Virus record (IMG/VR): IMGVR_UViG_3300028920_000694
Location: 51,334 to 115,333 of that record
Length of the DNA stretch: 64,000 nt
DNA from: a virus
Reading direction: 5' to 3' (one strand)
Positions 1 through 64,000 of the stretch are shown in pieces. Every line of letters starts with the position of its first letter. Position 1 is the stretch's first letter. Both the position numbers and the translations under genes were made by a program. The notes beneath the pieces are model-generated. The model was not told where the DNA came from, searched no databases, and worked only from the letters and a program-made list of their open reading frames with translations.

Positions 1-1594
1 ACCACCATCCTAATCCAAGACTACCAGATAATAAAATGTGTTGTCCAGAATAAGTTTGTGCTGATATAGTTATGTATTGTGCTCTTTGAGTAAATGTTGT
101 TGTTTTTATATTTCCAGTTCTATCATAGTTCTTACCATAAACAAAATAACTAGTAGGTTGATATCTTCTAGCACTATAAGAATCTTTAGTCCAAGTAGTT
201 CCATCAGCACTGGTGTATATAGCAAAATCAGTATCACTTGTTGTATTTGGCCTAAATTCCCATGTTCCATCAGATGCTATTGGTTGATGTAATGCCACAA
301 AGAATTGTTGTCCTGATTTAACTAATGCTCTCTGTGACCATGAAATATCAAAATGTAAATGTTGATAATATGCACTCATAGTTGTTGATGCAGATGCAAA
401 TGCAGCAGATATATCTTTATCACATCCACTAATAAGATAACACCATACTGTCTTAGGTAATGCATAACTGTCATTATGAACTACATATGCTTCCACTCTA
501 GTTACTCTTGCATCAAATGAGAATGGTTTCCATATATCACTAGAACCTCCACCTGACACTTGCCATCCTATATAATAATTTGCTGTTGAATCATTTTGTG
601 GTGCTCCACCAGCACCAGTCTGTCCTAATTTTTTAGATGAAGACTCTGTTGTAGTTAGGAATGAATCACTTCCACCTGTAAATATGTCTGCATTGTCCTT
701 AGTGGATGTATTTAAATATGTGTAATCTTCAAATTCATCTGTATAAACATGAGAATCTGCATCTGGAAAAATACTAAATATTAAAGTATCTGGCTCATCA
801 TCATCTTCTGTTCTATCCATGTAGAATTTAACAGCTGATAGAATATCATCTTCGGCACAAATTCTCTGTGCAATCACTGCATTTGAAGTCAATGCAAATG
901 AATGATTAAGATTAGGTTGGGATGTTATTGTAGAATATCCTGTTCCACCAACAACTAAAACCTTATTAGTTATATCCTCATCAGCTTCCTCTAATGGATC
1001 CATCTTAAAAATATCTGATTCAGAGATAGTGAAATCATAGCTATCTCCTCTAAATTCAGGTTGATAATAATGCATTTGTCCACTATTATCTATATAGAAT
1101 TTAAATCCATCAATCTTAGTCAAATCAATAAGTGCATCACCAACTATTGTATTAGAGAAATCAATTGAGTCAGTCATTGTTGTTCCACTATTGTTCCAAA
1201 TGTGTGACCCAGAGATTCCAGGACAATAATCAGCTATAAGAGAAGATGCTATATAACAGGTATTTCCAGAATATTCAGCAGAAGCACTAGTATGATATCT
1301 CCATAAATCATATGTTCTACCAACTACCTGATATATATGTGTCTTCTTTCCCTGAACAATTTCTTGTTGTATCCTAGATATATATCCATCAAATTCTAAA
1401 TCATCATTTATAAAAAGAAGAACTTTATCCCCAATCAATCTATTTGTGGTGACATCAAATGCATTTATCACTCCATTCTGAAAATATTCATTATCTGAAT
1501 TAGTTATCTCAATGAGAGATATATTTCCACCAGCAGAATAATGATTTGCATCTGCTGAACCTGAACCCAAATAGATATCGTATGAGATAGTCAT
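1..1594 (-). CDS. Tail hub / baseplate-like protein (3' end outside window)
   Basis: An open minus-strand frame runs from an ATG at 1594 to the window edge without a stop (at least 531 codons). It starts 2 nt after the tape-measure stop, the usual place of the distal-tail or hub gene. The N-terminal ~100 residues form a beta-rich domain (MTISYDIYLGSG start, then LLFINDDLEFDGYISRIQ) that resembles the first domain of siphovirus hub proteins of the gpD / gp37-like type, which cap the tail tube and hold fibres. The rest is a Ser/Thr/Asn-rich beta protein that looks like carbohydrate-binding or jelly-roll modules. The hub assignment is inferred from position and N-terminal pattern; the C-terminal role is unknown. 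Confidence 0.65.
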   Translation of the reverse strand, partial: MTISYDIYLGSGSADANHYSAGGNISLIEITNSDNEYFQNGVINAFDVTTNRLIGDKVLLFINDDLEFDGYISRIQQEIVQGKKTHIYQVVGRTYDLWRYHTSASAEYSGNTCYIASSLIADYCPGISGSHIWNNSGTTMTDSIDFSNTIVGDALIDLTKIDGFKFYIDNSGQMHYYQPEFRGDSYDFTISESDIFKMDPLEEADEDITNKVLVVGGTGYSTITSQPNLNHSFALTSNAVIAQRICAEDDILSAVKFYMDRTEDDDEPDTLIFSIFPDADSHVYTDEFEDYTYLNTSTKDNADIFTGGSDSFLTTTESSSKKLGQTGAGGAPQNDSTANYYIGWQVSGGGSSDIWKPFSFDARVTRVEAYVVHNDSYALPKTVWCYLISGCDKDISAAFASASTTMSAYYQHLHFDISWSQRALVKSGQQFFVALHQPIASDGTWEFRPNTTSDTDFAIYTSADGTTWTKDSYSARRYQPTSYFVYGKNYDRTGNIKTTTFTQRAQYITISAQTYSGQHILLSGSLGLGWW

Positions 1595-1596
1595 AA

Positions 1597-4500
1597 TTAT
1601 CTAGTATTCCGATACCTAAACTTTAATTGATTTGTAAATGCACCAACATCCTGAATTCCATGAACATTTATAGGTCCATACATATTATAATTCTCACTCA
1701 TTGTATCTCCAGAATATGTCACATTTCTATTATAGGATGTTCCACCGAACACTCCACCTTTCTGCATTCCAAGCAGATTAGAATAATGTGTAGAGAGTAA
1801 ATATTTCATGATATTCTCACCATATTTACGATTAGTTCCCTCTAATGGAACAAGTGCCTCTGCTCCTTTTTCACCAAACACTCCAGCAGTTGGAGAATTA
1901 AATATTCCACCTCTTTCTCCAAATACTAGATTTCTAGCAACATTTCCAAATTCATCAAACATTGCTCCTGGATTTCTTATGGTATTCATCACAATCTCAA
2001 ATGCAGTTCCTGTTGAAGTATTGATATTATTCATTAGATTAAATATATTCTGTAATTCATTCTTTAAATCTATTACCTTGAGATTTAATTTATCAACATC
2101 GGATTGAGTATATCCGATTACTCTATCTACAGCCAACCATGCATCTTCTAATTCATAAGTGATGGTAGTACCTTCATCTGTAGCCTGTGCCATATCATTA
2201 GCTTTATCTTTTATCTTAGTAACTGTTGTAGCAACATCATTAGAAGCAATACCTATATCCATATAGTGTTCTGCAGTATCCATTGCCACATCATTGTATT
2301 CCTTCTGTTCTTTAGTTGCAGCATCTATATATTCTTGTAATTCTGCCTCTGTTATGTCACCCCTAGCATATGCTGCCCTAGCCTTAGCTAAATCACCTTC
2401 TGCTTCTTTCCATTCTTTATACTGTTCAATTATATCTTCAGTGAGAAGTGCTTGTTCAGCTAACCCTTCAAATAATTCATCATCCAGTTTCTTTTTATCT
2501 TCTGCTATCTTATATTTCTCTAATTCAATCTTAAGTAGTTTATCTTCTAATTCATAGACATCCAACATTGCCTCTGCTTTATATTTCTCTTTATTAGTGA
2601 CTATATCCAATACCTTAGCATATTCTGACATTGCTGAATTCAATTCACTCTGAACTTCTAGTAATTCACCCCTTCTATTTATTATATCAGTGACCTGTTC
2701 CAGAATTGCTAATTCATTCTCATTTAATTTTTCAGATAGAGAATTATATGTAGCAGTAGCAACTCCCAGTTCTTCTCTTCTAATTCTCAATTCATCAGTT
2801 ACATCAGATAAATCCTGAGTTATTCTATTAGCTTGATTTAATAATAAATTATATTCCTCTTCTCTATCAGGCCCAAGTCTATTCATTTCTTCTCTGGTGT
2901 CAATCAATCTCTGATTCAGATTCGTTTGTTTTCCTGATAATCTATTAATGTCTTTATTAATGTTATATAGATTTGTATATGCATCAACTGCATCTCCAAC
3001 TTCTGGACTCAAATCATGCATCAATTTAAGAATGTCTGATGATACACTTAATACATCACTTTCACTATCAGCATATTTCCTTGTAGCATCACCCAAATCT
3101 ATAAGTAAATCATTATATTCTTCATTTCCCTTTTTACCTTCTGCAGTTAATTCATTTAATCTATTCTGAATCCTGACTACCCTTGATAATCCATCTAACC
3201 AATCAGGTATAGCTTTATTTGAATATCTTTGTATTACAGTCATTCCATCTTCACCAGTTTTTGTTAATTTCTCCCATGCTTCATAACTTAATGTCAAACT
3301 CTCTTGAACACCTTTAATCTTATCTATCATACCAAGTGCACTATCAATCATTGATGCAATTGAACCAATAAATGGAATAGCTTTCACCATATCTTTTATT
3401 GTCCCAAAGAAATCAAAATCACCTTCACCACTAATAATCCCTTGGAGTGATTTTACTGATTCAATTAATTTCCATAATGCACCAGTTAATTCTTCACCAA
3501 TAGCTGCACCTAATTCCTGTGCATCACCAGCTAATTGTTTGAATTTGCCTGACATTGTATCCATCTGTTTCTCAGCAATAAATTCAGTGATTCCAGACAT
3601 TTCCTTAGTGATAAGGACATAATCTTCTATTTCATCAACTGCACTCACTAGAGTAGCTGCAGCAGCAGCAGTTCTTGCTCTAAACATCTGTGAAGCATCA
3701 GCCACACTAAATTGAGCATTCTTTAATTTTCTAAGTATGTCTACTATACTATTAACTGTTGGATCTATATCAGATAGAGTTAATCCTAATGCAGCAAGTG
3801 CTCTCTGTCCCTTATCTGTTGGAGTCAGAAGTTTAGTAAATATCATATTTAGACGTTGACCTGCTTGTGCACCCTCATAACCTCTATCAGCAAGCAATGT
3901 CAATGTAGCTCCTATTTCTCTAAAGTCTTGATTCAATTCACCTGCTATCTGTCCAACATACTGGAATGCATTAGCCATCTTTTCTGCAGTCATAAATGAA
4001 TTAGTAATCAAAGCAGTGAATGTATCTACAACCATACCAGTATCATCAAGTTCAAGTCTAAATTGTTTTAGAACTGTAATTACATATTTAACTGCTTCTT
4101 CTAGATTTGTTTGTGTAGCAGTAGCATATTGTAAAATAGGAAGTAATTCTTTAGTAGATGATATAACTGGATCAATTCCAGCACTGGCAACTGTATACAT
4201 TGCCTTAGCTACTTCTGTCATAGTGAATATGGTCTTACTAGCAAGTTCTCTAGAAAGTTTACTTATTGCATTAACTGCTTTATCAAAGCTATGACCTAAA
4301 TATCCTGAAACAGCAGCAGCATTCACTACTGCACTCTCAAATTCCTTAAATATCTCTATAGAATTCTCTAGTCCTTGCCTTATAGCCATCACCATCTGAA
4401 CACCTATAGAGAATGAAATGTAGTGGACAATCTTCAACATGAACTTCTGCCAGCTAAGCATATACTTCAATTGCTGTGCAAAGCTCTGTTGCATACCTTT

Positions 4501-4629
4501 GGTAGATTTATTTACTGTCTTGTGAATTGCAGTCATTGACTTGTTCATCTCAGCCTTGACTCGATTCAAGCCAGTTGTCTTTATCTGCAAATCAACATAT
4601 ATACTACCAGCTTTAGTTCCAGTTACCAT
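1597..4629 (-). CDS. Tail tape measure protein
   Basis: This 1010-residue protein sets tail length and is threaded through the tail tube. Residues ~80-400 match the conserved core of TP901-type tape measures: alpha-helical AMYTVASAGIDP, then ITNSFMTAEKMANAFQYVG and LLADRGYEGAQAGQRLNMIF. A hydrophobic stretch lies near residues 45-65. Residues ~500-850 are long charged coiled coils. The C-terminus has the typical GVFGEKGAEALVPLEG motif found at tape-measure ends. The gene precedes the hub gene. Unusually, it is separated from the tail-tube and chaperone genes by a ~11 kb block of fibre and surface-protein genes. Confidence 0.93.
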   Translation of the reverse strand: MVTGTKAGSIYVDLQIKTTGLNRVKAEMNKSMTAIHKTVNKSTKGMQQSFAQQLKYMLSWQKFMLKIVHYISFSIGVQMVMAIRQGLENSIEIFKEFESAVVNAAAVSGYLGHSFDKAVNAISKLSRELASKTIFTMTEVAKAMYTVASAGIDPVISSTKELLPILQYATATQTNLEEAVKYVITVLKQFRLELDDTGMVVDTFTALITNSFMTAEKMANAFQYVGQIAGELNQDFREIGATLTLLADRGYEGAQAGQRLNMIFTKLLTPTDKGQRALAALGLTLSDIDPTVNSIVDILRKLKNAQFSVADASQMFRARTAAAAATLVSAVDEIEDYVLITKEMSGITEFIAEKQMDTMSGKFKQLAGDAQELGAAIGEELTGALWKLIESVKSLQGIISGEGDFDFFGTIKDMVKAIPFIGSIASMIDSALGMIDKIKGVQESLTLSYEAWEKLTKTGEDGMTVIQRYSNKAIPDWLDGLSRVVRIQNRLNELTAEGKKGNEEYNDLLIDLGDATRKYADSESDVLSVSSDILKLMHDLSPEVGDAVDAYTNLYNINKDINRLSGKQTNLNQRLIDTREEMNRLGPDREEEYNLLLNQANRITQDLSDVTDELRIRREELGVATATYNSLSEKLNENELAILEQVTDIINRRGELLEVQSELNSAMSEYAKVLDIVTNKEKYKAEAMLDVYELEDKLLKIELEKYKIAEDKKKLDDELFEGLAEQALLTEDIIEQYKEWKEAEGDLAKARAAYARGDITEAELQEYIDAATKEQKEYNDVAMDTAEHYMDIGIASNDVATTVTKIKDKANDMAQATDEGTTITYELEDAWLAVDRVIGYTQSDVDKLNLKVIDLKNELQNIFNLMNNINTSTGTAFEIVMNTIRNPGAMFDEFGNVARNLVFGERGGIFNSPTAGVFGEKGAEALVPLEGTNRKYGENIMKYLLSTHYSNLLGMQKGGVFGGTSYNRNVTYSGDTMSENYNMYGPINVHGIQDVGAFTNQLKFRYRNTR

Positions 4630-4682
4630 ATCTATCTATTCATTTATCTTTAATTTTATACATAATTCACATTTTCCATTTA

Positions 4683-4808
4683 AAGGGGTCAAAGAGCTAT
4701 TCTGAGAGACCTTGCATTGCACCCTACCTATACCATTAGATAACTTTTAAAGTGCTTCAGCGTGGCTCTCTGTTAATCCTCAGCGATGTTTCAGACATAT
4801 CCTAAACC
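4683..4808 (+). repeat. Dispersed structured element, copy A
   Basis: This is an intergenic copy of an element that also occurs near 32.8, 37.1, 37.3 and 51.9 kb. Blocks in order are AGAGC (4693-4697), CTGAG (4702-4706), CCATTAG (4733-4739), CTTCAGCGTGGCTCT (4755-4769), AATCCTCAG (4775-4783) and TATCCTA (4798-4804). AGAGC is complementary to GCTCT (4765-4769), CTGAG to CTCAG (4779-4783), and ATGT (4786-4789) to ACAT (4795-4798). The conserved strand is opposite to the flanking tail genes, so either the element is made as a separate plus-strand RNA or its complement is part of the tail mRNA. Confidence 0.6.
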
Positions 4809-4828
4809 TCATTTCCTAATATATCAGT

Positions 4829-5269
4829 TTATATAACAACCATCAGAGGTTCCCAATTACTTGGTAGTTTAGATATATTATCATTTTGAGGTTCAACTAT
4901 CCATACATCTAAATTATCATCTACAAATATATTCACAGCATGTGGATATGTGAACATAGGAGTATTAGATATCAATATACCAAATGGTAAACTAGACCAG
5001 TGTTTGATAGAGAACTGTCCATATAGTCTAATACTAAAATCATCACAATCCAAATATTCAGAAATATATGACTCTTTATCTGTATCATCTTGTGATATGA
5101 ATCTAGCATACTCTGTGAGAGATGTAAGTTTGTATTTACTATCATATATGTAGATAACACAACTCTCTCCTAATTCAGCTCTTAATGTAGACATTAATTC
5201 AGTATATTCTACATCCACTAATGGACTAGGCTTTCCTAGCTTACTCTTACTAAACCATCCTAAACACAT
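4829..5269 (-). CDS. Papain-like / MOA-lectin-related domain protein
   Basis: This 146-residue protein has a DCDDF motif (about residue 73), a later PHAVNIFV segment and VEPQND near the C-terminus. A CDD(F/Y)-His-Asn-EPQ series is typical of small phage proteins related to the C-terminal papain-like domain of the mushroom lectin MOA (transglutaminase/cysteine-protease-like fold). That family assignment is from memory of the pattern. The Cys and His could be catalytic, but the fold may also act only structurally. It follows a membrane-anchored beta-helix gene with TAA-ATG adjacency, so it probably belongs to the same surface or tail-fibre cassette. Confidence 0.5.
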   Translation of the reverse strand: MCLGWFSKSKLGKPSPLVDVEYTELMSTLRAELGESCVIYIYDSKYKLTSLTEYARFISQDDTDKESYISEYLDCDDFSIRLYGQFSIKHWSSLPFGILISNTPMFTYPHAVNIFVDDNLDVWIVEPQNDNISKLPSNWEPLMVVI

Positions 5270-6721
5270 TTAACTTACACCTGAATAGAAGTTCCAATCA
5301 TCATAGTCAGTACAATTAACCCTAGCATTACATTGATATATTGGATATTGAATACCATTCATGCTGTTAAACATTATATAACAATTTGTATCACTATTTG
5401 CTCCATATACACCAAGATTAGGATATCGTGTACCTGTTCCAACAATTGTATTTAGAAATATTTTAGAATCCTCTGTACTTGCAATTGATATTCCAGCTGA
5501 CCATTGGCCACATCTCTCTATATGATTACCACAAACTGTTGCATTGTCTCCACCCAATGAAATACCGTTACTTCCTATATCAGCAATCACATTATTATAA
5601 ATATATGTATATGAACCAGCTAAATTCATAGCATAACTAGTTATGTTTGTGAATTCACATCCTATTACTTCAATCCAATTAGGGCTTCCAGTTACACCTC
5701 TATAAGTGTCTCTTATGATACTATTAGATATTGTTACATGATAAACATCCGAAGCTATAAAGAAACCTCTTGCAGTGCTAGCACCATAACATGCATCATC
5801 TGTTCCACACGATACCATACAATCATCAAATAATACATGTGATGTGTCTTCCATATAATATCCTACACCAGAATCATATACAGAACAACCTGTTACTGAT
5901 ACATTCTGAGTTGCTTCAGCATATGTTGCAGCTAGAGCAGATTCTACAACGAAACCTCCAGAGAATGCATTATCTACAATACATCCACTTATCACTGAAT
6001 CATATGTTTCCCAATACCAAACACCAAATGCAGCATAATGCTTAAGACCACTTTCATCAAATGCACTAGCTAAATCAATGAACATACAATCATGTACATT
6101 AATTTGACTTCCTTCTTTGACGAATATTCCCATATTTTGGGTATCGTATATAGTCACACTGTATATCTCAACAAATTCACATTTCAAAAGATATATACCA
6201 TTAGTATAGGAATAAAAACAATCATACCATACATCCTGTCCACCACTATTTCCATCTAGGATTATATCATGTATTGTTATATTTGCATTACCATTTGTTT
6301 GGTCATAATTTCTAATCATAGTACAATTAGCATCATCATCAAGATAAAGTCTAACATTATATAATTCACAGTTATCACCAACATAGAGTATACCATCTTG
6401 TGTAATAAGATTATTACCACCATTAACCCATCCTGATTCGTTATCAAGATCATCAATAGCATTTTGTAGATTAGCAAACGAAGCTACCCAGTAATGTCCT
6501 TCACTATTTGAAATTAAAGTTTCTGTTGGAGGTCTATACCCTCCTGGTAGTAAGTCTGTCATCACCCCAGCTCCACCAGCACCTAGAATAGCACCAGTAG
6601 TTAGGACTGCAGCAGCTTTCTTCTTATTCCTCTTAAACCAATTTTGTATATCATCTCTAAATAGATATATTAAACTAACTGTGATTAGTATACCTATTAA
6701 TAGAATTATCCATCCTATCAT
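5270..6721 (-). CDS. Membrane-anchored right-handed beta-helix protein
   Basis: The 483-residue protein begins with a transmembrane segment (residues ~2-22), a basic stretch (KRNKKK), and a second hydrophobic Ala/Gly-rich segment (~35-55) followed by a Pro/Gly linker. Residues ~90-470 are parallel beta-helix repeats of the PbH1/NosD type, with recurrent short Asn-, Cys- and Ser-rich turns. The same TM-basic-TM start occurs in the gene at 9162-11255. Beta-helix domains in tailed viruses usually bind or cut polysaccharide, but no catalytic residues can be assigned. An N-terminal membrane anchor is odd for a virion fibre; it may be displayed on the infected cell or shed. Confidence 0.6.
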   Translation of the reverse strand: MIGWIILLIGILITVSLIYLFRDDIQNWFKRNKKKAAAVLTTGAILGAGGAGVMTDLLPGGYRPPTETLISNSEGHYWVASFANLQNAIDDLDNESGWVNGGNNLITQDGILYVGDNCELYNVRLYLDDDANCTMIRNYDQTNGNANITIHDIILDGNSGGQDVWYDCFYSYTNGIYLLKCEFVEIYSVTIYDTQNMGIFVKEGSQINVHDCMFIDLASAFDESGLKHYAAFGVWYWETYDSVISGCIVDNAFSGGFVVESALAATYAEATQNVSVTGCSVYDSGVGYYMEDTSHVLFDDCMVSCGTDDACYGASTARGFFIASDVYHVTISNSIIRDTYRGVTGSPNWIEVIGCEFTNITSYAMNLAGSYTYIYNNVIADIGSNGISLGGDNATVCGNHIERCGQWSAGISIASTEDSKIFLNTIVGTGTRYPNLGVYGANSDTNCYIMFNSMNGIQYPIYQCNARVNCTDYDDWNFYSGVS

Positions 6722-6756
6722 TTATTTCAGTCTCCAAAATATAACATATAACATCT

Positions 6757-8718
6757 TTAAATTATATACCAATTAGTTCCATCACTTATAACAGTGACAG
6801 ATTCATATTGAAATTGCATATCATAATCAACATCACCATCTATAGTATCACCACTCTGTCCAGATACAGTAACAGTTCCTGTACCTATATTCTTAACAGT
6901 TATATTATCACCACTATTATGTGAGTCTGGTAGTTTAATAGTTATAGTATTAGAAGCTAGAACATATTCTCCAACTAATGCTGAATAATTAGCAGTCTTG
7001 GTTTGTACTATATATCTATGATGACCATAGATAGTACCACCAGAGAATGCTGCTGATGATATTCCAGTTGAATCATATATGGGTTTATCATTTGCATCTA
7101 AATCTCCACCAAGTTGAGGTGTTGTATCTTCCACTACATTAGATAATCCTGCACCAGGAACTAGATTAGTGGCATTTCCTGAAACCCAATCTGCATATAT
7201 TCCAGTTTGGGATGAAATCAGATTAGTTTGAATCGAACCTCCAGATATTCCTTGAGATGACAGTCCATAACATCTTATTTTATGACTCCAACTATCTCCT
7301 GAAACAAATAATTGATAATCACGAACATCTATATTTTGAAATTCTTTGGTAGAAGACATTCCATCAAAGTTAACTCTAAAGCTTGGTTTATTATTATTTT
7401 GACTCAAAAACAATGAATAATTGGGTACAGAACTTGCTATGATAAATGGATATGTAGCAGTTTGTTTTAAATCCTTTATATAAAACCACCCAGAATTATT
7501 AACACCAAACCTATAATGAGCGTTAGAACCTGTTAATTCATAATTATCAGTAAATCTAGTAAATTCACCAAATTGATTTTTGTCTTGTCCTATGTAAGTA
7601 GTCTTAGTTCCACTATCATAAAATGCAGATGGAACATTTAACCAAGCATCCGTACCTATAAATGTAATATCTGTTGCACTACTATAAATAGACCAAGCGA
7701 AATTTGGATTATCAGCATTACCCCAATCATACACCACACATTTATTAAATTGATGTCCACCAGTCGAAATATTTTTAAATCCATCTGTAGTTCTACCTAA
7801 AGTTTGTATTTCTACACAATCAAAGCAAAATTCTCCCATTATAGCACTTGTTCCACCTCGAGTGAGATTATTATCAAATTCTACACCAATTCTTGGACAA
7901 TTAATCCATATGTTTTTAAACCATAATGAATTTATCCATGCATTATTATTTAGATTTCCAGTACTAGTATATATATGTATTCCTCTTGATACTCCATTTA
8001 TATCAATATCTCTACACATAGTATTAAATATGCAACTTCGACTACCTGTTGCTGAATATCGAATTGCAGTAGCTCCTGATAGTATGCCATCATCCCAATT
8101 ATCTGGAGATCCAGCATGGATATATATTTTTTCAACTGTAGTCTGAACTATACTAGATCTTTCCTTCCAATCATCTACATCACTATGAGAATAATGATGT
8201 ACAATATTTCCAGAATACCAATTAGTTCCTGGAGTTGGTAAATGAACTGAGAAATTACCTAATAGAATATTTCTTGTTCTATTATTAGTAGTACCTCTAC
8301 GTTGACCAGTGATATAAAAACCATCATATGTACCTTCTGCAAATTTAAATTGTGTACCAGCACCACCACCATATAAAGTAGAATGATTAGGTATATTTAT
8401 AGTGGAAGAAATATTATATGTTCCAGATGCTACATATGTATATGTGAATGGAGAGAGAACACTATTAAATAATGTAGAAGCATCTACATCAGAGTTTATA
8501 ATTGTTCCATCAGTTCCTCTCTTTGCATAATATGTATTACTGCTTTTATATATGATAATATCAGCAGCATAATATGAACCCCCTCCAGCTACGCTATCAG
8601 CATATGTTTTATTAGCTACATCAGTCCCAGCTACAGGTGTATATCCAGTTGTGATATGTCCACCTGAGATGGCTTGTGAGCTTACACTATCTATATTATA
8701 AAGGATTCCTTCTCCCAT
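6757..8718 (-). CDS. Tail fibre with pectate-lyase-like beta-helix
   Basis: This 653-residue protein starts with a short repeat module (SQAISGGHI, AGTDVANKTYADSVAG) shared with the other fibre genes here and typical of phage fibre N-termini. Residues ~70-380 form a pectate-lyase-type beta-helix. ISGG-type linkers recur around residues 480-560. The C-terminus has the TVKNIGTGTVTVSG ... DGTNWYII pattern common at the end of tail fibres and spikes. It probably recognises a surface glycan. Enzymatic activity cannot be judged from the sequence. Confidence 0.7.
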   Translation of the reverse strand: MGEGILYNIDSVSSQAISGGHITTGYTPVAGTDVANKTYADSVAGGGSYYAADIIIYKSSNTYYAKRGTDGTIINSDVDASTLFNSVLSPFTYTYVASGTYNISSTINIPNHSTLYGGGAGTQFKFAEGTYDGFYITGQRRGTTNNRTRNILLGNFSVHLPTPGTNWYSGNIVHHYSHSDVDDWKERSSIVQTTVEKIYIHAGSPDNWDDGILSGATAIRYSATGSRSCIFNTMCRDIDINGVSRGIHIYTSTGNLNNNAWINSLWFKNIWINCPRIGVEFDNNLTRGGTSAIMGEFCFDCVEIQTLGRTTDGFKNISTGGHQFNKCVVYDWGNADNPNFAWSIYSSATDITFIGTDAWLNVPSAFYDSGTKTTYIGQDKNQFGEFTRFTDNYELTGSNAHYRFGVNNSGWFYIKDLKQTATYPFIIASSVPNYSLFLSQNNNKPSFRVNFDGMSSTKEFQNIDVRDYQLFVSGDSWSHKIRCYGLSSQGISGGSIQTNLISSQTGIYADWVSGNATNLVPGAGLSNVVEDTTPQLGGDLDANDKPIYDSTGISSAAFSGGTIYGHHRYIVQTKTANYSALVGEYVLASNTITIKLPDSHNSGDNITVKNIGTGTVTVSGQSGDTIDGDVDYDMQFQYESVTVISDGTNWYII

Positions 8719-8775
8719 CTAGTTACCATCCATTTAATTTCATAATTCATTTCTTTTAGACATCCTAAACATTTA

Positions 8776-9162
8776 TTAATCATAATCTATAGTCTTTAAA
8801 TGTCCTTTTTGTATATTAGAATTAAAGATATAAACTTCATTTCCATATTTTCTATATGTATTCAATGATATGTCATTTACTAGATTAGCCTCTTCTAGAG
8901 TGATATTCAAATTCTTACCCATATCACTTACCACCAATTTGAATGTAGATGAATATGTTTCTCCTTTACCATCCGCATTAACAGTCATAGTGCATCCAGA
9001 ATAAGCATAATCCATCAGATTATCCACATACTTTCCAATAGAATTACTAGTCATTGTCAAGGCTTTATTTCCACTATTAGCTATAATAGTTCCACTAGCA
9101 AGTATATCTCCATTAGAATCATATAGATATCCATACATAGGATATGGAAATGGAAGTGGCAT
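8776..9162 (-). CDS. Small beta-sandwich surface protein
   Basis: This 128-residue protein opens with GYLYDSNGDILASGTIIANS, a pattern like the carboxypeptidase-regulatory or Ig-like domain in which a short term (here DSNGD) is followed by beta strands. It has no signal peptide. Its ATG overlaps the stop of the 697-residue surface protein (TAATG), so the two are translationally coupled. It is probably an accessory fibre or adhesin domain; the exact role is unknown. Confidence 0.45.
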   Translation of the reverse strand: MPLPFPYPMYGYLYDSNGDILASGTIIANSGNKALTMTSNSIGKYVDNLMDYAYSGCTMTVNADGKGETYSSTFKLVVSDMGKNLNITLEEANLVNDISLNTYRKYGNEVYIFNSNIQKGHLKTIDYD

Positions 9163-11255
9163 TACTTACCACCTATATCTAATGTCTCTTGATCTTCTAC
9201 TCTTATAAATACCACATCATCTTCACTAATTGTAATTGATGGTTCCATAAATCCAACTATATAATATTCCCATTCATAATTAGTTTCATTCCAATACCAT
9301 ATTTGTTCATTATCATCTAGAGTAGTGGAGATATCTGACGTAGCCATATCAGAAGCTGTTGTAGATTCATCATCTGTCCACCCAACATAATTACCACCAT
9401 TATTTACACCAAATGTTAGAGTAACTTCTCTTGCATCTGAATATGTTGTTCCAGAATCTTCAGGCATATCTATCTCTATATCACCTACATCATCAGTTAT
9501 ATACACTTTAATTACCATAAATGTATCAATATTAAAATTAGTTCCAGATTCATCATGTGGATAGTAAGTTTGCCATAAACCATCATCCCCCCAAGAAGTT
9601 GCAGTCCAAGATGCTATATATTCACCATCACTCCAAGTTATCCCTTCATCATCAATGATATCAGCAACACCAGATGCATCTTCATCATCATCTCCCAACC
9701 ATATAAAATAATCAATGCCATCTGTTCTTATAGTAGATTTATATACAGACAATGTAGTAAAATGAAAAGTACTATTACACCAGCCACCCTCACCATCAGA
9801 AACATTCATGCTCCACCAATATTTTGTATTGTAACTACTGAAATTACTTGTAGGTTGCGAGATATTTGTATTATTAGCAACAGAAGTATTAGATGCAAAC
9901 TGTACCCAACTACCACTACTATTACTCCACCAAGTTACATCCATACTGTCACCATTAGGGTCAGTAACAATACCATATAAGGTAGGATTCAAAGAAATAC
10001 CTATGCTACCATTCGTAGGACATTCACCAGATACCCCATCAGGTGCAGCGTTTACAATATAAGTACAATACAACAGATATTCCCAATTAGTATTTTCAGC
10101 GTTCTTTGTATAAGGATTACTCCATGTAGGATATGTTTGATAATCTTGAGCAAACCACTTATCATCACCCTCTACAGTATATCCTATCCTACCAACATTT
10201 TCACCACTTCCAAAACATACAACCATATATTCTGTATCATCATATACATCGACATCTTCATCTAAAGTAAAACTCACCCAGCCCCAATCTTGATTAATAA
10301 CTTTTTCTTCAGTAGTCTCAATAAATGCTAATGTATCATAATCATATAAAGCACATTTAACATTAATGTTAGCACTAGAATAAAGATATGCATGAATTGT
10401 TTTAGCTACACCATCTGATGCTGGAGTATCTTTACATGCAAATTCACGTATATTTATAGGACTATACCATCCATATGCACCACCATTATATCCAAATTCT
10501 GGGTCAATTTCAAAACTATTACCAGACTGTAATGGGTTACGACTCATATTTTGTGTTAATCTAAACCAGAAAACATCATTGCCATTGATATTCTTAATAC
10601 CATGATTAGCCAAAATTACCCCATCCTGAATTAAAGGTTTGACATCCGAGAAGTTGAAAAGCACATTATAATCTTCAGTAGCATTAGCTGGATATGTGAT
10701 TTCGTATTCATACAATGATGTTTTATTTACATAGTTTTTAACAGCAATGTCAATACCAAATGTGAATCTAAAATAAGTATCTATAGGTGCATTATTAGTA
10801 ACCTTTAATGTAATTTTTTCGCTAGTATTATCCTCAGACCTAATTCTATTTATATCAAGCCAGTTATTAAGGTTCTCACCTTGGAACTCAGTAACCCACT
10901 CCTCGAGAATAGGATGCCAAGCCTCTAACTGCCATGCACTATGAGCCAGGAATAACTGCCAGAAATAAGACCAGTTAACTGTTTTAAATATTGTTTCACC
11001 AATACCAAAACTATCTACAGGAGGGACAATATATTCATACAAATAAGGTTCATCATCAGGTGGATCATCAACAGGACCACCTACTGGTAATAATGATATG
11101 CTAGCTGAACCTATAGTTATTATTGATGCAACCGTTACAATCTTTTTCCAATTTCTCTTCCACCAGCCCTTCTTTGTGAAGAACATTACAAGTAATGGAA
11201 CTTCTATAAATGTAATTATTAATACTAATAATAGTATATAAACTAATTCAATCAT
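9162..11255 (-). CDS. Membrane-anchored surface protein with archaeal S-layer-like Ig repeats
   Basis: The 697-residue protein has an N-terminal TM segment (~5-26), a basic loop (KKGWWKRNWKK), a second hydrophobic segment (~38-58) and an acidic-proline linker. Residues ~85-390 are beta-rich. At ~400-500 is an Ig/fibronectin-like module with NPTLYGIVTDPNGD, TWWSNSSGSW and KYWWSMNVSDGEGGW, a repeat type widespread in surface proteins of Thermoplasmatota and other archaea. Many N-x-S/T sequons suggest heavy glycosylation in an archaeal host. The C-terminal ~180 residues are another acidic beta domain. The module is probably of host origin; the role (adhesion, superinfection control or virion spike) is inferred. 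Confidence 0.6.
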   Translation of the reverse strand: MIELVYILLLVLIITFIEVPLLVMFFTKKGWWKRNWKKIVTVASIITIGSASISLLPVGGPVDDPPDDEPYLYEYIVPPVDSFGIGETIFKTVNWSYFWQLFLAHSAWQLEAWHPILEEWVTEFQGENLNNWLDINRIRSEDNTSEKITLKVTNNAPIDTYFRFTFGIDIAVKNYVNKTSLYEYEITYPANATEDYNVLFNFSDVKPLIQDGVILANHGIKNINGNDVFWFRLTQNMSRNPLQSGNSFEIDPEFGYNGGAYGWYSPINIREFACKDTPASDGVAKTIHAYLYSSANINVKCALYDYDTLAFIETTEEKVINQDWGWVSFTLDEDVDVYDDTEYMVVCFGSGENVGRIGYTVEGDDKWFAQDYQTYPTWSNPYTKNAENTNWEYLLYCTYIVNAAPDGVSGECPTNGSIGISLNPTLYGIVTDPNGDSMDVTWWSNSSGSWVQFASNTSVANNTNISQPTSNFSSYNTKYWWSMNVSDGEGGWCNSTFHFTTLSVYKSTIRTDGIDYFIWLGDDDEDASGVADIIDDEGITWSDGEYIASWTATSWGDDGLWQTYYPHDESGTNFNIDTFMVIKVYITDDVGDIEIDMPEDSGTTYSDAREVTLTFGVNNGGNYVGWTDDESTTASDMATSDISTTLDDNEQIWYWNETNYEWEYYIVGFMEPSITISEDDVVFIRVEDQETLDIGGK

Positions 11256-11286
11256 AATTTTCTTAAAGATATTATATCTGACATAA

Positions 11287-12426
11287 TTAATAAATACTTA
11301 CTTGTGCAAATGCAGTACAATATTCTAATTGACTTCCTTGGCTACCATAAGTATGAGTTCCACTATACATTGCCCTAATTTCTATATTACTATCTATATC
11401 AGAAACTCCTAGAGGATATCCTTGTGATATTGTAGAACTGGTCTTATAGATAGAACTCCAAGTTCCATCTTGAGTATTCCCACTTAAGAATTGAATTTGT
11501 AAGCCAGATACACTTATACCCCCAGAATTTGCTATTCCACATTGCCAAAGATACGCTTTCTTTCCTGTTGGGCATTTCATCCTACATAGATTTAAATTCT
11601 GTCCAGAAAGTAAACGAACTGTTGGAGTTGAAAAAACAAGTGGAGGTAATTCATTCTCCCATTTAGCATCATTTTGTTTATATACAAGAATTTCTCCACT
11701 AGCAGGAGATGTTAGATTTGTATCAGTTAGACTATCTAAATCACTAGAACCAGACTTCCAAGCAACCCAATTGGAGCCATCCCATATGAGTCCAGAATTC
11801 TCCCAATTAGATGAATCCCAACTAGAAATATCATCTGCTTGAATAATTTCATACATAGCAGTTTGGCTGGATGCTGAAAGTTTAGCGGATGATGCCTCAT
11901 ACCAATCATTTACTAACTTTAAATTACTACTAACTCCAACTCCTAAATCACTAGGATAGAAATTAGATAAAGCTTGTGTAGATTTGATATAATTAGATAT
12001 AATATTTGAGCTAGTCATATAATCAGTTGGGTCAAATGAACCCAATGCATCTATCTTAGTATCAAGTGCACCCGATATAGTATCTACATAAATCTTGTTA
12101 GCAGCTCCTGAATTATAGGTAGGTTGAGTTAAACCTGATATCATATCTGCATATATCTCAAGTGAATTAACTAATATAGTCCCACCTGAAATAGTTGCTG
12201 ATGAAAGATAAGCCATATTATAAATACCTTTAGAATCCCAATCTTTATTATCATCAATTGTTAATTCGGACAAATTAGATGCACCAGTTCCTCCACCTGA
12301 TGCCATAGCTACCCAATTGGAACCATCCCAAATTAAACCAGAATTTTCCCATAAGGAGGAATCCCAAGACGAAATGTCTGTTGCTCCTGTTAATTTATAT
12401 TCTTTTAATCTACTCATATTATCCAC
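11287..12426 (-). CDS. Tail fibre protein with repeated linker modules
   Basis: This 379-residue protein contains two near-identical copies of a module with WENSGLIWDGSNWVA (residues ~25-40 and ~205-220), each preceded by DISSWDSS. Between them are YMTSSNIISNYIKST and DTISGALDTKIDAL segments shared with the 902-residue fibre upstream in the operon. The C-terminal ~110 residues (from VRLLSGQNLNLCRMKC) form a separate beta domain. The architecture is that of trimeric fibre shafts built from shuffled modules. Receptor specificity is unknown. Confidence 0.6.
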   Translation of the reverse strand: MDNMSRLKEYKLTGATDISSWDSSLWENSGLIWDGSNWVAMASGGGTGASNLSELTIDDNKDWDSKGIYNMAYLSSATISGGTILVNSLEIYADMISGLTQPTYNSGAANKIYVDTISGALDTKIDALGSFDPTDYMTSSNIISNYIKSTQALSNFYPSDLGVGVSSNLKLVNDWYEASSAKLSASSQTAMYEIIQADDISSWDSSNWENSGLIWDGSNWVAWKSGSSDLDSLTDTNLTSPASGEILVYKQNDAKWENELPPLVFSTPTVRLLSGQNLNLCRMKCPTGKKAYLWQCGIANSGGISVSGLQIQFLSGNTQDGTWSSIYKTSSTISQGYPLGVSDIDSNIEIRAMYSGTHTYGSQGSQLEYCTAFAQVSIY

Positions 12427-13306
12427 CTATAAATTTTAACAATCTTTTATTTCCATAAAATTTCATATGCCTATTCTTAGTATTAATAAATCCTAATATT
12501 CTTGTAGTTGACTCTTCTTCTGAAGTTATATGATATGTATAATAATCTTCATGCCAACTATCACCACCACCATTTGGTGAATCATTATCCTTATCTGGAT
12601 TATCACAAGTAAAGTTTGCAATTAGTATTCCTGAACCATTAATCGTAGCTTCAGCACCCCAATTACCACCTCCATATGGAGAAGGATCAAGACACGAAGC
12701 TGCAAGTGGATGGTCAGCATTGGAATCACCTAATTGTGGATTACCAGACCCATATGTAAGTTGGTTTCCCCTTGTACCTGAACGTACCTTTATTCCATTT
12801 ATCCACAAACCCATATCCCCCTGTGCACCACCTTCTGAGCAAAACTGAAAACTAACTACAAACCAACCAGGTAAATCTGCATCTAGTATTTCGTGAATAA
12901 CATTGTCTTGTGGTGTACCACCAGTATTATGAGTACAGCATATTTCCACACCAGTTTCTGTAGCTCTTAAAAAACCAGCTTGTGCATGTGTTCCACCACC
13001 ATTGTGAAATAGTCCATAAACTTGGTCATGTGTTAACCCATCTGGAATATACAATAACATCGCTGCATCAGTGATAATGTAAATATCCATCCACCCACTA
13101 TTAGGTGGATTGTTGTTACTATTCATTCCTTCATAATCCTCTTGAGTGGATATGTCTTCAGAGCCTACATTAGAATTATCATCATTACCTGATTCATCTC
13201 TACCGAAATTGGTACCAAGATTAGTTGAATTTAATTCCCAATAAGTATGAGGATTATGAGCTGAAATGAAATCTTCTCTCCCATTATTAGGTGTAATAGA
13301 TGCCAT
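12419..13306 (-). CDS. LamG/lectin-like fibre-associated protein
   Basis: I start this at the ATG at 13306 (MASITPNN), which overlaps the stop of the upstream fibre as TAATG; a start 18 nt further upstream is also possible. The product is about 295 residues. Its pattern (HTYWELN ... SGWMDIYIITDAAML ... GLWINGIKVRSGTRGN ... LGDSNADHPLA) fits a concanavalin/LamG-type jelly roll with internal Cys. Such domains bind glycans. It lies between two fibre genes and is probably a receptor-binding or fibre-tip component. Confidence 0.5.
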   Translation of the reverse strand: MASITPNNGREDFISAHNPHTYWELNSTNLGTNFGRDESGNDDNSNVGSEDISTQEDYEGMNSNNNPPNSGWMDIYIITDAAMLLYIPDGLTHDQVYGLFHNGGGTHAQAGFLRATETGVEICCTHNTGGTPQDNVIHEILDADLPGWFVVSFQFCSEGGAQGDMGLWINGIKVRSGTRGNQLTYGSGNPQLGDSNADHPLAASCLDPSPYGGGNWGAEATINGSGILIANFTCDNPDKDNDSPNGGGDSWHEDYYTYHITSEEESTTRILGFINTKNRHMKFYGNKRLLKFIGG

Positions 13307-16014
13307 TAGACTACAGCCCTCCAACTAAAAGTTTCTGAATCAGGTGATGTATGTCTAACAGTGATGTTTGTGGCATCAACAGTAAATGCATATGATATTG
13401 GATTAGCTCCACTAGGAGCAATACTTACCCAAGATGGTTTAGAACTGCAAGTATGAGCTATAGTTCCTCCATCCGATACTTCTCCCCAACCATATCTAGT
13501 TTGATTTGAAGGGGAATATTTACCTATAAGTGTGGTACTTGCTGCATAATTAGATATGATATTTGCTGAAGTCATATAGCTTTCTGGAGTAAAAGAAACT
13601 ATAGCATCTAATCTTGTATCAATATTACCTGAGAAAGCATCAACCCACGCTTGATTATATAAGTTAGCACTTTTAGCATAATTAGTGATGATATTTGTAG
13701 ATGTCATATATAAATCTACACTAAAGCTATGTAGTGCTGAGTTTGCACTATGCTTCATATTAGCTAAAACCTGTGAAGAAATTCCTCTTCCAAGGGAAGA
13801 TGGATAATACTCACTTCCATCTAGTAAATCTTGTTTGGTATTAATTTTTGTAGATAAAGAACCTGATATGGTGGATAATTTCTCACCAGATGCATTATAC
13901 CAATCAGTTAAAGCTAATACTTGGGAAGATATCCCTTTACCTAATGAAGATGGATAATATCCTAGATGTATATGTAGAGAATCTGCATCTGAACCATCTG
14001 TTAGAGTTTCTAACTCAGTTGCAGTTGCATTAGTCTTTCCAGTGAATGTAGTAAATTTAATAGTTCCACCAGATACACTAGTACCACTTATGGCTCCATC
14101 AGCAAAAATGTGTCCAGTCACATCTAAATCATCATCATGAGCATGAACCATCTTAAGTGTTCCTGCACCTGTTCCATCACTCATTCCTTCTGCCATACCA
14201 TCGAAATGACTTGTGATTTCATCTCCTGATGCTACATTAAACCCGTAATTATTAGCAAAGTCTTCAATATGCATATCATTGGCTAAACAGTGAACTTCTC
14301 CATTATTACCTGCAGTATCCATATACACTGCATAACTAGTTCCATTTCCTGCTGAAGTTAAATGAAGATGATTATAATTAACGTGTTTATCTGTTCCTGC
14401 ACCATGTAGATATAAAATACCACAAGTGCCATTATAAGAGGCACTCTTCATATCCATATCTACAGTATTATGGTCAAAATAAGATTCTACAGTGAATGTG
14501 GTTGCTTCATTTACTAATGCTGCTGTATCTCCAGCATCGCTAATTTCTATCTGAAACTCATTATCCCACATACTCCAAGTGGTAGTTCCTAAGAAATCAA
14601 ATATCCAATGACTATTAGTTCCTGCAGCAGTTCCATCGAAATCATATTTTGACCAACATCTCCTCATACGGAATGTTGTTCCACTAAATCTTCCTAATGA
14701 ACCAATATGACCATTTTCTGAATTTGAAAGGATTAGACGACAATTATCTACAGAATGTCTTCCACCAGATGCAGAAATTAGATGGGTATTATCAGTAGAT
14801 GTATTGTAAGCTATAGTTAAATCTCTAATTGCTGATTTATTACCAGCATCTGAAGCGAAATAAAGTGTTCCACTTATTATTATGTCACTTCTTTTGCCTT
14901 CACCATCTAAAGATACCCAATCTTCCATCTTGATGTCTTCGGTATAGACTCCTGGATATATCATAATGCTATAAGGCTTAGAAGAACTATTATCTGTAAT
15001 TGAATCTATTGCATCTTGAATTGAAGTAAAGTGAGCACCTGATTTAGCAACAGTTACTATATTTTCATAATCACCGGATGGAGCATAAAGACTAGTAGCA
15101 TTGGAAGAAAAACCATAGAATTCACTGGCACCTGACCAAGCAACATCACTGACAGCTGCATGAGTATGAAGAGTGGTTTCAGATCCATCTGTCAATTCCT
15201 CTAATTCCGCAGCGGTAGCATCAGTTTTCCCAGTAAATTCTGTAAATTTAATAATATTACTGGATATAGATTGAGTAGAAATAGCTTGAGATGATAAATT
15301 GCCTTCAATATACATATCTTCTTTGAATAGTGCATTTCCAGCCTCTATATATAGTCCATAATTATTAGTGGCACCATCAGCATATCCATAAATAGCTATA
15401 TTAGTAGTATTAGCACCAATAACTGTCCCATTAAATCCATAAAGTGTTGAAATTCCTGTTTTATTTGCATGCATCTTAAGAGCTTGTGTATATCCAAGAC
15501 CATCGTCTGGAGTTAATTCTATATTAACAAATCCTCTAAGATTAGGTGAGACAGCTTGTAATCCAAAGGCTGCTCCAGATAAAACATGTAATGGATATAA
15601 TGGATTAGTAGTACCTATACCAACCTTCTTTGATGTACCAGAGTAATATATAGAGTCCCCAACCTTTTTCCATATACCTGATGGAGCAAATCTAGAAATT
15701 GCTGATGTACTAGTTATATATAGAGTAGAGTCAAATACATCATATCCCTCTAAAGTATCTATTCTAGTATCAATTGAGCCTGATAAAGTATCTATCCAAT
15801 TTTTATTGTAGAGATTGGTACTCTTAGCATAGTTAGCTATGATATTGGCAGATGTCATATAATTATCAGGTGTGAATAATGTAACACTAGATGACCATCC
15901 AAACAATGCTGTTATGTTTCCAGAAGCTATCTTACCTAATGTTGATGGATAGTAATCTCCTGGACTCATTGTAGAGCCTTGATTACTTCCTTGCTTAATA
16001 AATATATGTCCCAT
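13306..16014 (-). CDS. Large tail fibre with pectinesterase-like beta-helix
   Basis: This 902-residue protein is built from repeated shaft modules: YMTSANIIANYAKSTNLYN, a DTLSGSIDTRIDTLEG coiled segment, FTGKTDATAAELEELTDGS and its second copy FTGKTNATATELETLTDGS, and YPSSLGKGISSQVLALTDWY copies. Residues ~325-640 hold a beta-helix beginning TVAKSGAHFTSIQDAIDSI, the usual opening of pectinesterase/pectate-lyase-like fibre domains (GVYTEDI follows). It is the first gene of the fibre cassette. A TATA-like site and a ~130 nt leader lie upstream, so the cassette probably has its own promoter. Confidence 0.7.
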   Translation of the reverse strand: MGHIFIKQGSNQGSTMSPGDYYPSTLGKIASGNITALFGWSSSVTLFTPDNYMTSANIIANYAKSTNLYNKNWIDTLSGSIDTRIDTLEGYDVFDSTLYITSTSAISRFAPSGIWKKVGDSIYYSGTSKKVGIGTTNPLYPLHVLSGAAFGLQAVSPNLRGFVNIELTPDDGLGYTQALKMHANKTGISTLYGFNGTVIGANTTNIAIYGYADGATNNYGLYIEAGNALFKEDMYIEGNLSSQAISTQSISSNIIKFTEFTGKTDATAAELEELTDGSETTLHTHAAVSDVAWSGASEFYGFSSNATSLYAPSGDYENIVTVAKSGAHFTSIQDAIDSITDNSSSKPYSIMIYPGVYTEDIKMEDWVSLDGEGKRSDIIISGTLYFASDAGNKSAIRDLTIAYNTSTDNTHLISASGGRHSVDNCRLILSNSENGHIGSLGRFSGTTFRMRRCWSKYDFDGTAAGTNSHWIFDFLGTTTWSMWDNEFQIEISDAGDTAALVNEATTFTVESYFDHNTVDMDMKSASYNGTCGILYLHGAGTDKHVNYNHLHLTSAGNGTSYAVYMDTAGNNGEVHCLANDMHIEDFANNYGFNVASGDEITSHFDGMAEGMSDGTGAGTLKMVHAHDDDLDVTGHIFADGAISGTSVSGGTIKFTTFTGKTNATATELETLTDGSDADSLHIHLGYYPSSLGKGISSQVLALTDWYNASGEKLSTISGSLSTKINTKQDLLDGSEYYPSSLGRGISSQVLANMKHSANSALHSFSVDLYMTSTNIITNYAKSANLYNQAWVDAFSGNIDTRLDAIVSFTPESYMTSANIISNYAASTTLIGKYSPSNQTRYGWGEVSDGGTIAHTCSSKPSWVSIAPSGANPISYAFTVDATNITVRHTSPDSETFSWRAVV

Positions 16015-16130
16015 TTATTTTACCTTTAATTTAATTTTAATCTAAATTTATCTTAATCTAAAAACAGAATACATAGTTATCTACATTCCTATATTCCAAG
16101 CGTATCTAGAAAATGTATTTCTGCATTGGA

Positions 16131-16143
16131 TATATAAAAACAT
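16131..16143 (-). promoter_or_regulatory. TATA-like promoter of the fibre cassette
   Basis: On the minus strand this reads TTTTTATATATCC, a good archaeal TATA element. It lies ~120 nt upstream of the large fibre start at 16014, in an otherwise empty gap (16015-16166). It would let the fibre genes be transcribed apart from the tail-tube genes. The evidence is sequence only. Confidence 0.4.
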
Positions 16144-16166
16144 AGAAACTGACATAGTTACAGACA

Positions 16167-16394
16167 TTATCTTCCTATTCGACCTCTTCCTTTGCTTGCT
16201 GCAGCCTTAGACTTTCTTTCCATTTCTTTATAATCTTCTTGTCTTTTCTTTGCTTCCCAGATAATTCTCTTCTCCAGAAAGCGTATGTCCATCGGTTTAT
16301 CTCTTCTCAATTCACCAATTTCACTTGGAGTCCGATTGAGAATCTTACATAGCTCATATTCCAGAGCACCAAAACCACCTTCAACGAAATTTAT
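16167..16394 (-). CDS. Tail assembly chaperone second frame (GT-like), ATA start or +1 frameshift
   Basis: A 75-residue frame overlaps the end of the chaperone gene and runs into the gap before the fibre cassette. It encodes FVEGGFGALEYELCKILNRTPSEIGELRRDKP followed by a basic, helical tail. That resembles the short second-frame part of tail assembly chaperones (lambda G-T type), normally made by ribosomal frameshifting. The frame opens after a TAG. Its only near-cognate start is ATA at 16394, 4 nt behind a GGTGAG site. The alternative is a +1 shift at AAATTTCG just before the upstream stop. A -1 shift gives an early stop. Confidence 0.55.
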   Translation of the reverse strand: MNFVEGGFGALEYELCKILNRTPSEIGELRRDKPMDIRFLEKRIIWEAKKRQEDYKEMERKSKAAASKGRGRIGR

Positions 16395-16824
16395 CTAACT
16401 CACCCTCAGAGAGTGGTCCTTGAATCGCTACCATCATCAATTCATTAATGAAACTTATCAAAGTGTTTGTTGATGTTCTATTTCCCCAGAACTCTTCATT
16501 TAATTGCTTATTCAGAGTCAATTCAGAAGCAAGTTCAACAAACTTCTTGATTGTAGTTTCACTGTTTGGTTTAGAGAGGAATATCATCATCTCACCCAAT
16601 TGATTAGGTGTTGGTTTATGACAGAGTAGTTTCCTTTTAGTTGAAGGAGAGGATTTGAAGATTACTTCTACAGTATCTTCTTTATAATCCCTCTCAAGTA
16701 TATCTCTTGTAGCAATCTGGTCTATGATTTCTTTTTTACTTACTCGGTCTTTCTTCTCAATCTTTTCTTTGAATTCTTTCACCTTTTCTTGATGAATCTC
16801 AGCTTTTGTTTTTTCTTCAGGCAC
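16381..16824 (-). CDS. Tail assembly chaperone (G-like)
   Basis: This 147-residue, highly charged protein has an N-terminal coiled region (KVKEFKEKIEKKDR) followed by an alpha/beta domain and helices. It sits directly after the tail-tube genes and ends in a frame overlap with the ORF at 16167-16394, the standard arrangement of tail assembly chaperones that coat the tape measure during assembly. The start is GTG at 16824, 6 nt behind GGAGGTGAT. The call rests on gene order, size and the overlap, not on a strong motif. Confidence 0.6.
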   Translation of the reverse strand: MPEEKTKAEIHQEKVKEFKEKIEKKDRVSKKEIIDQIATRDILERDYKEDTVEVIFKSSPSTKRKLLCHKPTPNQLGEMMIFLSKPNSETTIKKFVELASELTLNKQLNEEFWGNRTSTNTLISFINELMMVAIQGPLSEGELDKFR

Positions 16825-16862
16825 TAATGAATCACCTCCTTCACATGCCTACCACATTAATC

Positions 16863-17321
16863 CTAATGCCCAGCATCCGATATGTATGTATGACCAGCTG
16901 GTTCACTAAGTCTTATACCAGATACCTTATATGGATATAACACACTGAAGTTTACAGTTCCTTCTGCAATATCGCTAGCAGTTCCTAGAGTAAAATCAAA
17001 TCCAGTTATCTGTGTGCTAGCAAAGTAGAAGTATAATGAATTAGAACCACAATTACCAGATACCCATACATGTTCACCATCAATCATGTTTCCAACTATC
17101 TTACCTACTGCTGTAGAGTGTAATTTACAAGATGTTAATGAACCATCTGCAGTGACTGCACCCTTCATTCTGAAATTACCTTTCTCACCAATAAGTTCTT
17201 GTTCAGCTATTCCAGCACCTAATGTTAGAGTGAAATCAGATAATGCTAGTGTTGAATGAGTCATTCCACTAATCCATACTGATGCATCTTCACCTGTGTA
17301 TATTGTTGGAGTTCCTACCAT
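16863..17321 (-). CDS. Tail tube protein, paralogue 2
   Basis: This 152-residue beta-rich protein is clearly related to its upstream neighbour. Both have MVGT, then DFTLTLGAGIAEQELIGEKGN (neighbour: DFSLTFDRGTIEQPLIGMPGN), then a GSLT-x2-K segment, and near the end a T/V-G-F/Y sheet. This is the size and pattern of a major tail protein that polymerises into the tube. It follows the first paralogue with 6 nt between them, with a GGTGAT ribosome-binding site. Which paralogue forms the tube and which the tip or a decoration is unknown. Confidence 0.65.
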   Translation of the reverse strand: MVGTPTIYTGEDASVWISGMTHSTLALSDFTLTLGAGIAEQELIGEKGNFRMKGAVTADGSLTSCKLHSTAVGKIVGNMIDGEHVWVSGNCGSNSLYFYFASTQITGFDFTLGTASDIAEGTVNFSVLYPYKVSGIRLSEPAGHTYISDAGH

Positions 17322-17327
17322 ATCTCA

Positions 17328-17816
17328 TCACCCCGTAATTACGCCAGAAGTGTATTTGATATCTTGTGGATTCATTAATGTGAAATCCATGCTTGCAGTT
17401 GTTACTGTATCTGCATCTCCAATTGCAACTTCGTATCCAGTGACTTGACAAGATGGTAATACCCAAGCTAAATACACTACATCAGTCTTTGTAGACACAC
17501 AACCTGAAATAGCAAGATATTCATACTTATTCCAAGTATCATGATTATGAAGTAAGTTATATAGCATATCAGCTATACCAGATGTAGCAAACTTAGCTGC
17601 AGTTAATGAACCTTCAATTGAAAGTGATCCCTGGTCAAAGTAATTTCCAGGCATACCAATCAATGGTTGTTCTATAGTTCCTCTATCAAATGTAAGAGAG
17701 AAGTCTCCTATACCGAATGTCTCATGATTGTGATAAAGTGCAGTTGGGTTTCCTGTTCCACCAGAGTGAGCAGCCAATTTAACTGTTGCATTTTTACCTG
17801 TGACTGTACCAACCAT
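17328..17816 (-). CDS. Tail tube protein, paralogue 1
   Basis: A 162-residue beta protein, first of two adjacent paralogues. It has a strong ribosome-binding site (AGGTGGAT) and its own TATA-like promoter ~50 nt upstream, fitting a protein needed in very high copy number. Position between the tail terminator and chaperone genes supports major tail-tube protein. It is predicted to form stacked hexameric rings around the tape measure. No Ig-like C-terminal decoration domain is visible. Confidence 0.7.
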   Translation of the reverse strand: MVGTVTGKNATVKLAAHSGGTGNPTALYHNHETFGIGDFSLTFDRGTIEQPLIGMPGNYFDQGSLSIEGSLTAAKFATSGIADMLYNLLHNHDTWNKYEYLAISGCVSTKTDVVYLAWVLPSCQVTGYEVAIGDADTVTTASMDFTLMNPQDIKYTSGVITG

Positions 17817-17866
17817 TTTAATCCACCTGCCTTGTATTTAGGATAATCATTCTTTCTGACCTTTTC

Positions 17867-17878
17867 TATATAAAAATA
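17867..17878 (-). promoter_or_regulatory. TATA box upstream of tail tube genes
   Basis: The minus strand reads TATTTTTATATA. It lies in a 116-nt gap between the tail terminator and tube genes, ~50 nt before the ATG at 17816, leaving a leader of roughly 25 nt that carries the ribosome-binding site. This spacing suits archaeal TATA-directed initiation. Confidence 0.5.
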
Positions 17879-17932
17879 AATACATACATATCAACCAATT
17901 ATTTCACTTAATCATTAAATAAATCTAACATT

Positions 17933-18331
17933 TTAATCATCATGATGGTATGTTCTACTGAATACTAGTATCTTTCTATATATTCTTCTAGCATCATCAT
18001 TATCATCATTATCTGAATCTTTTCTACATGCACCAGATGCAATGAACATAGGGATTATTGTATCTGATAAATCATATGTCTGCTTTTTACTTCTAGAAAT
18101 CACATCCACCTGAGTGACTAGTTCCTCTTTTCTCATTCTGGAACCTTTTGGTGAACTCTTATATCCAAGATATCCTGTATCTGAACCACCTACTTGAGAT
18201 AGAATGATACATGGAAACTTCTCTAGTTCATCAGGCCATCCATATCTAATCTCTGATTTAGAAACTGTATCTGTTATTGCAGAACAACTTTTTAGATATC
18301 CACCTAATTCACGAAGAGCATCTGAAGAAAT
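17933..18331 (-). CDS. Tail terminator-like neck protein, ATT start
   Basis: The frame is open to 18331, where ATT follows GAGGTGAT with a 3-nt gap; the first in-frame ATG (18136) would discard half the protein. The 132-residue product has a helix (SSDALRELGGYLKS), then RYGWPDELEKFPCIILSQVG, a pattern seen in tail terminator and tail completion proteins that end the tube at the neck. It sits between the gp10-like neck gene and the tube genes, as expected. The C-terminus is Asp/Asn-rich then basic. ATT initiation is inferred from reading-frame integrity and spacing. Confidence 0.6.
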   Translation of the reverse strand: MSSDALRELGGYLKSCSAITDTVSKSEIRYGWPDELEKFPCIILSQVGGSDTGYLGYKSSPKGSRMRKEELVTQVDVISRSKKQTYDLSDTIIPMFIASGACRKDSDNDDNDDARRIYRKILVFSRTYHHDD

Positions 18332-18335
18332 GATA

Positions 18336-18854
18336 TCACCTCACCCTCAATGATATTCCAAATAAGCCTTGACTTATACTTTGTGTTATTTCCTGCAATA
18401 TCTGTCTATGAACATATGGAGATTCAATTGCTCTAGTCAGATAATTATATCCCTTTTGGACTGCAAATCTCTGTCTATACATTGGTGGATTCAATCCTTG
18501 CTGCTTACCTATAGGGAATGGTGGACTTGAGCCAGGTCTTTCAACCATAGCAGCTCCAATTGCTCCAAATTCAACAACTGCAGCATGTTTAGATTTACAG
18601 AATAATCTGAATTTATCTGCCATGCCTTGTTTACCCCATGTTGTTTTGCTTCTAATAGAATCTGTGGATACTCCAAGAGATGGCCATCTACCAGTTCCGA
18701 CACTCATATCTAGATATTCAATAGCAGAATCTCTAACAATGTCACATGATTTATCCAATCCAGTATATGCAGATGAATGTATCTTCTGTACAATGTTGTC
18801 TATGTTCTGAAGAACTGTATTTAGATTACTAATCCTATAGTCTATAGTCATCAT
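18336..18854 (-). CDS. HK97 gp10-like neck / tail completion protein
   Basis: This 172-residue protein has an N-terminal helix (NLNTVLQNIDNIVQKI), an HAAVVEFGAIG segment and GSSPPF, and a helical C-terminus. The V-E-F/Y-G ... P-x-P-F pattern is typical of HK97-gp10-like minor head/neck proteins. Its start overlaps the stop of the head-closure gene (ATGA), and its stop lies inside the ribosome-binding site of the next gene. Confidence 0.65.
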   Translation of the reverse strand: MMTIDYRISNLNTVLQNIDNIVQKIHSSAYTGLDKSCDIVRDSAIEYLDMSVGTGRWPSLGVSTDSIRSKTTWGKQGMADKFRLFCKSKHAAVVEFGAIGAAMVERPGSSPPFPIGKQQGLNPPMYRQRFAVQKGYNYLTRAIESPYVHRQILQEITQSISQGLFGISLRVR

Positions 18855-19174
18855 ACTTTTAACTCACTTATTAAACATTCCTTGTGATGACCCTCTGCAT
18901 CAACAATCACTTCTCTGATTATATATCTATCTCCATTAAATGTCAATTGCTCTCCCTCTCTTATTGCAGCAGATGATTGGAAGTATCCAAAGTATCTTAT
19001 ATCATCATGTCTTCCAAACTGTTCTAGGGTTTCATACTCTGAAACTGCAGTCATTCTACAAGATGTATCTGAAGCAGCTGATGAATAGGTATATGTCCAA
19101 TCACCCCATTCATTCTGAGATGAATAGGATGTAAGTAAATTACATTTCTGTTTGAGTAAATCATTATAACTCAT
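18851..19174 (-). CDS. Head closure protein (Hc1-like)
   Basis: This 107-residue beta-barrel-like protein reads NEWGDWTYTYSSAASDTSCRM, then GEQLTFNGDRYIIREV. That pattern and length match SPP1 gp16/HK97 head-closure proteins, which plug the connector after DNA packaging. It lies directly after the HNH gene and before the gp10-like gene, in normal neck order. Confidence 0.6.
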   Translation of the reverse strand: MSYNDLLKQKCNLLTSYSSQNEWGDWTYTYSSAASDTSCRMTAVSEYETLEQFGRHDDIRYFGYFQSSAAIREGEQLTFNGDRYIIREVIVDAEGHHKECLISELKV

Positions 19175-19443
19175 TTTCTTCTTCCTTTACAATTCCTTAG
19201 ATTTAAGAGAGGTCCCTTATACTTTCCTGAGTGAATAAACTCATGACACTCTTTACATACTGGAACCATATTCCTTGGATGATGATTTCCACCACATCCA
19301 ACTGGAATTATATGATGCAGATGTAGATTCCCTTTAGAGAACTTCCCACATCTCTGACATATATATCCCATACCTTTGAATATGGCATGTCTTTGTTTAT
19401 TCCATCCAACTGGATATCTGACATCTGGTCTGATATATGTTAT
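19171..19443 (-). CDS. HNH endonuclease, ATA start
   Basis: The protein (90 residues from ATA at 19443, or 66 from the first ATG at 19371) has two CxxC pairs (CQRCGK and CKECH) around HLHHIIPVGCGGNH, a classic HNH nuclease with structural zinc. HNH proteins beside head genes commonly aid terminase in DNA packaging or cleavage. The extra N-terminal part (YIRPDVRYPVGWNKQRHAIF) resembles the normal N-terminus of this family. ATA follows GGTGAT with a 3-nt gap that mirrors ATG starts elsewhere, so the longer form is preferred. Confidence 0.75.
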   Translation of the reverse strand: MTYIRPDVRYPVGWNKQRHAIFKGMGYICQRCGKFSKGNLHLHHIIPVGCGGNHHPRNMVPVCKECHEFIHSGKYKGPLLNLRNCKGRRK

Positions 19444-19451
19444 AGAATCAC

Positions 19452-19835
19452 CTATAGATTAGATATGTATATCTTTAATTTATCATCCTTTACATAAGAC
19501 CTAGCATTGAGAATTCTATGTGCCATATCTTCTAGTGTAACACTGATTCTGTTTGGAGAACCTGTGATATCTAACTCATAAGAGTAATTTCTCACGGTTT
19601 CTCTTCTTAATGTGTAATGACTAGATGCAATTGAAGGTAGATTAATAATCCTAGAAACAACTAATAGGAGTGCAGGATATTTTGCATCTGATGCTGATGT
19701 AAGTTCATATACTTTCTTAATATAATCCTCTACATAAGCTATATGAGTTGCCATTGCAGTAGTTCCTAATGTTGCAGTAGGCAGACTTGGTTCAAACCAT
19801 TCTCTGATTTCAGTATCTGAAATAAAATCACCCAT
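19452..19835 (-). CDS. Head-tail connector protein (gp6-like)
   Basis: This ~127-residue, mainly helical protein starts at ATG 19835, 4 nt after GGGTGAT; a GTG 9 nt upstream lies inside that ribosome-binding site. Its helices (MATHIAYVEDYIKKVYEL, YPALLLVVSRIINL) and place after the capsid and head genes and before head closure fit the HK97-gp6-like adaptor that docks on the portal. No catalytic motif is seen. Confidence 0.55.
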   Translation of the reverse strand: MGDFISDTEIREWFEPSLPTATLGTTAMATHIAYVEDYIKKVYELTSASDAKYPALLLVVSRIINLPSIASSHYTLRRETVRNYSYELDITGSPNRISVTLEDMAHRILNARSYVKDDKLKIYISNL

Positions 19836-19840
19836 ACATA

Positions 19841-20089
19841 TCACCCTATTTCTGGTAAATCTCTAATATCTACAGTTTTCTTTGACCTAATAGAAACATC
19901 AACAGGATAAGGATTCTGCTTTCTTTCAAATGAATCAGGATTAGTTAAACCACCACCCTTATTTCCAGATATACCATACCAATCATGCATATCAGAATCT
20001 ATATTATCTTCATCAAGAAGTCCTCGTCTACGTTTCTTCTCAAATTTCTTACTGAGAAAACGTAAGTCACCTTTTCCTGTTTGTGTCAT
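19841..20089 (-). CDS. Small basic structural-region protein
   Basis: This 82-residue protein is rich in Lys and Arg (KKFEKKRRRGL) and Asp, with no hydrophobic core segment. I do not recognise it. Its stop forms part of the ribosome-binding site of the connector gene, so it is co-translated with neck proteins. It could be a minor virion or assembly protein. Confidence 0.45.
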   Translation of the reverse strand: MTQTGKGDLRFLSKKFEKKRRRGLLDEDNIDSDMHDWYGISGNKGGGLTNPDSFERKQNPYPVDVSIRSKKTVDIRDLPEIG

Positions 20090-20099
20090 CTAATCAGTC

Positions 20100-20351
20100 C
20101 TATGCTTTTTTAGCATAGAATGGTATATACATACTAGCTCCACTAGCACCATATGTACTACCAGATACAATTCTGATTCTTAGATATCCAACTGCTGGAT
20201 TTGTACTAGAGACTCCAGATGGGAATATAGTTAGAAAAGATGATGTATCATATAGCAGATTATCATCATCACTATAGAATGTTAATCCTCTGCCATCCTT
20301 TGATACACTTAATCTTTCTACTGTCTGTACTTCTATATTAGACCCTGGCAT
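20100..20351 (-). CDS. Head fibre-like protein, short
   Basis: An 83-residue beta protein. Its C-terminus (GYLRIRI ... MYIPFYAKKA) matches that of the next gene upstream (GWLRVKV ... MYAPLF), suggesting a shared domain. Similar small proteins decorate capsids or form head fibres. Function is inferred from position next to the capsid gene. Confidence 0.5.
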   Translation of the reverse strand: MPGSNIEVQTVERLSVSKDGRGLTFYSDDDNLLYDTSSFLTIFPSGVSSTNPAVGYLRIRIVSGSTYGASGASMYIPFYAKKA

Positions 20352-20363
20352 ATTTCATCCTCC

Positions 20364-20825
20364 TTACGTTGCCCATGTAGTGCTGCTAAATAATGGAGCA
20401 TACATTGTATGCCATGTACCAGCTGAACCACTAGGTCCGACTTTCACTCTTAACCAACCACAGACTGCACCACTAGTTAAATGTGTTTTCCACATTGTTG
20501 CACTAGAATTAAAGAATTGTCCAGATGCAATCACACCATCATTTGGAAATCTCATGGATTCTGAACCAGGTGAGAACTGTAAATAATTATTGTCTGCTAA
20601 TACTGTATTGCCACTATGATATGTATTACCAGAAAGAATAATTGCAGTGCTACCTTGTAGTTTGCATGTAGGAGCAGTTACCTTAACTGTAGTATCTCCA
20701 GCAACATCTAATTGTCCATCTGCAGATGAAGATATAAGAACATCTCTATCTCTGAATGATACACTACCACTCTTTATGTTTAATTCATCCCTGACATTTA
20801 AATAATTATATTTAGGACCAGGCAT
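20364..20825 (-). CDS. Head fibre-like protein with beta-repeat shaft
   Basis: This 153-residue protein has an N-terminal shaft of short beta repeats (LNIKSGSVSFRDRDVLISS, QLDVAGDTTVKVTAP, AIILSGNTYHSGNT), then a domain shared at its C-terminus with the 83-residue neighbour. Such shaft-plus-knob proteins are typical head or capsid fibres. It is preceded by a TATA/ribosome-binding-like TATATAAAAGGAAAG and by the stem-loop at 20872-20923. Confidence 0.5.
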   Translation of the reverse strand: MPGPKYNYLNVRDELNIKSGSVSFRDRDVLISSSADGQLDVAGDTTVKVTAPTCKLQGSTAIILSGNTYHSGNTVLADNNYLQFSPGSESMRFPNDGVIASGQFFNSSATMWKTHLTSGAVCGWLRVKVGPSGSAGTWHTMYAPLFSSTTWAT

Positions 20826-20871
20826 TTTCTTTCCTTTTATATAACATGACTAAATACTTAATGAACATAAA

Positions 20872-20923
20872 TTCTTATTGCGAGGCTGCGAACCTCGACC
20901 CTATATAAGAGTCGCAATAAGAA
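20872..20923 (-). terminator. Long stem-loop after the capsid gene (tRNA-like minihelix or 3' processing/terminator structure)
   Basis: A perfect 12-bp inverted repeat (TTCTTATTGCGA at 20872-20883 with TCGCAATAAGAA at 20912-20923) encloses a second hairpin (CGAGG/CCTCG at 20881-20897, 7-nt loop). Read on the minus strand, the inner hairpin is CGAGG-TTCGCAG-CCTCG followed directly by the 7-nt strand CAATAAG, which pairs with CTTATTG. This looks like a T-arm stacked on an acceptor stem, but there is no D or anticodon arm. It lies 39 nt after the capsid stop and may terminate, stabilise or process that mRNA. Confidence 0.55.
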
Positions 20924-20961
20924 CATCTACATCAATTACCTATATACCGTGCTAATTATCA

Positions 20962-22062
20962 TCATTTGTGGTATATTTTACAGCCTGCAGATTCGTTAAT
21001 GACACGAACACCGTATCTCATGAGTAGAGATATTCCTACTAGGTCATGAATTGGGTCATCATAGTTTGTGACTTTCAAATCATGTCTCATTCGTATCATG
21101 GCTAATGGTGCAGTGTTTGAGAATATGAGTCCAGTTACGTTAGTTCCAGCTGTAGTGTCTCCCCATATTGCACTAGATGCTAAATCAGTTGCAGTACAAG
21201 TATATGGAGTTAATCCCATAAGTTTTGGAACTGTTCCACTTGTCAATGGTCCAGCTGTTCCCATGTATGCAGCATATGCAATGTTTGAATCTTGTAGTAA
21301 GTATCCCTCTGCTGTTGGATGAGTGACTAATTTATCTACTCCACCCCAGTTCTGCTTGATGACCTTTGACCTAGCGAGTGCTAAATCAGATACTGCAATA
21401 TGTGTTCCCTCTGGATTCAATGTATTTGTAGATATAGCTCTGGATGAATTTAGAATCTCATTTAAGCATACCCTATTCAACTTGTTCTCCATAGCCATTC
21501 CTGCTTTCCTTAACTCAATATCAACAATATCGAATTGGCAATCATCTATTAACTCATTCGTAATTATTGGTCGAATACCATACTTGGTGATTGGGATATC
21601 AACTTTTGAGTATTCTTGTGTATCAACTGTGATTGCACCAGCTTCTGCAACTTCGTATGCATAGTATCCAGATTCTCCCTTGACTACTCTAGTAGAGTAT
21701 GATTCTGCAGTTGTGATTGGTAGAACTTCTCTGAAACACTTGTATGGTTCTGCTCCATCAATGATAGTGTTGTAAACCTCTTCTTGAACAAGTGTAGATT
21801 CTGCAACAGCTTCTTCCTCTGATTGTAATAGAGCCTTGTAAGCATCCATTCTCTCATAGGGAGTGTTTAAGCCAAATGACTTATAGTTGAATGGAAATCT
21901 AACTGACTTGCCTTCGAGAGCTTTCTTGAACCATTCTTTGCCTAGCATAGACTTTCTCTCACCATTTGTTGCATTTGCATACATCAGAACCTTTGGTAGT
22001 GTCTTTGTGCTATTCCTTATGATGCTGTCCTTATTTATTTGCCTTTTACTTTGACTAACCAT
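20962..22062 (-). CDS. Major capsid protein (HK97 fold)
   Basis: This 366-residue protein starts at ATG 22062, 5 nt after AGGTGA; a GTG 9 nt upstream is part of that site. A helical N-terminal region (~1-90) precedes the capsid body with YNTIIDGAEPYKCFREVLP, a TVDTQEYSKVDIPITKYG loop and a helix-rich LIDDCQFDIVDIELRKAGMA. The pattern and length fit HK97-fold capsid proteins, which form the icosahedral shell. Its neighbours are a decoration protein and protease-scaffold upstream and head fibres downstream. Confidence 0.8.
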   Translation of the reverse strand: MVSQSKRQINKDSIIRNSTKTLPKVLMYANATNGERKSMLGKEWFKKALEGKSVRFPFNYKSFGLNTPYERMDAYKALLQSEEEAVAESTLVQEEVYNTIIDGAEPYKCFREVLPITTAESYSTRVVKGESGYYAYEVAEAGAITVDTQEYSKVDIPITKYGIRPIITNELIDDCQFDIVDIELRKAGMAMENKLNRVCLNEILNSSRAISTNTLNPEGTHIAVSDLALARSKVIKQNWGGVDKLVTHPTAEGYLLQDSNIAYAAYMGTAGPLTSGTVPKLMGLTPYTCTATDLASSAIWGDTTAGTNVTGLIFSNTAPLAMIRMRHDLKVTNYDDPIHDLVGISLLMRYGVRVINESAGCKIYHK

Positions 22063-22118
22063 AAATTTCACCTAAATTATTGAATAAACATAATAAACAT
22101 ACAAACATTAAAAAATAA

Positions 22119-22523
22119 TTAGTGTAACAATACTCTTGCAGTTCCATCAGCAGTAGCTTGGTCTTCTAATGCAATTGCAGATATACCTGATGGTTGAGAA
22201 CCTATATTAGCCTTGTGAGCAAACTTTCCTTCATTGACACAAAGCAAATGTTCACCAAAGCTACAGTTGTTTGAACCAGATATAATGACTCTAACTATTG
22301 CACCAGGGCCATAGACACCAATCCAGTCTCCATCAGTTTGTTTATATTCAGCAACTCCTACACAACCAGAAGCCATGTGATTTTGATAAGAGCCTGGAGC
22401 CTTGACTTGCATATCCCCACAGCATATAACTCCTTGTCCCCTATAGATGGTTCCAGAGCATTCATAACTGAGTGGTAAAGTACCTTGTAAGCCTATCTCA
22501 CTTGTTGGTCCAGTAAATGACAT
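22119..22523 (-). CDS. Capsid decoration / stabilisation protein
   Basis: This 134-residue beta-barrel-like protein (LPLSYECSGTIYRGQGVICC ... GVAEYKQTDGDWIGVYGPGAI) resembles small head-stabilising proteins of the DUF2190/gpD-like kind that bind the capsid surface. It lies immediately before the major capsid gene in the operon. Assignment is by pattern and position. Confidence 0.55.
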   Translation of the reverse strand: MSFTGPTSEIGLQGTLPLSYECSGTIYRGQGVICCGDMQVKAPGSYQNHMASGCVGVAEYKQTDGDWIGVYGPGAIVRVIISGSNNCSFGEHLLCVNEGKFAHKANIGSQPSGISAIALEDQATADGTARVLLH

Positions 22524-22571
22524 TCATTCACCTTTTATTTATAACAGATTTACAGTCACATCAGAAAGACA

Positions 22572-23795
22572 TCAATAACGTAAATATACTTCACCATGGT
22601 CACTAACAAATGGATCATCAAGAACTAAATCAACAGATTCATCATCCTCTTCCTCTTTAAGAGTTTTGGATTCCTTCTCTTCTTTTTCTGATTTAGTCAG
22701 AACCTCGATTTTCTTGTTTAGTGCATCTATCTGGTCATCCCTAGCCTTAATTGCAAGTTTAAGTTCCTCTATGTCATCTCCCTCACTCTTTTCAGTGAAC
22801 AATCCATTTAGTTTCTCAACTGCAACATTTAGATGTTCAGAAATATCATTAACTGATTTCCTTAGCTCATCTAATTCACTAGTCTCCTCTTTAACCTCTT
22901 CTGATTTCTCTTCTTCTTTTGATTCCTCTTCAGTCTTTTCTTCTGTTTCTTCTTTAGGTTCTTCAGATACTTCATCATCTGATTTCTCTTCTTCCTGAGG
23001 AGATAATTTAGTTAATGCAGCTTCCATATTTAGGATTGCCCTCTCTAATTTCTCGATTCTGTCCTCTACTGAAAGTTCTACTTCCTCTGATTTCTCTTGC
23101 TCTTCAACAGCCTCAGAAGATTCTTCTTTAACTTCTTCCTCTTCCTTAGCTTCTGCTTTGACCTTTTTCTTTGACATTCTATCTTTATTTATACCACATT
23201 CATCACATACATTCTCATAAGATTTAAAGTCTAAATTCCCTTCATCATATTTAGATTTAGAGATGACAACAAATCCAGACATTTCATTCGCTGGAAAGTT
23301 AGTTAGTGAAACCTCAAATATATTTATCTTATCTAGAACTTCTATGCAGTTCTTTCCATCAGCATCACATCTATCATGTGAATCAAGAACCTCACATCCA
23401 ATAGAGAATCCATTTATTTCACCATCAATTATCTGTTGCCAGATATCATTAGAAATCTCTGTATCACTTCTTATCTTAGCAACAATAAAGAGCCCCTTAT
23501 CATCTACATGAGTCTTTAGTTCTCCATATTCAGGTAGTATCTTTCCTATCTGGATATTCTTGTGAAACAACATTAGATTAGCATATGATAAATCACTCAT
23601 TAGAGTCTCTATTCCAGCCTTTAGAGATTCTGTTGGAATTAATTGATTCTGGCTATCAACCACAGCTAAATTAGCATATCCAGCAATTATCCTATCTCCT
23701 TTCTCTTTGCTAACTATCTTAGCCATTCCCATCAGATTCACTGGAATTCTAATTGGATGGATTTCTTCTTTCATAGTTAATTCTTTTATATTCAT
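22572..23795 (-). CDS. Prohead protease fused to acidic scaffold
   Basis: Residues ~10-185 fit an S78/U35 prohead protease: LMLFHKNIQIGKI with the putative catalytic His and GEINGFSIGCEVL with the putative catalytic Ser, followed by NIFEVSLTNFPAN, the family hallmark. Residues ~210-380 are a long Glu/Lys coiled coil that would act as scaffold and be removed on maturation. The end (LDDPFVSDHGEVYLRY) is conserved-looking and may bind capsid. A possible zinc pair (CDECG) lies at the junction. A second protease-like gene is at 26752-27279. Confidence 0.75.
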   Translation of the reverse strand: MNIKELTMKEEIHPIRIPVNLMGMAKIVSKEKGDRIIAGYANLAVVDSQNQLIPTESLKAGIETLMSDLSYANLMLFHKNIQIGKILPEYGELKTHVDDKGLFIVAKIRSDTEISNDIWQQIIDGEINGFSIGCEVLDSHDRCDADGKNCIEVLDKINIFEVSLTNFPANEMSGFVVISKSKYDEGNLDFKSYENVCDECGINKDRMSKKKVKAEAKEEEEVKEESSEAVEEQEKSEEVELSVEDRIEKLERAILNMEAALTKLSPQEEEKSDDEVSEEPKEETEEKTEEESKEEEKSEEVKEETSELDELRKSVNDISEHLNVAVEKLNGLFTEKSEGDDIEELKLAIKARDDQIDALNKKIEVLTKSEKEEKESKTLKEEEDDESVDLVLDDPFVSDHGEVYLRY

Positions 23796-24016
23796 AACAA
23801 GCTAGTAATTATAACAGAAGCAATTAAGCCACATATTAATCCAATAGAACCACCTAAACCAGCAGCCTTAATCTGCACACCAACCATTCTCTTCTTGATG
23901 TCTTTGACATCAGTCTTGATTTCATCTATATCTTTATTGAGGTCTTCTAGTGCTTTAAGAGTTTCTCCTCTCCATTGAGCTATCTTCATATCCCACTCAG
24001 TATAATTATTTGTCAT
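23792..24016 (-). CDS. XhlA-like coiled-coil membrane protein
   Basis: This 74-residue protein has a coiled coil (KALEDLNKDIDEIKTDVKDI) followed by a Gly-rich C-terminal transmembrane segment (~50-74). This is the architecture of XhlA-type phage membrane proteins that cooperate with holins. It overlaps the PAS-domain gene by 11 nt. In archaea, where peptidoglycan is absent, a lysis role is only a possibility. Confidence 0.5.
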   Translation of the reverse strand: MTNNYTEWDMKIAQWRGETLKALEDLNKDIDEIKTDVKDIKKRMVGVQIKAAGLGGSIGLICGLIASVIITSLL

Positions 24017-24437
24017 TGTTCTTCACTCTCTTTATTGGATTTAGAATTTCAATCACTCCAGAAACACCATCATATATCAGTGGAATATCAGTCACCATAT
24101 ATTTAATTCCTGATACTGGAGAAATCCATTCTGTATTCTCTATTTGTTTAGACTTTAATGCTCTCTTTGCTGGGCAACCCTTACATGGAGAATTAATCCC
24201 CATAACTGCCTCATAACAATGCACATATAAAGAAGTATCTATTCCATACTTCTCACCCATAGCAATTGCAAGTGGATTTAGATATATAGTTTTAAAATCA
24301 TTAGATATTATAACTACAGGTGATTTGACTGAATCTAGAATCAATTTGATGAATTTGAATGAAGGACCTTCCTCATGATATTCTATCTCTTCAGCAAGTT
24401 CCTTGGTTAATCTTTTAAGTCCATCTAAATTAGCCAT
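24006..24437 (-). CDS. PAS-domain protein with Cys cluster
   Basis: Residues ~28-135 form a PAS fold (LILDSVKSPVVIISNDFKTIYLNP ... NTEWISPVSGIKYMVTDIPL). It contains the HCYEAVMG ... PCKGCPA motif found in many PAS sensors of anaerobic prokaryotes, in which His/Cys residues could bind a metal or form a redox switch. There is no kinase or DNA-binding output domain. It is encoded within the head genes, upstream of and overlapping a membrane coiled-coil protein. A sensory or lysis-timing role is speculative. Confidence 0.7.
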   Translation of the reverse strand: MANLDGLKRLTKELAEEIEYHEEGPSFKFIKLILDSVKSPVVIISNDFKTIYLNPLAIAMGEKYGIDTSLYVHCYEAVMGINSPCKGCPAKRALKSKQIENTEWISPVSGIKYMVTDIPLIYDGVSGVIEILNPIKRVKNNDK

Positions 24438-24491
24438 GGTTCTTGTACCATCCTAGTCTCTTTAAATTCTCAAATCCCATACATCAGTACC

Positions 24492-24692
24492 TTAACTAGT
24501 CCATTCTCTTCTAAATGGAACCCAATCTCCATCAGCATTAGTTCCTGACCAGATATACATACAAACTGCTAATGCATTTCCGTATGTAATCCCACTCGGC
24601 TTGAATCCAGTGAAATCAATTATTCCAGCTGAACTTGATATACTTGTTGATGCTATATTACTAGATTCTCTATATGAACCTATGATAGTCAT
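24492..24692 (-). CDS. Small beta protein of the head region
   Basis: This 66-residue protein (ISSSAGIIDFTGFKPSGI ... CMYIWSGTNADGDWVPFRREW) is unrecognised. Ser/Gly/Thr-rich beta composition suggests a minor structural or decoration protein. It is co-directional with, and 11 nt after, the coiled-coil gene at 24704. Confidence 0.4.
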   Translation of the reverse strand: MTIIGSYRESSNIASTSISSSAGIIDFTGFKPSGITYGNALAVCMYIWSGTNADGDWVPFRREWTS

Positions 24693-24703
24693 CTCACTCT
24701 CTC

Positions 24704-25333
24704 TTATCTATCAACATCATCACCCCAAACTAGAGCCATATATGAATATTCACCATCTTCTTGTTTAGGCTCAATCCAGAATGATTCTTTACTCACATAC
24801 ATATCTTTTAGTTTAACTACATCATCTATTGGAATGTCCCACTTTAGATTAGCAACTAGTTCTTCTCTCTTAGTGTAGAATCTAATAACTCCATCTATTC
24901 TATAGTCAATTAATTCTTCAAATGGATTGAAGTCTTTGTCCTTGAGTTCTTCATACTTTTCTTTTTCTATCTCACAGAATCTTAATTGAACTAATGCAAT
25001 GTCTCTGGCTTTCATCATGGTGAATTTCTCAATGCATTCTTTGCTTGCCATTTTAATGTCATCCTTAGTAACTAATTCATAAGTTCCATCTCCCATTTCA
25101 AGTAAGTAATCATATTTGTGAACATAATTAGAGAGTATTTCATTTTCCCTTTGAAGTAATTTATTAAACTTCTCCTCAACTTGAGATATCTGTGACTCGT
25201 ATTCTTTGATGGTGGTATCTAATTCATCTAATTTCTTTATTCTTTCTTCATATATAGCATTTTTCTCTTCTAGTTCCTTCTTTCTCTGAGATAACCTCTT
25301 ATTCAGCTCTTTCAATGCCAAATCCTTAATCAT
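24704..25333 (-). CDS. Coiled-coil structural-region protein
   Basis: Residues ~1-75 of 209 are a Lys/Glu coiled coil, and the remainder is a charged alpha/beta domain. It overlaps the previous gene's stop by 8 nt. I do not recognise a family. Position between prohead protease genes suggests an assembly or scaffold-associated role. Confidence 0.45.
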   Translation of the reverse strand: MIKDLALKELNKRLSQRKKELEEKNAIYEERIKKLDELDTTIKEYESQISQVEEKFNKLLQRENEILSNYVHKYDYLLEMGDGTYELVTKDDIKMASKECIEKFTMMKARDIALVQLRFCEIEKEKYEELKDKDFNPFEELIDYRIDGVIRFYTKREELVANLKWDIPIDDVVKLKDMYVSKESFWIEPKQEDGEYSYMALVWGDDVDR

Positions 25334-25961
25334 TAATTTCCTCTATAATTTCATCATCTAACATACTAAACATAGATTTTGCAAGCTCCTTAATGTCATC
25401 ATTCATTTTCTTTAAATCATCAGATGTCAACTTTTCCAGATGATTCTTACTTTCACCTATAGCATGTATGGTATCATCTATCTTATCTAATATCTCCTTA
25501 GAATCCTCTTTAGATGATAGTTTTATCTTCATGCCTTCCAAGAAGAGTAATAATTCATTAATACTTTCAGCCATATCCTTTAACATCTTTCTAGTTTCTT
25601 TAGTATCTTTAAGAATCCTATCTCGTTGCTTATGAGTCCATGGAGACTTATTTCCAAAGGCCATTACTTTAGTTCCTCCACCACCTCCACCTAATGATAC
25701 TTGGTCTACTTCATTAGTAGCAAACATGTATCTTTCACTAGTAGGTTGTGTAGCACCTCCATCTGCTCTGAAGCAATAGTTATTAGCTGGTGTATATGTT
25801 GAGAATGTATATTTGTAATATCCACCTGCAATCTCCGTCATAGTCTGTGAAGTAATTACTTGGCTCCCATCTGTCTCCCATCCATCAAGAATTGGAGATA
25901 ATCCTGTAGCAGCAACACCACCAGAAGTAAAGTAAGCTACTATCTCATTTCCATATGCCAT
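25326..25961 (-). CDS. Ig-like plus coiled-coil protein
   Basis: Starting at ATG 25961 (just after the upstream TAA), the 211-residue product has an N-terminal beta-sandwich (IVAYFTSGGVAATGLSP ... GYYKYTFSTYTP), a Gly5 hinge (~95), and a helical C-terminal half. The N-terminal pattern is common in phage and archaeal-virus structural proteins. Function is unknown. Confidence 0.5.
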   Translation of the reverse strand: MAYGNEIVAYFTSGGVAATGLSPILDGWETDGSQVITSQTMTEIAGGYYKYTFSTYTPANNYCFRADGGATQPTSERYMFATNEVDQVSLGGGGGGTKVMAFGNKSPWTHKQRDRILKDTKETRKMLKDMAESINELLLFLEGMKIKLSSKEDSKEILDKIDDTIHAIGESKNHLEKLTSDDLKKMNDDIKELAKSMFSMLDDEIIEEIND

Positions 25962-25962
25962 T

Positions 25963-26265
25963 TTAATCAATAACCTTGATTATCTTACCAACCTTTCCAT
26001 CATAAATAACTATGTCATCAACTTCATATTTCTCTTTTGACCTAATTGTTGCATCAGGAACAAAGTCTTGTTGTCCACTCACTGTCTGATAATCTTCAGC
26101 CTTATTTCCTTTCTTTTTCCACTGTGAATAACACACAGCACTTCTCTGTTTCATATCTGGAAATTCTTTCTTCATCGTTGCATTTCCCATGCAGGAACTG
26201 ATGAATTTACTTTGAGATTGTCCAGCCCTTGGTGTTGGAAGTGGTTTTTCTACTATATCAACCAT
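25963..26265 (-). CDS. Head-region protein with FISSCM...AVCYSQW motif
   Basis: This 100-residue protein contains SKFISSCMGNATMKKEFP followed by QRSAVCYSQWKKK. This short motif is very common in tailed-phage genes beside portal and protease genes, often as part of protease or minor head proteins, though its function is not defined. The C-terminus (YEVDDIVIYDGKVGKIIKV) is an SH3-like barrel. It is co-transcribed with the portal cluster. Confidence 0.55.
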   Translation of the reverse strand: MVDIVEKPLPTPRAGQSQSKFISSCMGNATMKKEFPDMKQRSAVCYSQWKKKGNKAEDYQTVSGQQDFVPDATIRSKEKYEVDDIVIYDGKVGKIIKVID

Positions 26266-26292
26266 AATAATTTCTATATATCATATACATAT

Positions 26293-26601
26293 CTACATCT
26301 TATGAAAATGAGCATGGTCTCGTATTTTACGCATATGAGTCCTTAATCTCATCCCCTTACCAAACAGTTGTCTACATTCCCGAAGAATCTTACCCCAGAG
26401 TTCCTTAGGAATTTCAGTTACATGATTCTTGACCACCACCATAGGAACTTTACATGTCTTGCAGTCCAGAATCACAAATTCAGATTCAGATACCTTATCT
26501 GTGCTTTCAGGATAGTATAGTTTGGTCTTTATATTCTCTTCAGGATGAAGGAATATCTCACAAAGTGGACATCCAGACACTAGCAAAATCTTATCAGTCA
26601 T
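26293..26601 (-). CDS. Cys/His-rich conserved viral protein
   Basis: This 102-residue protein has CPLC and CKTC pairs, then VVVKNHVTEIPKELWGKI and a C-terminal RDHAHFH. The two CxxC pairs probably bind zinc, and the His cluster at the end could bind metal. I recognise this as a recurrent protein of tailed viruses but not its function. It overlaps the small gene at 26594. Confidence 0.5.
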   Translation of the reverse strand: MTDKILLVSGCPLCEIFLHPEENIKTKLYYPESTDKVSESEFVILDCKTCKVPMVVVKNHVTEIPKELWGKILRECRQLFGKGMRLRTHMRKIRDHAHFHKM

Positions 26602-26755
26602 CAGAGTTCTTTTCCAGATACCTTATAGACTTTCCTTTTTCATTCTTTATCTGAAGGTTATTCTTAAGTGCATTTGCAGAATTCCACTTGCAGTTTCCAC
26701 ATCCATTTGGATGATTGTTGCATACATGTATAAATGAACAAATTATTTCACTCAT
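26594..26755 (-). CDS. Small Cys-rich protein
   Basis: A 53-residue ORF linked by ATGA overlap to the protease gene upstream and overlapping the next gene downstream. Four Cys (residues 6, 12, 19, 22) around HVCNNHPNGCGNCKW suggest a zinc-binding knuckle. It is tightly packed between two genes, which supports that it is real. The role is unknown. Confidence 0.5.
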   Translation of the reverse strand: MSEIICSFIHVCNNHPNGCGNCKWNSANALKNNLQIKNEKGKSIRYLEKNSDD

Positions 26756-27279
26756 TTCTTAATTCGTGCTAAATCATCTGCAGGATAGGTAACAAGTGCC
26801 AGTCCAACTAATTCTATATCCTTAGCACACAGTTTCTGGTCTTCCCATTCATCCATAGTAAGAATCTCTACACTTAATCCACTAACAAAGTCTGCATCTA
26901 TCATTGCAATAGCATCTTTTGATGCAGATGTTAGTCTATGTAGATATAAATCTCCTTTCAATGAATCTTTTGAGAAGTATAGATTATGAACATATCCAAT
27001 TCTATTTAGAACCTTACTTGGTTCATGATCTAAATTCAGATATATTCTATCATGGTCTAAATCAAAGTATTTGCTCTTTTCCATCGCTGTATTTGCAGCC
27101 TTAGCTAATTCTTGTGGACTATAGTAAATCTCTGTTCTAGATATAGAATCAGCATATCCACCAACATGAAGTAATTCACATTCTGAATATCTTCTTGCAT
27201 CTCCACTCTTAGCAAATATCTTTTTGTTATACTTGAATGGAACCATCAATCTTCTTAATTTCTTTTCTTCTGTCATCAT
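26752..27279 (-). CDS. Prohead protease-like protein (second paralogue)
   Basis: This 175-residue protein has LNLDHEPSKVLNRIGYV (His), DADFVSGLSVEIL (Ser) and a final DIELVGLALVTYPA. This is the His...Ser...(E/D)-x-S/G-L-V-x-x-P-A order of S78-type prohead proteases. It directly follows the portal gene, the normal position. A second protease-like domain is fused to a scaffold at 22572-23795, so the two may have divided roles. Confidence 0.65.
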   Translation of the reverse strand: MMTEEKKLRRLMVPFKYNKKIFAKSGDARRYSECELLHVGGYADSISRTEIYYSPQELAKAANTAMEKSKYFDLDHDRIYLNLDHEPSKVLNRIGYVHNLYFSKDSLKGDLYLHRLTSASKDAIAMIDADFVSGLSVEILTMDEWEDQKLCAKDIELVGLALVTYPADDLARIKK

Positions 27280-27285
27280 ATCTCC

Positions 27286-28710
27286 TTATTCATCACTTGT
27301 AGGTTGAATCTTGGGTTTCATTTCTCCACCCCAACTCAAATCATCTCCACCTTCTATTGGTGGTAATCCAAATGCATCACGTATCTCATTTATGGTAACA
27401 GGTTTTTGTGGACTGAATTGGAATCCTCTCATTAAGTTGCCAAACCATTTAGCAAATCCTTCCTCATCTCTAGTAGTAACTGACCTGAATTTCATATGAA
27501 CTATATTCTTTTCAAATCCAGCCTCCTCTAGAAGTGGATTTATCAAATCTGTTCTTAATTTCGTAGATATCTTATGTTGTAGTGCTCGAATAAATCTCTC
27601 ATACATAATCTCCCTAACTGAAGATGATGCATCAGAAGAACTTCGAGTACTCATCCCGATTCCTTCTTCATTGACCATTAATCCAACAATTGCCTTCTTC
27701 TGGAACAGAGTTGCCTGTTGTTCAATTCCTGGAAGTCCACCTTCATCTATAGTATCCATTTTGATGATTGCTGGAACTATATATTCATTCTTAGCAGTTA
27801 CATCCTCTAAGTCATTCTTTATCTTGTCAAATACATCCTTTGGAGGTAATGGTTCTTCTTCTGTGCCTATAGTAACCACATATTTCCTTCCACTGTGCCT
27901 AATTGCAGTGTGAAATGATGCCTCATCAACACCAACCATTCTATCTATAGTATCCTTAGATGGACCTATCAAAGAGATGTGATATGGTGAATTAGACTGT
28001 GGAAAGAACCCTATATGGATTATTTCATCTGTATCTAGAACTGGAGTTTTCCTTCCAGTGATATTTTGCTGATATCCAGTGATTTCACCTGTTTTCTTAT
28101 CCGTAATTGCTTCCATAGTGATTGGATCTACTGTAATTACATAAGAAATGTATCCTTTTGGCTTATCTCCATTAGATTGCATAGTTTTCAGCTGTTCTAG
28201 TCTATTTTGGTAGTTTCTCTTCAATTCTGGATGCTTTGGTTTGTTACTGTTCTCTTGTAATTTGCTTTGAAGCCTAGAAATTGATGGAGCAATGTATTTT
28301 TCAACAGAATCCTCTTTCTTTCTGGTGGCCATGACCTTTTCCATAAATGAATCCCCAAATACAAGTGTATAAATAACATTATCAAATAGAATACCATCTA
28401 TATCCATCTCATTAAATCTTGTTTCAATGAGTTTCTTGGCATCTTCATTCTCAGAAGATAGATGATATCCTACCATCACAGTATTACTTGCAATGTTGTT
28501 TATAGAAGCAAATATAGTTCCTTCACCCTGATAATACTTCCAATAGTTCTGTAGAACTTTCTTATTCCTTTTGAATGGACTTATTCCCTTGAGACTAAAT
28601 CCACCAGTTCCACCAACACTAACTGTTTTTTGAGTGCCATCAGAATTTAGATATATACTTCTTTTGCTTCCTAGTAATCTACTATTTCTAATAGAATCAA
28701 CAATTCCCAT
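27286..28710 (-). CDS. Portal protein
   Basis: This 474-residue protein has the features of tailed-virus portals: an N-terminal segment leading to YWKYYQGEGTIFASINNIAS, a wing domain with LFDNVIYTLVFGDSFMEKV, PITMEAITD, DEIIHIGFFP, and a long C-terminal stem helix (VREIMYERFIRALQHKIST). The portal is the dodecameric vertex through which DNA enters. It lies between Alba/terminase and protease, and ends in a Pro/Asp-rich tail. Confidence 0.88.
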   Translation of the reverse strand: MGIVDSIRNSRLLGSKRSIYLNSDGTQKTVSVGGTGGFSLKGISPFKRNKKVLQNYWKYYQGEGTIFASINNIASNTVMVGYHLSSENEDAKKLIETRFNEMDIDGILFDNVIYTLVFGDSFMEKVMATRKKEDSVEKYIAPSISRLQSKLQENSNKPKHPELKRNYQNRLEQLKTMQSNGDKPKGYISYVITVDPITMEAITDKKTGEITGYQQNITGRKTPVLDTDEIIHIGFFPQSNSPYHISLIGPSKDTIDRMVGVDEASFHTAIRHSGRKYVVTIGTEEEPLPPKDVFDKIKNDLEDVTAKNEYIVPAIIKMDTIDEGGLPGIEQQATLFQKKAIVGLMVNEEGIGMSTRSSSDASSSVREIMYERFIRALQHKISTKLRTDLINPLLEEAGFEKNIVHMKFRSVTTRDEEGFAKWFGNLMRGFQFSPQKPVTINEIRDAFGLPPIEGGDDLSWGGEMKPKIQPTSDE

Positions 28711-28729
28711 TTATAATCTTTTTCCTTAT

Positions 28730-29026
28730 CTACTTTTTATTAAATTTATCTTTTTTGATTCCTGATAATGTAATATCTAGTGTAGTTACCTTTCGAGTCT
28801 CTCCAGATTCATCCTTAAACTCTTGAGTATCCACAATTATATTATATTTAGCATCATCCAGATATTCTCTAATCAGAATCGCCAATACATCCAATGCATT
28901 CTTATTGTTCTTGCCCCTAGATTGAATCTTTATCTCATTTGCCTTGCTTAGAGCAAAGAAACAGCCTGTGATGTAGTGTTTTATCTCCTTTGGACCTATA
29001 AATACTATGTTATTTGAGTTAACCAT
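28730..29026 (-). CDS. alba: Alba-type archaeal chromatin protein
   Basis: Starting at ATG 29026 behind AGGAGG (an ATG 45 nt upstream lies within the terminase gene), the 98-residue product matches the Alba fold: NIVFIGPKEIKHYITGCFF, then ANEIKIQSRGKNNKNALDVL, then IREYLDD and a C-terminal hairpin (QEFKDESGETRKVTTLDITL). The usual I/V-K-x-R-G-K/R DNA-binding loop is present. Alba dimers bind double-stranded DNA or RNA in archaea. It is placed between large terminase and portal, suggesting a role with packaged DNA or in packaging. Confidence 0.85.
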   Translation of the reverse strand: MVNSNNIVFIGPKEIKHYITGCFFALSKANEIKIQSRGKNNKNALDVLAILIREYLDDAKYNIIVDTQEFKDESGETRKVTTLDITLSGIKKDKFNKK

Positions 29027-29036
29027 ACTTATCCTC

Positions 29037-30581
29037 CTATATTTTTGTGAATCTATATTTATTACTAACATGTGGAACAGTTTTCTTTGCTGATACCATT
29101 CCTACAGCATCAGCCCAATTTATAGGTTTGTTTTCATCTTCTACCCTAGAAACTTGAATTGCAAAGGATAATGAATCAATTGTATCCTCATGTGCTCCCC
29201 TAGGATAAGATGCTAATTCATCAATCCAGTCAACTAAATCTGGATTGAGAAACATTCTTCCTGTCTCAAATAGCTGAGACAAGACCTGCACTCTACCTAA
29301 TTTATCATTAACCGATGAAGATTTCACTGGAATAATTGGATATCCAACCAATCTGTCCTGTAAATCCTCAACTACTATCTTTTGTGGTCCAACCTGTTCT
29401 ATTCCTATTCTTGATACAGGTGCCCATTTCATAAATAATCTTCTAATTTCTTCAGATTGTGCATGTAGAGAGAGTCTATCTCTAAATCCATCAATCACAT
29501 ATATGAGTCCATCCTTAATTGCAGTCATTGTAATGGTGAAATAATCACCAGTTCCTTCTCTGGAAGCTAAATCTACCCCCATAAATATCTCATATGGTCT
29601 CTCTGGTAGCTTATATGCATCAGTAGATGCTTGAATCCACTCCCATTTGATTGGATTGTCCTCTCCAGAAACGAATTCATTCTGATATTGCATCATGAAT
29701 GAGACATTTCCATAGTTTCTTCTTATTTTGCAGAGTTTCTCATAAGGCATCTTTTCTTTCCAGAGAACTTCTGGCCTTTCTTCAGGTGGAAGTCTCTGAA
29801 CATATGCTTTTATGGTATCCATATACTCTGTATCAGGTAAATTCTTCACCGATTCAACATAATTCCTTATTTTGTCTGATTCAGTAACAATTGCCTGATA
29901 TTTCTTGCCTCGATAGTCTGGAATCTTCATTAAATAGGAATAAAGGTCAGCTTGGTGCCATCTGGTCCCAATAACGATGATTTTCTCGTATTTTCTCTTA
30001 GACATTCGATTATATGGCTCCAACATAGGCATAATCTCATTCTCGAACTGGAAAATGAGGTTTTTTCTCTGATTCTCTGTCTTACACTTCTCTTTGTCCA
30101 CCACATCGTCTAGGATAATCATATCTGGATGAGATCCTACCATCCCACCAGTGATTCCAAGCACTTTAAGTGTCTCATCCTTCCTATTCTTGGATTTAGA
30201 AACAATTAATTTCTCATTTGACCATAATGCATTTCCTCTTTGCTGTCCAAATAGGTCAATTAACTTCTCATTGCCCTCTAGATTCCTCTTAATCTCCCTC
30301 ATGATGCCATTTGCCATGTCTTGATTGATAGTTATGATGAGAACCCGTATATTTGGATCCTGAATTATCTTCCAAGTGATGTATGCAGCCACCATAAAGG
30401 TTTTTCCATGTCCTCTAGGAGCAAGTAATAGATTAGTATTATATTTCTCAATAGACTCAATCCACTCTCTATGAAAATGTTTGTAGTCTAAATTAAGAAT
30501 TTCAGTTACAAATGCACCGAAATCTCTTAAATATCTAATTTTATCCCTCATCTTGAGGAATTCTTCACCAGCAGTTGCCAT
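29037..30581 (-). CDS. terL: Terminase large subunit
   Basis: This 514-residue protein has an ATPase domain with Walker A LLAPRGHGKTF (~residues 52-62) and Walker B MIILDDVVDKE (~154), a coupling segment (VIGTRWHQADLY), and a nuclease domain starting GVDLASREGTGDYF with the first metal-binding Asp, followed by IGIEQVGPQ and a late HEDTIDSLSF. It drives DNA packaging at the portal and cuts the concatemer. It ends just before Alba and overlaps no other gene. Confidence 0.95.
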   Translation of the reverse strand: MATAGEEFLKMRDKIRYLRDFGAFVTEILNLDYKHFHREWIESIEKYNTNLLLAPRGHGKTFMVAAYITWKIIQDPNIRVLIITINQDMANGIMREIKRNLEGNEKLIDLFGQQRGNALWSNEKLIVSKSKNRKDETLKVLGITGGMVGSHPDMIILDDVVDKEKCKTENQRKNLIFQFENEIMPMLEPYNRMSKRKYEKIIVIGTRWHQADLYSYLMKIPDYRGKKYQAIVTESDKIRNYVESVKNLPDTEYMDTIKAYVQRLPPEERPEVLWKEKMPYEKLCKIRRNYGNVSFMMQYQNEFVSGEDNPIKWEWIQASTDAYKLPERPYEIFMGVDLASREGTGDYFTITMTAIKDGLIYVIDGFRDRLSLHAQSEEIRRLFMKWAPVSRIGIEQVGPQKIVVEDLQDRLVGYPIIPVKSSSVNDKLGRVQVLSQLFETGRMFLNPDLVDWIDELASYPRGAHEDTIDSLSFAIQVSRVEDENKPINWADAVGMVSAKKTVPHVSNKYRFTKI

Positions 30582-30643
30582 ATTGATTTAAAGAAAGTCA
30601 CATAATTTACATGAAAGGTTTAAAGTCCTATTCAGAAACTTAC

Positions 30644-30832
30644 CTATTCGTCAGTCCAGCCAACAATGAAACCGAACAAAGCACCTAGGAATATGAATAT
30701 TTCTTCCCATGCTAATGAAGAAACAAATCCCATATCACCAAAGATAGCTCCACCAATTCCACCGAAAGTTAAACCGATGACTGCACCTAAGAATGCTTTA
30801 GGTATTTTCTTTACTAAATCAACTTTTACCAT
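30644..30832 (-). CDS. Small Gly-rich membrane protein (holin candidate)
   Basis: This 62-residue protein has two hydrophobic segments (residues ~13-33, Gly-zipper FGGIGGAIFG, and ~44-59) separated by a short acidic loop. Size and topology fit a class II holin. It lies in the terminase cluster with a second small membrane protein upstream, consistent with a lysis or membrane-associated pair. The role is inferred. Confidence 0.5.
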   Translation of the reverse strand: MVKVDLVKKIPKAFLGAVIGLTFGGIGGAIFGDMGFVSSLAWEEIFIFLGALFGFIVGWTDE

Positions 30833-31001
30833 TCTATCTTTTTCTATTCATCACATTAAATATACATACCTGTTTGTTTTTTACGAAATGTGTCCATCAC
30901 TTGTTTGTTGTAGTAGATGAGTCACCTGGCATGATATCCATGTCATAAATAGACTCTTCATCGTTATCATCGTTTAGAGTTCTTGTATTTATTTAAGAAG
31001 T

Positions 31002-31205
31002 TTAATCATTCCAGTGCTTTGTCATATTGGTTATTAAATGCAATATACCAATAGCTAGTGTTATGTAAGCAGCGTATTCAGGTGGAAACTCTTCAGTTTC
31101 CAGAAATCCAATAGCGTATGTTAGAGTGAAAGGTATTGCAGCATATGTAAGTCCAGTGAAGAACTTCTTTACAGAAATCTTCCAGTCAAATCCAGTTCCT
31201 GGCAT
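31002..31205 (-). CDS. Small membrane protein (holin-like)
   Basis: This 67-residue protein has an amphipathic basic start (DWKISVKKFFTGL) and two transmembrane segments (~14-32 and ~43-60) around an acidic TEEFPPEYAAY loop. Phage holins often look like this. The 169-nt gap between it and the next gene holds no supported ORF. Confidence 0.5.
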   Translation of the reverse strand: MPGTGFDWKISVKKFFTGLTYAAIPFTLTYAIGFLETEEFPPEYAAYITLAIGILHLITNMTKHWND

Positions 31206-31250
31206 ATATCTCCTCCATTTATATCTATTTAAGAATCTACATAAGATACA

Positions 31251-31862
31251 TCAATTATCATTAGCTATTTTAGTCATAAGAGCTTCAATTCTTTTGAGAT
31301 ATCCTTCTCTGCACTCATCACAAAGATCCTTTTCTATATCCATCAATTCATTTGAAAAGTTCAGCATAAGCACCTTCACCTCTTTATCCTTCTTGAGGTT
31401 GATATCTCCTATATTTGAAACCTGTCTGATAGTGAACTGTTGTAGAGACTCCCAGTGCTTTCGTATCTCTTCAAATCTCTTTAATTCAGCTAGATTAGCC
31501 TTGACCATATCGTTGACATTGCCACTCTCTTCAGCTATCTTTCTGACTTTCTTGAAATCCTTCTCTAGCCTATGTAGAGATTTGATTATCTTGAGGATTG
31601 CATCATTATATTCACTCTGCATCACCTCTATGATATCTTCTTCACCTTTTTCAATAATCTGAGTCAGGTTCTTTTTGTCATATCCTTGGATGCCTCTTTT
31701 GATTGCCATGTGAGATAGAGGTTCTCCAAAAGTATCATATATCAAATCATGATGCCTTTCATTTAGAATCTGGGCAGTGACTTCCCATCCATGTCCTTCC
31801 TTTCTAATCTCACTTGCTTCTTTTTCTAGCCCTAATTCTGCTAGTTTAGATTTTCTTGCCAT
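31251..31862 (-). CDS. Small terminase-like DNA-binding protein
   Basis: This 203-residue helical protein begins with RKEGHGWEVTAQILNERHHD ... PLSHMAIKRGIQ, a likely helix-turn-helix, followed by long helices and a CxxC pair (CDEC) near the C-terminus. It is the first gene of the morphogenesis operon, two genes before the large terminase, the usual small-terminase slot. It would recognise the packaging site, perhaps the GC-rich tract at 32060-32165. Confidence 0.5.
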   Translation of the reverse strand: MARKSKLAELGLEKEASEIRKEGHGWEVTAQILNERHHDLIYDTFGEPLSHMAIKRGIQGYDKKNLTQIIEKGEEDIIEVMQSEYNDAILKIIKSLHRLEKDFKKVRKIAEESGNVNDMVKANLAELKRFEEIRKHWESLQQFTIRQVSNIGDINLKKDKEVKVLMLNFSNELMDIEKDLCDECREGYLKRIEALMTKIANDN

Positions 31863-32038
31863 ATCTACTCCAAAATAAGAATTTTGCCCACCATCACCCT
31901 CGGCTTAGCTTGCCTCTCCTGCTTGACATATGGTCGAATATGAAATCATATATTCTTTTCTATATATCCTCAATCATATTATATGTTGGGGAGCAAGGTT
32001 TATAGATATATATATTTCTCGAAGGGAGTCAATGCATG

Positions 32039-32052
32039 CCTTTATATAGGGG
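32039..32052 (+). promoter_or_regulatory. TATA element before GC-rich tract
   Basis: CCTTTATATAGGGG is nearly palindromic around TATATA. On the plus strand it sits ~25 nt before the GC-rich tract at 32060-32165, the correct distance for archaeal initiation. On the minus strand it could serve the terminase operon with a ~150-nt leader. Confidence 0.4.
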
Positions 32053-32059
32053 TATTTCG

Positions 32060-32165
32060 TTATTCTGGCCTGAAACGGGTCTAGAGATCCAGTGGAAAAG
32101 TGAGCCTGTGAGGGCTGAAAGTGTGGCGTGGAGAGAGGGACAAGAGCGGGACAGAGGTAAGTATA
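32060..32165 (+). ncRNA. Candidate GC-rich structured RNA or packaging site
   Basis: About 105 nt stand out from the AT-rich surroundings by being G-rich. Local hairpins can be drawn: GGGTC-TAGA-GATCC (with one G-U) and AGCC-TGTGAG-GGCT. The 3' part has repeated GGGACA-type words (GAGGGACAAGAGCGGGACAG). A TATA element lies just upstream. It is either a small virus RNA or, as it lies ~200 nt upstream of the small terminase gene, a pac/cos recognition site. Confidence 0.4.
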
Positions 32166-32760
32166 TATCCATTTCGTTAATTTAGAATTTTTTAACTAAG
32201 CAGGTAATTGAAATATATTCCCCCTACATATCCCTCTTTATGTTTATATATAAGCCTGAAGATAAATATACCCCTGCCATCCATGAATTAATATATATTT
32301 AATTAGATAAATCTAATCCTACATGCTCAACTACATATATATCTGACCATGAATATATATCTACTTTTATAGAAGTAAGCCTATATAAATGAATCTATAT
32401 TCCCCCCTGTATAGAAGCCTGTATATAGAAGCCTAAGTATAGAGATAAGTATATAATTCTCTAAATATATAATTAATTTAATTCTATTTCCCTCTATATA
32501 TCTTATACTATAATTCTATTTATATAAAGCCCGTAACATTAACCCCTCTATTTACTTTTATCTTATCTATTGAATATATTTATTTAACGCTATCTTTGAC
32601 CCCTAGACCTAGACCCCTACTTTTATCTAGTGTTATACATATATATCTCTATTGTTACATTTGTTTGAATACAGCATTTTTATTTAGAACAGCCCTATAA
32701 ATATATGCAGAACCCAGAATTTGAATATATCCATTTTTTGAGAATACCCCGAAATTTTGC

Positions 32761-32851
32761 CTGAGGAAGCCCATATATAGCCCATAGAAGCAATATCTTT
32801 TCTTAGCCTTATCGTTCTTAAGCCTAAGGTTTAGACCTCTCAGAATCGCTT
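32761..32851 (-). repeat. Dispersed structured element, copy B (minus orientation)
   Basis: Read on the minus strand it has AAGC (32851-32848), GATTCTGAGAGGT, a variable part, AAAAGATATTGC, GCTT (32792-32789) and CCTCAGG (32767-32761). AAGC pairs with GCTT where copies A and C have AGAGC with GCTCT, so both sides change together. CTGAG pairs with CTCAG as in the other copies. It lies in the non-coding control region. Confidence 0.5.
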
Positions 32852-33128
32852 ATATGCAATCTTTGTTTGCATTTTGATTATTATCCCCCTCTATGAATAT
32901 AATTGTTTTTGAAACAAATTGATTTATACCCCTAGACCCCTTATATCTATTCAGGTATTTATATATTAGAATAGAGATATTTATCAGATTGAAAAAAATA
33001 TATAGAGGTATAAATTTAATTATACCCCTATACTTATTTTAGATATTGGTATTATTTTCCTTATTATCTGTCCCTCTTTATTCTGTGTATAAAGTGTAAT
33101 TATGTTATTCCTTGATTTATCTATTTTC

Positions 33129-33335
33129 TTAATCATCTATTCTCTCTAATGGAATCAATATTTTCCCTGTTTTATCTATTATATTCCTATCAATTAGTGT
33201 TTTTGCTGTTCTACCATAAGACCCCTGTAAATTCCAACAATAGCCTGTTTTGATTAATTCGCTAAATAGTTCTAATATTCCCCTATTTGATAAATTCCCT
33301 GTTTCATATTCGATGATTTTTGTTGTTAAATCCAT
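33129..33335 (-). CDS. Conserved small viral protein (IELFxELIxTG...LQGxYGR type)
   Basis: This 68-residue protein has the pattern KIIEYETGNLSNRGILELF, then SELIKTGYCWNLQGSYGRTA. This is a common family in tailed phages of many hosts with no known function. It is the last gene of a three-gene minus-strand operon (33129-33990) and starts after a 1-nt gap from the neighbour. No motif suggests enzymatic activity. Confidence 0.65.
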   Translation of the reverse strand: MDLTTKIIEYETGNLSNRGILELFSELIKTGYCWNLQGSYGRTAKTLIDRNIIDKTGKILIPLERIDD

Positions 33336-33336
33336 T

Positions 33337-33705
33337 TTAAATATACCCCCTTAATGATTCTTTGCTTATTGGGGTGAATTCCTCTTGATTCTTTGCTTCC
33401 ATTACTGTTCTAACTGCCTTCATTCTTTCGATATCTGCGACGAGAAACATAAACGCTAATTCTCTCTTAGAAAATTTTGTTTCGAACAGTTCTATAACTT
33501 GAGAATCTTTTACATGATTTCTTAATGTGTATTCCCCTATTGCTTCAAATCTCTCTTGTATTTCCTTTGTATTCACATCTACAGCGATATCTGTTCTCTT
33601 TAAATCATGGTTATATGCTCTATGCCTTTTAATATCCCTAGAAGGCACAGAAGCCTTTTTATTGGCTTCTGAATTGATTTTTTTCAATGTTTCTAAATCG
33701 TGCAT
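33337..33705 (-). CDS. Small protein with FSKREL motif
   Basis: This 122-residue, charged helical protein carries ETKFSKRELAFMFLVADIERM near its C-terminus, matching EKHFSKRELTFLLVQKM at the end of the neighbouring 90-residue protein. The two are partial paralogues. The function is unknown; a protein-interaction or regulatory role near the early control region is plausible. Confidence 0.5.
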   Translation of the reverse strand: MHDLETLKKINSEANKKASVPSRDIKRHRAYNHDLKRTDIAVDVNTKEIQERFEAIGEYTLRNHVKDSQVIELFETKFSKRELAFMFLVADIERMKAVRTVMEAKNQEEFTPISKESLRGYI

Positions 33706-33717
33706 ATTTATCTACCT

Positions 33718-33990
33718 CTAGAATGGATTATTCATTTTTTGCACTAGTAAGAAGGTTAATTCTCTCTTTGAAAAGTGTTTCTCTATGTATTCCCCGAACT
33801 CTGAAGCATTAAAATCTTGCTTATTCGCATGTATACATGCTTCTTGAATCCTATTCATTAACTCAATCCCTTCAGGTATTCGAAAAGCAGAATCCATATT
33901 TTCTTCTTCATGTGCATATGGTAAATTTATCTCATGTGTAACTATATTTCCTGCTTCTATTATATTTTCCTTTATTGTTTCTTTTTGCAT
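33718..33990 (-). CDS. Small acidic protein with FSKREL motif
   Basis: This 90-residue protein is first in its operon, with a GAGGTAG ribosome-binding site. It ends in the FSKREL motif shared with the downstream gene. The rest is acidic and helical (MNRIQEACIHANKQ). It is divergent from the plus-strand early genes across a 1-kb control region. Confidence 0.5.
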   Translation of the reverse strand: MQKETIKENIIEAGNIVTHEINLPYAHEEENMDSAFRIPEGIELMNRIQEACIHANKQDFNASEFGEYIEKHFSKRELTFLLVQKMNNPF

Positions 33991-34083
33991 TTTTATCTAC
34001 CTCATTTTATATATTTGTTTAATTGTGTATATCTCTAATCCTTTGACCTCTTATCATTGACCCCATAAAAGCCTAATTAGAAG

Positions 34084-34171
34084 CCCGTTAACCTGTGTCC
34101 AAAGATTGATTTTTTGCGTATCCGTTTAAGAGTTGTCAGGTATCCTCTTAAACCCGTTAAACCTGTGTTCC
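34084..34171. promoter_or_regulatory. Direct and inverted repeats, possible operator or origin
   Basis: CCCGTTAACCTGTGTCC (34084-34100) is repeated as CCCGTTAAACCTGTGTTCC (34153-34171). Between them a perfect 9-bp inverted repeat, GTTTAAGAG (34124-34132) and CTCTTAAAC (34145-34153), spans a 12-nt spacer. This layout suits a dimeric regulator or initiator. No gene overlaps it. Confidence 0.5.
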
Positions 34172-34299
34172 ATATGGGATATTTACTTATATACTTATGC
34201 CTGTTTTTGATTGTTAATATACTTAAGTGAAAAACTTTAAATATAAATACTTACTATATACTAAGTTAAGGTTCATGCTTAACTTATCTATATAGATTA

Positions 34300-34695
34300 G
34301 TGGTGACTAGAGATATGAATATTAATATATTTAGAGTTAGATATAAAGCCTTATTTCAGGCATATCTAGAGGTATTTATATATTTCATTTTATATTCTCT
34401 CATTTATTCATTTAGATATATCTTCAGGCATAGATATTTTATACCCATCTATTTAAATTCAGACCCCAAGATATATATCCCTAGAGCATTTATATCCAGA
34501 GATTTATATATATTTGTTTTTACTTTAATTAATATATACTTAAGATATTATAGAACTAGTGATATAGATTCAGATTTATATATAAGATTCTATAGAACAA
34601 TAGATTTAGATTCTAATAGATATATAGATTTAGAATTATATAGAACTAGAGATATAAGTTTTACTAGAGATATAGATATATGTTATTTTATATAA
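34300..34695 (+). other. Low-complexity open frame, doubtful gene
   Basis: An ATG-started frame of 131 codons is made mostly of TATA/AGA-type repeats. The translation repeats a YRT-x-DIDSDLYI unit three times in its C-terminal half. Codon use simply follows the DNA repeat, there is no good ribosome-binding site, and the gene would sit inside a control region. It may be a repeat array rather than a gene; if translated, it would be a Tyr/Ile/Arg-rich hydrophobic protein. Confidence 0.35.
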
Positions 34696-34800
34696 GTGGT
34701 TCTATAGTAATACTTCTATGATAATACTACTATAATACTACTTATATATCTACCCCCCTATATAGTTCCCCCCCTTCTTTTACAAAATGCTGTGTATATC

Positions 34801-34906
34801 GTGATTAGATTTTTGAACTCAAAACTTTTTCTAAATTCTGATTCAAAATCTTTTGCAGATGGTGATTAGATTCCCTTACAAAAGAGGATGTAGATAGTGA
34901 TTAGAT
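34801..34906 (+). promoter_or_regulatory. Three direct GTGATTAGAT repeats
   Basis: The 10-mer GTGATTAGAT occurs at 34801, 34862 and 34897 (start to start 61 and 35 nt), all in the same direction and just upstream of the early plus-strand promoter. They are probable binding sites for a regulator of the 34995-36990 operon. Confidence 0.45.
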
Positions 34907-34954
34907 ATTTATATTCGATCAAAAATATAAAAGTCCAAGAATAGAATACCCAAA

Positions 34955-34964
34955 AGTATTTAAA
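34955..34964 (+). promoter_or_regulatory. TATA box of early plus-strand operon
   Basis: GTATTTAAA lies ~40 nt before the ATG at 35004, giving a short leader with an AGGTGA ribosome-binding site. A second candidate, AAAAATATAAAAG at 34921-34933, is further upstream. This fits archaeal promoter geometry. Confidence 0.45.
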
Positions 34965-35003
34965 CACATAACCCTTACGGTATCTCAAAATTAGGTGAAA
35001 AAT

Positions 35004-35213
35004 ATGGAAAAAGAAAACCAAAACCAAGAAGTAGAGGCTGTTGAGAAAGAAACATTTATTTGCACAGAGATGGATTTAAGAAAGGGAATTATGGGAGAGA
35101 TAGTGAAAGAGATTCAGTTATTATCCTATAGTGGCTATGAAAAGATTGATAATATAATTAAAGAGGAATTAAAGAAGTATTACATTGAGAAATTAAAGAA
35201 AGAGGTGAACTAA
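35004..35213 (+). CDS. Small acidic helical protein
   Basis: The ATG at 35004 is preferred because AGGTG lies 6 nt before it; the GTG at 34995 is inside that site. The 69-residue product is Glu/Lys-rich (EKENQNQEVEAVEKE) with a helical C-terminus (IIKEELKKYYIEKLKKEV). It is unrecognised. First gene of a nine-gene early operon. Confidence 0.55.
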   Translation: MEKENQNQEVEAVEKETFICTEMDLRKGIMGEIVKEIQLLSYSGYEKIDNIIKEELKKYYIEKLKKEVN

Positions 35214-35450
35214 ATGCAAACATATAAAACAACTGTGGTCTGTGATTGTGGAGAGGCAATTGAATTAGAGGTCTGTTTGATGAACGCATCTTTCTATGAT
35301 GCTTGTGGAGGTGTAAAAACAGAATATAAGGTGATTAAAGAATCTTGTGAATGTTCAAAAGAAAATCTAACAGATAAAATCTGGAAACAGAATGTCTATG
35401 AGGAAAAAAATAAATTAGTTGAAGATGAATTAAAGCCAGAGGTGGATTAA
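35214..35450 (+). CDS. Small zinc-binding protein
   Basis: This 78-residue protein has a CDCGEAIELEVC start and a CECS motif after a beta hairpin, consistent with a zinc ribbon of CxC...CxC type. The C-terminus is a charged helix. Start behind GAGGTGA, abutting the previous stop. Confidence 0.5.
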   Translation: MQTYKTTVVCDCGEAIELEVCLMNASFYDACGGVKTEYKVIKESCECSKENLTDKIWKQNVYEEKNKLVEDELKPEVD

Positions 35451-35609
35451 ATGGACAGATATACCAAATCAGATATAACTAGACTAAAGAATCTTCTTTA
35501 TCTTTATCGTGATTATATCATAACCAATCTAGCCACCAAAGAAACAATCACTAGTGTAATTGTAGAGGTTGATGAATCTATTGAGTTCTTAATTAAGGGG
35601 TTGGATTAA
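35451..35609 (+). CDS. Small helical protein
   Basis: A 52-residue ORF beginning ATG directly after the previous TAA, with GAGGTGGAT before it. Sequence MDRYTKSDITRLKNLLYLY and SVIVEVDESIEFLIKGL suggests two helices. Unrecognised; supported by tight operon packing. Confidence 0.5.
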   Translation: MDRYTKSDITRLKNLLYLYRDYIITNLATKETITSVIVEVDESIEFLIKGLD

Positions 35610-35840
35610 ATGAAGCCAATTACATTAGAACAAGCCAAGAAATTGACTAGAGGAACAATCCTTTATTGTATGATATGTGATAATGCAGATGGAACACCTC
35701 AGAGATGGAGAGTTAATGGAAAAGTCAAGAGATGGAAAAGGAATCCAGATAGGATAGAGATACCTATTAAAAGAGGTTTATATGAATGCTATTATCTAAC
35801 AAATGCAAACATTGATTGTTTTTCTTTGGAGGCTGATTAA
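35610..35840 (+). CDS. Conserved phage-type small protein (NADGTPxRWRVNGKVK)
   Basis: This 76-residue protein contains ITLEQAKKLTRGTILY, NADGTPQRWRVNGKVKRWK and KRGLYECYYLTN. I recognise this as a very widespread small protein of tailed phages; its function is not known. Its presence shows gene flow with bacterial-type viral gene pools. It is intact and well placed in the operon. Confidence 0.7.
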   Translation: MKPITLEQAKKLTRGTILYCMICDNADGTPQRWRVNGKVKRWKRNPDRIEIPIKRGLYECYYLTNANIDCFSLEAD

Positions 35841-36023
35841 ATGAGAGAAGAAAAATACATTCTCACTCTTTATTTACCTGATGACTATCCCCAGATGACT
35901 AAAACAGAAATCTTTGGGAAATTAATGAAGTCCACATCTAAACTATACAAAGAGGCAATAGACATATCAATTACTGACTTATCTATACAGAGCAAGATAA
36001 ATGAACATCTAGGAGGTGATTAA
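35841..36023 (+). CDS. Small hypothetical protein
   Basis: A 60-residue protein (KYILTLYLPDDYPQM ... MKSTSKLYKEAIDISI) with alpha/beta character, unrecognised. Starts immediately after the previous TAA with a GAGGCTGAT ribosome-binding site. Confidence 0.5.
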   Translation: MREEKYILTLYLPDDYPQMTKTEIFGKLMKSTSKLYKEAIDISITDLSIQSKINEHLGGD

Positions 36024-36194
36024 GTGAAATCTTATGACATTGTTGGATATATTGAAGAATCAGATATATATTGTCCTGAATGTGCTAAAGATAAATCTAC
36101 CCCAATCTTTGCAGGTGATGAGTTCGAATGCAAACAGTATTGTGGAAATTGTTATACTGAATTAGATGTTAATGTATATGGAGAGGATGATTAA
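36024..36194 (+). CDS. Small zinc-ribbon protein, GTG start
   Basis: The 56-residue product starts with GTG placed as in GGTGAT-TAA-GTG. It has CPEC and, after a loop, CKQYCGNC, giving a probable two-knuckle zinc ribbon. Too short to identify further. Confidence 0.55.
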   Translation: MKSYDIVGYIEESDIYCPECAKDKSTPIFAGDEFECKQYCGNCYTELDVNVYGEDD

Positions 36195-36611
36195 ATGGTC
36201 AAGAGAACAGTTGAAATAGATGATACACTAGAGGAAACAGTTGAGTGTGTAAAATATGACCTCAGACATGACTTTATTGATTATTTAAAGGAAAATCCAG
36301 AGATAGAGGACTTTGATGAATACTACAAAGATAGCGATATGATACATGAAATAGTTGATTCTGCTGTCCCGATATATTACTCTGAAATTGATGGACTTTA
36401 CTACCTCTATGGTGATGAATTTGAGGAGGCATATCAAAATGCAGGGATTGGAGATGGAACAGAGGATAATCACAGGCAAGTGACTATCTATTGCTATCTA
36501 GAGGAACAGGCATTTGACTACCTCAGGGAACTAGAGGATTTGTTTGATGAATTCGTTGATGAGAAAAATGGTATAAAAAAGTTGATTAAAGAACTAGAGG
36601 AGGAGAATTAA
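36195..36611 (+). CDS. Conserved acidic phage-type protein
   Basis: This 138-residue, strongly acidic protein opens VKRTVEIDDTLEETVECVKYDLRHDFIDYL. This start is typical of a widely distributed phage family of unknown function. The middle has HEIVDSAVPIYYSEI, and the C-terminal half is helical. Acidic small proteins of early operons often inhibit host enzymes; here that is only a possibility. Confidence 0.6.
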   Translation: MVKRTVEIDDTLEETVECVKYDLRHDFIDYLKENPEIEDFDEYYKDSDMIHEIVDSAVPIYYSEIDGLYYLYGDEFEEAYQNAGIGDGTEDNHRQVTIYCYLEEQAFDYLRELEDLFDEFVDEKNGIKKLIKELEEEN

Positions 36612-36866
36612 ATGGTCAAGTGTCCTTATTGTGATGAAGAAATAACCTCATTAACTCATTTAGTGAGTGAGGGTTATACTGCATATGATGTTGTTTCTGG
36701 GAATATCGTTGAGGAGGAAATAAACCTTCAGGAATTCATAGATTCAACAAATGTATATCATTGCCCAATTTGTTATATGTATCTATTTGATTATATCTCT
36801 GAATCAGACCTAAAAAAACTCTATGATGGAACACTAACACAGGAGGAATTTGATAAATATGTATAG
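36612..36866 (+). CDS. Zinc-ribbon protein
   Basis: The 84-residue protein has CPYC near residue 4 and CPIC near residue 55, separated by an acidic beta region, consistent with one zinc ribbon with a long insert. Unrecognised beyond that. Confidence 0.5.
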   Translation: MVKCPYCDEEITSLTHLVSEGYTAYDVVSGNIVEEEINLQEFIDSTNVYHCPICYMYLFDYISESDLKKLYDGTLTQEEFDKYV

Positions 36867-36990
36867 AGATACCTATCAATCATTAGAGAATTTGTTTGTA
36901 GATGTTGCACAGTTGATTCTTGATAATTACGGTGTTTCAATTGATGACTTACATGACATTCTAAAGGACAGATTAGAATTAATTGACTAA
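36859..36990 (+). CDS. Small acidic helical protein
   Basis: A 43-residue ORF overlaps the previous gene's end by 8 nt, with AGGAGG upstream. It is acidic and helical (NLFVDVAQLILDNYGV, LHDILKDRLEL). It is the last gene before the terminator at 36999-37046. Confidence 0.45.
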   Translation: MYRDTYQSLENLFVDVAQLILDNYGVSIDDLHDILKDRLELID

Positions 36991-36998
36991 ACAGCCTA

Positions 36999-37046
36999 AG
37001 GTGAGGGGTTTCCTTGTTTTCCTCTCACCTAATCGTTTTTTTTTTT
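36999..37046 (+). terminator. Stem-loop and T-tract terminator
   Basis: AGGTGAG (36999-37005) pairs with CTCACCT (37024-37030), followed by 11 consecutive T (37036-37046). This ends the early plus-strand operon. T-tracts terminate archaeal RNA polymerase; the hairpin is a bonus seen in some viruses. Confidence 0.7.
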
Positions 37047-37085
37047 GAATCTTATTTTTATTCAAGATCAAAATAAAAACACCAA

Positions 37086-37175
37086 AGAGCAATGCTGAGG
37101 CACTTTAATCTTACCCTTACCTAACCATAGGGTGAGAGAGATATGCTCTCAGAATCCATCTATGACAATCCTCAG
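37086..37175 (+). repeat. Dispersed structured element, copy C
   Basis: It has AGAGC (37086-37090), CTGAGG (37095-37100), CACTTTAATCTTACCCTTAC, CCATAGG, GCTCT (37145-37149) and CAATCCTCAG (37166-37175). AGAGC/GCTCT and CTGAGG/CCTCAG are complementary. A competing local hairpin TGAGAG/CTCTCA is also possible here. The central ACTTTAAT...CACCCTTAC-type block is shared with copy D 190 nt downstream. Confidence 0.55.
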
Positions 37176-37271
37176 AGGTTCTGCTTCATCACTAGAAACC
37201 CCACATCCAGAGTGCATACTTATCGACAATTGCAGTAGAACATATAGGCATATTCCAGAATCTTCATTTTA

Positions 37272-37383
37272 AGCCATTCTGAGCCACTTTAATGTTCACC
37301 CTTACTCTACCATTAGGAAGAAAAGATATTGCGTCAGCGTTGCTCTCTGTCAATCCTCAGGCAAATCTAGAGGGTATCCTAGA
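37272..37383 (+). repeat. Dispersed structured element, copy D
   Basis: It has AGCCATTCTGAG (37272-37283), CACTTTAATGTTCACCCTTA, CCATTAGG, and a 24-nt block at 37321-37344 (from AAAAGATATTGC to AGCGTTGCT) identical to copy E at 51941-51964. It continues with CAATCCTCAGG (37351-37361) and a terminal hairpin-like TCTAG...CTAGA around GGTATC. It lies between converging operons. Confidence 0.65.
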
Positions 37384-37399
37384 CCCAGATTCTATATCT

Positions 37400-37415
37400 A
37401 AAAAAAAAAGAAAAA
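37400..37415 (-). terminator. T-tract terminator of minus-strand small-gene operon
   Basis: Just after the stop at 37422, the minus strand has CTCTTTTTCTTTTTTTTTTAG, a strong T-rich run of the kind that terminates archaeal RNA polymerase. No clear stem precedes it. Confidence 0.5.
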
Positions 37416-37421
37416 GAGAAT

Positions 37422-37619
37422 TTAATTAATGATTTGAAACGTCAATCCATATCTCTCTAGATTCTTAACGAATCCATCATCTTTATTATATCCATTAATG
37501 TGTTCTTTTTGTTCTTCAAGATATTCAACTATATCATCTGCTGTTCCAAACCAAGCAACATAACTACTATCACCACTATCAAATATCCTGTATATTGTTT
37601 CTAATTGACATATTCTCAT
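37422..37619 (-). CDS. Small acidic protein
   Basis: A 65-residue protein (IYRIFDSGDSSYVAWFGTADDIVEYLEEQKEH) of alpha/beta type, last in its operon. Unrecognised, but the start has GAGGTGAG upstream and follows the neighbour closely. Confidence 0.5.
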   Translation of the reverse strand: MRICQLETIYRIFDSGDSSYVAWFGTADDIVEYLEEQKEHINGYNKDDGFVKNLERYGLTFQIIN

Positions 37620-37638
37620 TCTTCACTCACCTCATAAA

Positions 37639-37851
37639 TTATTTTCTATATTTCTCCAGAATCCCTCTTGACATAGTTTCAAATCCCTTAAATATCTCTT
37701 TTCCATCATCATATGCTTTGTAATATGCTTCTAAATCATAGGGGAAATCAGGTTTCTCTTGACATTCACAACAGAATCCTAGTTCATTTCCATCTTCACC
37801 CATCATAAATTCTTTACCACAGAGAATGCAATAATCTACATCTTCACACAT
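37639..37851 (-). CDS. Zinc-ribbon protein
   Basis: This 70-residue protein has CILCGKEF and FCCECQ, giving a Cys4 zinc ribbon, followed by an acidic helix. It abuts the next gene. Possible nucleic-acid or protein-binding adaptor. Confidence 0.5.
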   Translation of the reverse strand: MCEDVDYCILCGKEFMMGEDGNELGFCCECQEKPDFPYDLEAYYKAYDDGKEIFKGFETMSRGILEKYRK

Positions 37852-38037
37852 CTATTCCACATCCTGTGACTTTAAATGTTCAAGTATATCCTGAAATTCC
37901 CAGTCATAGAATTCATCTATACAGACAGGATACCAACCCTCTGAATATCTATCTTCATCATTAGCCTCCTGAATGTATCTATCATACTCTCCAATCAAGA
38001 GCATAAGTTCTGATTTAGATATATCTGAAGGAATCAT
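37852..38037 (-). CDS. Small acidic protein
   Basis: A 61-residue, Asp/Glu-rich protein (LMLLIGEYDRYIQEANDEDRY ... DEFYDWEFQDILEHL). Unrecognised; starts directly after the upstream stop. Confidence 0.45.
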   Translation of the reverse strand: MIPSDISKSELMLLIGEYDRYIQEANDEDRYSEGWYPVCIDEFYDWEFQDILEHLKSQDVE

Positions 38038-38307
38038 CTAGTAATCACCTTCTTCAGTAAATACAATCTTGCCATTTAAATATACATTGAAAACTTCAGC
38101 CTCAAAGTAATCTTCCACATGTTTCTTTGCCTCCTCTATGGATTTAGCCTCAAATTCTTCAGCACAATTGCCATCTAACCATCCATCTGGCTCTATCCAA
38201 TGGTGGACATAAGGATATGAATCTAGTATCTTCTTAATACCTTCTTCAGCAGTATCTCCCCAATTCTCTGGATTATGACATTCTGTCCAACTAATAGTGA
38301 ATTTCAT
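38038..38307 (-). CDS. Small protein
   Basis: An 89-residue protein (FTISWTECHNPENWGDTAEEGI ... SIEEAKKHVEDYFEAEVFNVYLNGKIV) with a beta-alpha-beta look. Its start overlaps the stop of the 35-residue zinc protein (ATGA). Function unknown. Confidence 0.45.
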   Translation of the reverse strand: MKFTISWTECHNPENWGDTAEEGIKKILDSYPYVHHWIEPDGWLDGNCAEEFEAKSIEEAKKHVEDYFEAEVFNVYLNGKIVFTEEGDY

Positions 38308-38411
38308 TCTTCAACCTCCTCATCCATAAGACACATTTCATTTGGACAATAGAAATATCCTTTCTTATCTGGAATCTCTAGCATTTCACTACCACAAGCC
38401 CAACATTTCAT
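38304..38411 (-). CDS. Tiny zinc-ribbon protein
   Basis: A 35-residue ORF with CWAC and, after a hairpin, CPNEMC, forming a minimal zinc ribbon. It is coupled to both neighbours, by direct TGA-ATG adjacency on one side and ATGA overlap on the other. Confidence 0.5.
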   Translation of the reverse strand: MKCWACGSEMLEIPDKKGYFYCPNEMCLMDEEVEE

Positions 38412-38552
38412 TCAATCACCCACCAAAGTCTTAACTCTTTTCAAATCTGGATTCATGTCTACCACTTCAAATTCAATATCATCTAGCCAGAAGGTATCAC
38501 CTATCTGGAAATCAGATTTAGATACAGCATTTATAAATTCTTCTATCTTCAT
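38412..38552 (-). CDS. Small SH3-like protein
   Basis: A 46-residue ORF (FINAVSKSDFQIGDTFWLDDIEFEVVDMNPDLKRVKTL) with the look of a small beta barrel. Its stop (38412-38414) directly abuts the next ATG. Unrecognised. Confidence 0.45.
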   Translation of the reverse strand: MKIEEFINAVSKSDFQIGDTFWLDDIEFEVVDMNPDLKRVKTLVGD

Positions 38553-38556
38553 CCTA

Positions 38557-38721
38557 TCACCCATCACACCTGAATGTAAGTTCTCTTTCTATTCCCAGAA
38601 TCCTAGAGAGTGCTTGAACTTCATCATCTGAACTGTCTTTGCCATGTGTAAGATAATTCCAGAGTTCATCAAATTCCTTCATCAATTCCTCATTAGTCAT
38701 ATCTTCATAATCTTTGCTCAT
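38557..38721 (-). CDS. Small acidic helical protein
   Basis: A 54-residue ORF (MTNEELMKEFDELWNYLTHG ... EVQALSRILGIERELTF). The GGTGAT ribosome-binding site precedes it. Unrecognised. Confidence 0.45.
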   Translation of the reverse strand: MSKDYEDMTNEELMKEFDELWNYLTHGKDSSDDEVQALSRILGIERELTFRCDG

Positions 38722-38726
38722 TCATA

Positions 38727-39290
38727 TCACCAACTAGAATGATAATATAATTCATAATCATCAGGCAATTTAAGACACCTCTCAATGATTTCAATAGTCA
38801 GTTCAATATCTTTCATATACCATTGGTCATAATCAGTAGAGCCAAAGAAGAACCCTTCCTCTGTTGGTAAGAGCCTCTGTGCAGTAGTTGAATCAACTAT
38901 ATATTCACCTGCTTCAAGTATAGGAACTCTCCCACTTTCCTCTATTCTATATCCATTAGTAACTGTTCCCTCTCTCATCTCTGAATCTTTAACTACCTGC
39001 TTACATAGTTCTAATAGTTCTTTTAATTGTTCTCTAGATACATAACTATCTCTGCAATCATCATTTCCATCCTGACAGTTATCCACAAACCACTTGTGTA
39101 TATGATTAGCCTTTCTCCAATAGCCTACCTCATGCCTGATAGTTATACTGTCTAAGTTATCTGTCTTAATCATCTCTGGAAATATATCTCTAATCTGCTG
39201 ATTCTCTGGATTAATCACTTTCTTGTGGTCTTTAGTGTAGTCATATCCTGAAATATACTTTTCTGCATACAGATACATATCTAATCCCAT
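38727..39290 (-). CDS. MGLDMYLY-family conserved viral protein
   Basis: This 187-residue protein starts MGLDMYLYAEKY and contains EVGYWRKANHIHKWFVDNCQ and EGFFFGSTDYDQWYMKDI. This is a well-known conserved family of phages and bacteria with no assigned function. All hallmark segments are intact. It is the largest gene of this small-gene operon. Confidence 0.75.
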   Translation of the reverse strand: MGLDMYLYAEKYISGYDYTKDHKKVINPENQQIRDIFPEMIKTDNLDSITIRHEVGYWRKANHIHKWFVDNCQDGNDDCRDSYVSREQLKELLELCKQVVKDSEMREGTVTNGYRIEESGRVPILEAGEYIVDSTTAQRLLPTEEGFFFGSTDYDQWYMKDIELTIEIIERCLKLPDDYELYYHSSW

Positions 39291-39458
39291 TTATTTCACC
39301 TTCTCTAATTTAGATATTAAATCTTTCAGGAAAGATATATCTTCTTTCCATTCATCATCATTATTGTAACCATCTTTTGAAGTTTCAGCAATTTCTAATT
39401 CTGTAATCATAGCCCAATAAATTCTCTTTAATTCTTCACCTGTTAAGTCTAATTCCAT
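39291..39458 (-). CDS. Small acidic helical protein
   Basis: A 55-residue ORF (MELDLTGEELKRIYWAMITELE ... EDISFLKDLISKLEKV), two predicted helices. It fills the gap between neighbours exactly and has an intact ribosome-binding region. Confidence 0.5.
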   Translation of the reverse strand: MELDLTGEELKRIYWAMITELEIAETSKDGYNNDDEWKEDISFLKDLISKLEKVK

Positions 39459-39665
39459 CTATTGTTCCCCCTCTGGATAATATTCTAATCTAGTTCTACA
39501 TTTAGCACATCTCTGTTCAAATTCTACATTATCTATATTAGAATCATATAGAGCATAGTAAGTTCCATCCCATTCTCTTTGTTCTTCAATAGGCTCTGTG
39601 TACATCTCAATTATCTTATCTGGATATACTTTACATTGTGGACAATAAAGAACTTTCTTATTCAT
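39459..39665 (-). CDS. Zinc-ribbon protein
   Basis: Starting at ATG 39665 behind AGAGGTGA (an ATG 42 nt upstream overlaps the neighbour), the 68-residue product has CPQC and CAKC pairs flanking an acidic loop. It is a probable zinc ribbon of unknown role. Confidence 0.55.
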   Translation of the reverse strand: MNKKVLYCPQCKVYPDKIIEMYTEPIEEQREWDGTYYALYDSNIDNVEFEQRCAKCRTRLEYYPEGEQ

Positions 39666-39784
39666 TATTCTTTCACCTCTGCTAAAGTCATTATAAATTC
39701 CTTCCATGTAAGTCCACTTGCCTCTTTTGGAACATTCAATCTATCAAACTCTGAATCTTCTAGATGTAGTTTAATCATTTTCAT
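39665..39784 (-). CDS. Tiny antitoxin-like protein
   Basis: The most likely start is ATG 39784 behind GGAGGG, giving a 39-residue product KMIKLHLEDSEFDRLNVPKE with a C-terminal GLTWKEFIMTL. This L-x-x-S/A-G-x-T-W-K/E-E-F pattern is seen in small archaeal antitoxin-like proteins. No toxin partner is recognisable, so the link is weak. It overlaps the preceding gene's end. Confidence 0.4.
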   Translation of the reverse strand: MKMIKLHLEDSEFDRLNVPKEASGLTWKEFIMTLAEVKE

Positions 39785-39998
39785 ATTCAAATCCCTCCTC
39801 ATTAAAGAATACATCTCTAGCAAAGTATAGATATTCTTCTTCATCTTCAATGATTCCATCATCTTTCTCTAATCCTGCTTTCTCTAGAATAGGTCTAACT
39901 ACTTCCCAGAGCCTATCATTCAATACTTCATCTAGATAATCCATTTCGCCTTCAACAGCTTCTTTTATTTGTTCTTTCAAATTTCTTGGTATTTTCAA
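39771..39998 (-). CDS. Small acidic protein, first of minus operon
   Basis: The frame is open to ATG 40082, but two TATA-like boxes lie inside that extension. I therefore prefer TTG 39998, which follows GGTTGGTGAT with a 3-nt gap, giving 75 residues (KIPRNLKEQIKEAVEGEMDY ...). The longer 103-residue form cannot be excluded. It is acidic and helical, with no known family. Confidence 0.45.
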   Translation of the reverse strand: MKIPRNLKEQIKEAVEGEMDYLDEVLNDRLWEVVRPILEKAGLEKDDGIIEDEEEYLYFARDVFFNEEGFEYEND

Positions 39999-40029
39999 TA
40001 TATCACCAACCACCCTAATGCGTTTGGGG

Positions 40030-40077
40030 TATATAAACCTTCCTACTGACTTACCTACTGCCGAAAATGTATATAAA
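40030..40077. promoter_or_regulatory. Divergent TATA boxes
   Basis: TTTATATA-type motifs occur at 40030-40037 and 40069-40076. The left one, on the minus strand, would start RNA ~25 nt before 39998. The right one, on the plus strand, lies ~32 nt before ATG 40102, which has no ribosome-binding site, suggesting a leaderless mRNA. Confidence 0.5.
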
Positions 40078-40101
40078 CTCATGCTCTATTAGGGTATCAG
40101 A

Positions 40102-40281
40102 ATGAAAGACAGAATCTCAATCATATACACCAAAGTAAATGGATTTGATGGCTTGGTGTATGTAAATAAGAAATTACATCGTGATTCAAAAGATTCACAA
40201 AAGGTGATTAGGAATCGTGATTCAGATTCTTGGAGAGATTCTTCTGAATCAAAAACTATATATACCCCAAATGACATATAG
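40102..40281 (+). CDS. Small basic, Ser/Asp-rich protein
   Basis: A 59-residue ORF (MKDRISIIYTKVNGFDGLVY ... RDSDSWRDSSESK). No ribosome-binding site precedes it, but a TATA box ~32 nt upstream predicts an almost leaderless transcript. It is first in the long plus-strand replication operon. Unrecognised. Confidence 0.45.
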   Translation: MKDRISIIYTKVNGFDGLVYVNKKLHRDSKDSQKVIRNRDSDSWRDSSESKTIYTPNDI

Positions 40282-40317
40282 GTATATGAAAAAACACATA
40301 AAAAAGGTGATTAGAAA

Positions 40318-40482
40318 ATGAAGAGAAAAATGTATTCACTAGCAGAAGAAATTGGAATAGTCTTTAAGCAAGGCTGGAGGCAGATGAATGAACACCAACA
40401 GAATCAGATAGTTAAGGCTCTGACTCTGAAGAATCGAGAAGATGTAGAACATGTATTAGATAGTTTGGAGAAGTTGAAATGA
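40318..40482 (+). CDS. Small helical protein
   Basis: A 54-residue ORF behind GGTGAT (MYSLAEEIGIVFKQGWRQMNE ... EDVEHVLDSLEKL). The 12-residue stretch QQNQIVKALTLK is helical. Unrecognised; its stop overlaps the next start (ATGA). Confidence 0.5.
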   Translation: MKRKMYSLAEEIGIVFKQGWRQMNEHQQNQIVKALTLKNREDVEHVLDSLEKLK

Positions 40483-40559
40483 AACTCACATATGAGCAAG
40501 AGGATCTGATTCTAGAGCAAGGATTAGAGAGATGGAGGAAAGAAAGAGATGAAAGTTAG
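40479..40559 (+). CDS. Very small protein
   Basis: A 26-residue ORF (MKLTYEQEDLILEQGLERW ...) linked by overlaps on both sides. Supported only by translational coupling. Confidence 0.35.
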   Translation: MKLTYEQEDLILEQGLERWRKERDES

Positions 40560-40725
40560 GGATTATGCAGAATGTCTGTTCATGGATTGGTCTAAAGAGG
40601 CACTGGTAGATGTGATTCTGGATAAGATGACTAAAGCAGATATGATTCAGTTCATTATGGGACAAGACTTGAATGCAGATAAGAATCTAGTTGAGTGTGA
40701 TGACCTGGAGCTTGGGGATTTATGA
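40549..40725 (+). CDS. Small acidic protein
   Basis: A 58-residue ORF (VRDYAECLFMDWSKEALVD ... KADMIQFIMGQDLN). Helical and acidic, overlapping its neighbours. Unrecognised. Confidence 0.45.
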   Translation: MKVRDYAECLFMDWSKEALVDVILDKMTKADMIQFIMGQDLNADKNLVECDDLELGDL

Positions 40726-40775
40726 AAAAGAAGATTCCAGAAGTGATTGAGATAGTGTTTGTTCAGGAGATGTGA
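40722..40775 (+). CDS. Possible 17-residue leader peptide
   Basis: ATG overlaps the previous stop and its TGA lies at the start of the glycosylase gene, so its translation would reach that start. It may couple translation rather than make a functional peptide. Confidence 0.25.
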   Translation: MKKKIPEVIEIVFVQEM

Positions 40776-41212
40776 TAATTATCCAAACATTCCTACCATA
40801 TGAAGATTTTGAAGAGACTGCTAAATGTCTGGACTATAGAAGATTAGGTAAACAGAGAATTGAAGCAAAGCAGATAATTAATCTACTTGAGAAACATGAC
40901 AGGGGAGAAGATATATCTAAGGAACCATGGGGTAATCATCCTGCTGTAAAGATGTGGATGGAATGCACACTTGCCTTGAAGATATACTACAATGCAATAG
41001 TTCAAGAATGGATTGATAGAGGATACAAGAATACTCTACCTCTATATCATATAGAAAGAGGTCAATGCTACAGAATACCTGATGTGATGGGGAATCAAGA
41101 GTTCCATGATTCACACAGGTCTAATCTGCTAAGAAAGGACAAGGAGTTCTACTCTAAATATGGATGGAATGTTCCAGATGATTTAAAGTATATATGGAGA
41201 GTGAAGAAATGA
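40772..41212 (+). CDS. Pyrimidine-dimer DNA glycosylase-like repair enzyme
   Basis: This 146-residue protein matches the pyrimidine-dimer DNA glycosylase (PDG) family. It has QTFLPYEDFEETAKCLDYRR, LGKQRIEAKQI, NHPAVKMWMECTLALKIYY and a HDSHRSNLLRKD segment. These enzymes remove UV photoproducts by base excision. It starts with GTG (or ATA 3 nt later, better spaced from AGGAG). Full family length, no missing key motif seen. First recognisable gene of the DNA-metabolism operon. Confidence 0.75.
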   Translation: MIIIQTFLPYEDFEETAKCLDYRRLGKQRIEAKQIINLLEKHDRGEDISKEPWGNHPAVKMWMECTLALKIYYNAIVQEWIDRGYKNTLPLYHIERGQCYRIPDVMGNQEFHDSHRSNLLRKDKEFYSKYGWNVPDDLKYIWRVKK

Positions 41213-41340
41213 GAAAGAGATGGAGAAGAATCATTGCTATAATCATGACACTTATTCTGATATTCCTAATCATCACTGTTCTTGGAGGAGATGGATCTTC
41301 AATCAATAGTGCAGAGATAGGTCAAGGATATGGAGTGTGA
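41209..41340 (+). CDS. Small membrane protein
   Basis: A 43-residue ORF (ATGA overlap) with an Arg-rich start, one transmembrane segment (~8-25) and a short polar tail. Single-pass membrane peptide of unknown role. Confidence 0.45.
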   Translation: MRKRWRRIIAIIMTLILIFLIITVLGGDGSSINSAEIGQGYGV

Positions 41341-41345
41341 ATAGA

Positions 41346-41483
41346 ATGAGAAGAATAATGTTTAAGTGTCCTGAATGTGGGAATGTCTACCTACCTAAAA
41401 GAATACAGATATGGGTAGATATAACTACGCACCTGATTGTGAGTGTAGCAAGTTTCTTTGCTGGTGTAGTTTATTGGAGTTGA
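41346..41483 (+). CDS. Zinc-knuckle membrane protein
   Basis: A 45-residue ORF with an N-terminal CPEC half-ribbon and a C-terminal hydrophobic segment (HLIVSVASFFAGVVYW). Only two Cys, so metal binding would need a dimer. Unrecognised. Confidence 0.4.
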   Translation: MRRIMFKCPECGNVYLPKRIQIWVDITTHLIVSVASFFAGVVYWS

Positions 41484-41504
41484 TAGAATAAGGGGTGATT
41501 TAAT

Positions 41505-42089
41505 ATAACTAAAGTATATTTCACAGCAGATACTCACTTCAATCATGCAAACATCATTGCATACACAAACAGACCATATGCTAAAAAGGATAGGGATTAT
41601 TTCATCCTAGATGATGGAAATGTAGTGTGGAAATCAGATAAAGTCAAATTTGATAGGTGCAGATATATGAATGAGGATCTGATTGAGAAGTGGAACTCTG
41701 TTGTGGAACCTGAAGATGTTGTTTATCATCTAGGTGATTTTGGATTTCTCAACTCCAAAGAATATGATGAGTTTCTTAATAGATTGAATGGAAGAATTGT
41801 TTTGTTCAGTGGAAATCATGACAAGCAGAATAAGATAAAGGGTTATCTTGAGATGGCTATGATGGAATTTGGAAGCAAGAAGGTATTTGCACAGCATACA
41901 CCACCTCAGATAATTCCTGAATGTGATTTCTGCATATGTGGGCATGTTCATGATAAGTGGAAACATAAAGTCTACAGGAAGCAACCAAATATACCAATCA
42001 TCAATGTTGGGGTGGATGTTTGGAATCATCAACCTGTATCAACATTGAGCTTGTTGAAATATTATAATGAAATATTAAAGGAGATGTGA
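41505..42089 (+). CDS. Calcineurin-like metallophosphoesterase, ATA start
   Basis: This 194-residue enzyme has all motifs of small metallophosphoesterases in order: ADTHFNH (residues 8-14), HLGDFG, SGNHD, CGHVH. The first in-frame ATG or GTG lies after the DxH motif and would delete it. The frame only opens at 41499, and ATA at 41505 stands 5 nt behind GGTGAT, giving the normal 3-5 residue lead-in (TKVYFTADTH). It may hydrolyse phosphodiesters or nucleotides; the substrate is unknown. Confidence 0.8.
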   Translation: MTKVYFTADTHFNHANIIAYTNRPYAKKDRDYFILDDGNVVWKSDKVKFDRCRYMNEDLIEKWNSVVEPEDVVYHLGDFGFLNSKEYDEFLNRLNGRIVLFSGNHDKQNKIKGYLEMAMMEFGSKKVFAQHTPPQIIPECDFCICGHVHDKWKHKVYRKQPNIPIINVGVDVWNHQPVSTLSLLKYYNEILKEM

Positions 42090-42094
42090 TTATA

Positions 42095-42172
42095 ATGAAT
42101 GTCAAAAGATTAAGGGAACTAGATGAAAATCATCATCTATATAGATATTATGTAGAAGGATATGGGATTTAG
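42095..42172 (+). CDS. Very small protein
   Basis: A 25-residue ORF (MNVKRLRELDENHHLYRYY ...) between the phosphoesterase and a zinc-ribbon gene, its stop directly ahead of the next ATG. Low support. Confidence 0.3.
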   Translation: MNVKRLRELDENHHLYRYYVEGYGI

Positions 42173-42173
42173 A

Positions 42174-42377
42174 ATGAATAAGATACAGTTTATATGCCCT
42201 AAATGTGAGTGTATAGGAATCATAGGGGTAGAAGATATAGTTAATCATGCAGTCATCTGTGGAGCATGTGGCAAGTCATTTCATCTGCTGGAGAGCCAGT
42301 GGAATGTGATGCCACAATTCGATATGTTTAGTAAGAACAATAAAAATAGGAATAACTGGAGTGATTTGAATGAATAA
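42174..42377 (+). CDS. Zinc-ribbon protein
   Basis: Starting at ATG 42174 (the ATG 12 nt upstream overlaps another frame), this 67-residue protein has CPKCEC and CGACGKSFH, a zinc ribbon of the type seen in transcription-related proteins. The tail is Asn-rich. Confidence 0.5.
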   Translation: MNKIQFICPKCECIGIIGVEDIVNHAVICGACGKSFHLLESQWNVMPQFDMFSKNNKNRNNWSDLNE

Positions 42378-42558
42378 GAAAATGAATGATGAAGTATTTA
42401 AGAAGACAGTCTTAACAAGTCTGTTGAGACTGCTTGAGGAGAGATTGATTGACTTGGAGAGATATCGAGTCTATAATGGAAGGCTGGATAAGGAGATTCT
42501 GGACACAAGGAATGATATAAATAGATATAAAAGATTGTTGGAGGAATTAGATGGTTAA
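42370..42558 (+). CDS. Small coiled-coil protein
   Basis: A 62-residue Leu/Arg-rich helical protein (LTSLLRLLEERLIDLERY), coiled-coil likely. Overlaps both neighbours by 8 nt. Confidence 0.5.
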   Translation: MNKKMNDEVFKKTVLTSLLRLLEERLIDLERYRVYNGRLDKEILDTRNDINRYKRLLEELDG

Positions 42559-42745
42559 GATAGGAGATAAGATAAAGACTGAGCATGGAAAGACTGGAAC
42601 AGTGGTGGACATACATGACACAGATGATGGAAGATACGTGATTCTCTACAAGAAGAGGAAAAATCTACGTGCTTTAGTTGAAGGTGATGAGGAATTCAAA
42701 GTCATTAGAGGAACCAAAAACTATATAAAGGACAATAAGTTATAA
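42551..42745 (+). CDS. SH3/KOW-like small protein
   Basis: A 64-residue protein (KIGDKIKTEHGKTGTVVDIH, then YVILYKKRKNLRALVEGDEEF) with the strand-turn pattern GD-x-I/V...G-x-x-G-x-V of SH3-like barrels, such as KOW domains. Could bind nucleic acid. Not assigned to a family. Confidence 0.5.
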   Translation: MVKIGDKIKTEHGKTGTVVDIHDTDDGRYVILYKKRKNLRALVEGDEEFKVIRGTKNYIKDNKL

Positions 42746-42762
42746 AAGGACAGTGAAGAGAA

Positions 42763-43701
42763 GTGAAAAAGAAAAAGATTGAATTTAAGGTGAATGAAGA
42801 TTATTCTAAATGGTGTTTTAGATTAGATGTTGCAGACTATGGTAGACTAGAAAAAAGTATAAAGAAGAATGGAATCAAAACAGAGCTTCATGTTCTTCCT
42901 GATGGAACCATTCTCTGTGGGCATCACAGATATGAAATAGCCAAGAAACTAGGAATTCCAGATGAAAAAATTCCATATAAAATAATTGATTTACCAAATG
43001 AATACGATAGATTACTTTACTTAATTGATGATAATCTATCAAGAAGACAATTAAATCTAGCACAGAAGATTAGATTAGGAACTCAATATGAAGAGATTGA
43101 GAAGGTGAAAGCGAAACAGAGACAGAAAGAACATGGTGGAACAGCACCTGGTAAGGAAAAAGACACTTCGGGAAATATTTCCCAGAGTGATACAGGTCGA
43201 GCAAGAGACAAAGTCGGAGAGAAGATAGGGGTATCTGGTAAGCTCTATGATATGGGTAAAACAGTAATGGAAGAAAACCCAGAAGATTTCAAGAGAGCTG
43301 AAGCTGGTGAAGTATCTATTAGTAAGTTATATTCAGAAATTCAGGAAGAAAAAGCAAAAAAGAAGATACAAGAGATGAAAGAGAGTTGGAGTAGGATTAA
43401 TACTGAACCTAATCCTAAAAATGATTTAAGAGAGATTTATCGAGTATACTATGAAGGGCTATTTGAATTTGGAGAGGCATTAGTTGATGCACTCTCTAAC
43501 TTTGAATTCATCACGAAAGAGGAATTTATGGGTGGTGAGGAAATTAATCTAACGAAGATAACTAAATCTATTATAGATGATGACTACTTTATAGATGAGA
43601 AGGATAAGTCACTTGAATTACTCAAAAATCTAACAAAGAAAATGGAGAATGCAATCAAATCATGTAAGAAAATATTAAAATATAATGATATGGAGGAATA
43701 A
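42763..43701 (+). CDS. ParB-like nuclease-domain protein
   Basis: Residues ~15-100 of 312 form a ParB/Srx-type domain: SIKKNGIKTELHVLPDGTIL, then CGHHRYEIAKKLGIP and IPYKIIDLPNEYDRLLYLID with NLSRRQLN. The next part (TSGNISQSDTGRARDKVGEKIGVSGKLY) is a helix-turn-helix region typical of phage ParB-like proteins. The C-terminal ~110 residues are unrelated and helical. In viruses such proteins act as DNA-binding regulators or modifiers. Start is GTG at 42763. Confidence 0.75.
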   Translation: MKKKKIEFKVNEDYSKWCFRLDVADYGRLEKSIKKNGIKTELHVLPDGTILCGHHRYEIAKKLGIPDEKIPYKIIDLPNEYDRLLYLIDDNLSRRQLNLAQKIRLGTQYEEIEKVKAKQRQKEHGGTAPGKEKDTSGNISQSDTGRARDKVGEKIGVSGKLYDMGKTVMEENPEDFKRAEAGEVSISKLYSEIQEEKAKKKIQEMKESWSRINTEPNPKNDLREIYRVYYEGLFEFGEALVDALSNFEFITKEEFMGGEEINLTKITKSIIDDDYFIDEKDKSLELLKNLTKKMENAIKSCKKILKYNDMEE

Positions 43702-43702
43702 A

Positions 43703-43954
43703 ATGTTCTGTAAAGAATGTAAAACATTGATGTATCCAAAAGAAGATATGTTTATATGTCCAAAATGTGGATTGAAAAAGAAAAAGAATAAGAGAATTCA
43801 GATTATTTCTCATCAACTTGAAACTGAAGAGATAGAAGTATATAATGACAACCCAATTAAGAAAAAGATGGAAGAGATTGATGAGGAGATAGATGGATAT
43901 TTCTTTAAGAAACATGAAAACAAAGATAAAAAAGAGGAGATTGATGAAGAGTAA
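43703..43954 (+). CDS. TFS/RPB9-like N-terminal zinc ribbon protein
   Basis: Starting at ATG 43703 behind GGAGG, this 83-residue protein opens FCKECKTLMYPKEDMFICPK with CxxC...CxxC, then a basic linker and IISHQLETEEIEVYND. This is the pattern of the N-terminal zinc ribbon of archaeal TFS and RPB9 (FC-x-x-C-x-x-x-M/L-x-P). The C-terminal catalytic ribbon (RSADE) is absent; an acidic tail replaces it. It could bind host RNA polymerase and alter its activity. Confidence 0.55.
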   Translation: MFCKECKTLMYPKEDMFICPKCGLKKKKNKRIQIISHQLETEEIEVYNDNPIKKKMEEIDEEIDGYFFKKHENKDKKEEIDEE

Positions 43955-44522
43955 ATTTAAAGGCAGGTCAACTAGAACGAGTGGATGGGAGACACAAACT
44001 AATTATGATTGGATGCTTTCAGATTTGGATGTTTCTAGTCTACGATTCTTAAGTGATGAATATACAAAGAGGATAAGAGATTTTTCTAATCATTTTGATT
44101 TAGGAGACAAAGAAACCCAACATGAATATCAAGAACTCTTACAGAGAAAAAAGATGATTATTGAGGAACTGGATCATAGATATATGGACATTTACGCTTC
44201 ACCATCATATCAGGATAGAGAAAAATATTTTGATTCAGAGACTGGTTTAGTTCTGGATGAGAATAATAATATTCTATATGGAGTATCACTTAATGAAAAT
44301 GAGGATGATTATGTTTATCATCACATAGAGACTGAGCATAGAACTGAAGGCTCATATGATACATCTAAAGATATATTTGATGACATCACAAATGATATAG
44401 AAATAATACCTATGAAAGTTGGAAAGAAAGTAATTGGATTAAAAGTAATTGAGAAAGAAAGAAGTCTCAAAGATGTATACAGTGATTGGAACTATTACGA
44501 GAATGAAGAAGAAGAGAACTAG
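43944..44522 (+). CDS. Hypothetical acidic protein
   Basis: A 192-residue protein from ATG 43944 (overlapping the previous stop), with a coiled middle (RFLSDEYTKRIRDFSNHFDL) and an acidic C-terminus. No family recognised. A later part (IIPMKVGKKVIGLKVI) is beta-rich. Confidence 0.5.
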   Translation: MKSKFKGRSTRTSGWETQTNYDWMLSDLDVSSLRFLSDEYTKRIRDFSNHFDLGDKETQHEYQELLQRKKMIIEELDHRYMDIYASPSYQDREKYFDSETGLVLDENNNILYGVSLNENEDDYVYHHIETEHRTEGSYDTSKDIFDDITNDIEIIPMKVGKKVIGLKVIEKERSLKDVYSDWNYYENEEEEN

Positions 44523-44823
44523 TATTGATAAAGGTAGGACTATATTAACAACAACAACGAAAGAGATTGTGTTTGGACCCAAAAGAGCAGAAGAGATAGA
44601 GGTAGTTAATGAAGAACCTAGGTCTGCTAGAGCAAACAAAAGGAATTGGGATATGTGGAAATTTGCAGAGGAATTGAATCCAGAGGAGATTCAGTTTCTG
44701 ATAACAAGAAGAAAAGAAAAATTAAGATATGAAACTAACACAGATGAGGTTAGGAATTTGAGGACTGATATAAGCATTCTTGAGGATGCATATAGAATAA
44801 TTAAACGTAGGAGAAAGAAATGA
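44503..44823 (+). CDS. Small basic helical protein
   Basis: A 106-residue protein starting at ATG 44503 inside the previous gene's end. Basic start and end, central helix (WKFAEELNPEEIQFLITRRK). It shares the ...EEIQFLI-helix-DISILEDAYRIIK look of small nucleic-acid-associated proteins. Not recognised. Confidence 0.45.
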   Translation: MKKKRTSIDKGRTILTTTTKEIVFGPKRAEEIEVVNEEPRSARANKRNWDMWKFAEELNPEEIQFLITRRKEKLRYETNTDEVRNLRTDISILEDAYRIIKRRRKK

Positions 44824-45035
44824 AATTAATCAAGACAGTATTTGAAGGAGTGGATGATGGAGTTGGATTGTTAATTGCAGGACTAATTACAGTTGCAATC
44901 CTTCTGGTGATTGGAATAGTGATCGGAATGATAGAATATTGGTTGCTTGGAATTGCATTTCCAGAATATGTTACCTTTGGGTGGCATTGGTGGAGATTTC
45001 TTGCATTGGGATTATTATCAATTGTATTTGTATGA
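44820..45035 (+). CDS. Small membrane protein
   Basis: A 71-residue protein with two or three transmembrane segments (~17-40, ~41-50, ~55-71), Gly-rich. ATGA overlap with the previous gene. Possibly a membrane anchor for replication or a holin-like protein; unassigned. Confidence 0.5.
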   Translation: MKLIKTVFEGVDDGVGLLIAGLITVAILLVIGIVIGMIEYWLLGIAFPEYVTFGWHWWRFLALGLLSIVFV

Positions 45036-45047
45036 GGTGAAGAAAAA

Positions 45048-45773
45048 ATGGCTAAGTTTTTAAATCCAGAAGATTTGAATAAGATATTGAAAGAGAAGAG
45101 GAAACCACAATACTTCTTTCAGAGGACAAGAAAGACAGATAGAGAAGAGTTTGCAGACTTCTATGAGAATGATGACTCAGTGATTATTACATTCACTACA
45201 AACATAGCAGAGATAGAACCAAATAAGGAAGACCTAATAGGTAGAATATGGGAACCTAATCTAAAGGACAAGGATGGGAATCCTAAGATAGACAAGTTCA
45301 CAGGCAAGGTGATGGAGGCATGGTCTAAGTTTGAGGCTAAGTGTGTCATCAATGATACAGAGATAGTATATGGATTCGGAAGTGATTGGGCTTCTCTACT
45401 TAGGGGAGTTGCTAATGAGATGCTCAAAAACGACATCAAAGACTTGACTGGAACCAGATGGAAGATTAGATGTATAGATATCAATAAGTATAACTGGGAT
45501 ATAGAATATATAGGCAAGGGAGATAAACCTGCACCTAAGCCTACAAAAGAAGACAAAAAAGATGATTCAACATATGATAAGGCAGTTGAGGCAATAAAGA
45601 GGATGGCACAGAGGAACAAGGCAAAGATACTTGCAGGATTAGATGAGGATGAATTTGCACCTGCTATTGGATTGATGATTGAAGTGGATCCAAAGGAGAT
45701 TCAAAAGATGATTCCTCAGTTAATTGAAAATGATGTAATTTCTGTTGAAGAAGATAAGATATATATACAATAG
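45048..45773 (+). CDS. Possible single-stranded DNA-binding protein
   Basis: This 241-residue protein has a mixed beta core at ~55-155 (DSVIITFTTNIAEIEP ... WSKFEAKCVINDTEIVYGFG ... GTRWKIRCIDINKYNWDIEY) that could be an OB-fold, a linker rich in Lys/Pro/Asp, and a C-terminal winged-helix-like part (AIGLMIEVDPKEIQKMIPQL). OB plus acidic linker plus wHTH recalls RPA32 or SSB proteins. The virus needs an SSB and no other candidate is clear. This is an inference. Confidence 0.4.
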   Translation: MAKFLNPEDLNKILKEKRKPQYFFQRTRKTDREEFADFYENDDSVIITFTTNIAEIEPNKEDLIGRIWEPNLKDKDGNPKIDKFTGKVMEAWSKFEAKCVINDTEIVYGFGSDWASLLRGVANEMLKNDIKDLTGTRWKIRCIDINKYNWDIEYIGKGDKPAPKPTKEDKKDDSTYDKAVEAIKRMAQRNKAKILAGLDEDEFAPAIGLMIEVDPKEIQKMIPQLIENDVISVEEDKIYIQ

Positions 45774-45786
45774 GAGAAAAAAGAAA

Positions 45787-46416
45787 ATGGAAAAGAAAGA
45801 TGGCATAGTTGCAGTTCTGCTAATCATTGCATTGATGATTGGAGGAGTTGCTCTATGGATAGGAAACATAAATGATGAAGAGTTTAGAACAAACCTGAAT
45901 GAAATAGAACTAACTCCAGGACCAGAAGGAATTCCTGGAATACAAGGACCTCAAGGTGAGAAAGGAGATAAAGGAGACACTGGAGATACTGGACCTCAAG
46001 GACCACAAGGAGAACAAGGTGAAAGAGGAAAGAGAGGACCACAAGGACCAGCAGGTGAAGATTTAGAACCTAATGAAGCACCTGTCATATATGTAAATGA
46101 TTCTGCTAGTTATGTTGAAGGATGTTGGTGGAATGATGACTTTGTATTCTGCATAGATATATCCACCACAGATTTAGAGAATGACTACAGAAAAATAACT
46201 GTGTATTATAGATATGACACAGAAGATGAGTGGAACATCCATGAATCATATCCATTCTTAGATGATGAAGCATACCTAAGCATTTGCAAAGAGAAGAGTG
46301 GCAACTGCTATTGGGGTGAGAAGACAATCCACTGGTTGATTGAAGTTATGGATGGAGAGAATCTGGTATATCTAAACTGGGACACAACCTTGCTTAAGGA
46401 ACATTGTCCTGATTAG
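45787..46416 (+). CDS. Collagen-like membrane-anchored protein
   Basis: This ~209-residue protein has an N-terminal TM segment (~5-27), then ~14 Gly-x-y triplets (GPEGIPGIQGPQG, GDKGDTGDTGPQGPQGEQG), then a C-terminal beta domain with several Cys (~120-209). Collagen-like repeats form trimeric rods in phage fibres and surface proteins. The anchor suggests display outside the cell. Embedded in the replication operon, so probably made early or middle. Confidence 0.7.
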   Translation: MEKKDGIVAVLLIIALMIGGVALWIGNINDEEFRTNLNEIELTPGPEGIPGIQGPQGEKGDKGDTGDTGPQGPQGEQGERGKRGPQGPAGEDLEPNEAPVIYVNDSASYVEGCWWNDDFVFCIDISTTDLENDYRKITVYYRYDTEDEWNIHESYPFLDDEAYLSICKEKSGNCYWGEKTIHWLIEVMDGENLVYLNWDTTLLKEHCPD

Positions 46417-46584
46417 ATGTGGAGCAGACTAGTAGCTTATGGAATGTGCATAGGAATAGAGATAATGGTTGGGCTGATTGGTTCACCATTTCTCTTGCTC
46501 TATACAGTATATCTAATATTTAGAGGAATGTTTAAGTATGAAAGAGGCATTTCTGGGTTCACTTCCAGACTTGCTTATAAATAA
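46417..46584 (+). CDS. Small membrane protein
   Basis: A 55-residue ORF directly after the collagen-like gene, with a hydrophobic middle (MCIGIEIMVGLIGSPFLLLY). Two short TM segments likely. Unassigned; could assist its neighbour. Confidence 0.45.
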   Translation: MWSRLVAYGMCIGIEIMVGLIGSPFLLLYTVYLIFRGMFKYERGISGFTSRLAYK

Positions 46585-46599
46585 AAGGAGAAATGAAAA

Positions 46600-47529
46600 A
46601 TGAGTAATGATGTAGTTATCCGACACCATCATGATTCGGATGGTATCACCACAGCATTCTTTACAGCCCATCATCTAGACTGGAACTGTAAATTAGAGTG
46701 CTGGGATGGGAAGTTTGGAGAAAGTAAAGGACTTAAGAAAGGAGACTGGATGGTAGACATGCATCCAACAGAGATAATTCCTGGAATGAATATAGTAGAC
46801 CATCATGGAGAATATGGTCTGGTGACTAACTATCACCTAATCTATGGACCAGAGCCTGCTAGCTTTCTAGCATGGAGAGAGTTCAAAGAAGATATACCTA
46901 AAGATCAGTGGTGGAAACTCTGCATTGGAGTAGTTGGAGATGGACAGCCTGAATTGATTCCTTATGAAGTATTTGAATCATGTCCTAGACTATTAGTTCC
47001 ACACAAGACATGGGGTGGAGCCAAGAACTATGGAAAGGATGTAGCTTTGTATTTCTATCCAACATACAAGATGCTCTCATCACCAATCAATAGACTGCTA
47101 AAGACAGGCAATTCAGATGGTGCATTGAGATTAATCACAGAGGCAAAGTCACCAATAGATATACTTGAGGATAAAGAAGCAGGTGTTGCTAAGACTACAC
47201 TCAAAAAAGAAAGAGATATAATTCTTAGAGATTGTGATGTGAAGAAATTTAACAATCTAAATCTAGTATTATTCTATTCTAAATATAGAATGCAAGGTGA
47301 AGTAGCATCTATTATAGAAGGCATAGATAACATCACTACACTAGCAATCAATGTAGAGAGTGGTAGAGGCAGTCTTAGAGGAGAACTTGCACTCTACTGG
47401 AAAGAGAAACTGAAAGGACTAGAGTATCTAAACATAGATGGGCATCCTGGATTCATGGGAGCCAGCCTAGATATGAAGAAGAAGAACCCTGAAGGACTAG
47501 TGGATGACTTGATTAGTTTGTTATCCTAA
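46600..47529 (+). CDS. DHH-family phosphoesterase
   Basis: This 309-residue protein has the DHH superfamily motifs: RHHHDSDGITTAFF (motif I), VDMHPTE, IVDHHGEYG (DHH motif) and a later VVGDGQPEL, plus a C-terminal DGHPGFMGAS like the GGGH glycine/His element of the DHHA1 domain. Members include RecJ/NrnA/GdpP-type nucleases. Likely cuts short oligonucleotides or single strands during replication or repair. All metal-binding positions appear present. Confidence 0.75.
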   Translation: MSNDVVIRHHHDSDGITTAFFTAHHLDWNCKLECWDGKFGESKGLKKGDWMVDMHPTEIIPGMNIVDHHGEYGLVTNYHLIYGPEPASFLAWREFKEDIPKDQWWKLCIGVVGDGQPELIPYEVFESCPRLLVPHKTWGGAKNYGKDVALYFYPTYKMLSSPINRLLKTGNSDGALRLITEAKSPIDILEDKEAGVAKTTLKKERDIILRDCDVKKFNNLNLVLFYSKYRMQGEVASIIEGIDNITTLAINVESGRGSLRGELALYWKEKLKGLEYLNIDGHPGFMGASLDMKKKNPEGLVDDLISLLS

Positions 47530-47552
47530 ATTAAAACAACAAAGGAAATAAT

Positions 47553-48113
47553 ATGGAAAAAAAACATTTATCAATAGTTGGATATGGAAATAATCGTGCT
47601 GAAAATGATTATTATCCAACTCCAAAAGAAACTACTGAAGCGTTATTGATTAGAGAATCTTTTGATGGCAGTATATGGGAATGTGCTTCAGGTGATGGAT
47701 GGATGGCTAAAGTTTTAGAGAATTGGGGATATGATATTTATTCTTCTGATATTAGAACTGATAATAATGTTTATGGTGATAAAGGGATTGATTTCTTAAA
47801 AACTAATAAATTTGTAGATAATATAATTACCAATCCGCCTTATAAATATGCAAAAGATTTTTTAGAACATAGTTTAAAATGCTCAAGAAAGAAAGTAGCA
47901 TTATTATTAAAATTAGTATTTCTTGAAAGTGTAAATCGTTATCCACTTTTTATGTTGAATAATCTTGAACATATTTTTGTGTTTTCTAAAAGACAAAAAA
48001 TATATCGTTTAGGTGAAGTTGGTAAAAATTCTGGTTTGATTGCTTATGCTTGGTTTGTTTGGAATAAGAATTATTATGGTAAACCAATGATTGATTGGAT
48101 AAATGAAATATAA
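47553..48113 (+). CDS. N6-adenine DNA methyltransferase-like protein
   Basis: This 186-residue protein has YYPTPKETTEALL, a SAM-binding WECASGDGWMAKVL, an acidic motif (DIYSSDIRTD) and the catalytic NPPY (IITNPPYKYA), then FVFSKRQKIYR. This fits small phage DNA N6-adenine methyltransferases. Codon use is more AT-rich than the upstream genes, and the gene opens a block with a distinct TAAATTAAAA spacer motif. Confidence 0.7.
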   Translation: MEKKHLSIVGYGNNRAENDYYPTPKETTEALLIRESFDGSIWECASGDGWMAKVLENWGYDIYSSDIRTDNNVYGDKGIDFLKTNKFVDNIITNPPYKYAKDFLEHSLKCSRKKVALLLKLVFLESVNRYPLFMLNNLEHIFVFSKRQKIYRLGEVGKNSGLIAYAWFVWNKNYYGKPMIDWINEI

Positions 48114-48139
48114 ATTAGAATAACATAGGAATGATTAAT

Positions 48140-48289
48140 ATGGAAGAAGATTTGGAATATAAATTGGATATAATTATGGGAATGTTGAAATCAATGAATG
48201 AACAATTGGATGAAATTGACGCAATTAGAATACAATTAGATAGGTTTGAAGTTAAAATAAATAACTTACCCCCCAAAAACACAAGTTAA
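48140..48289 (+). CDS. Small helical protein
   Basis: A 49-residue ORF (LEYKLDIIMGMLKSMNEQL, then RIQLDRFEVKINN), likely a coiled coil. It begins behind AGGA. Part of the TAAATTAAAA block. Confidence 0.4.
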   Translation: MEEDLEYKLDIIMGMLKSMNEQLDEIDAIRIQLDRFEVKINNLPPKNTS

Positions 48290-48344
48290 AAATAAATCCA
48301 GAAAGGTTTGATAATGATTAATAAATTAAAAGGACAAAGATAAA

Positions 48345-48437
48345 ATGAATGAGATAGTTAAACTATATTTGAAAGAGATTGGTTTTGTTACTTCGATGTT
48401 GGTTTTGGCTTTCTTGATTATGTGGACTTGGAAATAA
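48345..48437 (+). CDS. Very small membrane peptide
   Basis: A 30-residue ORF (IVKLYLKEIGFVTSMLVLAF plus WTWK), one transmembrane helix. Low but plausible support from operon packing. Confidence 0.35.
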   Translation: MNEIVKLYLKEIGFVTSMLVLAFLIMWTWK

Positions 48438-48460
48438 TAAATTAAAATAACAACTAAAAG

Positions 48461-48504
48461 GTGTTACACAAAACAAAAGTTTTATATACTAATAAGTGTT
48501 ACAC
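48461..48504 (+). promoter_or_regulatory. TATA box flanked by two GTGTTACAC operators
   Basis: GTGTTACAC, itself a short palindrome, occurs at 48461-48469 and 48496-48504, on both sides of TTTATATA (48481-48488). The next ATG (48517) is 36 nt after the TATA start. A repressor bound to both sites would cover the promoter. This is the clearest operator-promoter unit of the window. Confidence 0.6.
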
Positions 48505-48516
48505 TATATTGATAAT

Positions 48517-48672
48517 ATGAAAAAAATATTTGTTTGTGAGTTCTGTGGGTTCAAAACAGAACCAAAAGAAGAAGCAGGTCTTACAGCATTTCGTTGTATG
48601 AAATGTTGGAATTGGAATGATATTGCTGATATGGATAAAGAAGTAAACAGAGTGACGATAAATGAAATGTAA
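48517..48672 (+). CDS. Zinc-ribbon protein
   Basis: A 51-residue ORF with CEFCGF and CMKCW, a Cys4 ribbon. It is the first gene behind the GTGTTACAC-flanked promoter and could itself be a regulator. Confidence 0.5.
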   Translation: MKKIFVCEFCGFKTEPKEEAGLTAFRCMKCWNWNDIADMDKEVNRVTINEM

Positions 48673-48802
48673 ATGTGAAAAGCAGATGAGTAAGGTTTAT
48701 GTTCATCATAATCAACATCATCCTAAAGGTCAGTGGGAAGTGATTGGTTTTTATTGTAAATCGTGTAATACGATTAAATTAAATTACAAAGACATGGTTT
48801 AA
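48662..48802 (+). CDS. Small Cys/His-rich protein
   Basis: A 46-residue ORF with CKC, a His-rich stretch (VHHNQHHPK) and CKSC. A zinc-binding protein, overlapping the previous gene by 11 nt. Confidence 0.45.
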   Translation: MKCKCEKQMSKVYVHHNQHHPKGQWEVIGFYCKSCNTIKLNYKDMV

Positions 48803-48817
48803 AGGAGAAATAAAAAG

Positions 48818-48922
48818 ATGAAATTAAAATGTGAATTATGTGGTGCTGAAATAAATCATATTGATACAAAATTTAATTGTCCATATTGTAAAGTTAGAAT
48901 GTGGAGGGTTATTAAGATTTAA
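48818..48922 (+). CDS. Tiny zinc-ribbon protein
   Basis: A 34-residue ORF with CELC and CPYC separated by 16 residues, a minimal ribbon. Ribosome-binding site AAAGGAG upstream. Confidence 0.5.
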   Translation: MKLKCELCGAEINHIDTKFNCPYCKVRMWRVIKI

Positions 48923-48941
48923 ATTAAAATGAGGTATAAAA

Positions 48942-49067
48942 ATGTTCGATATGTATTGTCCGTTTTGCCAAAAAACAATGGAGATAGTTAATGAAAAGGA
49001 TATTTTTTGGTGTCCTAATTGTAAGAGGAAATGGTGGATAACATTATTAGAGCAGTATATAAAATAA
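48942..49067 (+). CDS. Tiny zinc-ribbon protein
   Basis: A 41-residue ORF with CPFC and CPNC, then a basic-aromatic tail (KRKWWITLLEQY). GAGGT upstream. Could bind nucleic acid. Confidence 0.5.
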   Translation: MFDMYCPFCQKTMEIVNEKDIFWCPNCKRKWWITLLEQYIK

Positions 49068-49096
49068 ATTAAAACATCATATAAAAAGGTGATTTA

Positions 49097-49435
49097 ATGT
49101 TGATAAAAGGGAATGAATTAATAAGATTGTTTGAAAAACAGATATATGATTTACATTTCTGGAATATATTTAAAAAGAAAAAATTAAGAGAGAGGATTGA
49201 TAGAGTTCATAACTTTGATTATTATGATAAAAATACTAATGGAACTTATAGGATTGTTGAATTTTTTGATCCAGATTTGTTAGTTAGAAATAGGATTAAA
49301 TCTAAACTGATTGTTGATGGTAATGAGTATATTGGTAAATGTTTAAACTGTAAAATAGGTGGAATATTTGAAATTGATCCAATTGAAAAAATAGGTCAAT
49401 GTTATCGTTGTTTTACTGAATTTAAACTATCTTAA
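49097..49435 (+). CDS. Small protein with C-terminal zinc knuckle
   Basis: A 112-residue protein with a helical basic N-terminal half (WNIFKKKKLRERIDRV) and C-terminal CLNC and CYRC. Start ATG behind GGTGAT. Not recognised. Confidence 0.5.
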   Translation: MLIKGNELIRLFEKQIYDLHFWNIFKKKKLRERIDRVHNFDYYDKNTNGTYRIVEFFDPDLLVRNRIKSKLIVDGNEYIGKCLNCKIGGIFEIDPIEKIGQCYRCFTEFKLS

Positions 49436-49455
49436 ATTAAAAGGATATAGATAAT

Positions 49456-49572
49456 ATGAAAGAAAGTGAATATATGAAAGGATATTTAGATGCTGTTAAT
49501 GACATAATTCTACAATGTAAGAATTATCAAGTTATGATTGAAAAGATAAAGAATATGGAATTACAAAAATAA
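49456..49572 (+). CDS. Very small helical protein
   Basis: A 38-residue ORF (ESEYMKGYLDAVNDIILQC ...). Short, supported by position and the shared spacer motif only. Confidence 0.35.
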   Translation: MKESEYMKGYLDAVNDIILQCKNYQVMIEKIKNMELQK

Positions 49573-49602
49573 ATTATTAAGACAAACTTTAGAGGAATAG
49601 AT

Positions 49603-49707
49603 ATGAATAGAATATGGTGTGAAAAATGTGATGCTGAGATGGATACAATTTATGCTGATGGTGTTTTTCGTTGTGTAGGATGTAATGGTATTGTATATGA
49701 ATCATAA
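49603..49707 (+). CDS. Tiny zinc-ribbon protein
   Basis: A 34-residue ORF with CEKC and CVGC separated by a hairpin. AGAGGA precedes it. One of a run of such mini-ribbons. Confidence 0.5.
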   Translation: MNRIWCEKCDAEMDTIYADGVFRCVGCNGIVYES

Positions 49708-49724
49708 ATTAGCCAAACAAACAA

Positions 49725-49805
49725 ATGAAGATGAGAGCAAAGAAGAGAATCAGAATGATTAAAACAACAAACAAAAGATACGTAGCAAAAGTTGATGATA
49801 TATAA
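49725..49805 (+). CDS. Tiny basic peptide
   Basis: A 26-residue, Lys/Arg-rich ORF (MKMRAKKRIRMIKTT ...). Ribosome-binding site is poor. May be a DNA- or RNA-binding peptide or spurious. Confidence 0.25.
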   Translation: MKMRAKKRIRMIKTTNKRYVAKVDDI

Positions 49806-49858
49806 ATCTTACCTATGTATGAGAATGAATGTTTGTTATAATTATAAAAGGATAAAGA

Positions 49859-50920
49859 ATGTGGATAGAGGAACTCTTCTATGACTCGATGGGAACAGCC
49901 AGAACCAGAATCCTTAGCGATTCAGGCAAGGAATACATCACCAACATCAGAAAGGATTGGATATCTTGGTGTTCCTGTCCTAGTTGGATATACAACAAAC
50001 TCCCCTGCAAGCACATAAAGTTCCTGTATTCAAAATTGGAGAAAGAAAAAATGGTTGATAAATCAGATAAATTAGTTAGGATTCCAACTGAGAGTAAGAT
50101 AATTGATGATATGATTGGAGGAGGATTCCCCCAGAAGTTAATCACTGCTATCTTTGCTCCACCTGCAACAGGAAAGAGTTGGTTAGCCTATCAGGCAGGT
50201 GTGAGTAACATTAAGACTACAGGTCAGGAGACTCTACTCATAGATACAGAAGGAATCACTAGAGAGGATTTAGATAACATCCTCACAAAACTATCTAAGA
50301 GATATGATGCAGATGCTAAGACAGTGAAGAAGAAGTTCAAGATGATAAAGACATATGATGATCCTAATGCTATGTCGATTCAGAAGCTACTCATGATGTT
50401 CGGATTCTTTGTGAAGCTAGAGTTAAGTGAGAAAGGTAAATATAAAGTAACATTCCAGCCATATGACCAGACACTTAAGGTGAATGAGTTAGAGAACATC
50501 TCTATGATTATCATAGACTCTCTAACTAAACCTATCAAGGACTCTATTGGAAGTGAGACAGCAAACCTACCTGCGAGAGCTCAGATAGTAGAGAGAATGT
50601 TCGGGAAGCTCTATCAGATAGCAGAGTTATATAACATTTCAGTGATTGTGAATCATCATGCATCTGTTCCACCACCAGTGGGGTATGTTAAAGCACCTTA
50701 TGCATATGGGGGTAATCCGATCTACTATAACTCTAAGTATATTCTAGAACTCTTTGACTCTACTAAAGCAGAGAGAGATATCAAGTGTGTGGAGAACAAG
50801 AAGAAGACATGGGACCTTGAAGCCAGAAGAATCAGATTGGTTAGAAGACCAGATGAACAACCCACTGGAGAGAAGGTTCCTATCAGATTAAAGAAAGATA
50901 TTGGATTCGTGGATGAATGA
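49859..50920 (+). CDS. SWIM zinc finger - RadA/RadB-like recombinase fusion
   Basis: The first ~60 of 353 residues hold a SWIM zinc finger (C38-S-C40 ... C50-K-H52, CxC-x9-CxH). From ~70 on is a RecA-fold domain with Walker A APPATGKSW (~100-108), a strand ending LLIDTEG, Walker B SMIIIDSLTK (~215), and SVIVNHHA, the L2-adjacent signature of RadA/RadB. Archaeal RadB is a short recombinase paralogue. The SWIM fusion is unusual. It probably acts in recombination-dependent replication. Confidence 0.8.
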   Translation: MWIEELFYDSMGTARTRILSDSGKEYITNIRKDWISWCSCPSWIYNKLPCKHIKFLYSKLEKEKMVDKSDKLVRIPTESKIIDDMIGGGFPQKLITAIFAPPATGKSWLAYQAGVSNIKTTGQETLLIDTEGITREDLDNILTKLSKRYDADAKTVKKKFKMIKTYDDPNAMSIQKLLMMFGFFVKLELSEKGKYKVTFQPYDQTLKVNELENISMIIIDSLTKPIKDSIGSETANLPARAQIVERMFGKLYQIAELYNISVIVNHHASVPPPVGYVKAPYAYGGNPIYYNSKYILELFDSTKAERDIKCVENKKKTWDLEARRIRLVRRPDEQPTGEKVPIRLKKDIGFVDE

Positions 50921-51204
50921 GAACAGATAAGTATTTGTGGGATAAAGTAGTTATGAATATCTACAGGCAAATGTTCAAGGAAGCAGAGCCTTCAGCAGAC
51001 TTTGATGAATTGATTGAAATCGGTGAAACAAAGCAGGATAATTTCTTTATGAATTACTATCTTCATCAAGATAGACAACAGGAAATTATAGATGAATGGT
51101 GCAAGAAATATAGATGCAGTAAATTGGAGAAACAGAAGATAAGTGTAGAAGTGAATTTAGGATGTGCACCAAATACTGTTAGGAGAGAAGATAATGAAAC
51201 CTAA
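50917..51204 (+). CDS. Hypothetical protein downstream of RadB-like gene
   Basis: A 95-residue helical protein (DKVVMNIYRQMFKEAEPSAD ... IIDEWCKKYRCSKLEKQK). ATGA overlap with the recombinase gene, so it is coupled and could be a partner. Three Cys; no known family. Confidence 0.5.
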   Translation: MRTDKYLWDKVVMNIYRQMFKEAEPSADFDELIEIGETKQDNFFMNYYLHQDRQQEIIDEWCKKYRCSKLEKQKISVEVNLGCAPNTVRREDNET

Positions 51205-51373
51205 ACCTATGCCACATTTTGATGAGATACACATAGAATTCTATGATGTGGATGAAATGAATCTTTGGCTGGATGATGCTAAAGAAGGATTGATAGCAGA
51301 ATTACAAGAAGGATGTTTGGATGAAGAATCTAAAGAGTATATGAGGAAGACAGTAGAGAAGTGGTTATCTTAG
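51194..51373 (+). CDS. Small acidic protein
   Basis: A 59-residue acidic ORF starting at ATG 51194 behind AGGAGAG; an ATG upstream lies in the previous gene. Unrecognised. Confidence 0.45.
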   Translation: MKPKPMPHFDEIHIEFYDVDEMNLWLDDAKEGLIAELQEGCLDEESKEYMRKTVEKWLS

Positions 51374-51655
51374 ATGGCAGTTAGGCAGTTCTATATCAAA
51401 AGAATATGCAATGAAATCATGAAGAAGTTTCCTGAAATGGCAACAGAAGACTTTGAATTGAACAAGCAATTAGTTAATGAAATTACAGATGTTCAATCTA
51501 AGAAGATAAGAAATAGAATAGCAGGTATGTTGGTCTGCTACAAAAAGAATGAGAATAAGGTGTTTATCCCACCTAAGACTGGAAAGCCTCGAAAGAAGAA
51601 GGGCTGGAAAAAGAAGGAGAAGAATCGTTTAAGAAGAAGGAGAAGAAATAAATGA
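51374..51655 (+). CDS. rps17e: Ribosomal protein eS17 homologue
   Basis: Residues ~3-60 of 93 match the archaeal/eukaryotic S17e core: VRQFYIKRICNEIMKKFP, then DFELNKQLVNEITDVQSKKI and RNRIAGML. Cellular S17e has xFTTDFExNKxxVxxLTDIxSKxxRNRIAGYITR at these places. After the core comes a virus-specific Lys/Arg-rich tail (PRKKKGWKKKEKNRLRRRR). eS17 is a small-subunit protein near the mRNA/beak side of the ribosome, absent from bacteria. The virus copy could replace or modify host ribosomes. Confidence 0.85.
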   Translation: MAVRQFYIKRICNEIMKKFPEMATEDFELNKQLVNEITDVQSKKIRNRIAGMLVCYKKNENKVFIPPKTGKPRKKKGWKKKEKNRLRRRRRNK

Positions 51656-51879
51656 AGAGAGAGGCTGAAGAGAATGGATATGGTAAATATCGGGTGCTTA
51701 ATGTAGGCAAGAGAAAGAAACCAACTACTATTAAATACTATGTCACGTGTGGAGAGTGTGGAGAGATGGTATCATTCACCAGTTCACCAACCATGAGAGA
51801 AGAGTTCATGAAGAACACGTATATGCCTGTCTGTCCTCATTGTGGATGCATAATCAGCAAAAAAGAGAGGAATCGCTGA
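51652..51879 (+). CDS. Zinc-ribbon protein coupled to eS17
   Basis: This 75-residue protein overlaps the eS17 stop (ATGA). It has CGECGE and CPHCGC with a Lys/Arg-rich N-terminus, consistent with a basic zinc ribbon like several small ribosomal or translation proteins. Its pairing with eS17 suggests a translation-related role, but the family is not identified. Confidence 0.5.
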   Translation: MKREAEENGYGKYRVLNVGKRKKPTTIKYYVTCGECGEMVSFTSSPTMREEFMKNTYMPVCPHCGCIISKKERNR

Positions 51880-52003
51880 GGATTGATTCTTAGCCATTCT
51901 GAGAGGTTTAGATGTTAGGAGGTATAATACCATTGGCAGAAAAAGATATTGCGTCAGCGTTGCTTATATGCAATCCTCGAGCAAAATTAGAGGGTATCCT
52001 CGA
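51872..52003 (+). repeat. Dispersed structured element, copy E
   Basis: GCTGAGGATTG (51875-51885) pairs with CAATCCTC-G-AGC (51971-51982), 11 bp with one bulge. Inside are AGCCATTCTGAGAGG, CCATTGG, and the 24-nt block at 51941-51964 shared with copy D. After the stem, GAGG-GTAT-CCTC (51990-52001) can form a 4-bp hairpin. The element lies between eS17-ribbon and FeoA-like genes on the coding strand, so it is transcribed in the mRNA. Confidence 0.65.
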
Positions 52004-52018
52004 CTGGAAGTGTGAAAT

Positions 52019-52228
52019 ATGAAGATTGGAGATAAAATGAAGGTTCTAGGCTTTGATTGTGGAGCCAGAGCATACCATAAATTCAATGTGATGGGCATCA
52101 GAATCGGAAGCATTCTAGTTCTAGAGGCAGTTCAGCCTCATGGTCCATATACATTTAGAATGAAAGGAATGAAGTTAACAATAGGTAGAGGTTTGCTTGA
52201 GAAATTAAGGTATGAGGTGATTGAATGA
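52019..52228 (+). CDS. FeoA-like SH3-fold protein
   Basis: A 69-residue protein (GDKMKVLGFDCGARAYHKFN, VMGIRIGSILVLEA, FRMKGMKLTIGRGLLEKL) matching the FeoA domain pattern (G-x-x-G-x-V-x-G ... L-x-x-x-G-I-x-x-G ... V-x-G-x-x-x-x-L). FeoA domains occur in iron transport and at the C-terminus of DtxR regulators. A stand-alone viral copy could modulate a host regulator. Confidence 0.65.
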   Translation: MKIGDKMKVLGFDCGARAYHKFNVMGIRIGSILVLEAVQPHGPYTFRMKGMKLTIGRGLLEKLRYEVIE

Positions 52229-52875
52229 TTATCATAGACGATAGAAAGGAAACAGATACATATGAAGGTCTCAAGAAGAGAGGCATTCTAGATGCAGAGG
52301 TTCAAAGAATAGAGGTTGCAGATGTGCTTCTGGATGATGGTGTTGCAGTAGAGAGAAAGGGACATGACTTGTTTGGATCTCTAACTACTGGAAGAATCTG
52401 GGAACAGTTGAATGGACTTAATGAATATGAGCATCCAATCCTCTGCATAGTTAATGAGAACATCTGGAGAGATATGTATTACATCAGAAGCAATTGGATA
52501 CATAAGTCCTATCAAGGATTCCTAACTACTCTGGCACTGAGATATCCAAAGCTAAAGGTGTTTCAGTTCGGGTGCATGGAAGACTATCTTGATTTCATTG
52601 TTGCACTGGATAAGAAAATACATAAGGAAGGTAAATCTACAAGACCAACACCGATTCATCGAAAGACTAAGAAGATTCAGGTGAGAATGGAAGACTGTCT
52701 AGCTATGGCAGATGGGATTTCTATAGGCAAGGCAAAGATTCCACTTAAGAAATACAACACTGTATATGATGTAGCTAGCCAACCACTTAAGGAGTTAGAG
52801 AAGATGGATGGCTATGGTAAGAAATTAGCAAAGAATCTATATGATTTATTGCATGGTCAATATAAGGAGGAATAA
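52225..52875 (+). CDS. ERCC4/XPF-type nuclease with helix-hairpin-helix
   Basis: This 216-residue protein has IIIDDRKETD and VERKGHDLFGSL, the nuclease motifs of the ERCC4 family (usual ERKx3D; here one residue shorter), and LYDVASQ/LEKMDGYGKKLAKNLYDLL, a C-terminal helix-hairpin-helix DNA-binding region. XPF-like archaeal nucleases cut branched DNA. There is no helicase domain. It probably processes recombination or replication forks with the RadB-like protein. Confidence 0.8.
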   Translation: MIIIDDRKETDTYEGLKKRGILDAEVQRIEVADVLLDDGVAVERKGHDLFGSLTTGRIWEQLNGLNEYEHPILCIVNENIWRDMYYIRSNWIHKSYQGFLTTLALRYPKLKVFQFGCMEDYLDFIVALDKKIHKEGKSTRPTPIHRKTKKIQVRMEDCLAMADGISIGKAKIPLKKYNTVYDVASQPLKELEKMDGYGKKLAKNLYDLLHGQYKEE

Positions 52876-53160
52876 ATGGCTAAGAAAAAAACTCTGGAAG
52901 AGTTAGAGGATGAGATAAAGAGTATCTCAAGGAAGAAGATGCACCTGATAGTTGAGGCACAGGAGATAGATAAGAAGATAGAGGAGATATCTGAAGAATA
53001 TTATACACTGAGTCCAGAGCATGTGAAGGTGTGTTGCTTCCAGTGTGCTGGTAGTCAGTTGCCTGGATATGTTCCTGATGAACAAGGAAAGAATGTGAAG
53101 TGTCCTCTGTGTCATGGAAGTGCATTCTTGTGGATGAAATTATATAAAGAAGGTGATTAA
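52876..53160 (+). CDS. Coiled-coil zinc protein
   Basis: This 94-residue protein has an N-terminal coiled coil (~5-45) and a CFQCAG ... CPLCHG zinc element like a DnaJ-type knuckle. It abuts the next gene. Unassigned; might be a DNA-end or chaperone adaptor. Confidence 0.5.
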   Translation: MAKKKTLEELEDEIKSISRKKMHLIVEAQEIDKKIEEISEEYYTLSPEHVKVCCFQCAGSQLPGYVPDEQGKNVKCPLCHGSAFLWMKLYKEGD

Positions 53161-53445
53161 ATTACTAGAAAGCATAGAGATATAAATGAATTCAGAGAGG
53201 ATGCTAAGGAATTCATATCAAATCCAATTGGGAGAACAAAAGAGGGTGTGGAAGTTCATTATCTAGGACACAAAGATTTCTATTTAACTATAAGTGATGG
53301 AAGCAGTGGGAATATTCTAGTGGAATTAAGATACGGAATAGAAAATGATTCTTTATGTGTGTATGGACACTTTGATAATTCATTAAAGGAAGAAGTATAT
53401 GATTTGATACAGGAATTAAGAGATATTCTACAGGAAGGTGATTAG
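53161..53445 (+). CDS. Small protein, ATT start
   Basis: The frame is open from ATT at 53161, directly after the previous TAA and 3 nt behind GGTGAT, to 53445; the first GTG (53248) would remove 29 residues of good coding sequence. The 94-residue product (EFREDAKEFISNPIGRTKEG ... SDGSSGNILVELRYGI) is alpha/beta and unrecognised. Confidence 0.55.
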   Translation: MTRKHRDINEFREDAKEFISNPIGRTKEGVEVHYLGHKDFYLTISDGSSGNILVELRYGIENDSLCVYGHFDNSLKEEVYDLIQELRDILQEGD

Positions 53446-53446
53446 A

Positions 53447-54112
53447 ATAGCAGATATAAACTTCTTAAATCTAAAGAAAGACCAACTCCAAAAATATCTG
53501 ACTGGTAGATGCAGACATCGACATCTGTATTCAGAACATCCAGCATGCTTTGTGGCTGAACAAGGACTAGAATCAAAGGTAGGTTATCTAGATATAGAGA
53601 CAAGTAATCTAAAGGCTAACTATGGAATCATGTTAAGCTATGCAATTAAGGTGAAGGATAAGAAAGAGGTTCTTCATGGAGTAATCAAGAAAGAAGAATT
53701 GATGGATGGCACACTAGATAAGAGGCTAGTTCAGGATTGCATCAATGACTTATTTTCCTTTGATAAGGTAATCACATACTATGGAACTAGATTTGATTTA
53801 CCTTTCATTAGAAGCAGAGCACTCTATTGGGGATTAGATTTTCCTCTGTTTGGTGAAGTGAAGCACAAGGATTGTTATTATATAGTGAAGAGTAAACTAC
53901 AATTACATAGGAATAGACTAGAGACTGCATGTGACCTGTTAGGAATCAAAGGCAAGACACATATAGAACCAACATATTGGATTAAGGCACTCACTGGAGA
54001 TAAGAAATCTCTGGACTACATTCTAGAACACAACATAGCAGATACAGAAATACTTGAGAAACTACATAAGAGATTGATTGTATACGTCAAAGATACAAAC
54101 AGAAGTGTATAA
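53447..54112 (+). CDS. RNase H-like 3'-5' exonuclease, probable ATA start
   Basis: This 221-residue protein has exonuclease motifs VGYLDIETSN (Exo I), TYYGTRFDLPFI (Exo II) and HNIADTEIL (Exo III), with an N-terminal Cys/His stretch (CRHRHLYSEHPAC). It resembles the YprB/RNase_H_2 branch of DnaQ-like nucleases. ATA at 53447 lies 4 nt after GGTGAT; GTG 53438 is inside that site and poorly placed. It may proofread or process nucleic acid alongside PolB. Confidence 0.75.
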   Translation: MADINFLNLKKDQLQKYLTGRCRHRHLYSEHPACFVAEQGLESKVGYLDIETSNLKANYGIMLSYAIKVKDKKEVLHGVIKKEELMDGTLDKRLVQDCINDLFSFDKVITYYGTRFDLPFIRSRALYWGLDFPLFGEVKHKDCYYIVKSKLQLHRNRLETACDLLGIKGKTHIEPTYWIKALTGDKKSLDYILEHNIADTEILEKLHKRLIVYVKDTNRSV

Positions 54113-54114
54113 GC

Positions 54115-54426
54115 ATGTCTAGATTTAAATGTGATTGTCATCCTACATGCAAAAGAAAGCCAAGATATGAAATAATTATTCCATCAACAGAAGAGAGAGA
54201 AGGTGCTTGGAGTTATGCATGCCTCTGGCATCTCATTTGTTTATTCATCAAATCTAAATTAGGAAAGTTCCCTGGATTTGGCTGGTGCAAAGTAGATAAT
54301 GAAAGAGAGATGCTAGAGAATCTAATGGAAGAAATCTGGAGCATTCAAAATGACTTGTGGGACATCAAAGAACATCTTGGATTGAATGAAGAACTGGATG
54401 ATAAATTAAATGTAGATGTGACATGA
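54115..54426 (+). CDS. Cys-rich small protein
   Basis: A 103-residue protein with CDCHPTCKRKP, then CLWH and two helices (NLMEEIWSIQNDLWDI). Possible zinc finger with helical tail. Unassigned. Confidence 0.45.
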   Translation: MSRFKCDCHPTCKRKPRYEIIIPSTEEREGAWSYACLWHLICLFIKSKLGKFPGFGWCKVDNEREMLENLMEEIWSIQNDLWDIKEHLGLNEELDDKLNVDVT

Positions 54427-54602
54427 AACAGATATATACATTTACAGGAATTAGAAGCAGGTTAAGTATTGGACAAGTAAAGGAAATAATTCTTCATTCT
54501 GAAAGTGAAGATACAAGAGTCCAATTCCTACAAATATTGGAAAAAATGTTATGTCAACAGATTGGATGGTGTCAATTAGGATATAAAATGGATGATGAAT
54601 AA
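54423..54602 (+). CDS. Small helical protein
   Basis: A 59-residue ORF (IYTFTGIRSRLSIGQVKEII ... QILEKMLCQQIGWCQL), overlapping the previous stop (ATGA). Unrecognised. Confidence 0.45.
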   Translation: MKQIYTFTGIRSRLSIGQVKEIILHSESEDTRVQFLQILEKMLCQQIGWCQLGYKMDDE

Positions 54603-54616
54603 AGGAGAAATGAAAT

Positions 54617-54817
54617 ATGATATCTATTGAAGAGATAAAAGAAAAGGCAAAGAATATATTGGATGAAAAAGAAAAAGAAAGATTAGTCAGCAAATATTTG
54701 GATTTGCTTGAGATGAAGAAACAAACTGAAAAACAACTTCAGAAGATTGAGAAATCAATTGAACAATTTGAGGAGAATCCTGAATCCTTCTGTGATAGAA
54801 CAGAAGATTTATGGTAA
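54617..54817 (+). CDS. Small coiled-coil protein
   Basis: A 66-residue coiled-coil protein (SIEEIKEKAKNILDEKEKER ... KQTEKQLQKIEKSIEQ). Clear AAAGGAG ribosome-binding site. Role unknown. Confidence 0.5.
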   Translation: MISIEEIKEKAKNILDEKEKERLVSKYLDLLEMKKQTEKQLQKIEKSIEQFEENPESFCDRTEDLW

Positions 54818-55161
54818 GTTCAATTGTTGCTCCCAAAGATTTCTTTATATATGGTAATGGAGAAAAGATATGGGTTGTGAATGGTAATTCTATAATAGAA
54901 ATTAAAAATTATATGATAGACTCATTTAGTTTTACTATGAATACCAATCCAATAGTCCATGAGTTCCTTAATGGAACCTCTGCTACTATGTATGGTCAAA
55001 AAGAAATGGAATTTGATTTGCATGCTTCAGTTTTAGATGCAAATTGGATGGATAAAGAAAATATTGATGTATCAGATTTTTATACTATTGAAGAGGCAAA
55101 GAAACTCAGTAAGATTATTCAGAGGAAATTTGACAAAATATTAGAAAAGAAAGATGAATGA
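54811..55161 (+). CDS. Hypothetical protein
   Basis: A 116-residue protein with a beta-rich N-terminal part (FFIYGNGEKIWVVNGNSIIEI ... SFTMNTNPIVHEFL) and a helical C-terminus. Located just before the primase. Its early part looks like a small viral beta domain; not assigned. Confidence 0.45.
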   Translation: MVSSIVAPKDFFIYGNGEKIWVVNGNSIIEIKNYMIDSFSFTMNTNPIVHEFLNGTSATMYGQKEMEFDLHASVLDANWMDKENIDVSDFYTIEEAKKLSKIIQRKFDKILEKKDE

Positions 55162-55164
55162 TGT

Positions 55165-56076
55165 ATGGATTTATTGAAGTTCCTAGATGGATGCTATAGA
55201 AAAATTGGAATATGGCATCAATTTGCAGTGTATTCAGAGCAGGAGATAGTGAATGTTATCAGAGAGCATCTTGGATTCAAGAACATAGGGATTTCAGTAT
55301 GTGCATATGATGAGGATACAGATGAACAGATACTTCTCTTCCTTCCATTTGACTTTGATTCAGAGAACATCTACAAGGCTTGGAATGATGCAAAGAAACT
55401 ATATGAGAAATTAGTAGATATGGGAATAGAGTGTATGATGAATTACTCAGGCAAGAAAGGATTTCATGTACTAGTGAAGACAGTTCCTAAACAATATCCT
55501 AAGAGACAGATATCAGCAGTGCATCAGTTCTTTAGGGATGTTCTTGGACTAGAGACCATTGATGAGAAACTCTTTGGAGATATCTCTAGACTAATCAGAA
55601 TCCCTTCTACATACAATATCAATGGAACTTGGTGCAGAACTCTAGCAGAGAATGATGGATATCCACTGGATTTAGATGACTTGCCTGTTGAATATAGAAA
55701 GTTTGAGAGACATCAGAAGTTTGAGTATGGGAATGTGGAATTTGATAGACCCTGCATCGAGTGGCTAATTGACAATAAAGATTATTGGTTTAAGAAAAGA
55801 GGTAAATATGAACCAGAGGAACCTGTTAGACTGACTTGGGCAGCAATTAGATTATGGAGAGGTGATAGTATAGAGGATATAATAGAAGAGGCTAGAGGCT
55901 ATGGCTGGGATGATTTTGATTCTGAATACATTCAGAGGAAACTAGAGTATCTGGATGCCAGGGAGTGGAATCCACACTCATGTGATTCACTTAAAGCACT
56001 TGGATATTGTCTGCCTCATATAATCTGTAGAAAAAGAAATGGTAGAGATGCCTTAAAGGAGTTAGGATTAAGATGA
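55165..56076 (+). CDS. priS: PriS-like DNA primase (archaeo-eukaryotic type)
   Basis: This 303-residue protein has AEP primase motifs: PFDFDSEN (~72-79, metal-binding Asp pair), a NYSGKKGFHVLV segment (GxxGxHxxV), and DISRLIRIPSTYNINGTWC. The C-terminal part has CDSLKALGYCLPHIIC, a Cys/His cluster resembling the zinc or Fe-S region of archaeal primase large subunits or a helicase-loading domain. It makes primers for PolB. Archaeal viruses often carry such PriS-type fusions. Confidence 0.85.
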   Translation: MDLLKFLDGCYRKIGIWHQFAVYSEQEIVNVIREHLGFKNIGISVCAYDEDTDEQILLFLPFDFDSENIYKAWNDAKKLYEKLVDMGIECMMNYSGKKGFHVLVKTVPKQYPKRQISAVHQFFRDVLGLETIDEKLFGDISRLIRIPSTYNINGTWCRTLAENDGYPLDLDDLPVEYRKFERHQKFEYGNVEFDRPCIEWLIDNKDYWFKKRGKYEPEEPVRLTWAAIRLWRGDSIEDIIEEARGYGWDDFDSEYIQRKLEYLDAREWNPHSCDSLKALGYCLPHIICRKRNGRDALKELGLR

Positions 56077-56486
56077 AAAATAGAAAGAAGATTCATGATG
56101 ATTGGGGGACACCTCAATGGTTGTTAGACTATATCAAAGATAAATATTTTGGTGGAAAACAATATTACGATCCATGTCCAATAGATCATCAGTTTGATGG
56201 AATCCTAACTGATTGGCATCCATTCAACTTTGTGAATCCTCCATATAACAGAAAAGATAAAGAGGAATTCATAGAGAAAGCATTTGTTGAGTGGAATAAA
56301 GGAAAAGTAGTTGTGATGCTACTTCCAGTATCTACATCTACTCAGATATTTCATAAGTATATACTCCCATTTGCAGATATAGAGTTCCTGTATGGTAGAG
56401 TATCATTTAGTGGATATAATTCTAAAGGAGAATATGTGACCGAGAAGGTAGGTCAACAAGATAATATGTTGGTGATATATAGATGA
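56073..56486 (+). CDS. Dam-like phage N6-adenine methyltransferase
   Basis: This 137-residue protein starts DDWGTPQWLLDYIKDKYFGG, with YYDPCP and FVNPPYNRKD (catalytic NPPY), the pattern of the phage Dam family (DNA N6-adenine). It overlaps the primase stop (ATGA). A second, larger methyltransferase lies at 47553. They may protect the viral genome from host restriction. Confidence 0.8.
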   Translation: MKNRKKIHDDWGTPQWLLDYIKDKYFGGKQYYDPCPIDHQFDGILTDWHPFNFVNPPYNRKDKEEFIEKAFVEWNKGKVVVMLLPVSTSTQIFHKYILPFADIEFLYGRVSFSGYNSKGEYVTEKVGQQDNMLVIYR

Positions 56487-56890
56487 ATTGGATAGAAATA
56501 GGAATATTTATATTTGTGACAATATATATGTGGCTGAGTTCATTTCTGTTTCATGAACTAGCACACATTAAGTCTCAAGGACTAGGAATGCATGGCAGAA
56601 TAAATGTATACAAAACAGGATTCACTGCTAGCATAGATGAAATATATAATCGTAGATGGTGTAGACTCGCTGGTGGACTTGTTAGTGGAATCATTCATCT
56701 GATTCTTGGTGGAGTATTCCTCTGGCAGAATCTTTGGTATCTATATATACCTACAATTACATTCGGAATGATAAATCTAGTATATGGATTCTGGGAAATG
56801 GACCATGGTGGAGAAGGAAGATATAAAATATATGGTATAGTGCTGGTGATTATGATAGTCATCTGGCTGCTACAGTATTATTTAATATAG
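56483..56890 (+). CDS. Membrane HExxH metalloprotease-like protein
   Basis: This 135-residue protein has at least four transmembrane segments and HELAHIKSQGLG in the first, a zinc HExxH motif as in site-2 (M50-type) proteases. A third zinc ligand is not certain (possible Asp in MDHGGEGR). An intramembrane protease within a viral replication operon could act on a membrane-bound factor. It lies downstream of the methyltransferase (ATGA). Confidence 0.6.
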   Translation: MNWIEIGIFIFVTIYMWLSSFLFHELAHIKSQGLGMHGRINVYKTGFTASIDEIYNRRWCRLAGGLVSGIIHLILGGVFLWQNLWYLYIPTITFGMINLVYGFWEMDHGGEGRYKIYGIVLVIMIVIWLLQYYLI

Positions 56891-56899
56891 GAGAGAAAT

Positions 56900-57052
56900 A
56901 TGAGATATATATGTGATAGATGTGGAAATGAGTTAATCACTCAAGAAGAGATAGATAGAGGCATATGTGATGATTGTGAGGAAGAATTGATGGATGCAGA
57001 AGCTATGTTGCATACACCAGGATTTGGAGTGGATTTAAATGATTTGGCTTGA
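56900..57052 (+). CDS. Zinc-ribbon protein
   Basis: A 50-residue ORF with CDRC and CDDC and an acidic tail. Behind AGGAGAG. It overlaps the next start by 14 nt. Confidence 0.5.
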   Translation: MRYICDRCGNELITQEEIDRGICDDCEEELMDAEAMLHTPGFGVDLNDLA

Positions 57053-57314
57053 TTGGGCATTGTTTATCTTTGGAATCATTGCAATCATATTCAAGCTCAC
57101 TAAACAGATAATCATAACATATAGGCAAGCACTTGCTAAGAAGTCAGCTATGATTATGAAAGAAATGAGTGGAAGTTCAGAACATGAAGTTCCATCAATC
57201 AAAGACTTACAAGCACTAGCAGATTATCTATTGAAGTTAAAGGAACAGAAGAATGAGGTTGCTGTTGCAAGTGAACAGAAGAAAGAGAATGGGAATGGAG
57301 GAATGTACCAATGA
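57039..57314 (+). CDS. Small membrane protein
   Basis: A 91-residue protein with one N-terminal TM segment (~5-22), then a polar/helical tail. Unassigned; might be a membrane tether for the replication complex. Confidence 0.45.
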   Translation: MIWLDWALFIFGIIAIIFKLTKQIIITYRQALAKKSAMIMKEMSGSSEHEVPSIKDLQALADYLLKLKEQKNEVAVASEQKKENGNGGMYQ

Positions 57315-57364
57315 TTATTGATTTGATATGTTTAGTTTCTGTGTTCTTAATGATGGTAATTTAA
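57311..57364 (+). CDS. 17-residue membrane peptide
   Basis: ATG overlaps the previous stop (ATGA) and TAA overlaps the next ATG. It is almost entirely hydrophobic (MIIDLICLVSVFLMMVI). Weak support, but the coupling is exact. Confidence 0.3.
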   Translation: MIIDLICLVSVFLMMVI

Positions 57365-57525
57365 TGGTTAAGAAAAAGACTAATGGATTTGATGAGATTG
57401 CAGAAGACACTGATGAGATTCTAGAAGACACATCATCTATAGATAAGAAGACTACATGGCTGATTGCACTATGGATCCTTGATAAACTAATTCTAATTGG
57501 AATGTTCCTGTGGTTAGGTAGATGA
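57364..57525 (+). CDS. Small membrane protein before PolB
   Basis: A 53-residue ORF (from ATG 57364) with an acidic N-terminal half (FDEIAEDTDEILEDTSS) and a C-terminal TM segment (~32-52). It overlaps the polymerase start, so it is coupled to PolB. Confidence 0.45.
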   Translation: MVKKKTNGFDEIAEDTDEILEDTSSIDKKTTWLIALWILDKLILIGMFLWLGR

Positions 57526-59852
57526 AATTAACTCCTCTTCCAGAAGATTTAAAAGATACCTTCGATGGTGATTCTTTGGTATACAAGAATGACTCTGAGT
57601 TGTTCTTCGGAATAAGTATACCAGAAAGTATCATCGAGGATATCCAGCAGAAAGAGATTCAGATATATTCAGGATATTATGAATTCTCTAAGGGTGATGA
57701 TTCACCTACATTATTTTATCTGGCAAGAGGAAAGAGAAGTGGAAAGGTCAAGTTAAAGATTCAAGGATTCTATCCATATGGATATGACTATGATGATAAT
57801 GGAGAATATACTACATACTTTGGAAGGAGATGTGAGAAACTCATCTTCAAGGGTTCACATCCAGCAAAGGTAAAGAGATATCGTGAATGGAGAACAAAAG
57901 GAAGATATCCACAACCACTAGAATGTGACATTCTGTTTCACAGGAGATTCTTAATAGATATGTATGACTATTTCAAACCTAAAGAACCTATGCACCCTAA
58001 AGTAGCTATAGTAGATATAGAGACTAATCATCCTGTATCTGAAGAAATCATTTCATTTGCACTCAACAACTTATCTACTGGTGAAATATTCTTTGAATCT
58101 AAATATGATGGAAGTTCTTCAAAAGAGCTTGCTGAATCTCTAATAGAGAAACTAGAGGATGTGGATGTAATCACTGGCTGGTTCTTTGTTGACTTTGATG
58201 TTCCCATCATAAACAAATACTCTGGAAAGAAACTCAATGATATAGTTACTCTAGTAGATTTACTTGAACTCTCTAAGACTATGTATTCTAGAGAACTAAG
58301 AGGTGGATGGAGTTTAGATAACTCTGGAAGTAGACTCTGTGGAATAGCTAAATCACTTGATGAGAAAGATATGAAAGGAGATATAAGAGATTTAAATGAA
58401 GAGAAATTGCTCATATATAATGTGATTGATGTAGTGATTCCAGAGATAATAGATAACTATCTAGGTGGATTAGATGCTCATTTGATTCTGGCTTGGTCTC
58501 TACAGATGGGTTTAGATGATGTAACCATCACTGCTGTAGTTAATGATATAGCACTCTTAAGAGAATATCATAAGGCTGGAATAGTTCTTCACTCTAGAGA
58601 CTATTCATCTAAGGATGATAAAGAAGCAAAATATTCTGCTGCTGATCCTGATGCTAGACCTGGAGTATATGATGGAGTAATTGAAACAGATGTAGTGGCT
58701 GCATATGCTTCTGCTGTAGTTGCAATCAATGCTTCATGTGAGACTAAGGATAAGAATGGAATATATGTTGCACCTAATGGAATACGATTCAATGATGAAG
58801 AGAGTACATTCATCAAAACAATCAAGCATCTAATGAATGAGAAGATTAAGGTAAAGGGTAAACTGAAGAAGATGGATAAATCAAATCCTAAATATTCTAC
58901 ACTAGATTTCATTCACTATGCTATTAAAACACAGGTAGCAGCTTTCTCTCATGGGCTCTTTGGATGGAGCAATTCAAGAATGAAAGATTATGATGTGGCT
59001 GATGCAATCACATCTGTTCTATCTAATCTAATGATTAAGATAAAGTATGCATGTGACCTGATAGGATATGAATGGATATATCTTCACACTGATTCATGTT
59101 TCATACATGCACCTAGAGATAAAGTAGATGACATTCTAAAGTATCTGAATGATGTGATTGAGAAACACTGCAAGGGATATAGAATCATTCCAGAGTTAGA
59201 GTTCAAAGGATATCATCCTCATGTGTATATTCATTCTAAAGCAAGGAGAGTGATTGTTCCAGAGGGTGTAGATATAGATGATGATGAGAGTTGGGAAGTC
59301 AAAGGTATGTCATTCATGAGGAGTGAGACACCAGAGGCTCTGGCTAAGATAGAGATTGAATTGATTAAATTAAAGTTAAAGCATCAGGATGAAGAGTGTC
59401 TAGATAAACTCAAAGAGATGCTGATTGAATTAAAGGATGTAGATTTAAAAGAACTGGCTCTAGTTAAACCTCTAAACAAAGAAGTTCATGAGTATGGAAG
59501 AGAACTTCTGGATGGAAGTTGGGGTGGAGTTCCTGCACATATCAAGGCTATGGTGAAAGCTAATGAAGATGATGGACTGGAGTTGGTAGTTGGAAATAAA
59601 TATGGAGTGGTTCCTATCAAAACTGATGAAACAACTGGAGTTCGAGTGATTAAGATGAAAAGAGTGGATATGGCATTTGACCTAGATGAGGGACTACCTG
59701 ATAAATATGAGATTAACTATGAATATTATCTTGATTCAAATCTATGGGGAAAGATATCTGGACTATTTGATATGAAGGTAAAGGATTTAAAGAAGTTGAT
59801 ATATACAGATGAGACTGTATGTAAGGAGTTAGGAATTGAAAAGAAAAAGTAA
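57522..59852 (+). CDS. polB: Family-B DNA polymerase with divergent active-site motifs
   Basis: This 776-residue protein has an exonuclease domain with VDIETNH (DIE, residues 165-167), WFFVDFDVP (~220) and YNVIDVVIP (~300), and a polymerase domain. Motif A is DVVAAYASAV (D390; family DxxSLYPS), motif B is around KTQVAAFSHGLFG (~472), and motif C is YLHTDSCF (H522-T-D524-S). The usual YxDTDS Asp pair is reduced to HTD. A KGMSFMRSETP element follows. Exonuclease motifs are intact. It is the likely replicase, though the motif C change is unusual. Confidence 0.85.
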   Translation: MKLTPLPEDLKDTFDGDSLVYKNDSELFFGISIPESIIEDIQQKEIQIYSGYYEFSKGDDSPTLFYLARGKRSGKVKLKIQGFYPYGYDYDDNGEYTTYFGRRCEKLIFKGSHPAKVKRYREWRTKGRYPQPLECDILFHRRFLIDMYDYFKPKEPMHPKVAIVDIETNHPVSEEIISFALNNLSTGEIFFESKYDGSSSKELAESLIEKLEDVDVITGWFFVDFDVPIINKYSGKKLNDIVTLVDLLELSKTMYSRELRGGWSLDNSGSRLCGIAKSLDEKDMKGDIRDLNEEKLLIYNVIDVVIPEIIDNYLGGLDAHLILAWSLQMGLDDVTITAVVNDIALLREYHKAGIVLHSRDYSSKDDKEAKYSAADPDARPGVYDGVIETDVVAAYASAVVAINASCETKDKNGIYVAPNGIRFNDEESTFIKTIKHLMNEKIKVKGKLKKMDKSNPKYSTLDFIHYAIKTQVAAFSHGLFGWSNSRMKDYDVADAITSVLSNLMIKIKYACDLIGYEWIYLHTDSCFIHAPRDKVDDILKYLNDVIEKHCKGYRIIPELEFKGYHPHVYIHSKARRVIVPEGVDIDDDESWEVKGMSFMRSETPEALAKIEIELIKLKLKHQDEECLDKLKEMLIELKDVDLKELALVKPLNKEVHEYGRELLDGSWGGVPAHIKAMVKANEDDGLELVVGNKYGVVPIKTDETTGVRVIKMKRVDMAFDLDEGLPDKYEINYEYYLDSNLWGKISGLFDMKVKDLKKLIYTDETVCKELGIEKKK

Positions 59853-60213
59853 GAAGGACTATTATCTGGATATAGCTAAGGCTGTATCTGAAAGAAGTCC
59901 ATGTCTGAAACTACATGTGGGTGCAGTGATTGTCAAGGATGACTGTATAGTATCTACTGGATATAATGGACCTGCTAGGGGAATTCCACATTGTAATGTT
60001 TGTTCAAGAGAGAATGTTCCACACAGAAGTTCTTACTCAGAAGAGTGCCCTTCAGTGCATGCAGAGGAGAATGCAGTGATTAATGCAGCTAGGCAGGGAA
60101 CTTCGGTTGTTGGTGGGATTATGTATGTGTATACAGGTGAAGACTTGTATCCATGTTATAGATGTATCAGAGTGATTAATAACTCTGGCATCAAGAAAGT
60201 ATATTATAAATAG
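59836..60213 (+). CDS. dCMP deaminase
   Basis: This 125-residue protein has the deaminase fold with GAVIVKDDCIVSTGYNGP, the zinc motif HAEENAVINAA and PCYRCIRVI, plus extra CNVC/His zinc ligands. It makes dUMP for thymidylate and suits DNA-rich viruses. Start is TTG at 59836, well placed behind AAGGAG, overlapping PolB. Confidence 0.88.
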   Translation: MKRKSKKDYYLDIAKAVSERSPCLKLHVGAVIVKDDCIVSTGYNGPARGIPHCNVCSRENVPHRSSYSEECPSVHAEENAVINAARQGTSVVGGIMYVYTGEDLYPCYRCIRVINNSGIKKVYYK

Positions 60214-60239
60214 GTTAGGGAGGATAGAAAGGAGAGAAA

Positions 60240-60797
60240 ATGGTAGATATTTTAGATTCTACAGCAACTAAGATAACAGATGCAACAGCAATGAGTGTTG
60301 ATGATGCAAAGAAGAAACTGAGGCTCTCAGGTAAGAAAGCAGAATCATTTGAGAAAAATGTTCTAGAGAGACAAGATGGACAATTCAACAGACTGATGAG
60401 CATCATCTTTGGATGGAAGATTCAAGAGGATGGAAGCAAGAAACTCATCTCTAAGATGCCAAATGGAAAGATTTTATTTCCAGATAAGTCAGAAGATCCA
60501 GATAGAATTGCACCAGGAATCCCATATATATGTCTAGTGTATGAACCAAAAGAGAATCCAGATGGAAGTCTGGCAAGGCAAGCATATGCTAAGATTATCT
60601 GTGAGGAAGATATTCCAACGATATTTATTCCTTCATCTAGAATACCTGTGATGGTGTGGGTAGCTAAGGATGGAAGAAAGCACAACAAGGTTCCTGTAGG
60701 TAACTCTTATGGTGATAGGATGATGCAGTTATTAAATGAAGCAGAGAAGATGAAGTTTTCATTCATCAAAGTAGTCTTTAGGATAAATCAAGGATGA
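60240..60797 (+). CDS. Hypothetical protein with viral beta-domain
   Basis: This 185-residue protein starts with a helical region (VDDAKKKLRLSGKKAESFEKN), then a beta domain (YICLVYEPKENPDGSLARQAY ... IPTIFIPSSRIPVMVWVAK). It follows the deaminase with AAAGGAG. Possibly a nucleic-acid-binding OB-type protein; not assigned. Confidence 0.5.
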   Translation: MVDILDSTATKITDATAMSVDDAKKKLRLSGKKAESFEKNVLERQDGQFNRLMSIIFGWKIQEDGSKKLISKMPNGKILFPDKSEDPDRIAPGIPYICLVYEPKENPDGSLARQAYAKIICEEDIPTIFIPSSRIPVMVWVAKDGRKHNKVPVGNSYGDRMMQLLNEAEKMKFSFIKVVFRINQG

Positions 60798-60801
60798 TTG
60801 A

Positions 60802-60993
60802 ATGTCATCAATCAAATGTAATATATGTAATTTCCAGTGTGGAGTCTTCTTTATCTGGAGTTCCACCAGAAATTTTCCAAGAGAAAGATTAATTAAAGTA
60901 TATGGAAGGAGCAGTCAAGTGAATAGGAAGAACATGAAAGAAGGAATAAGAGTTTGTTTTGGATGTATAGAGAGTTTAGAAGAAGATGAGTAA
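60802..60993 (+). CDS. Small zinc protein
   Basis: A 63-residue ORF with CNICNFQC and CFGC, a likely zinc knuckle, basic in the middle. It overlaps the glycosyltransferase start. Confidence 0.5.
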   Translation: MSSIKCNICNFQCGVFFIWSSTRNFPRERLIKVYGRSSQVNRKNMKEGIRVCFGCIESLEEDE

Positions 60994-61972
60994 GTTAAGA
61001 GTAGCTGTTCAGTGCAATGAATATGGACAGAGAGGAGGCATAGCTACATATGCCAATAGATTAAATGAATATCTAAATGGATGTAAGGATGTAAGTTCAA
61101 AGGTGTTTGTAGAAAGAATTAGAAACAACACAGATATAATTAGTCTTCAGTTTGAACCAGGACTGATGCCACCTAAGAATCTAAATGAATTAATCAATAA
61201 GTATTCTACAATTCCTATAGTGATTACATGTCATCATATGGGGTATCTGCAACAGTTCTATCCTATGATAGATGGAATGGTTCTACATTCAAAAGATCAG
61301 ATTCCTGATGGACCAGAGAATGAACCATGGGACTATACAGTAATTCCACATCCAGCAATTGTTTATCCAAAGAAGGACAAGAAGAAACTCAGAAAGAAAT
61401 ATGGATTACCTCAAGATAAAGTAATCATAGGCACAGCAGGTTTCATTGTAGGCACAGGAAAGAACGTACCTAACATGACTAATCACATACTTAAGAACAT
61501 GAATGATGATGAGTTCTTCTATGCAATCACATCTTATTGGAAAGGTGGAGATTGGGGCAAAGAAGAGAAGTCACATAGAAAAGCTAGAGGATTAGGAAAG
61601 GAGAATCAATTCAGGATGGATACAGACTTTGTATCAGAGGAGATTTTGAATGAGAAGATGCAGTGTTGTGATTTGTTGTTTGCTTGGAATAATATGTATC
61701 ATGGACAACATAAAGGAAGTCAAAGTGGAATAGCTCCAGATATGTATGGAAGCAGAGTCAAGTTGATGGTGAAAGATGGACCACATTATTCATTCATTGG
61801 AAGTCAGGAAGGAGTTCTAGTAGGCAGACCCAAACCAGAAGATTTCATTGATGATGTTCTTCATGCAGTTAGAAATGAAGATTTAAAGAATGTTCCAGAT
61901 CCAACACATCTTAGCTGGCAATCACAGATTCAGAATTATGTAGACTACTTTAAACAATTTACGGAGGCATAG
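60986..61972 (+). CDS. GT-B glycosyltransferase
   Basis: This 328-residue protein fits a GT-B glycosyltransferase: RVAVQCNEYGQRGGIATYAN start (Rossmann with Gly-rich loop), VITCHHMGYL, a C-terminal domain with IIGTAGFIVGTGKN and late QHKGSQSGIAPDMYGSRV. It overlaps a second glycosyltransferase downstream. Substrate unknown: virion protein, archaeal surface glycan, or modified DNA base. Confidence 0.65.
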   Translation: MSKLRVAVQCNEYGQRGGIATYANRLNEYLNGCKDVSSKVFVERIRNNTDIISLQFEPGLMPPKNLNELINKYSTIPIVITCHHMGYLQQFYPMIDGMVLHSKDQIPDGPENEPWDYTVIPHPAIVYPKKDKKKLRKKYGLPQDKVIIGTAGFIVGTGKNVPNMTNHILKNMNDDEFFYAITSYWKGGDWGKEEKSHRKARGLGKENQFRMDTDFVSEEILNEKMQCCDLLFAWNNMYHGQHKGSQSGIAPDMYGSRVKLMVKDGPHYSFIGSQEGVLVGRPKPEDFIDDVLHAVRNEDLKNVPDPTHLSWQSQIQNYVDYFKQFTEA

Positions 61973-63262
61973 ATGGGAAAAGAAAAGATATTATTAGTGG
62001 GAGACTCAATTCAAGGACCTACAGGGTTTGCATGTGATGGCATGGGTATTAGTTGGTGTCTAGCAAAAGACTTTGATGTTCATTATCTGGGTCTACAATC
62101 AGTTCATGATGAAAAAGTAAAGATAATGATTGAAGAAGAAAGTAGAGAAGTTATCCAGCATGCCAATGTTCCTAGAGGAAGAGACAAGTGGGATTTCGGA
62201 AAGAAGTCTTTACCAGTTCTTCTGGATAGGTTAGAACCAGAGATACTATTGACCATCAATGACATTCAGATGGTTCAGCATGTTCCTAATGTAATGTGCC
62301 CTAATTCAATTAATCTACAGGTGCTTGATTTACCATCTAAAACATATATAGGTGAGGAAGCAATGAGAATGCAACTTCAGGGACAACTACAAAGATTCAG
62401 AGAGAGATTCCCTAGAGAGACTAAATGGATACAATACGCACCTCAGGATGGCGAACCCCCTATGTCTCAATGGTCACAGATATATAAGATGGCAGACCAG
62501 TGTGTAGCTATGAGTGACTATGGAAAGAACATCTTCAAGAGATACTTTGATATGAACATTCCTAGAATCTGGCATGGAGTAGATACATCTATATTCAATG
62601 ATAGGGAAAAACCATCTAATTTACAGGATAAGTTTATGGTTGGTAACTTTAATCGTAATCAACCAAGAAAGTTTCCAGTGAGAGCAATGAGAGCATTTGC
62701 TAAGTTTGCTAAGGATAAACCAGATGTGTTTCTGCACATGCAAATGGACTTCCAGGACCAGTTCGGTTGGCCACTGATGTATTTTGCTCAGTTGTTTGGA
62801 ATACAAAATAAACTAGTTCAGCCTAAGCCAGTCGGTATGTCTAGACAGGAAGTTGCAAATACATATAATATGTGGGATGTTCAGATAAATGCAACAGGTG
62901 GTGAAGGATTCGGATTGACCACAACAGAATCAGGTGCATGTGGAGTTCCAAATATCATCACAGACTACACAACTTCCAGAGAATTGATTGTATATGGTAG
63001 TCCAAGTCCTAGAGGGATGCTTGCTAAAGTTCTTGATTTGCATTGGGAGAGACTTGATATTGCAGCAGTTCAAAGAAGTCTTGTTGATGTTGACCATATG
63101 GCTGAATGCTTAGATGAATACTATAAGAATCCAGACATACTTAAGGAGCATGGAAAGAATGCAGAAGTGTGGACCAGGAAAAACTGTTCTTGGAAAGTGA
63201 TTGCACCTCAATGGATAGATTTGATTGGAAATGTTCTGAGTGGAGATAATGAGAGTGATTGA
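61973..63262 (+). CDS. GT4-type glycosyltransferase
   Basis: This 429-residue enzyme starts ILLVGDSIQGPTGFACDG and has MVGNFNRNQPRKFPVRAM (C-terminal Rossmann start) and GGEGFGLTTTESGACGVP, the E-x7-E motif of GT4 retaining glycosyltransferases. It abuts the first GT gene, so the two probably act in one pathway, possibly glycosylation of the virus or of its DNA. Confidence 0.75.
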   Translation: MGKEKILLVGDSIQGPTGFACDGMGISWCLAKDFDVHYLGLQSVHDEKVKIMIEEESREVIQHANVPRGRDKWDFGKKSLPVLLDRLEPEILLTINDIQMVQHVPNVMCPNSINLQVLDLPSKTYIGEEAMRMQLQGQLQRFRERFPRETKWIQYAPQDGEPPMSQWSQIYKMADQCVAMSDYGKNIFKRYFDMNIPRIWHGVDTSIFNDREKPSNLQDKFMVGNFNRNQPRKFPVRAMRAFAKFAKDKPDVFLHMQMDFQDQFGWPLMYFAQLFGIQNKLVQPKPVGMSRQEVANTYNMWDVQINATGGEGFGLTTTESGACGVPNIITDYTTSRELIVYGSPSPRGMLAKVLDLHWERLDIAAVQRSLVDVDHMAECLDEYYKNPDILKEHGKNAEVWTRKNCSWKVIAPQWIDLIGNVLSGDNESD

Positions 63263-63401
63263 AGTATCTTGTCCTGAATGTGGCAAGATGAAGATAACAT
63301 TTGATGAGGACATACCTCCATATGAGATAAGATGTCCTCTATGTGGAAATGATGTAAATATAATTAAAATAAATGGAGATGAAATAAATGACACAATATG
63401 A
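63249..63401 (+). CDS. Zinc-ribbon protein
   Basis: A 50-residue ORF with CPECGK and CPLCGN separated by 19 residues, a rubredoxin-like ribbon. It overlaps the previous gene by 14 nt. Confidence 0.55.
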   Translation: MRVIEVSCPECGKMKITFDEDIPPYEIRCPLCGNDVNIIKINGDEINDTI

Positions 63402-63624
63402 AGGAAAAAAGTATGAAGATAGATTATCAATTATGCACTACAATGACAAGACATCTATGTATAAGGTTCTTGCAGCGAATCCAACAGAAAAGAATGATGG
63501 AATCTTCTTCTCAATTCGAGAAGGTGTGAAAGGTGAGAAGTCCAATAGACTAACTCTCATGTTGAATAAACAAGAGATAGCATATACTATCATGGAACTC
63601 ACCAAAATATATAATGAGTTGTGA
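63388..63624 (+). CDS. Small protein
   Basis: A 78-residue protein (IMHYNDKTSMYKVLAANPTE ... LMLNKQEIAYTIMELTKIY), beta-rich then helical. No family recognised. Confidence 0.45.
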   Translation: MTQYEGKKYEDRLSIMHYNDKTSMYKVLAANPTEKNDGIFFSIREGVKGEKSNRLTLMLNKQEIAYTIMELTKIYNEL

Positions 63625-63629
63625 GGCAC

Positions 63630-63818
63630 ATGAGAGCTAAGTTTCATTGTTATGAATGTGAGGAATGGTTTACAGTGGATGTAGAATATGCTGGAGACCT
63701 TCCTGAAGTTGTATGTCCAAAATGTAAGAGTCACAATATCTATTTTGGAGATATAGAAAGTGATGAAGAAACTGAACCTATAAAGTTAGGTAATGGTGGA
63801 TGTGGGAGATGTGGATAG
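63630..63818 (+). CDS. Zinc-ribbon protein
   Basis: Starting at ATG 63630 behind GTGAGG (a GTG upstream overlaps the previous stop), this 62-residue protein has CYEC and CPKC and ends GGCGRCG, so up to six Cys. Likely zinc binding. Confidence 0.5.
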   Translation: MRAKFHCYECEEWFTVDVEYAGDLPEVVCPKCKSHNIYFGDIESDEETEPIKLGNGGCGRCG

Positions 63819-63956
63819 ATGACAGAAGGATGTGTGTTGAGAAATAAATGCAGGAGTTATCCTAAAAGATGTACTACCTGTGCATGGTGTTATGATGAAG
63901 ACAAGGAAGAGGATTTCTATATCCCTAAAGCATATTATGGAGAACAGGATGAATAG
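63819..63956 (+). CDS. Small Cys-rich protein
   Basis: A 45-residue ORF with five Cys (MTEGCVLRNKCRSYPKRCTT, CAWC) and an acidic tail. It starts immediately after the previous TAG and overlaps the next frame. Confidence 0.45.
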   Translation: MTEGCVLRNKCRSYPKRCTTCAWCYDEDKEEDFYIPKAYYGEQDE

Positions 63957-64000
63957 AAAAGAACAAAATGATAAACTAATGATTACAATTAGATTTATGA
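63949..64000 (+). CDS. Partial gene at window edge
   Basis: ATG 63949 overlaps the previous stop and the frame is open to the end of the window (17 codons visible, MNRKEQNDKLMITIRFM). Nothing more can be said. Confidence 0.35.
   Translation, partial: MNRKEQNDKLMITIRFM

Follow-up and report, generated by a model that had tools for sequence, protein, structure and literature searches.

The stretch of viral DNA around positions 51876-52005 raises the question of what a non-coding sequence of about 130 nt, repeated between the genes of one virus, does there, and whether it acts as RNA, as a DNA site or as a mobile element. These positions belong to a window of 64,000 nucleotides (the whole stretch that was analysed), which corresponds to bases 51,334-115,333 of a 115,333-base IMG/VR record (IMGVR_UViG_3300028920_000694), here called G000. 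The original prediction had described five copies, A to E, as a dispersed family of structured elements in which complementary pairs persist while their sequence changes, with a pseudoknot implied by the order of the pairs. The reading that we favour, at somewhat less than even confidence, is that the family consists of DNA-level cis-elements of about 130 bp at gene junctions, bound by a putative protein. A MITE-like mobile family is a distinctly less probable explanation, and a structured RNA is less probable again.

All five copies are present in the window and lie within a few bases of their predicted positions, as judged by direct reading and by an nhmmer profile of nine copies. This profile recovers copy A at 4676-4810 (+; 88.9 bits), B at 32739-32869 (-; 77.8 bits), C at 37069-37182 (+; 63.6 bits), D at 37256-37386 (+; 112.2 bits) and E at 51876-52005 (+; 107.5 bits). 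Two further copies, F (G000:C1:9165-9299, -) and G (G000:C1:43739-43875, -), lie outside the window and bring the total in the record to seven; F was first found by a DNA search, and G by a profile of A-F. When each of the seven was sought by leave-one-out nhmmer with a profile of the other six, held-out E-values were 4.3e-10 (A), 1.1e-5 (B), 7.3e-6 (C), 3e-24 (D), 5.1e-22 (E), 1.2e-13 (F) and 5e-12 (G), against a background of 10 Markov-resampled genomes in which no score exceeded 9.8 bits. The exact identity of a 24-nt block in D and E, reported previously, holds, and the two copies are otherwise diverged outside it. The remaining two members of the nine-copy set, H and I, are carried by a distant relative, G410 (IMGVR_UViG_3300030616_000090; 21,057 bases), which was found by a DNA pattern and has a terminase 34% identical to that of G000. 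Within the set A-I, every held-out copy scores 25.8-91.3 bits against a profile of the other eight, and the maximum over 4,500 dinucleotide shuffles (500 per copy, made from its reverse complement) is 5.3 bits.

The element is non-coding, and its most constant property is length. Its core, bounded by end motifs matched by hand, measures 88-91 nt in all nine loci at pairwise identities of 38-71%, and across the 36 pairs the core alignment contains 1,478 substitutions vs 46 gap events. In copy E, a left outer arm, GAGGATTG (51878-51885, +), is complementary to a right outer arm, CAATCCTC (51971-51978, +). These arms form the 8-bp core of what had been described as an 11-bp closing stem; it is this core, GAGGATTG/CAATCCTC, that direct reading confirms. 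Strong outer arms occur in two copies and differ in sequence, with ATTTAAAGG/CCTTTAAAT taking their place in G. Further to the right, copy E carries a short dyad, GAGGGTATCCTC (51990-52001, +), the terminal hairpin of the original prediction. By eye in the alignment, variants of this right-border dyad are found in most copies; in copy C, the right-hand hairpin is not clear by eye. Within each copy of G000, two imperfect inverted arms also form an inner pair on either side of a short central stretch; this stretch reads GGTATAATACC in E, F, G and H, and A, C, D and I have a ACCCTACCTATACC-like version.

The copies of G000 show inverted symmetry; for those of G410 it is unproven. The reverse complements of A-G, scored against held-out profiles, beat nearly all of 500 shuffles; the number of shuffles scoring as high was 0 for A, 3 for B, 0 for C, 1 for D, 0 for E, 2 for F and 5 for G. 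Copies H and I gave no reverse-complement match to the held-out profiles, and a cruder test of the consensus dyad was not above shuffles (262 of 300 scored as high).

For a structured RNA, pseudoknotted or a simple nested hairpin, which would act in viral transcripts or as a separate small RNA, several results speak in favour. The core-alignment helix scan used nine rows, made up of seven loci and the strain variants E2 and B2, which are not extra loci. Among the 2,016 helices of 13 bp scanned in this alignment, the top ten all fall on one diagonal, which corresponds to a nested stem of 13-14 bp that includes the arms AGAGCCAYGCTGA and TCAGCGTGGCTCT; the same diagonal is on top again once H and I are added. 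Read by eye in a register of its own, copy H makes 12 of 13 pairs; in the common register it makes 10 of 14. The core alignment stops short of the CTCAG block, and its helix scans cannot show the CTGAG/CTCAG pair. In an extended alignment, this pair is the best 6-bp helix (83% of cells) and its diagonal is also on top at 8 bp; at 10 bp, a different, third diagonal takes its place. The CTGAG/CTCAG pair had been proposed for most copies. It is complete in A-D (four of seven), and by eye E retains four of five pairs (one of them T-G), F three and G one. Its complementarity is conserved, without compensating changes. The AGC/GCT pair described earlier proves to be part of the nested stem, and CTGAG/CTCAG competes with that stem for the same CTGAG.

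Pairing maintained through compensating change does not emerge above shuffles from these alignments. For the pseudoknot, 71.3% of cells are paired vs 69.8% after shuffling, with 190 of 500 shuffles as high. For the nested stem, the corresponding value is 65.0% vs 66.0% and 65.8% after 3' letters were shuffled among copies. Sliding the partner by 1-3 columns lowers pairing to 32-49% in both nested-stem tests and in the pseudoknot test, which indicates that complementarity is a property of the columns rather than the product of compensating changes. The pairs said to persist despite sequence change are therefore paired to the same extent as shuffled arms, and the GCTCT of copy C is, by eye, out of register with the other copies. 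G-U combinations in the nested stem are not in excess of A-C (12 vs 9), and RNAalifold predicts 0 pairs. Folding z-scores (named/other strand) are -0.1/-0.2 for A, -1.2/-0.7 for B, -2.9/-0.5 for C, 0.0/0.5 for D, -0.9/-2.1 for E, -0.1/-0.9 for F, -3.5/-2.9 for G and -1.7/-2.1 for E2, whereas 30 random windows have a mean of -0.27 (sd 1.06) and a lowest value of -3.08. The values of C and G on the named strand and of G and E on the other speak for structure. Against it, A, D and F are near 0 on both strands (-0.9 to 0.5), A, B, D and F all lie inside the range of the random windows, and one random window itself reaches -3.1. The named strand is, moreover, antisense to the neighbouring genes in A, F, G and probably H.

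No known RNA class accounts for the family either, as the original prediction had noted: a search of the window against Rfam 15 returned 0 matches at gathering score, and a lenient search around C/D, E and F gave five sub-threshold matches to lncRNA and snoRNA families. No tRNA or tmRNA was detected in the window or in L021-L023, L349 and L350. Taken together, the covariation tests, RNAalifold and most folding scores do not support a structured, pseudoknotted viral RNA; covariation in the expanded alignment is nowhere above shuffles within the power of nine loci. With this limited power, the RNA reading is judged to be unlikely. Correcting this attractive but unsupported reading is one outcome of the analysis. 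Paired cells that equal shuffles, together with the near balance of G-U and A-C, suggest that the two arms decay independently, as DNA half-sites may do, and independently varying inverted half-sites would be the expected trace of a protein-bound DNA dyad.

The position of the copies among the genes is consistent with a role at gene junctions. All seven copies of G000 lie between genes and in both orientations, in agreement with the original prediction; copy E overlaps the last 8 bases of the ORF at 51652-51879, and F touches a stop codon. Copy A occupies a 199-nt gap between the tape-measure gene (1597-4629, -) and an ORF at 4829-5269 (-), and B lies in a 1,266-nt stretch that holds no ORF of at least 60 aa, upstream of the terminase operon. 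C and D share a 555-nt gap between convergent genes, around which a scan that does not cover archaeal signals found no sigma-70-like site or hairpin terminator beyond shuffles. Copy E fills a 139-nt gap between a 75-aa ORF (ending at 51879) and a FeoA-like ORF (starting at 52019). F and G lie between same-strand genes in gaps of 182 and 158 nt, the latter measured by ignoring an overlapping 64-aa ORF. G000 has 25 listed same-strand gaps that reach 100 nt, and 4 of them hold a copy (A, B, E and F). In six of the nine copies (A, D, F, G, H and I), the right border lies within 35 nt of the stop of a gene read towards it, as in copy D, 35 nt from the stop of the ORF at 37422-37619 (-); the right borders of B, C and E do not face such a stop. 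Relative to both flanking genes, the named strand is antisense in A, F and G and sense in E. For copy H, the right neighbour is read from the opposite strand, as are, by eye, the small ORFs on its left; the nearest ORF of at least 60 aa on that side lies on the other strand from these antisense neighbours. Since orientation is not fixed relative to genes, a strand-oriented role such as that of a simple promoter is unlikely to be the whole story.

Several features of the surrounding genome bear on its host and contents. G000 is a virus of probably methanogen-related archaea. An archaeal virus is probable from its Rad51, ERCC4, Alba and ribosomal S17e domains, as had been supposed, and terminase segments 39-41% identical occur in one genome from the phylum of a Methanoregula MAG. 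Upstream of copy E, at a distance of two genes, a 93-aa ORF at 51374-51655 (+) holds the S17e-like domain (Pfam 4.7e-10, residues 3-56). It is a virus-encoded ribosomal-protein-like gene, and the relatives G003 and G004 contain related ORFs. Between about 5 and 45 kb (L021-L023), G000 has an arm of roughly 40 kb that is read almost entirely in the same direction and includes sugar-nucleotide, radical-SAM, sulfotransferase, NeuB and glycosyltransferase genes; a ribonucleotide reductase large subunit with an intein is encoded at L021:2329-4533.

A near-identical strain record, G001 (IMGVR_UViG_3300028883_000295; 81,600 bases), shows how the copies change over a short evolutionary distance. It carries A-E and G at the same sites as G000, which accounts for all six comparable copies. 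Copy G lies at base 10,734 in G001 and at 43,740 in G000, so G001 starts near 33 kb of G000 and does not include the site of F. Elsewhere, G001 does not have window positions 35613-35986 and has a 211-aa ORF (L189:1055-1690) inserted at window position 50920. A 500-base alignment around copy E shows about five isolated differences between the strains, plus one patch, at 51953-51971 (+), whose sequence is replaced almost completely in G001. The kilobases around this patch are 97.5-97.6% identical between the strains vs 98.2-100% in most other compared parts. A 20-nt stretch containing the new patch matches copy H of G410 at 17 of 20 positions and the original E at 10 of 20, and it scores 8-12 against the other copies. 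Copies thus seem, from these sequences, to exchange short patches, and the simplest account of this single event would be short-patch gene conversion among copies, including those of other viruses. A patch of 20 nt might also be read as a swapped spacer, the mark of a non-coding RNA whose variable segment guides it to other DNA, as the strain difference in copy E is mainly this one patch. That explanation is barely credible: the new patch is similar to copy H, which belongs to a different virus, an exact 19-mer from the patch occurs in G001 alone among 2.9 million viral contigs, and the patch has no 11-nt match in G000.

Beyond this strain and G410, the family is hard to trace. Among 12 relatives reached through the terminase, one (the strain G001) has the element, and G002-G012 gave no match below E 1. 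The exact 24-nt block of D and E occurs in viral contigs in the strain record alone besides G000. A gapped pattern retrieved 37 viral stretches and at least 117 stretches in bacterial and archaeal genomes, and among 176 loci scored, nothing beyond the copies of G000 and G001 exceeded 13.4 bits. Two further patterns retrieved 28 and 74 viral stretches, from which 101 new loci gave one new copy (L334) and the strain's copy E (L246). As queries for relatives, the ERCC4 and capsid-region proteins matched no viral contig other than G001, and isolate phages and plasmids gave nothing convincing. In 392 genomes of one archaeal phylum, 17 had weak matches at E <= 0.01 (best 23.8 bits, strict filters), which were judged to be chance; the best score in two archaeal genomes with terminase relatives was 13.8 bits, and 398 genomes of a second phylum contained no terminase match. 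G000 and G410 also have a small 45-aa ORF in common (window 41345-41482, +; L349:1403-1264), in which a CxxC motif and a hydrophobic tail can be seen by eye. This stretch of 140 bp lies near copy H and is 80.7% identical in DNA, which implies either recent gene flow between these viruses or a very conserved gene.

The syntenic relatives G003 (137,847 bases) and G004 (154,999 bases) share long collinear stretches with G000 and have no detectable copy of the A-I family. An all-against-all comparison of their intergenic pieces found, besides other repeats, a dispersed family of three copies in each: X in G003 (L235:4972-5123, L233:3509-3646 and L231:19127-19272) and Y in G004 (L239:18387-18471, L241:4368-4452 and L242:18423-18494), the latter weak (E 1e-4 to 3e-3). 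Family X has, by eye, repeated TAGTTACTRTGC-like words and resembles operator repeats. Two places are the same in both genomes. One is directly upstream of the homologue of L021:1882-2172, where X2 and Y1 are found; the other is beside the homologue of L023:8486-9010 at a convergent junction, with X1 and Y3. G000 has no copy at either place. Copy E is just upstream of the FeoA-ERCC4 gene pair, and X2 is one gene away from that pair. Because long gaps tend to reappear at matching places for other reasons as well, this positional match is weak evidence. X has a stretch like ACCCTTACCTATACCATT in common with A, C, D and I, and the best match of an X profile in G000 is copy A, at E 1.8. That X and the A-I family have a common ancestor is therefore no more than suggested. 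In G003, the region L231:16429-19554, upstream of the terminase operon, is mostly non-coding, GC-richer by eye, and contains clustered inverted and direct repeats.

How these observations divide between explanations depends chiefly on whether the copies have been spread or kept. A MITE- or ERIC-like non-autonomous mobile family, with inverted arms and intergenic insertion in either orientation and a transposase supplied from elsewhere, is possible but doubtful. It would explain why there are many intergenic copies in both orientations, with imperfect inverted repeats in seven of nine, and how two of them come to be in the distant virus G410. If the element were taken out of the gaps at A (199 nt), E (139 nt), F (182 nt) and G (158 nt), short spacers would be left, and in G003 the FeoA gene abuts the preceding ORF with no element between them (L233:3627-3917 and 3917-4135). 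Prokaryotic MITEs, among which ERIC is counted, are likewise normally intergenic, according to the accessible part of one account (PMC10969869). However, the copies are much diverged (38-71%) yet nearly indel-free, which is not the pattern of a family that spread recently; the dyad at the right border falls outside the inverted arms; and no transposase is among the matches listed for 80 plus 65 chosen ORFs (the best 25 of 116, 61, 30 and 61). Nor do the two strains differ by an element-specific empty or occupied site, and a clean empty site turned up in no close relative. A role in replicating, partitioning or packaging the viral DNA, as a site recognised at several places in the genome, is very unlikely. 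Copy B, copy I of G410 and X3 of G003 do lie 2-5 kb upstream of the terminase gene, and a ParB-like protein is encoded at 42763-43701, but the seven copies are scattered, several of them between genes of one operon, and the ParB-like protein was not seen in the comparison with G003 and G004.

Reading the family as protein-bound DNA sites, the explanation we tentatively prefer, draws on the constant core length despite 38-71% identity, the inverted arms, the placement at junctions and the occupation of the same sites in G001. The G001 patch that resembles H and the separate intergenic families X and Y of the relatives were also counted in its favour, and the intergenic repeats of halovirus HF2 serve as its precedent. 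A putative viral or host protein would bind the half-sites in either orientation, and binding may mark or insulate the borders of transcription units, in the manner of an operator, a terminator or a promoter border; the spacing would owe its constancy to selection and not to recent spread. The candidate DNA-binding partner in the window is the ParB-like protein of 312 aa (42763-43701, +; PHROG 12047, 9.5e-22), for which the comparison with G003 and G004 revealed no homologue. That no binding protein beyond this candidate was found counts against the preferred reading, as do the unfixed orientation, copies H and I without symmetry, the negative consensus-dyad test, the absence from the syntenic G003 and G004 and the many gaps, most of those present, without a copy. 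A bolder reading, somewhat less probable than a mobile family, is that small sets of long cis-elements are maintained at gene junctions across a clade of archaeal tailed viruses, undergo concerted evolution within each virus by short-patch gene conversion and are co-adapted with a fast-evolving viral DNA-binding protein. The lineages' own versions would then be A-G with H and I of G410, X in G003 and Y in G004. If true, such sets would constitute a lineage-specific control or self-recognition code, comparable to phage stoperators but built unlike them.

Whatever their role, a length-constrained and seemingly patch-exchanging family found in two distant viruses offers test sites for how genomes are divided into transcription units, and a test case for non-coding elements that move between viruses. 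Little seems to have been written on non-coding landmarks in tailed viruses of archaea; for their intergenic repeats, a study of halovirus HF2 is the sole relevant one found, in a literature mostly outside subscription journals.

ERIC elements are 127 bp long, a size similar to that of the present elements, and are placed in both orientations. Like ERIC and other prokaryotic MITEs, as far as the accessible text describes them, the present family is multicopy and intergenic, with imperfect inverted repeats; unlike them, it is viral and highly diverged, has few indels and carries a second dyad outside its inverted arms (PMC10969869). The stoperators of mycobacteriophages, in the available part of their description, are asymmetric 13-bp sites, 24 in L5 and 34 in Bxb1, in one orientation relative to transcription (PMC3029335). 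They resemble the present family in being many dispersed intergenic cis-sites per viral genome with lineage-specific sequences, whereas the elements here are about 130 bp long, lie in both orientations and number seven (PMC3029335, same part). HF2 shares intergenic repeats with other haloferacalesviruses. Those of HF2 contain promoters and occupy constant positions throughout the genus; they are 58 and 29 bp long, with a TATA box, mapped start sites and a native orientation, according to the accessible sections of that study (PMC8707807). In these sections, the likeness is that of dispersed, related intergenic repeats in a tailed archaeal virus (the host being probable here), with blocks of identity between variable positions and some copies at transcription-unit borders (PMC8707807). 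The HF2 repeats are described there as conserved genus-wide in sequence, position and orientation, whereas G002-G012 gave no sequence match here, and the present elements, at about 130 bp, have inverted symmetry and no fixed orientation (PMC8707807). Sequence conserved at matching positions, as in HF2, was seen here in the near-identical strain G001 alone. The closest known kinds are thus the repeats of HF2 in setting and MITEs or ERIC in form, and neither matches the family fully.
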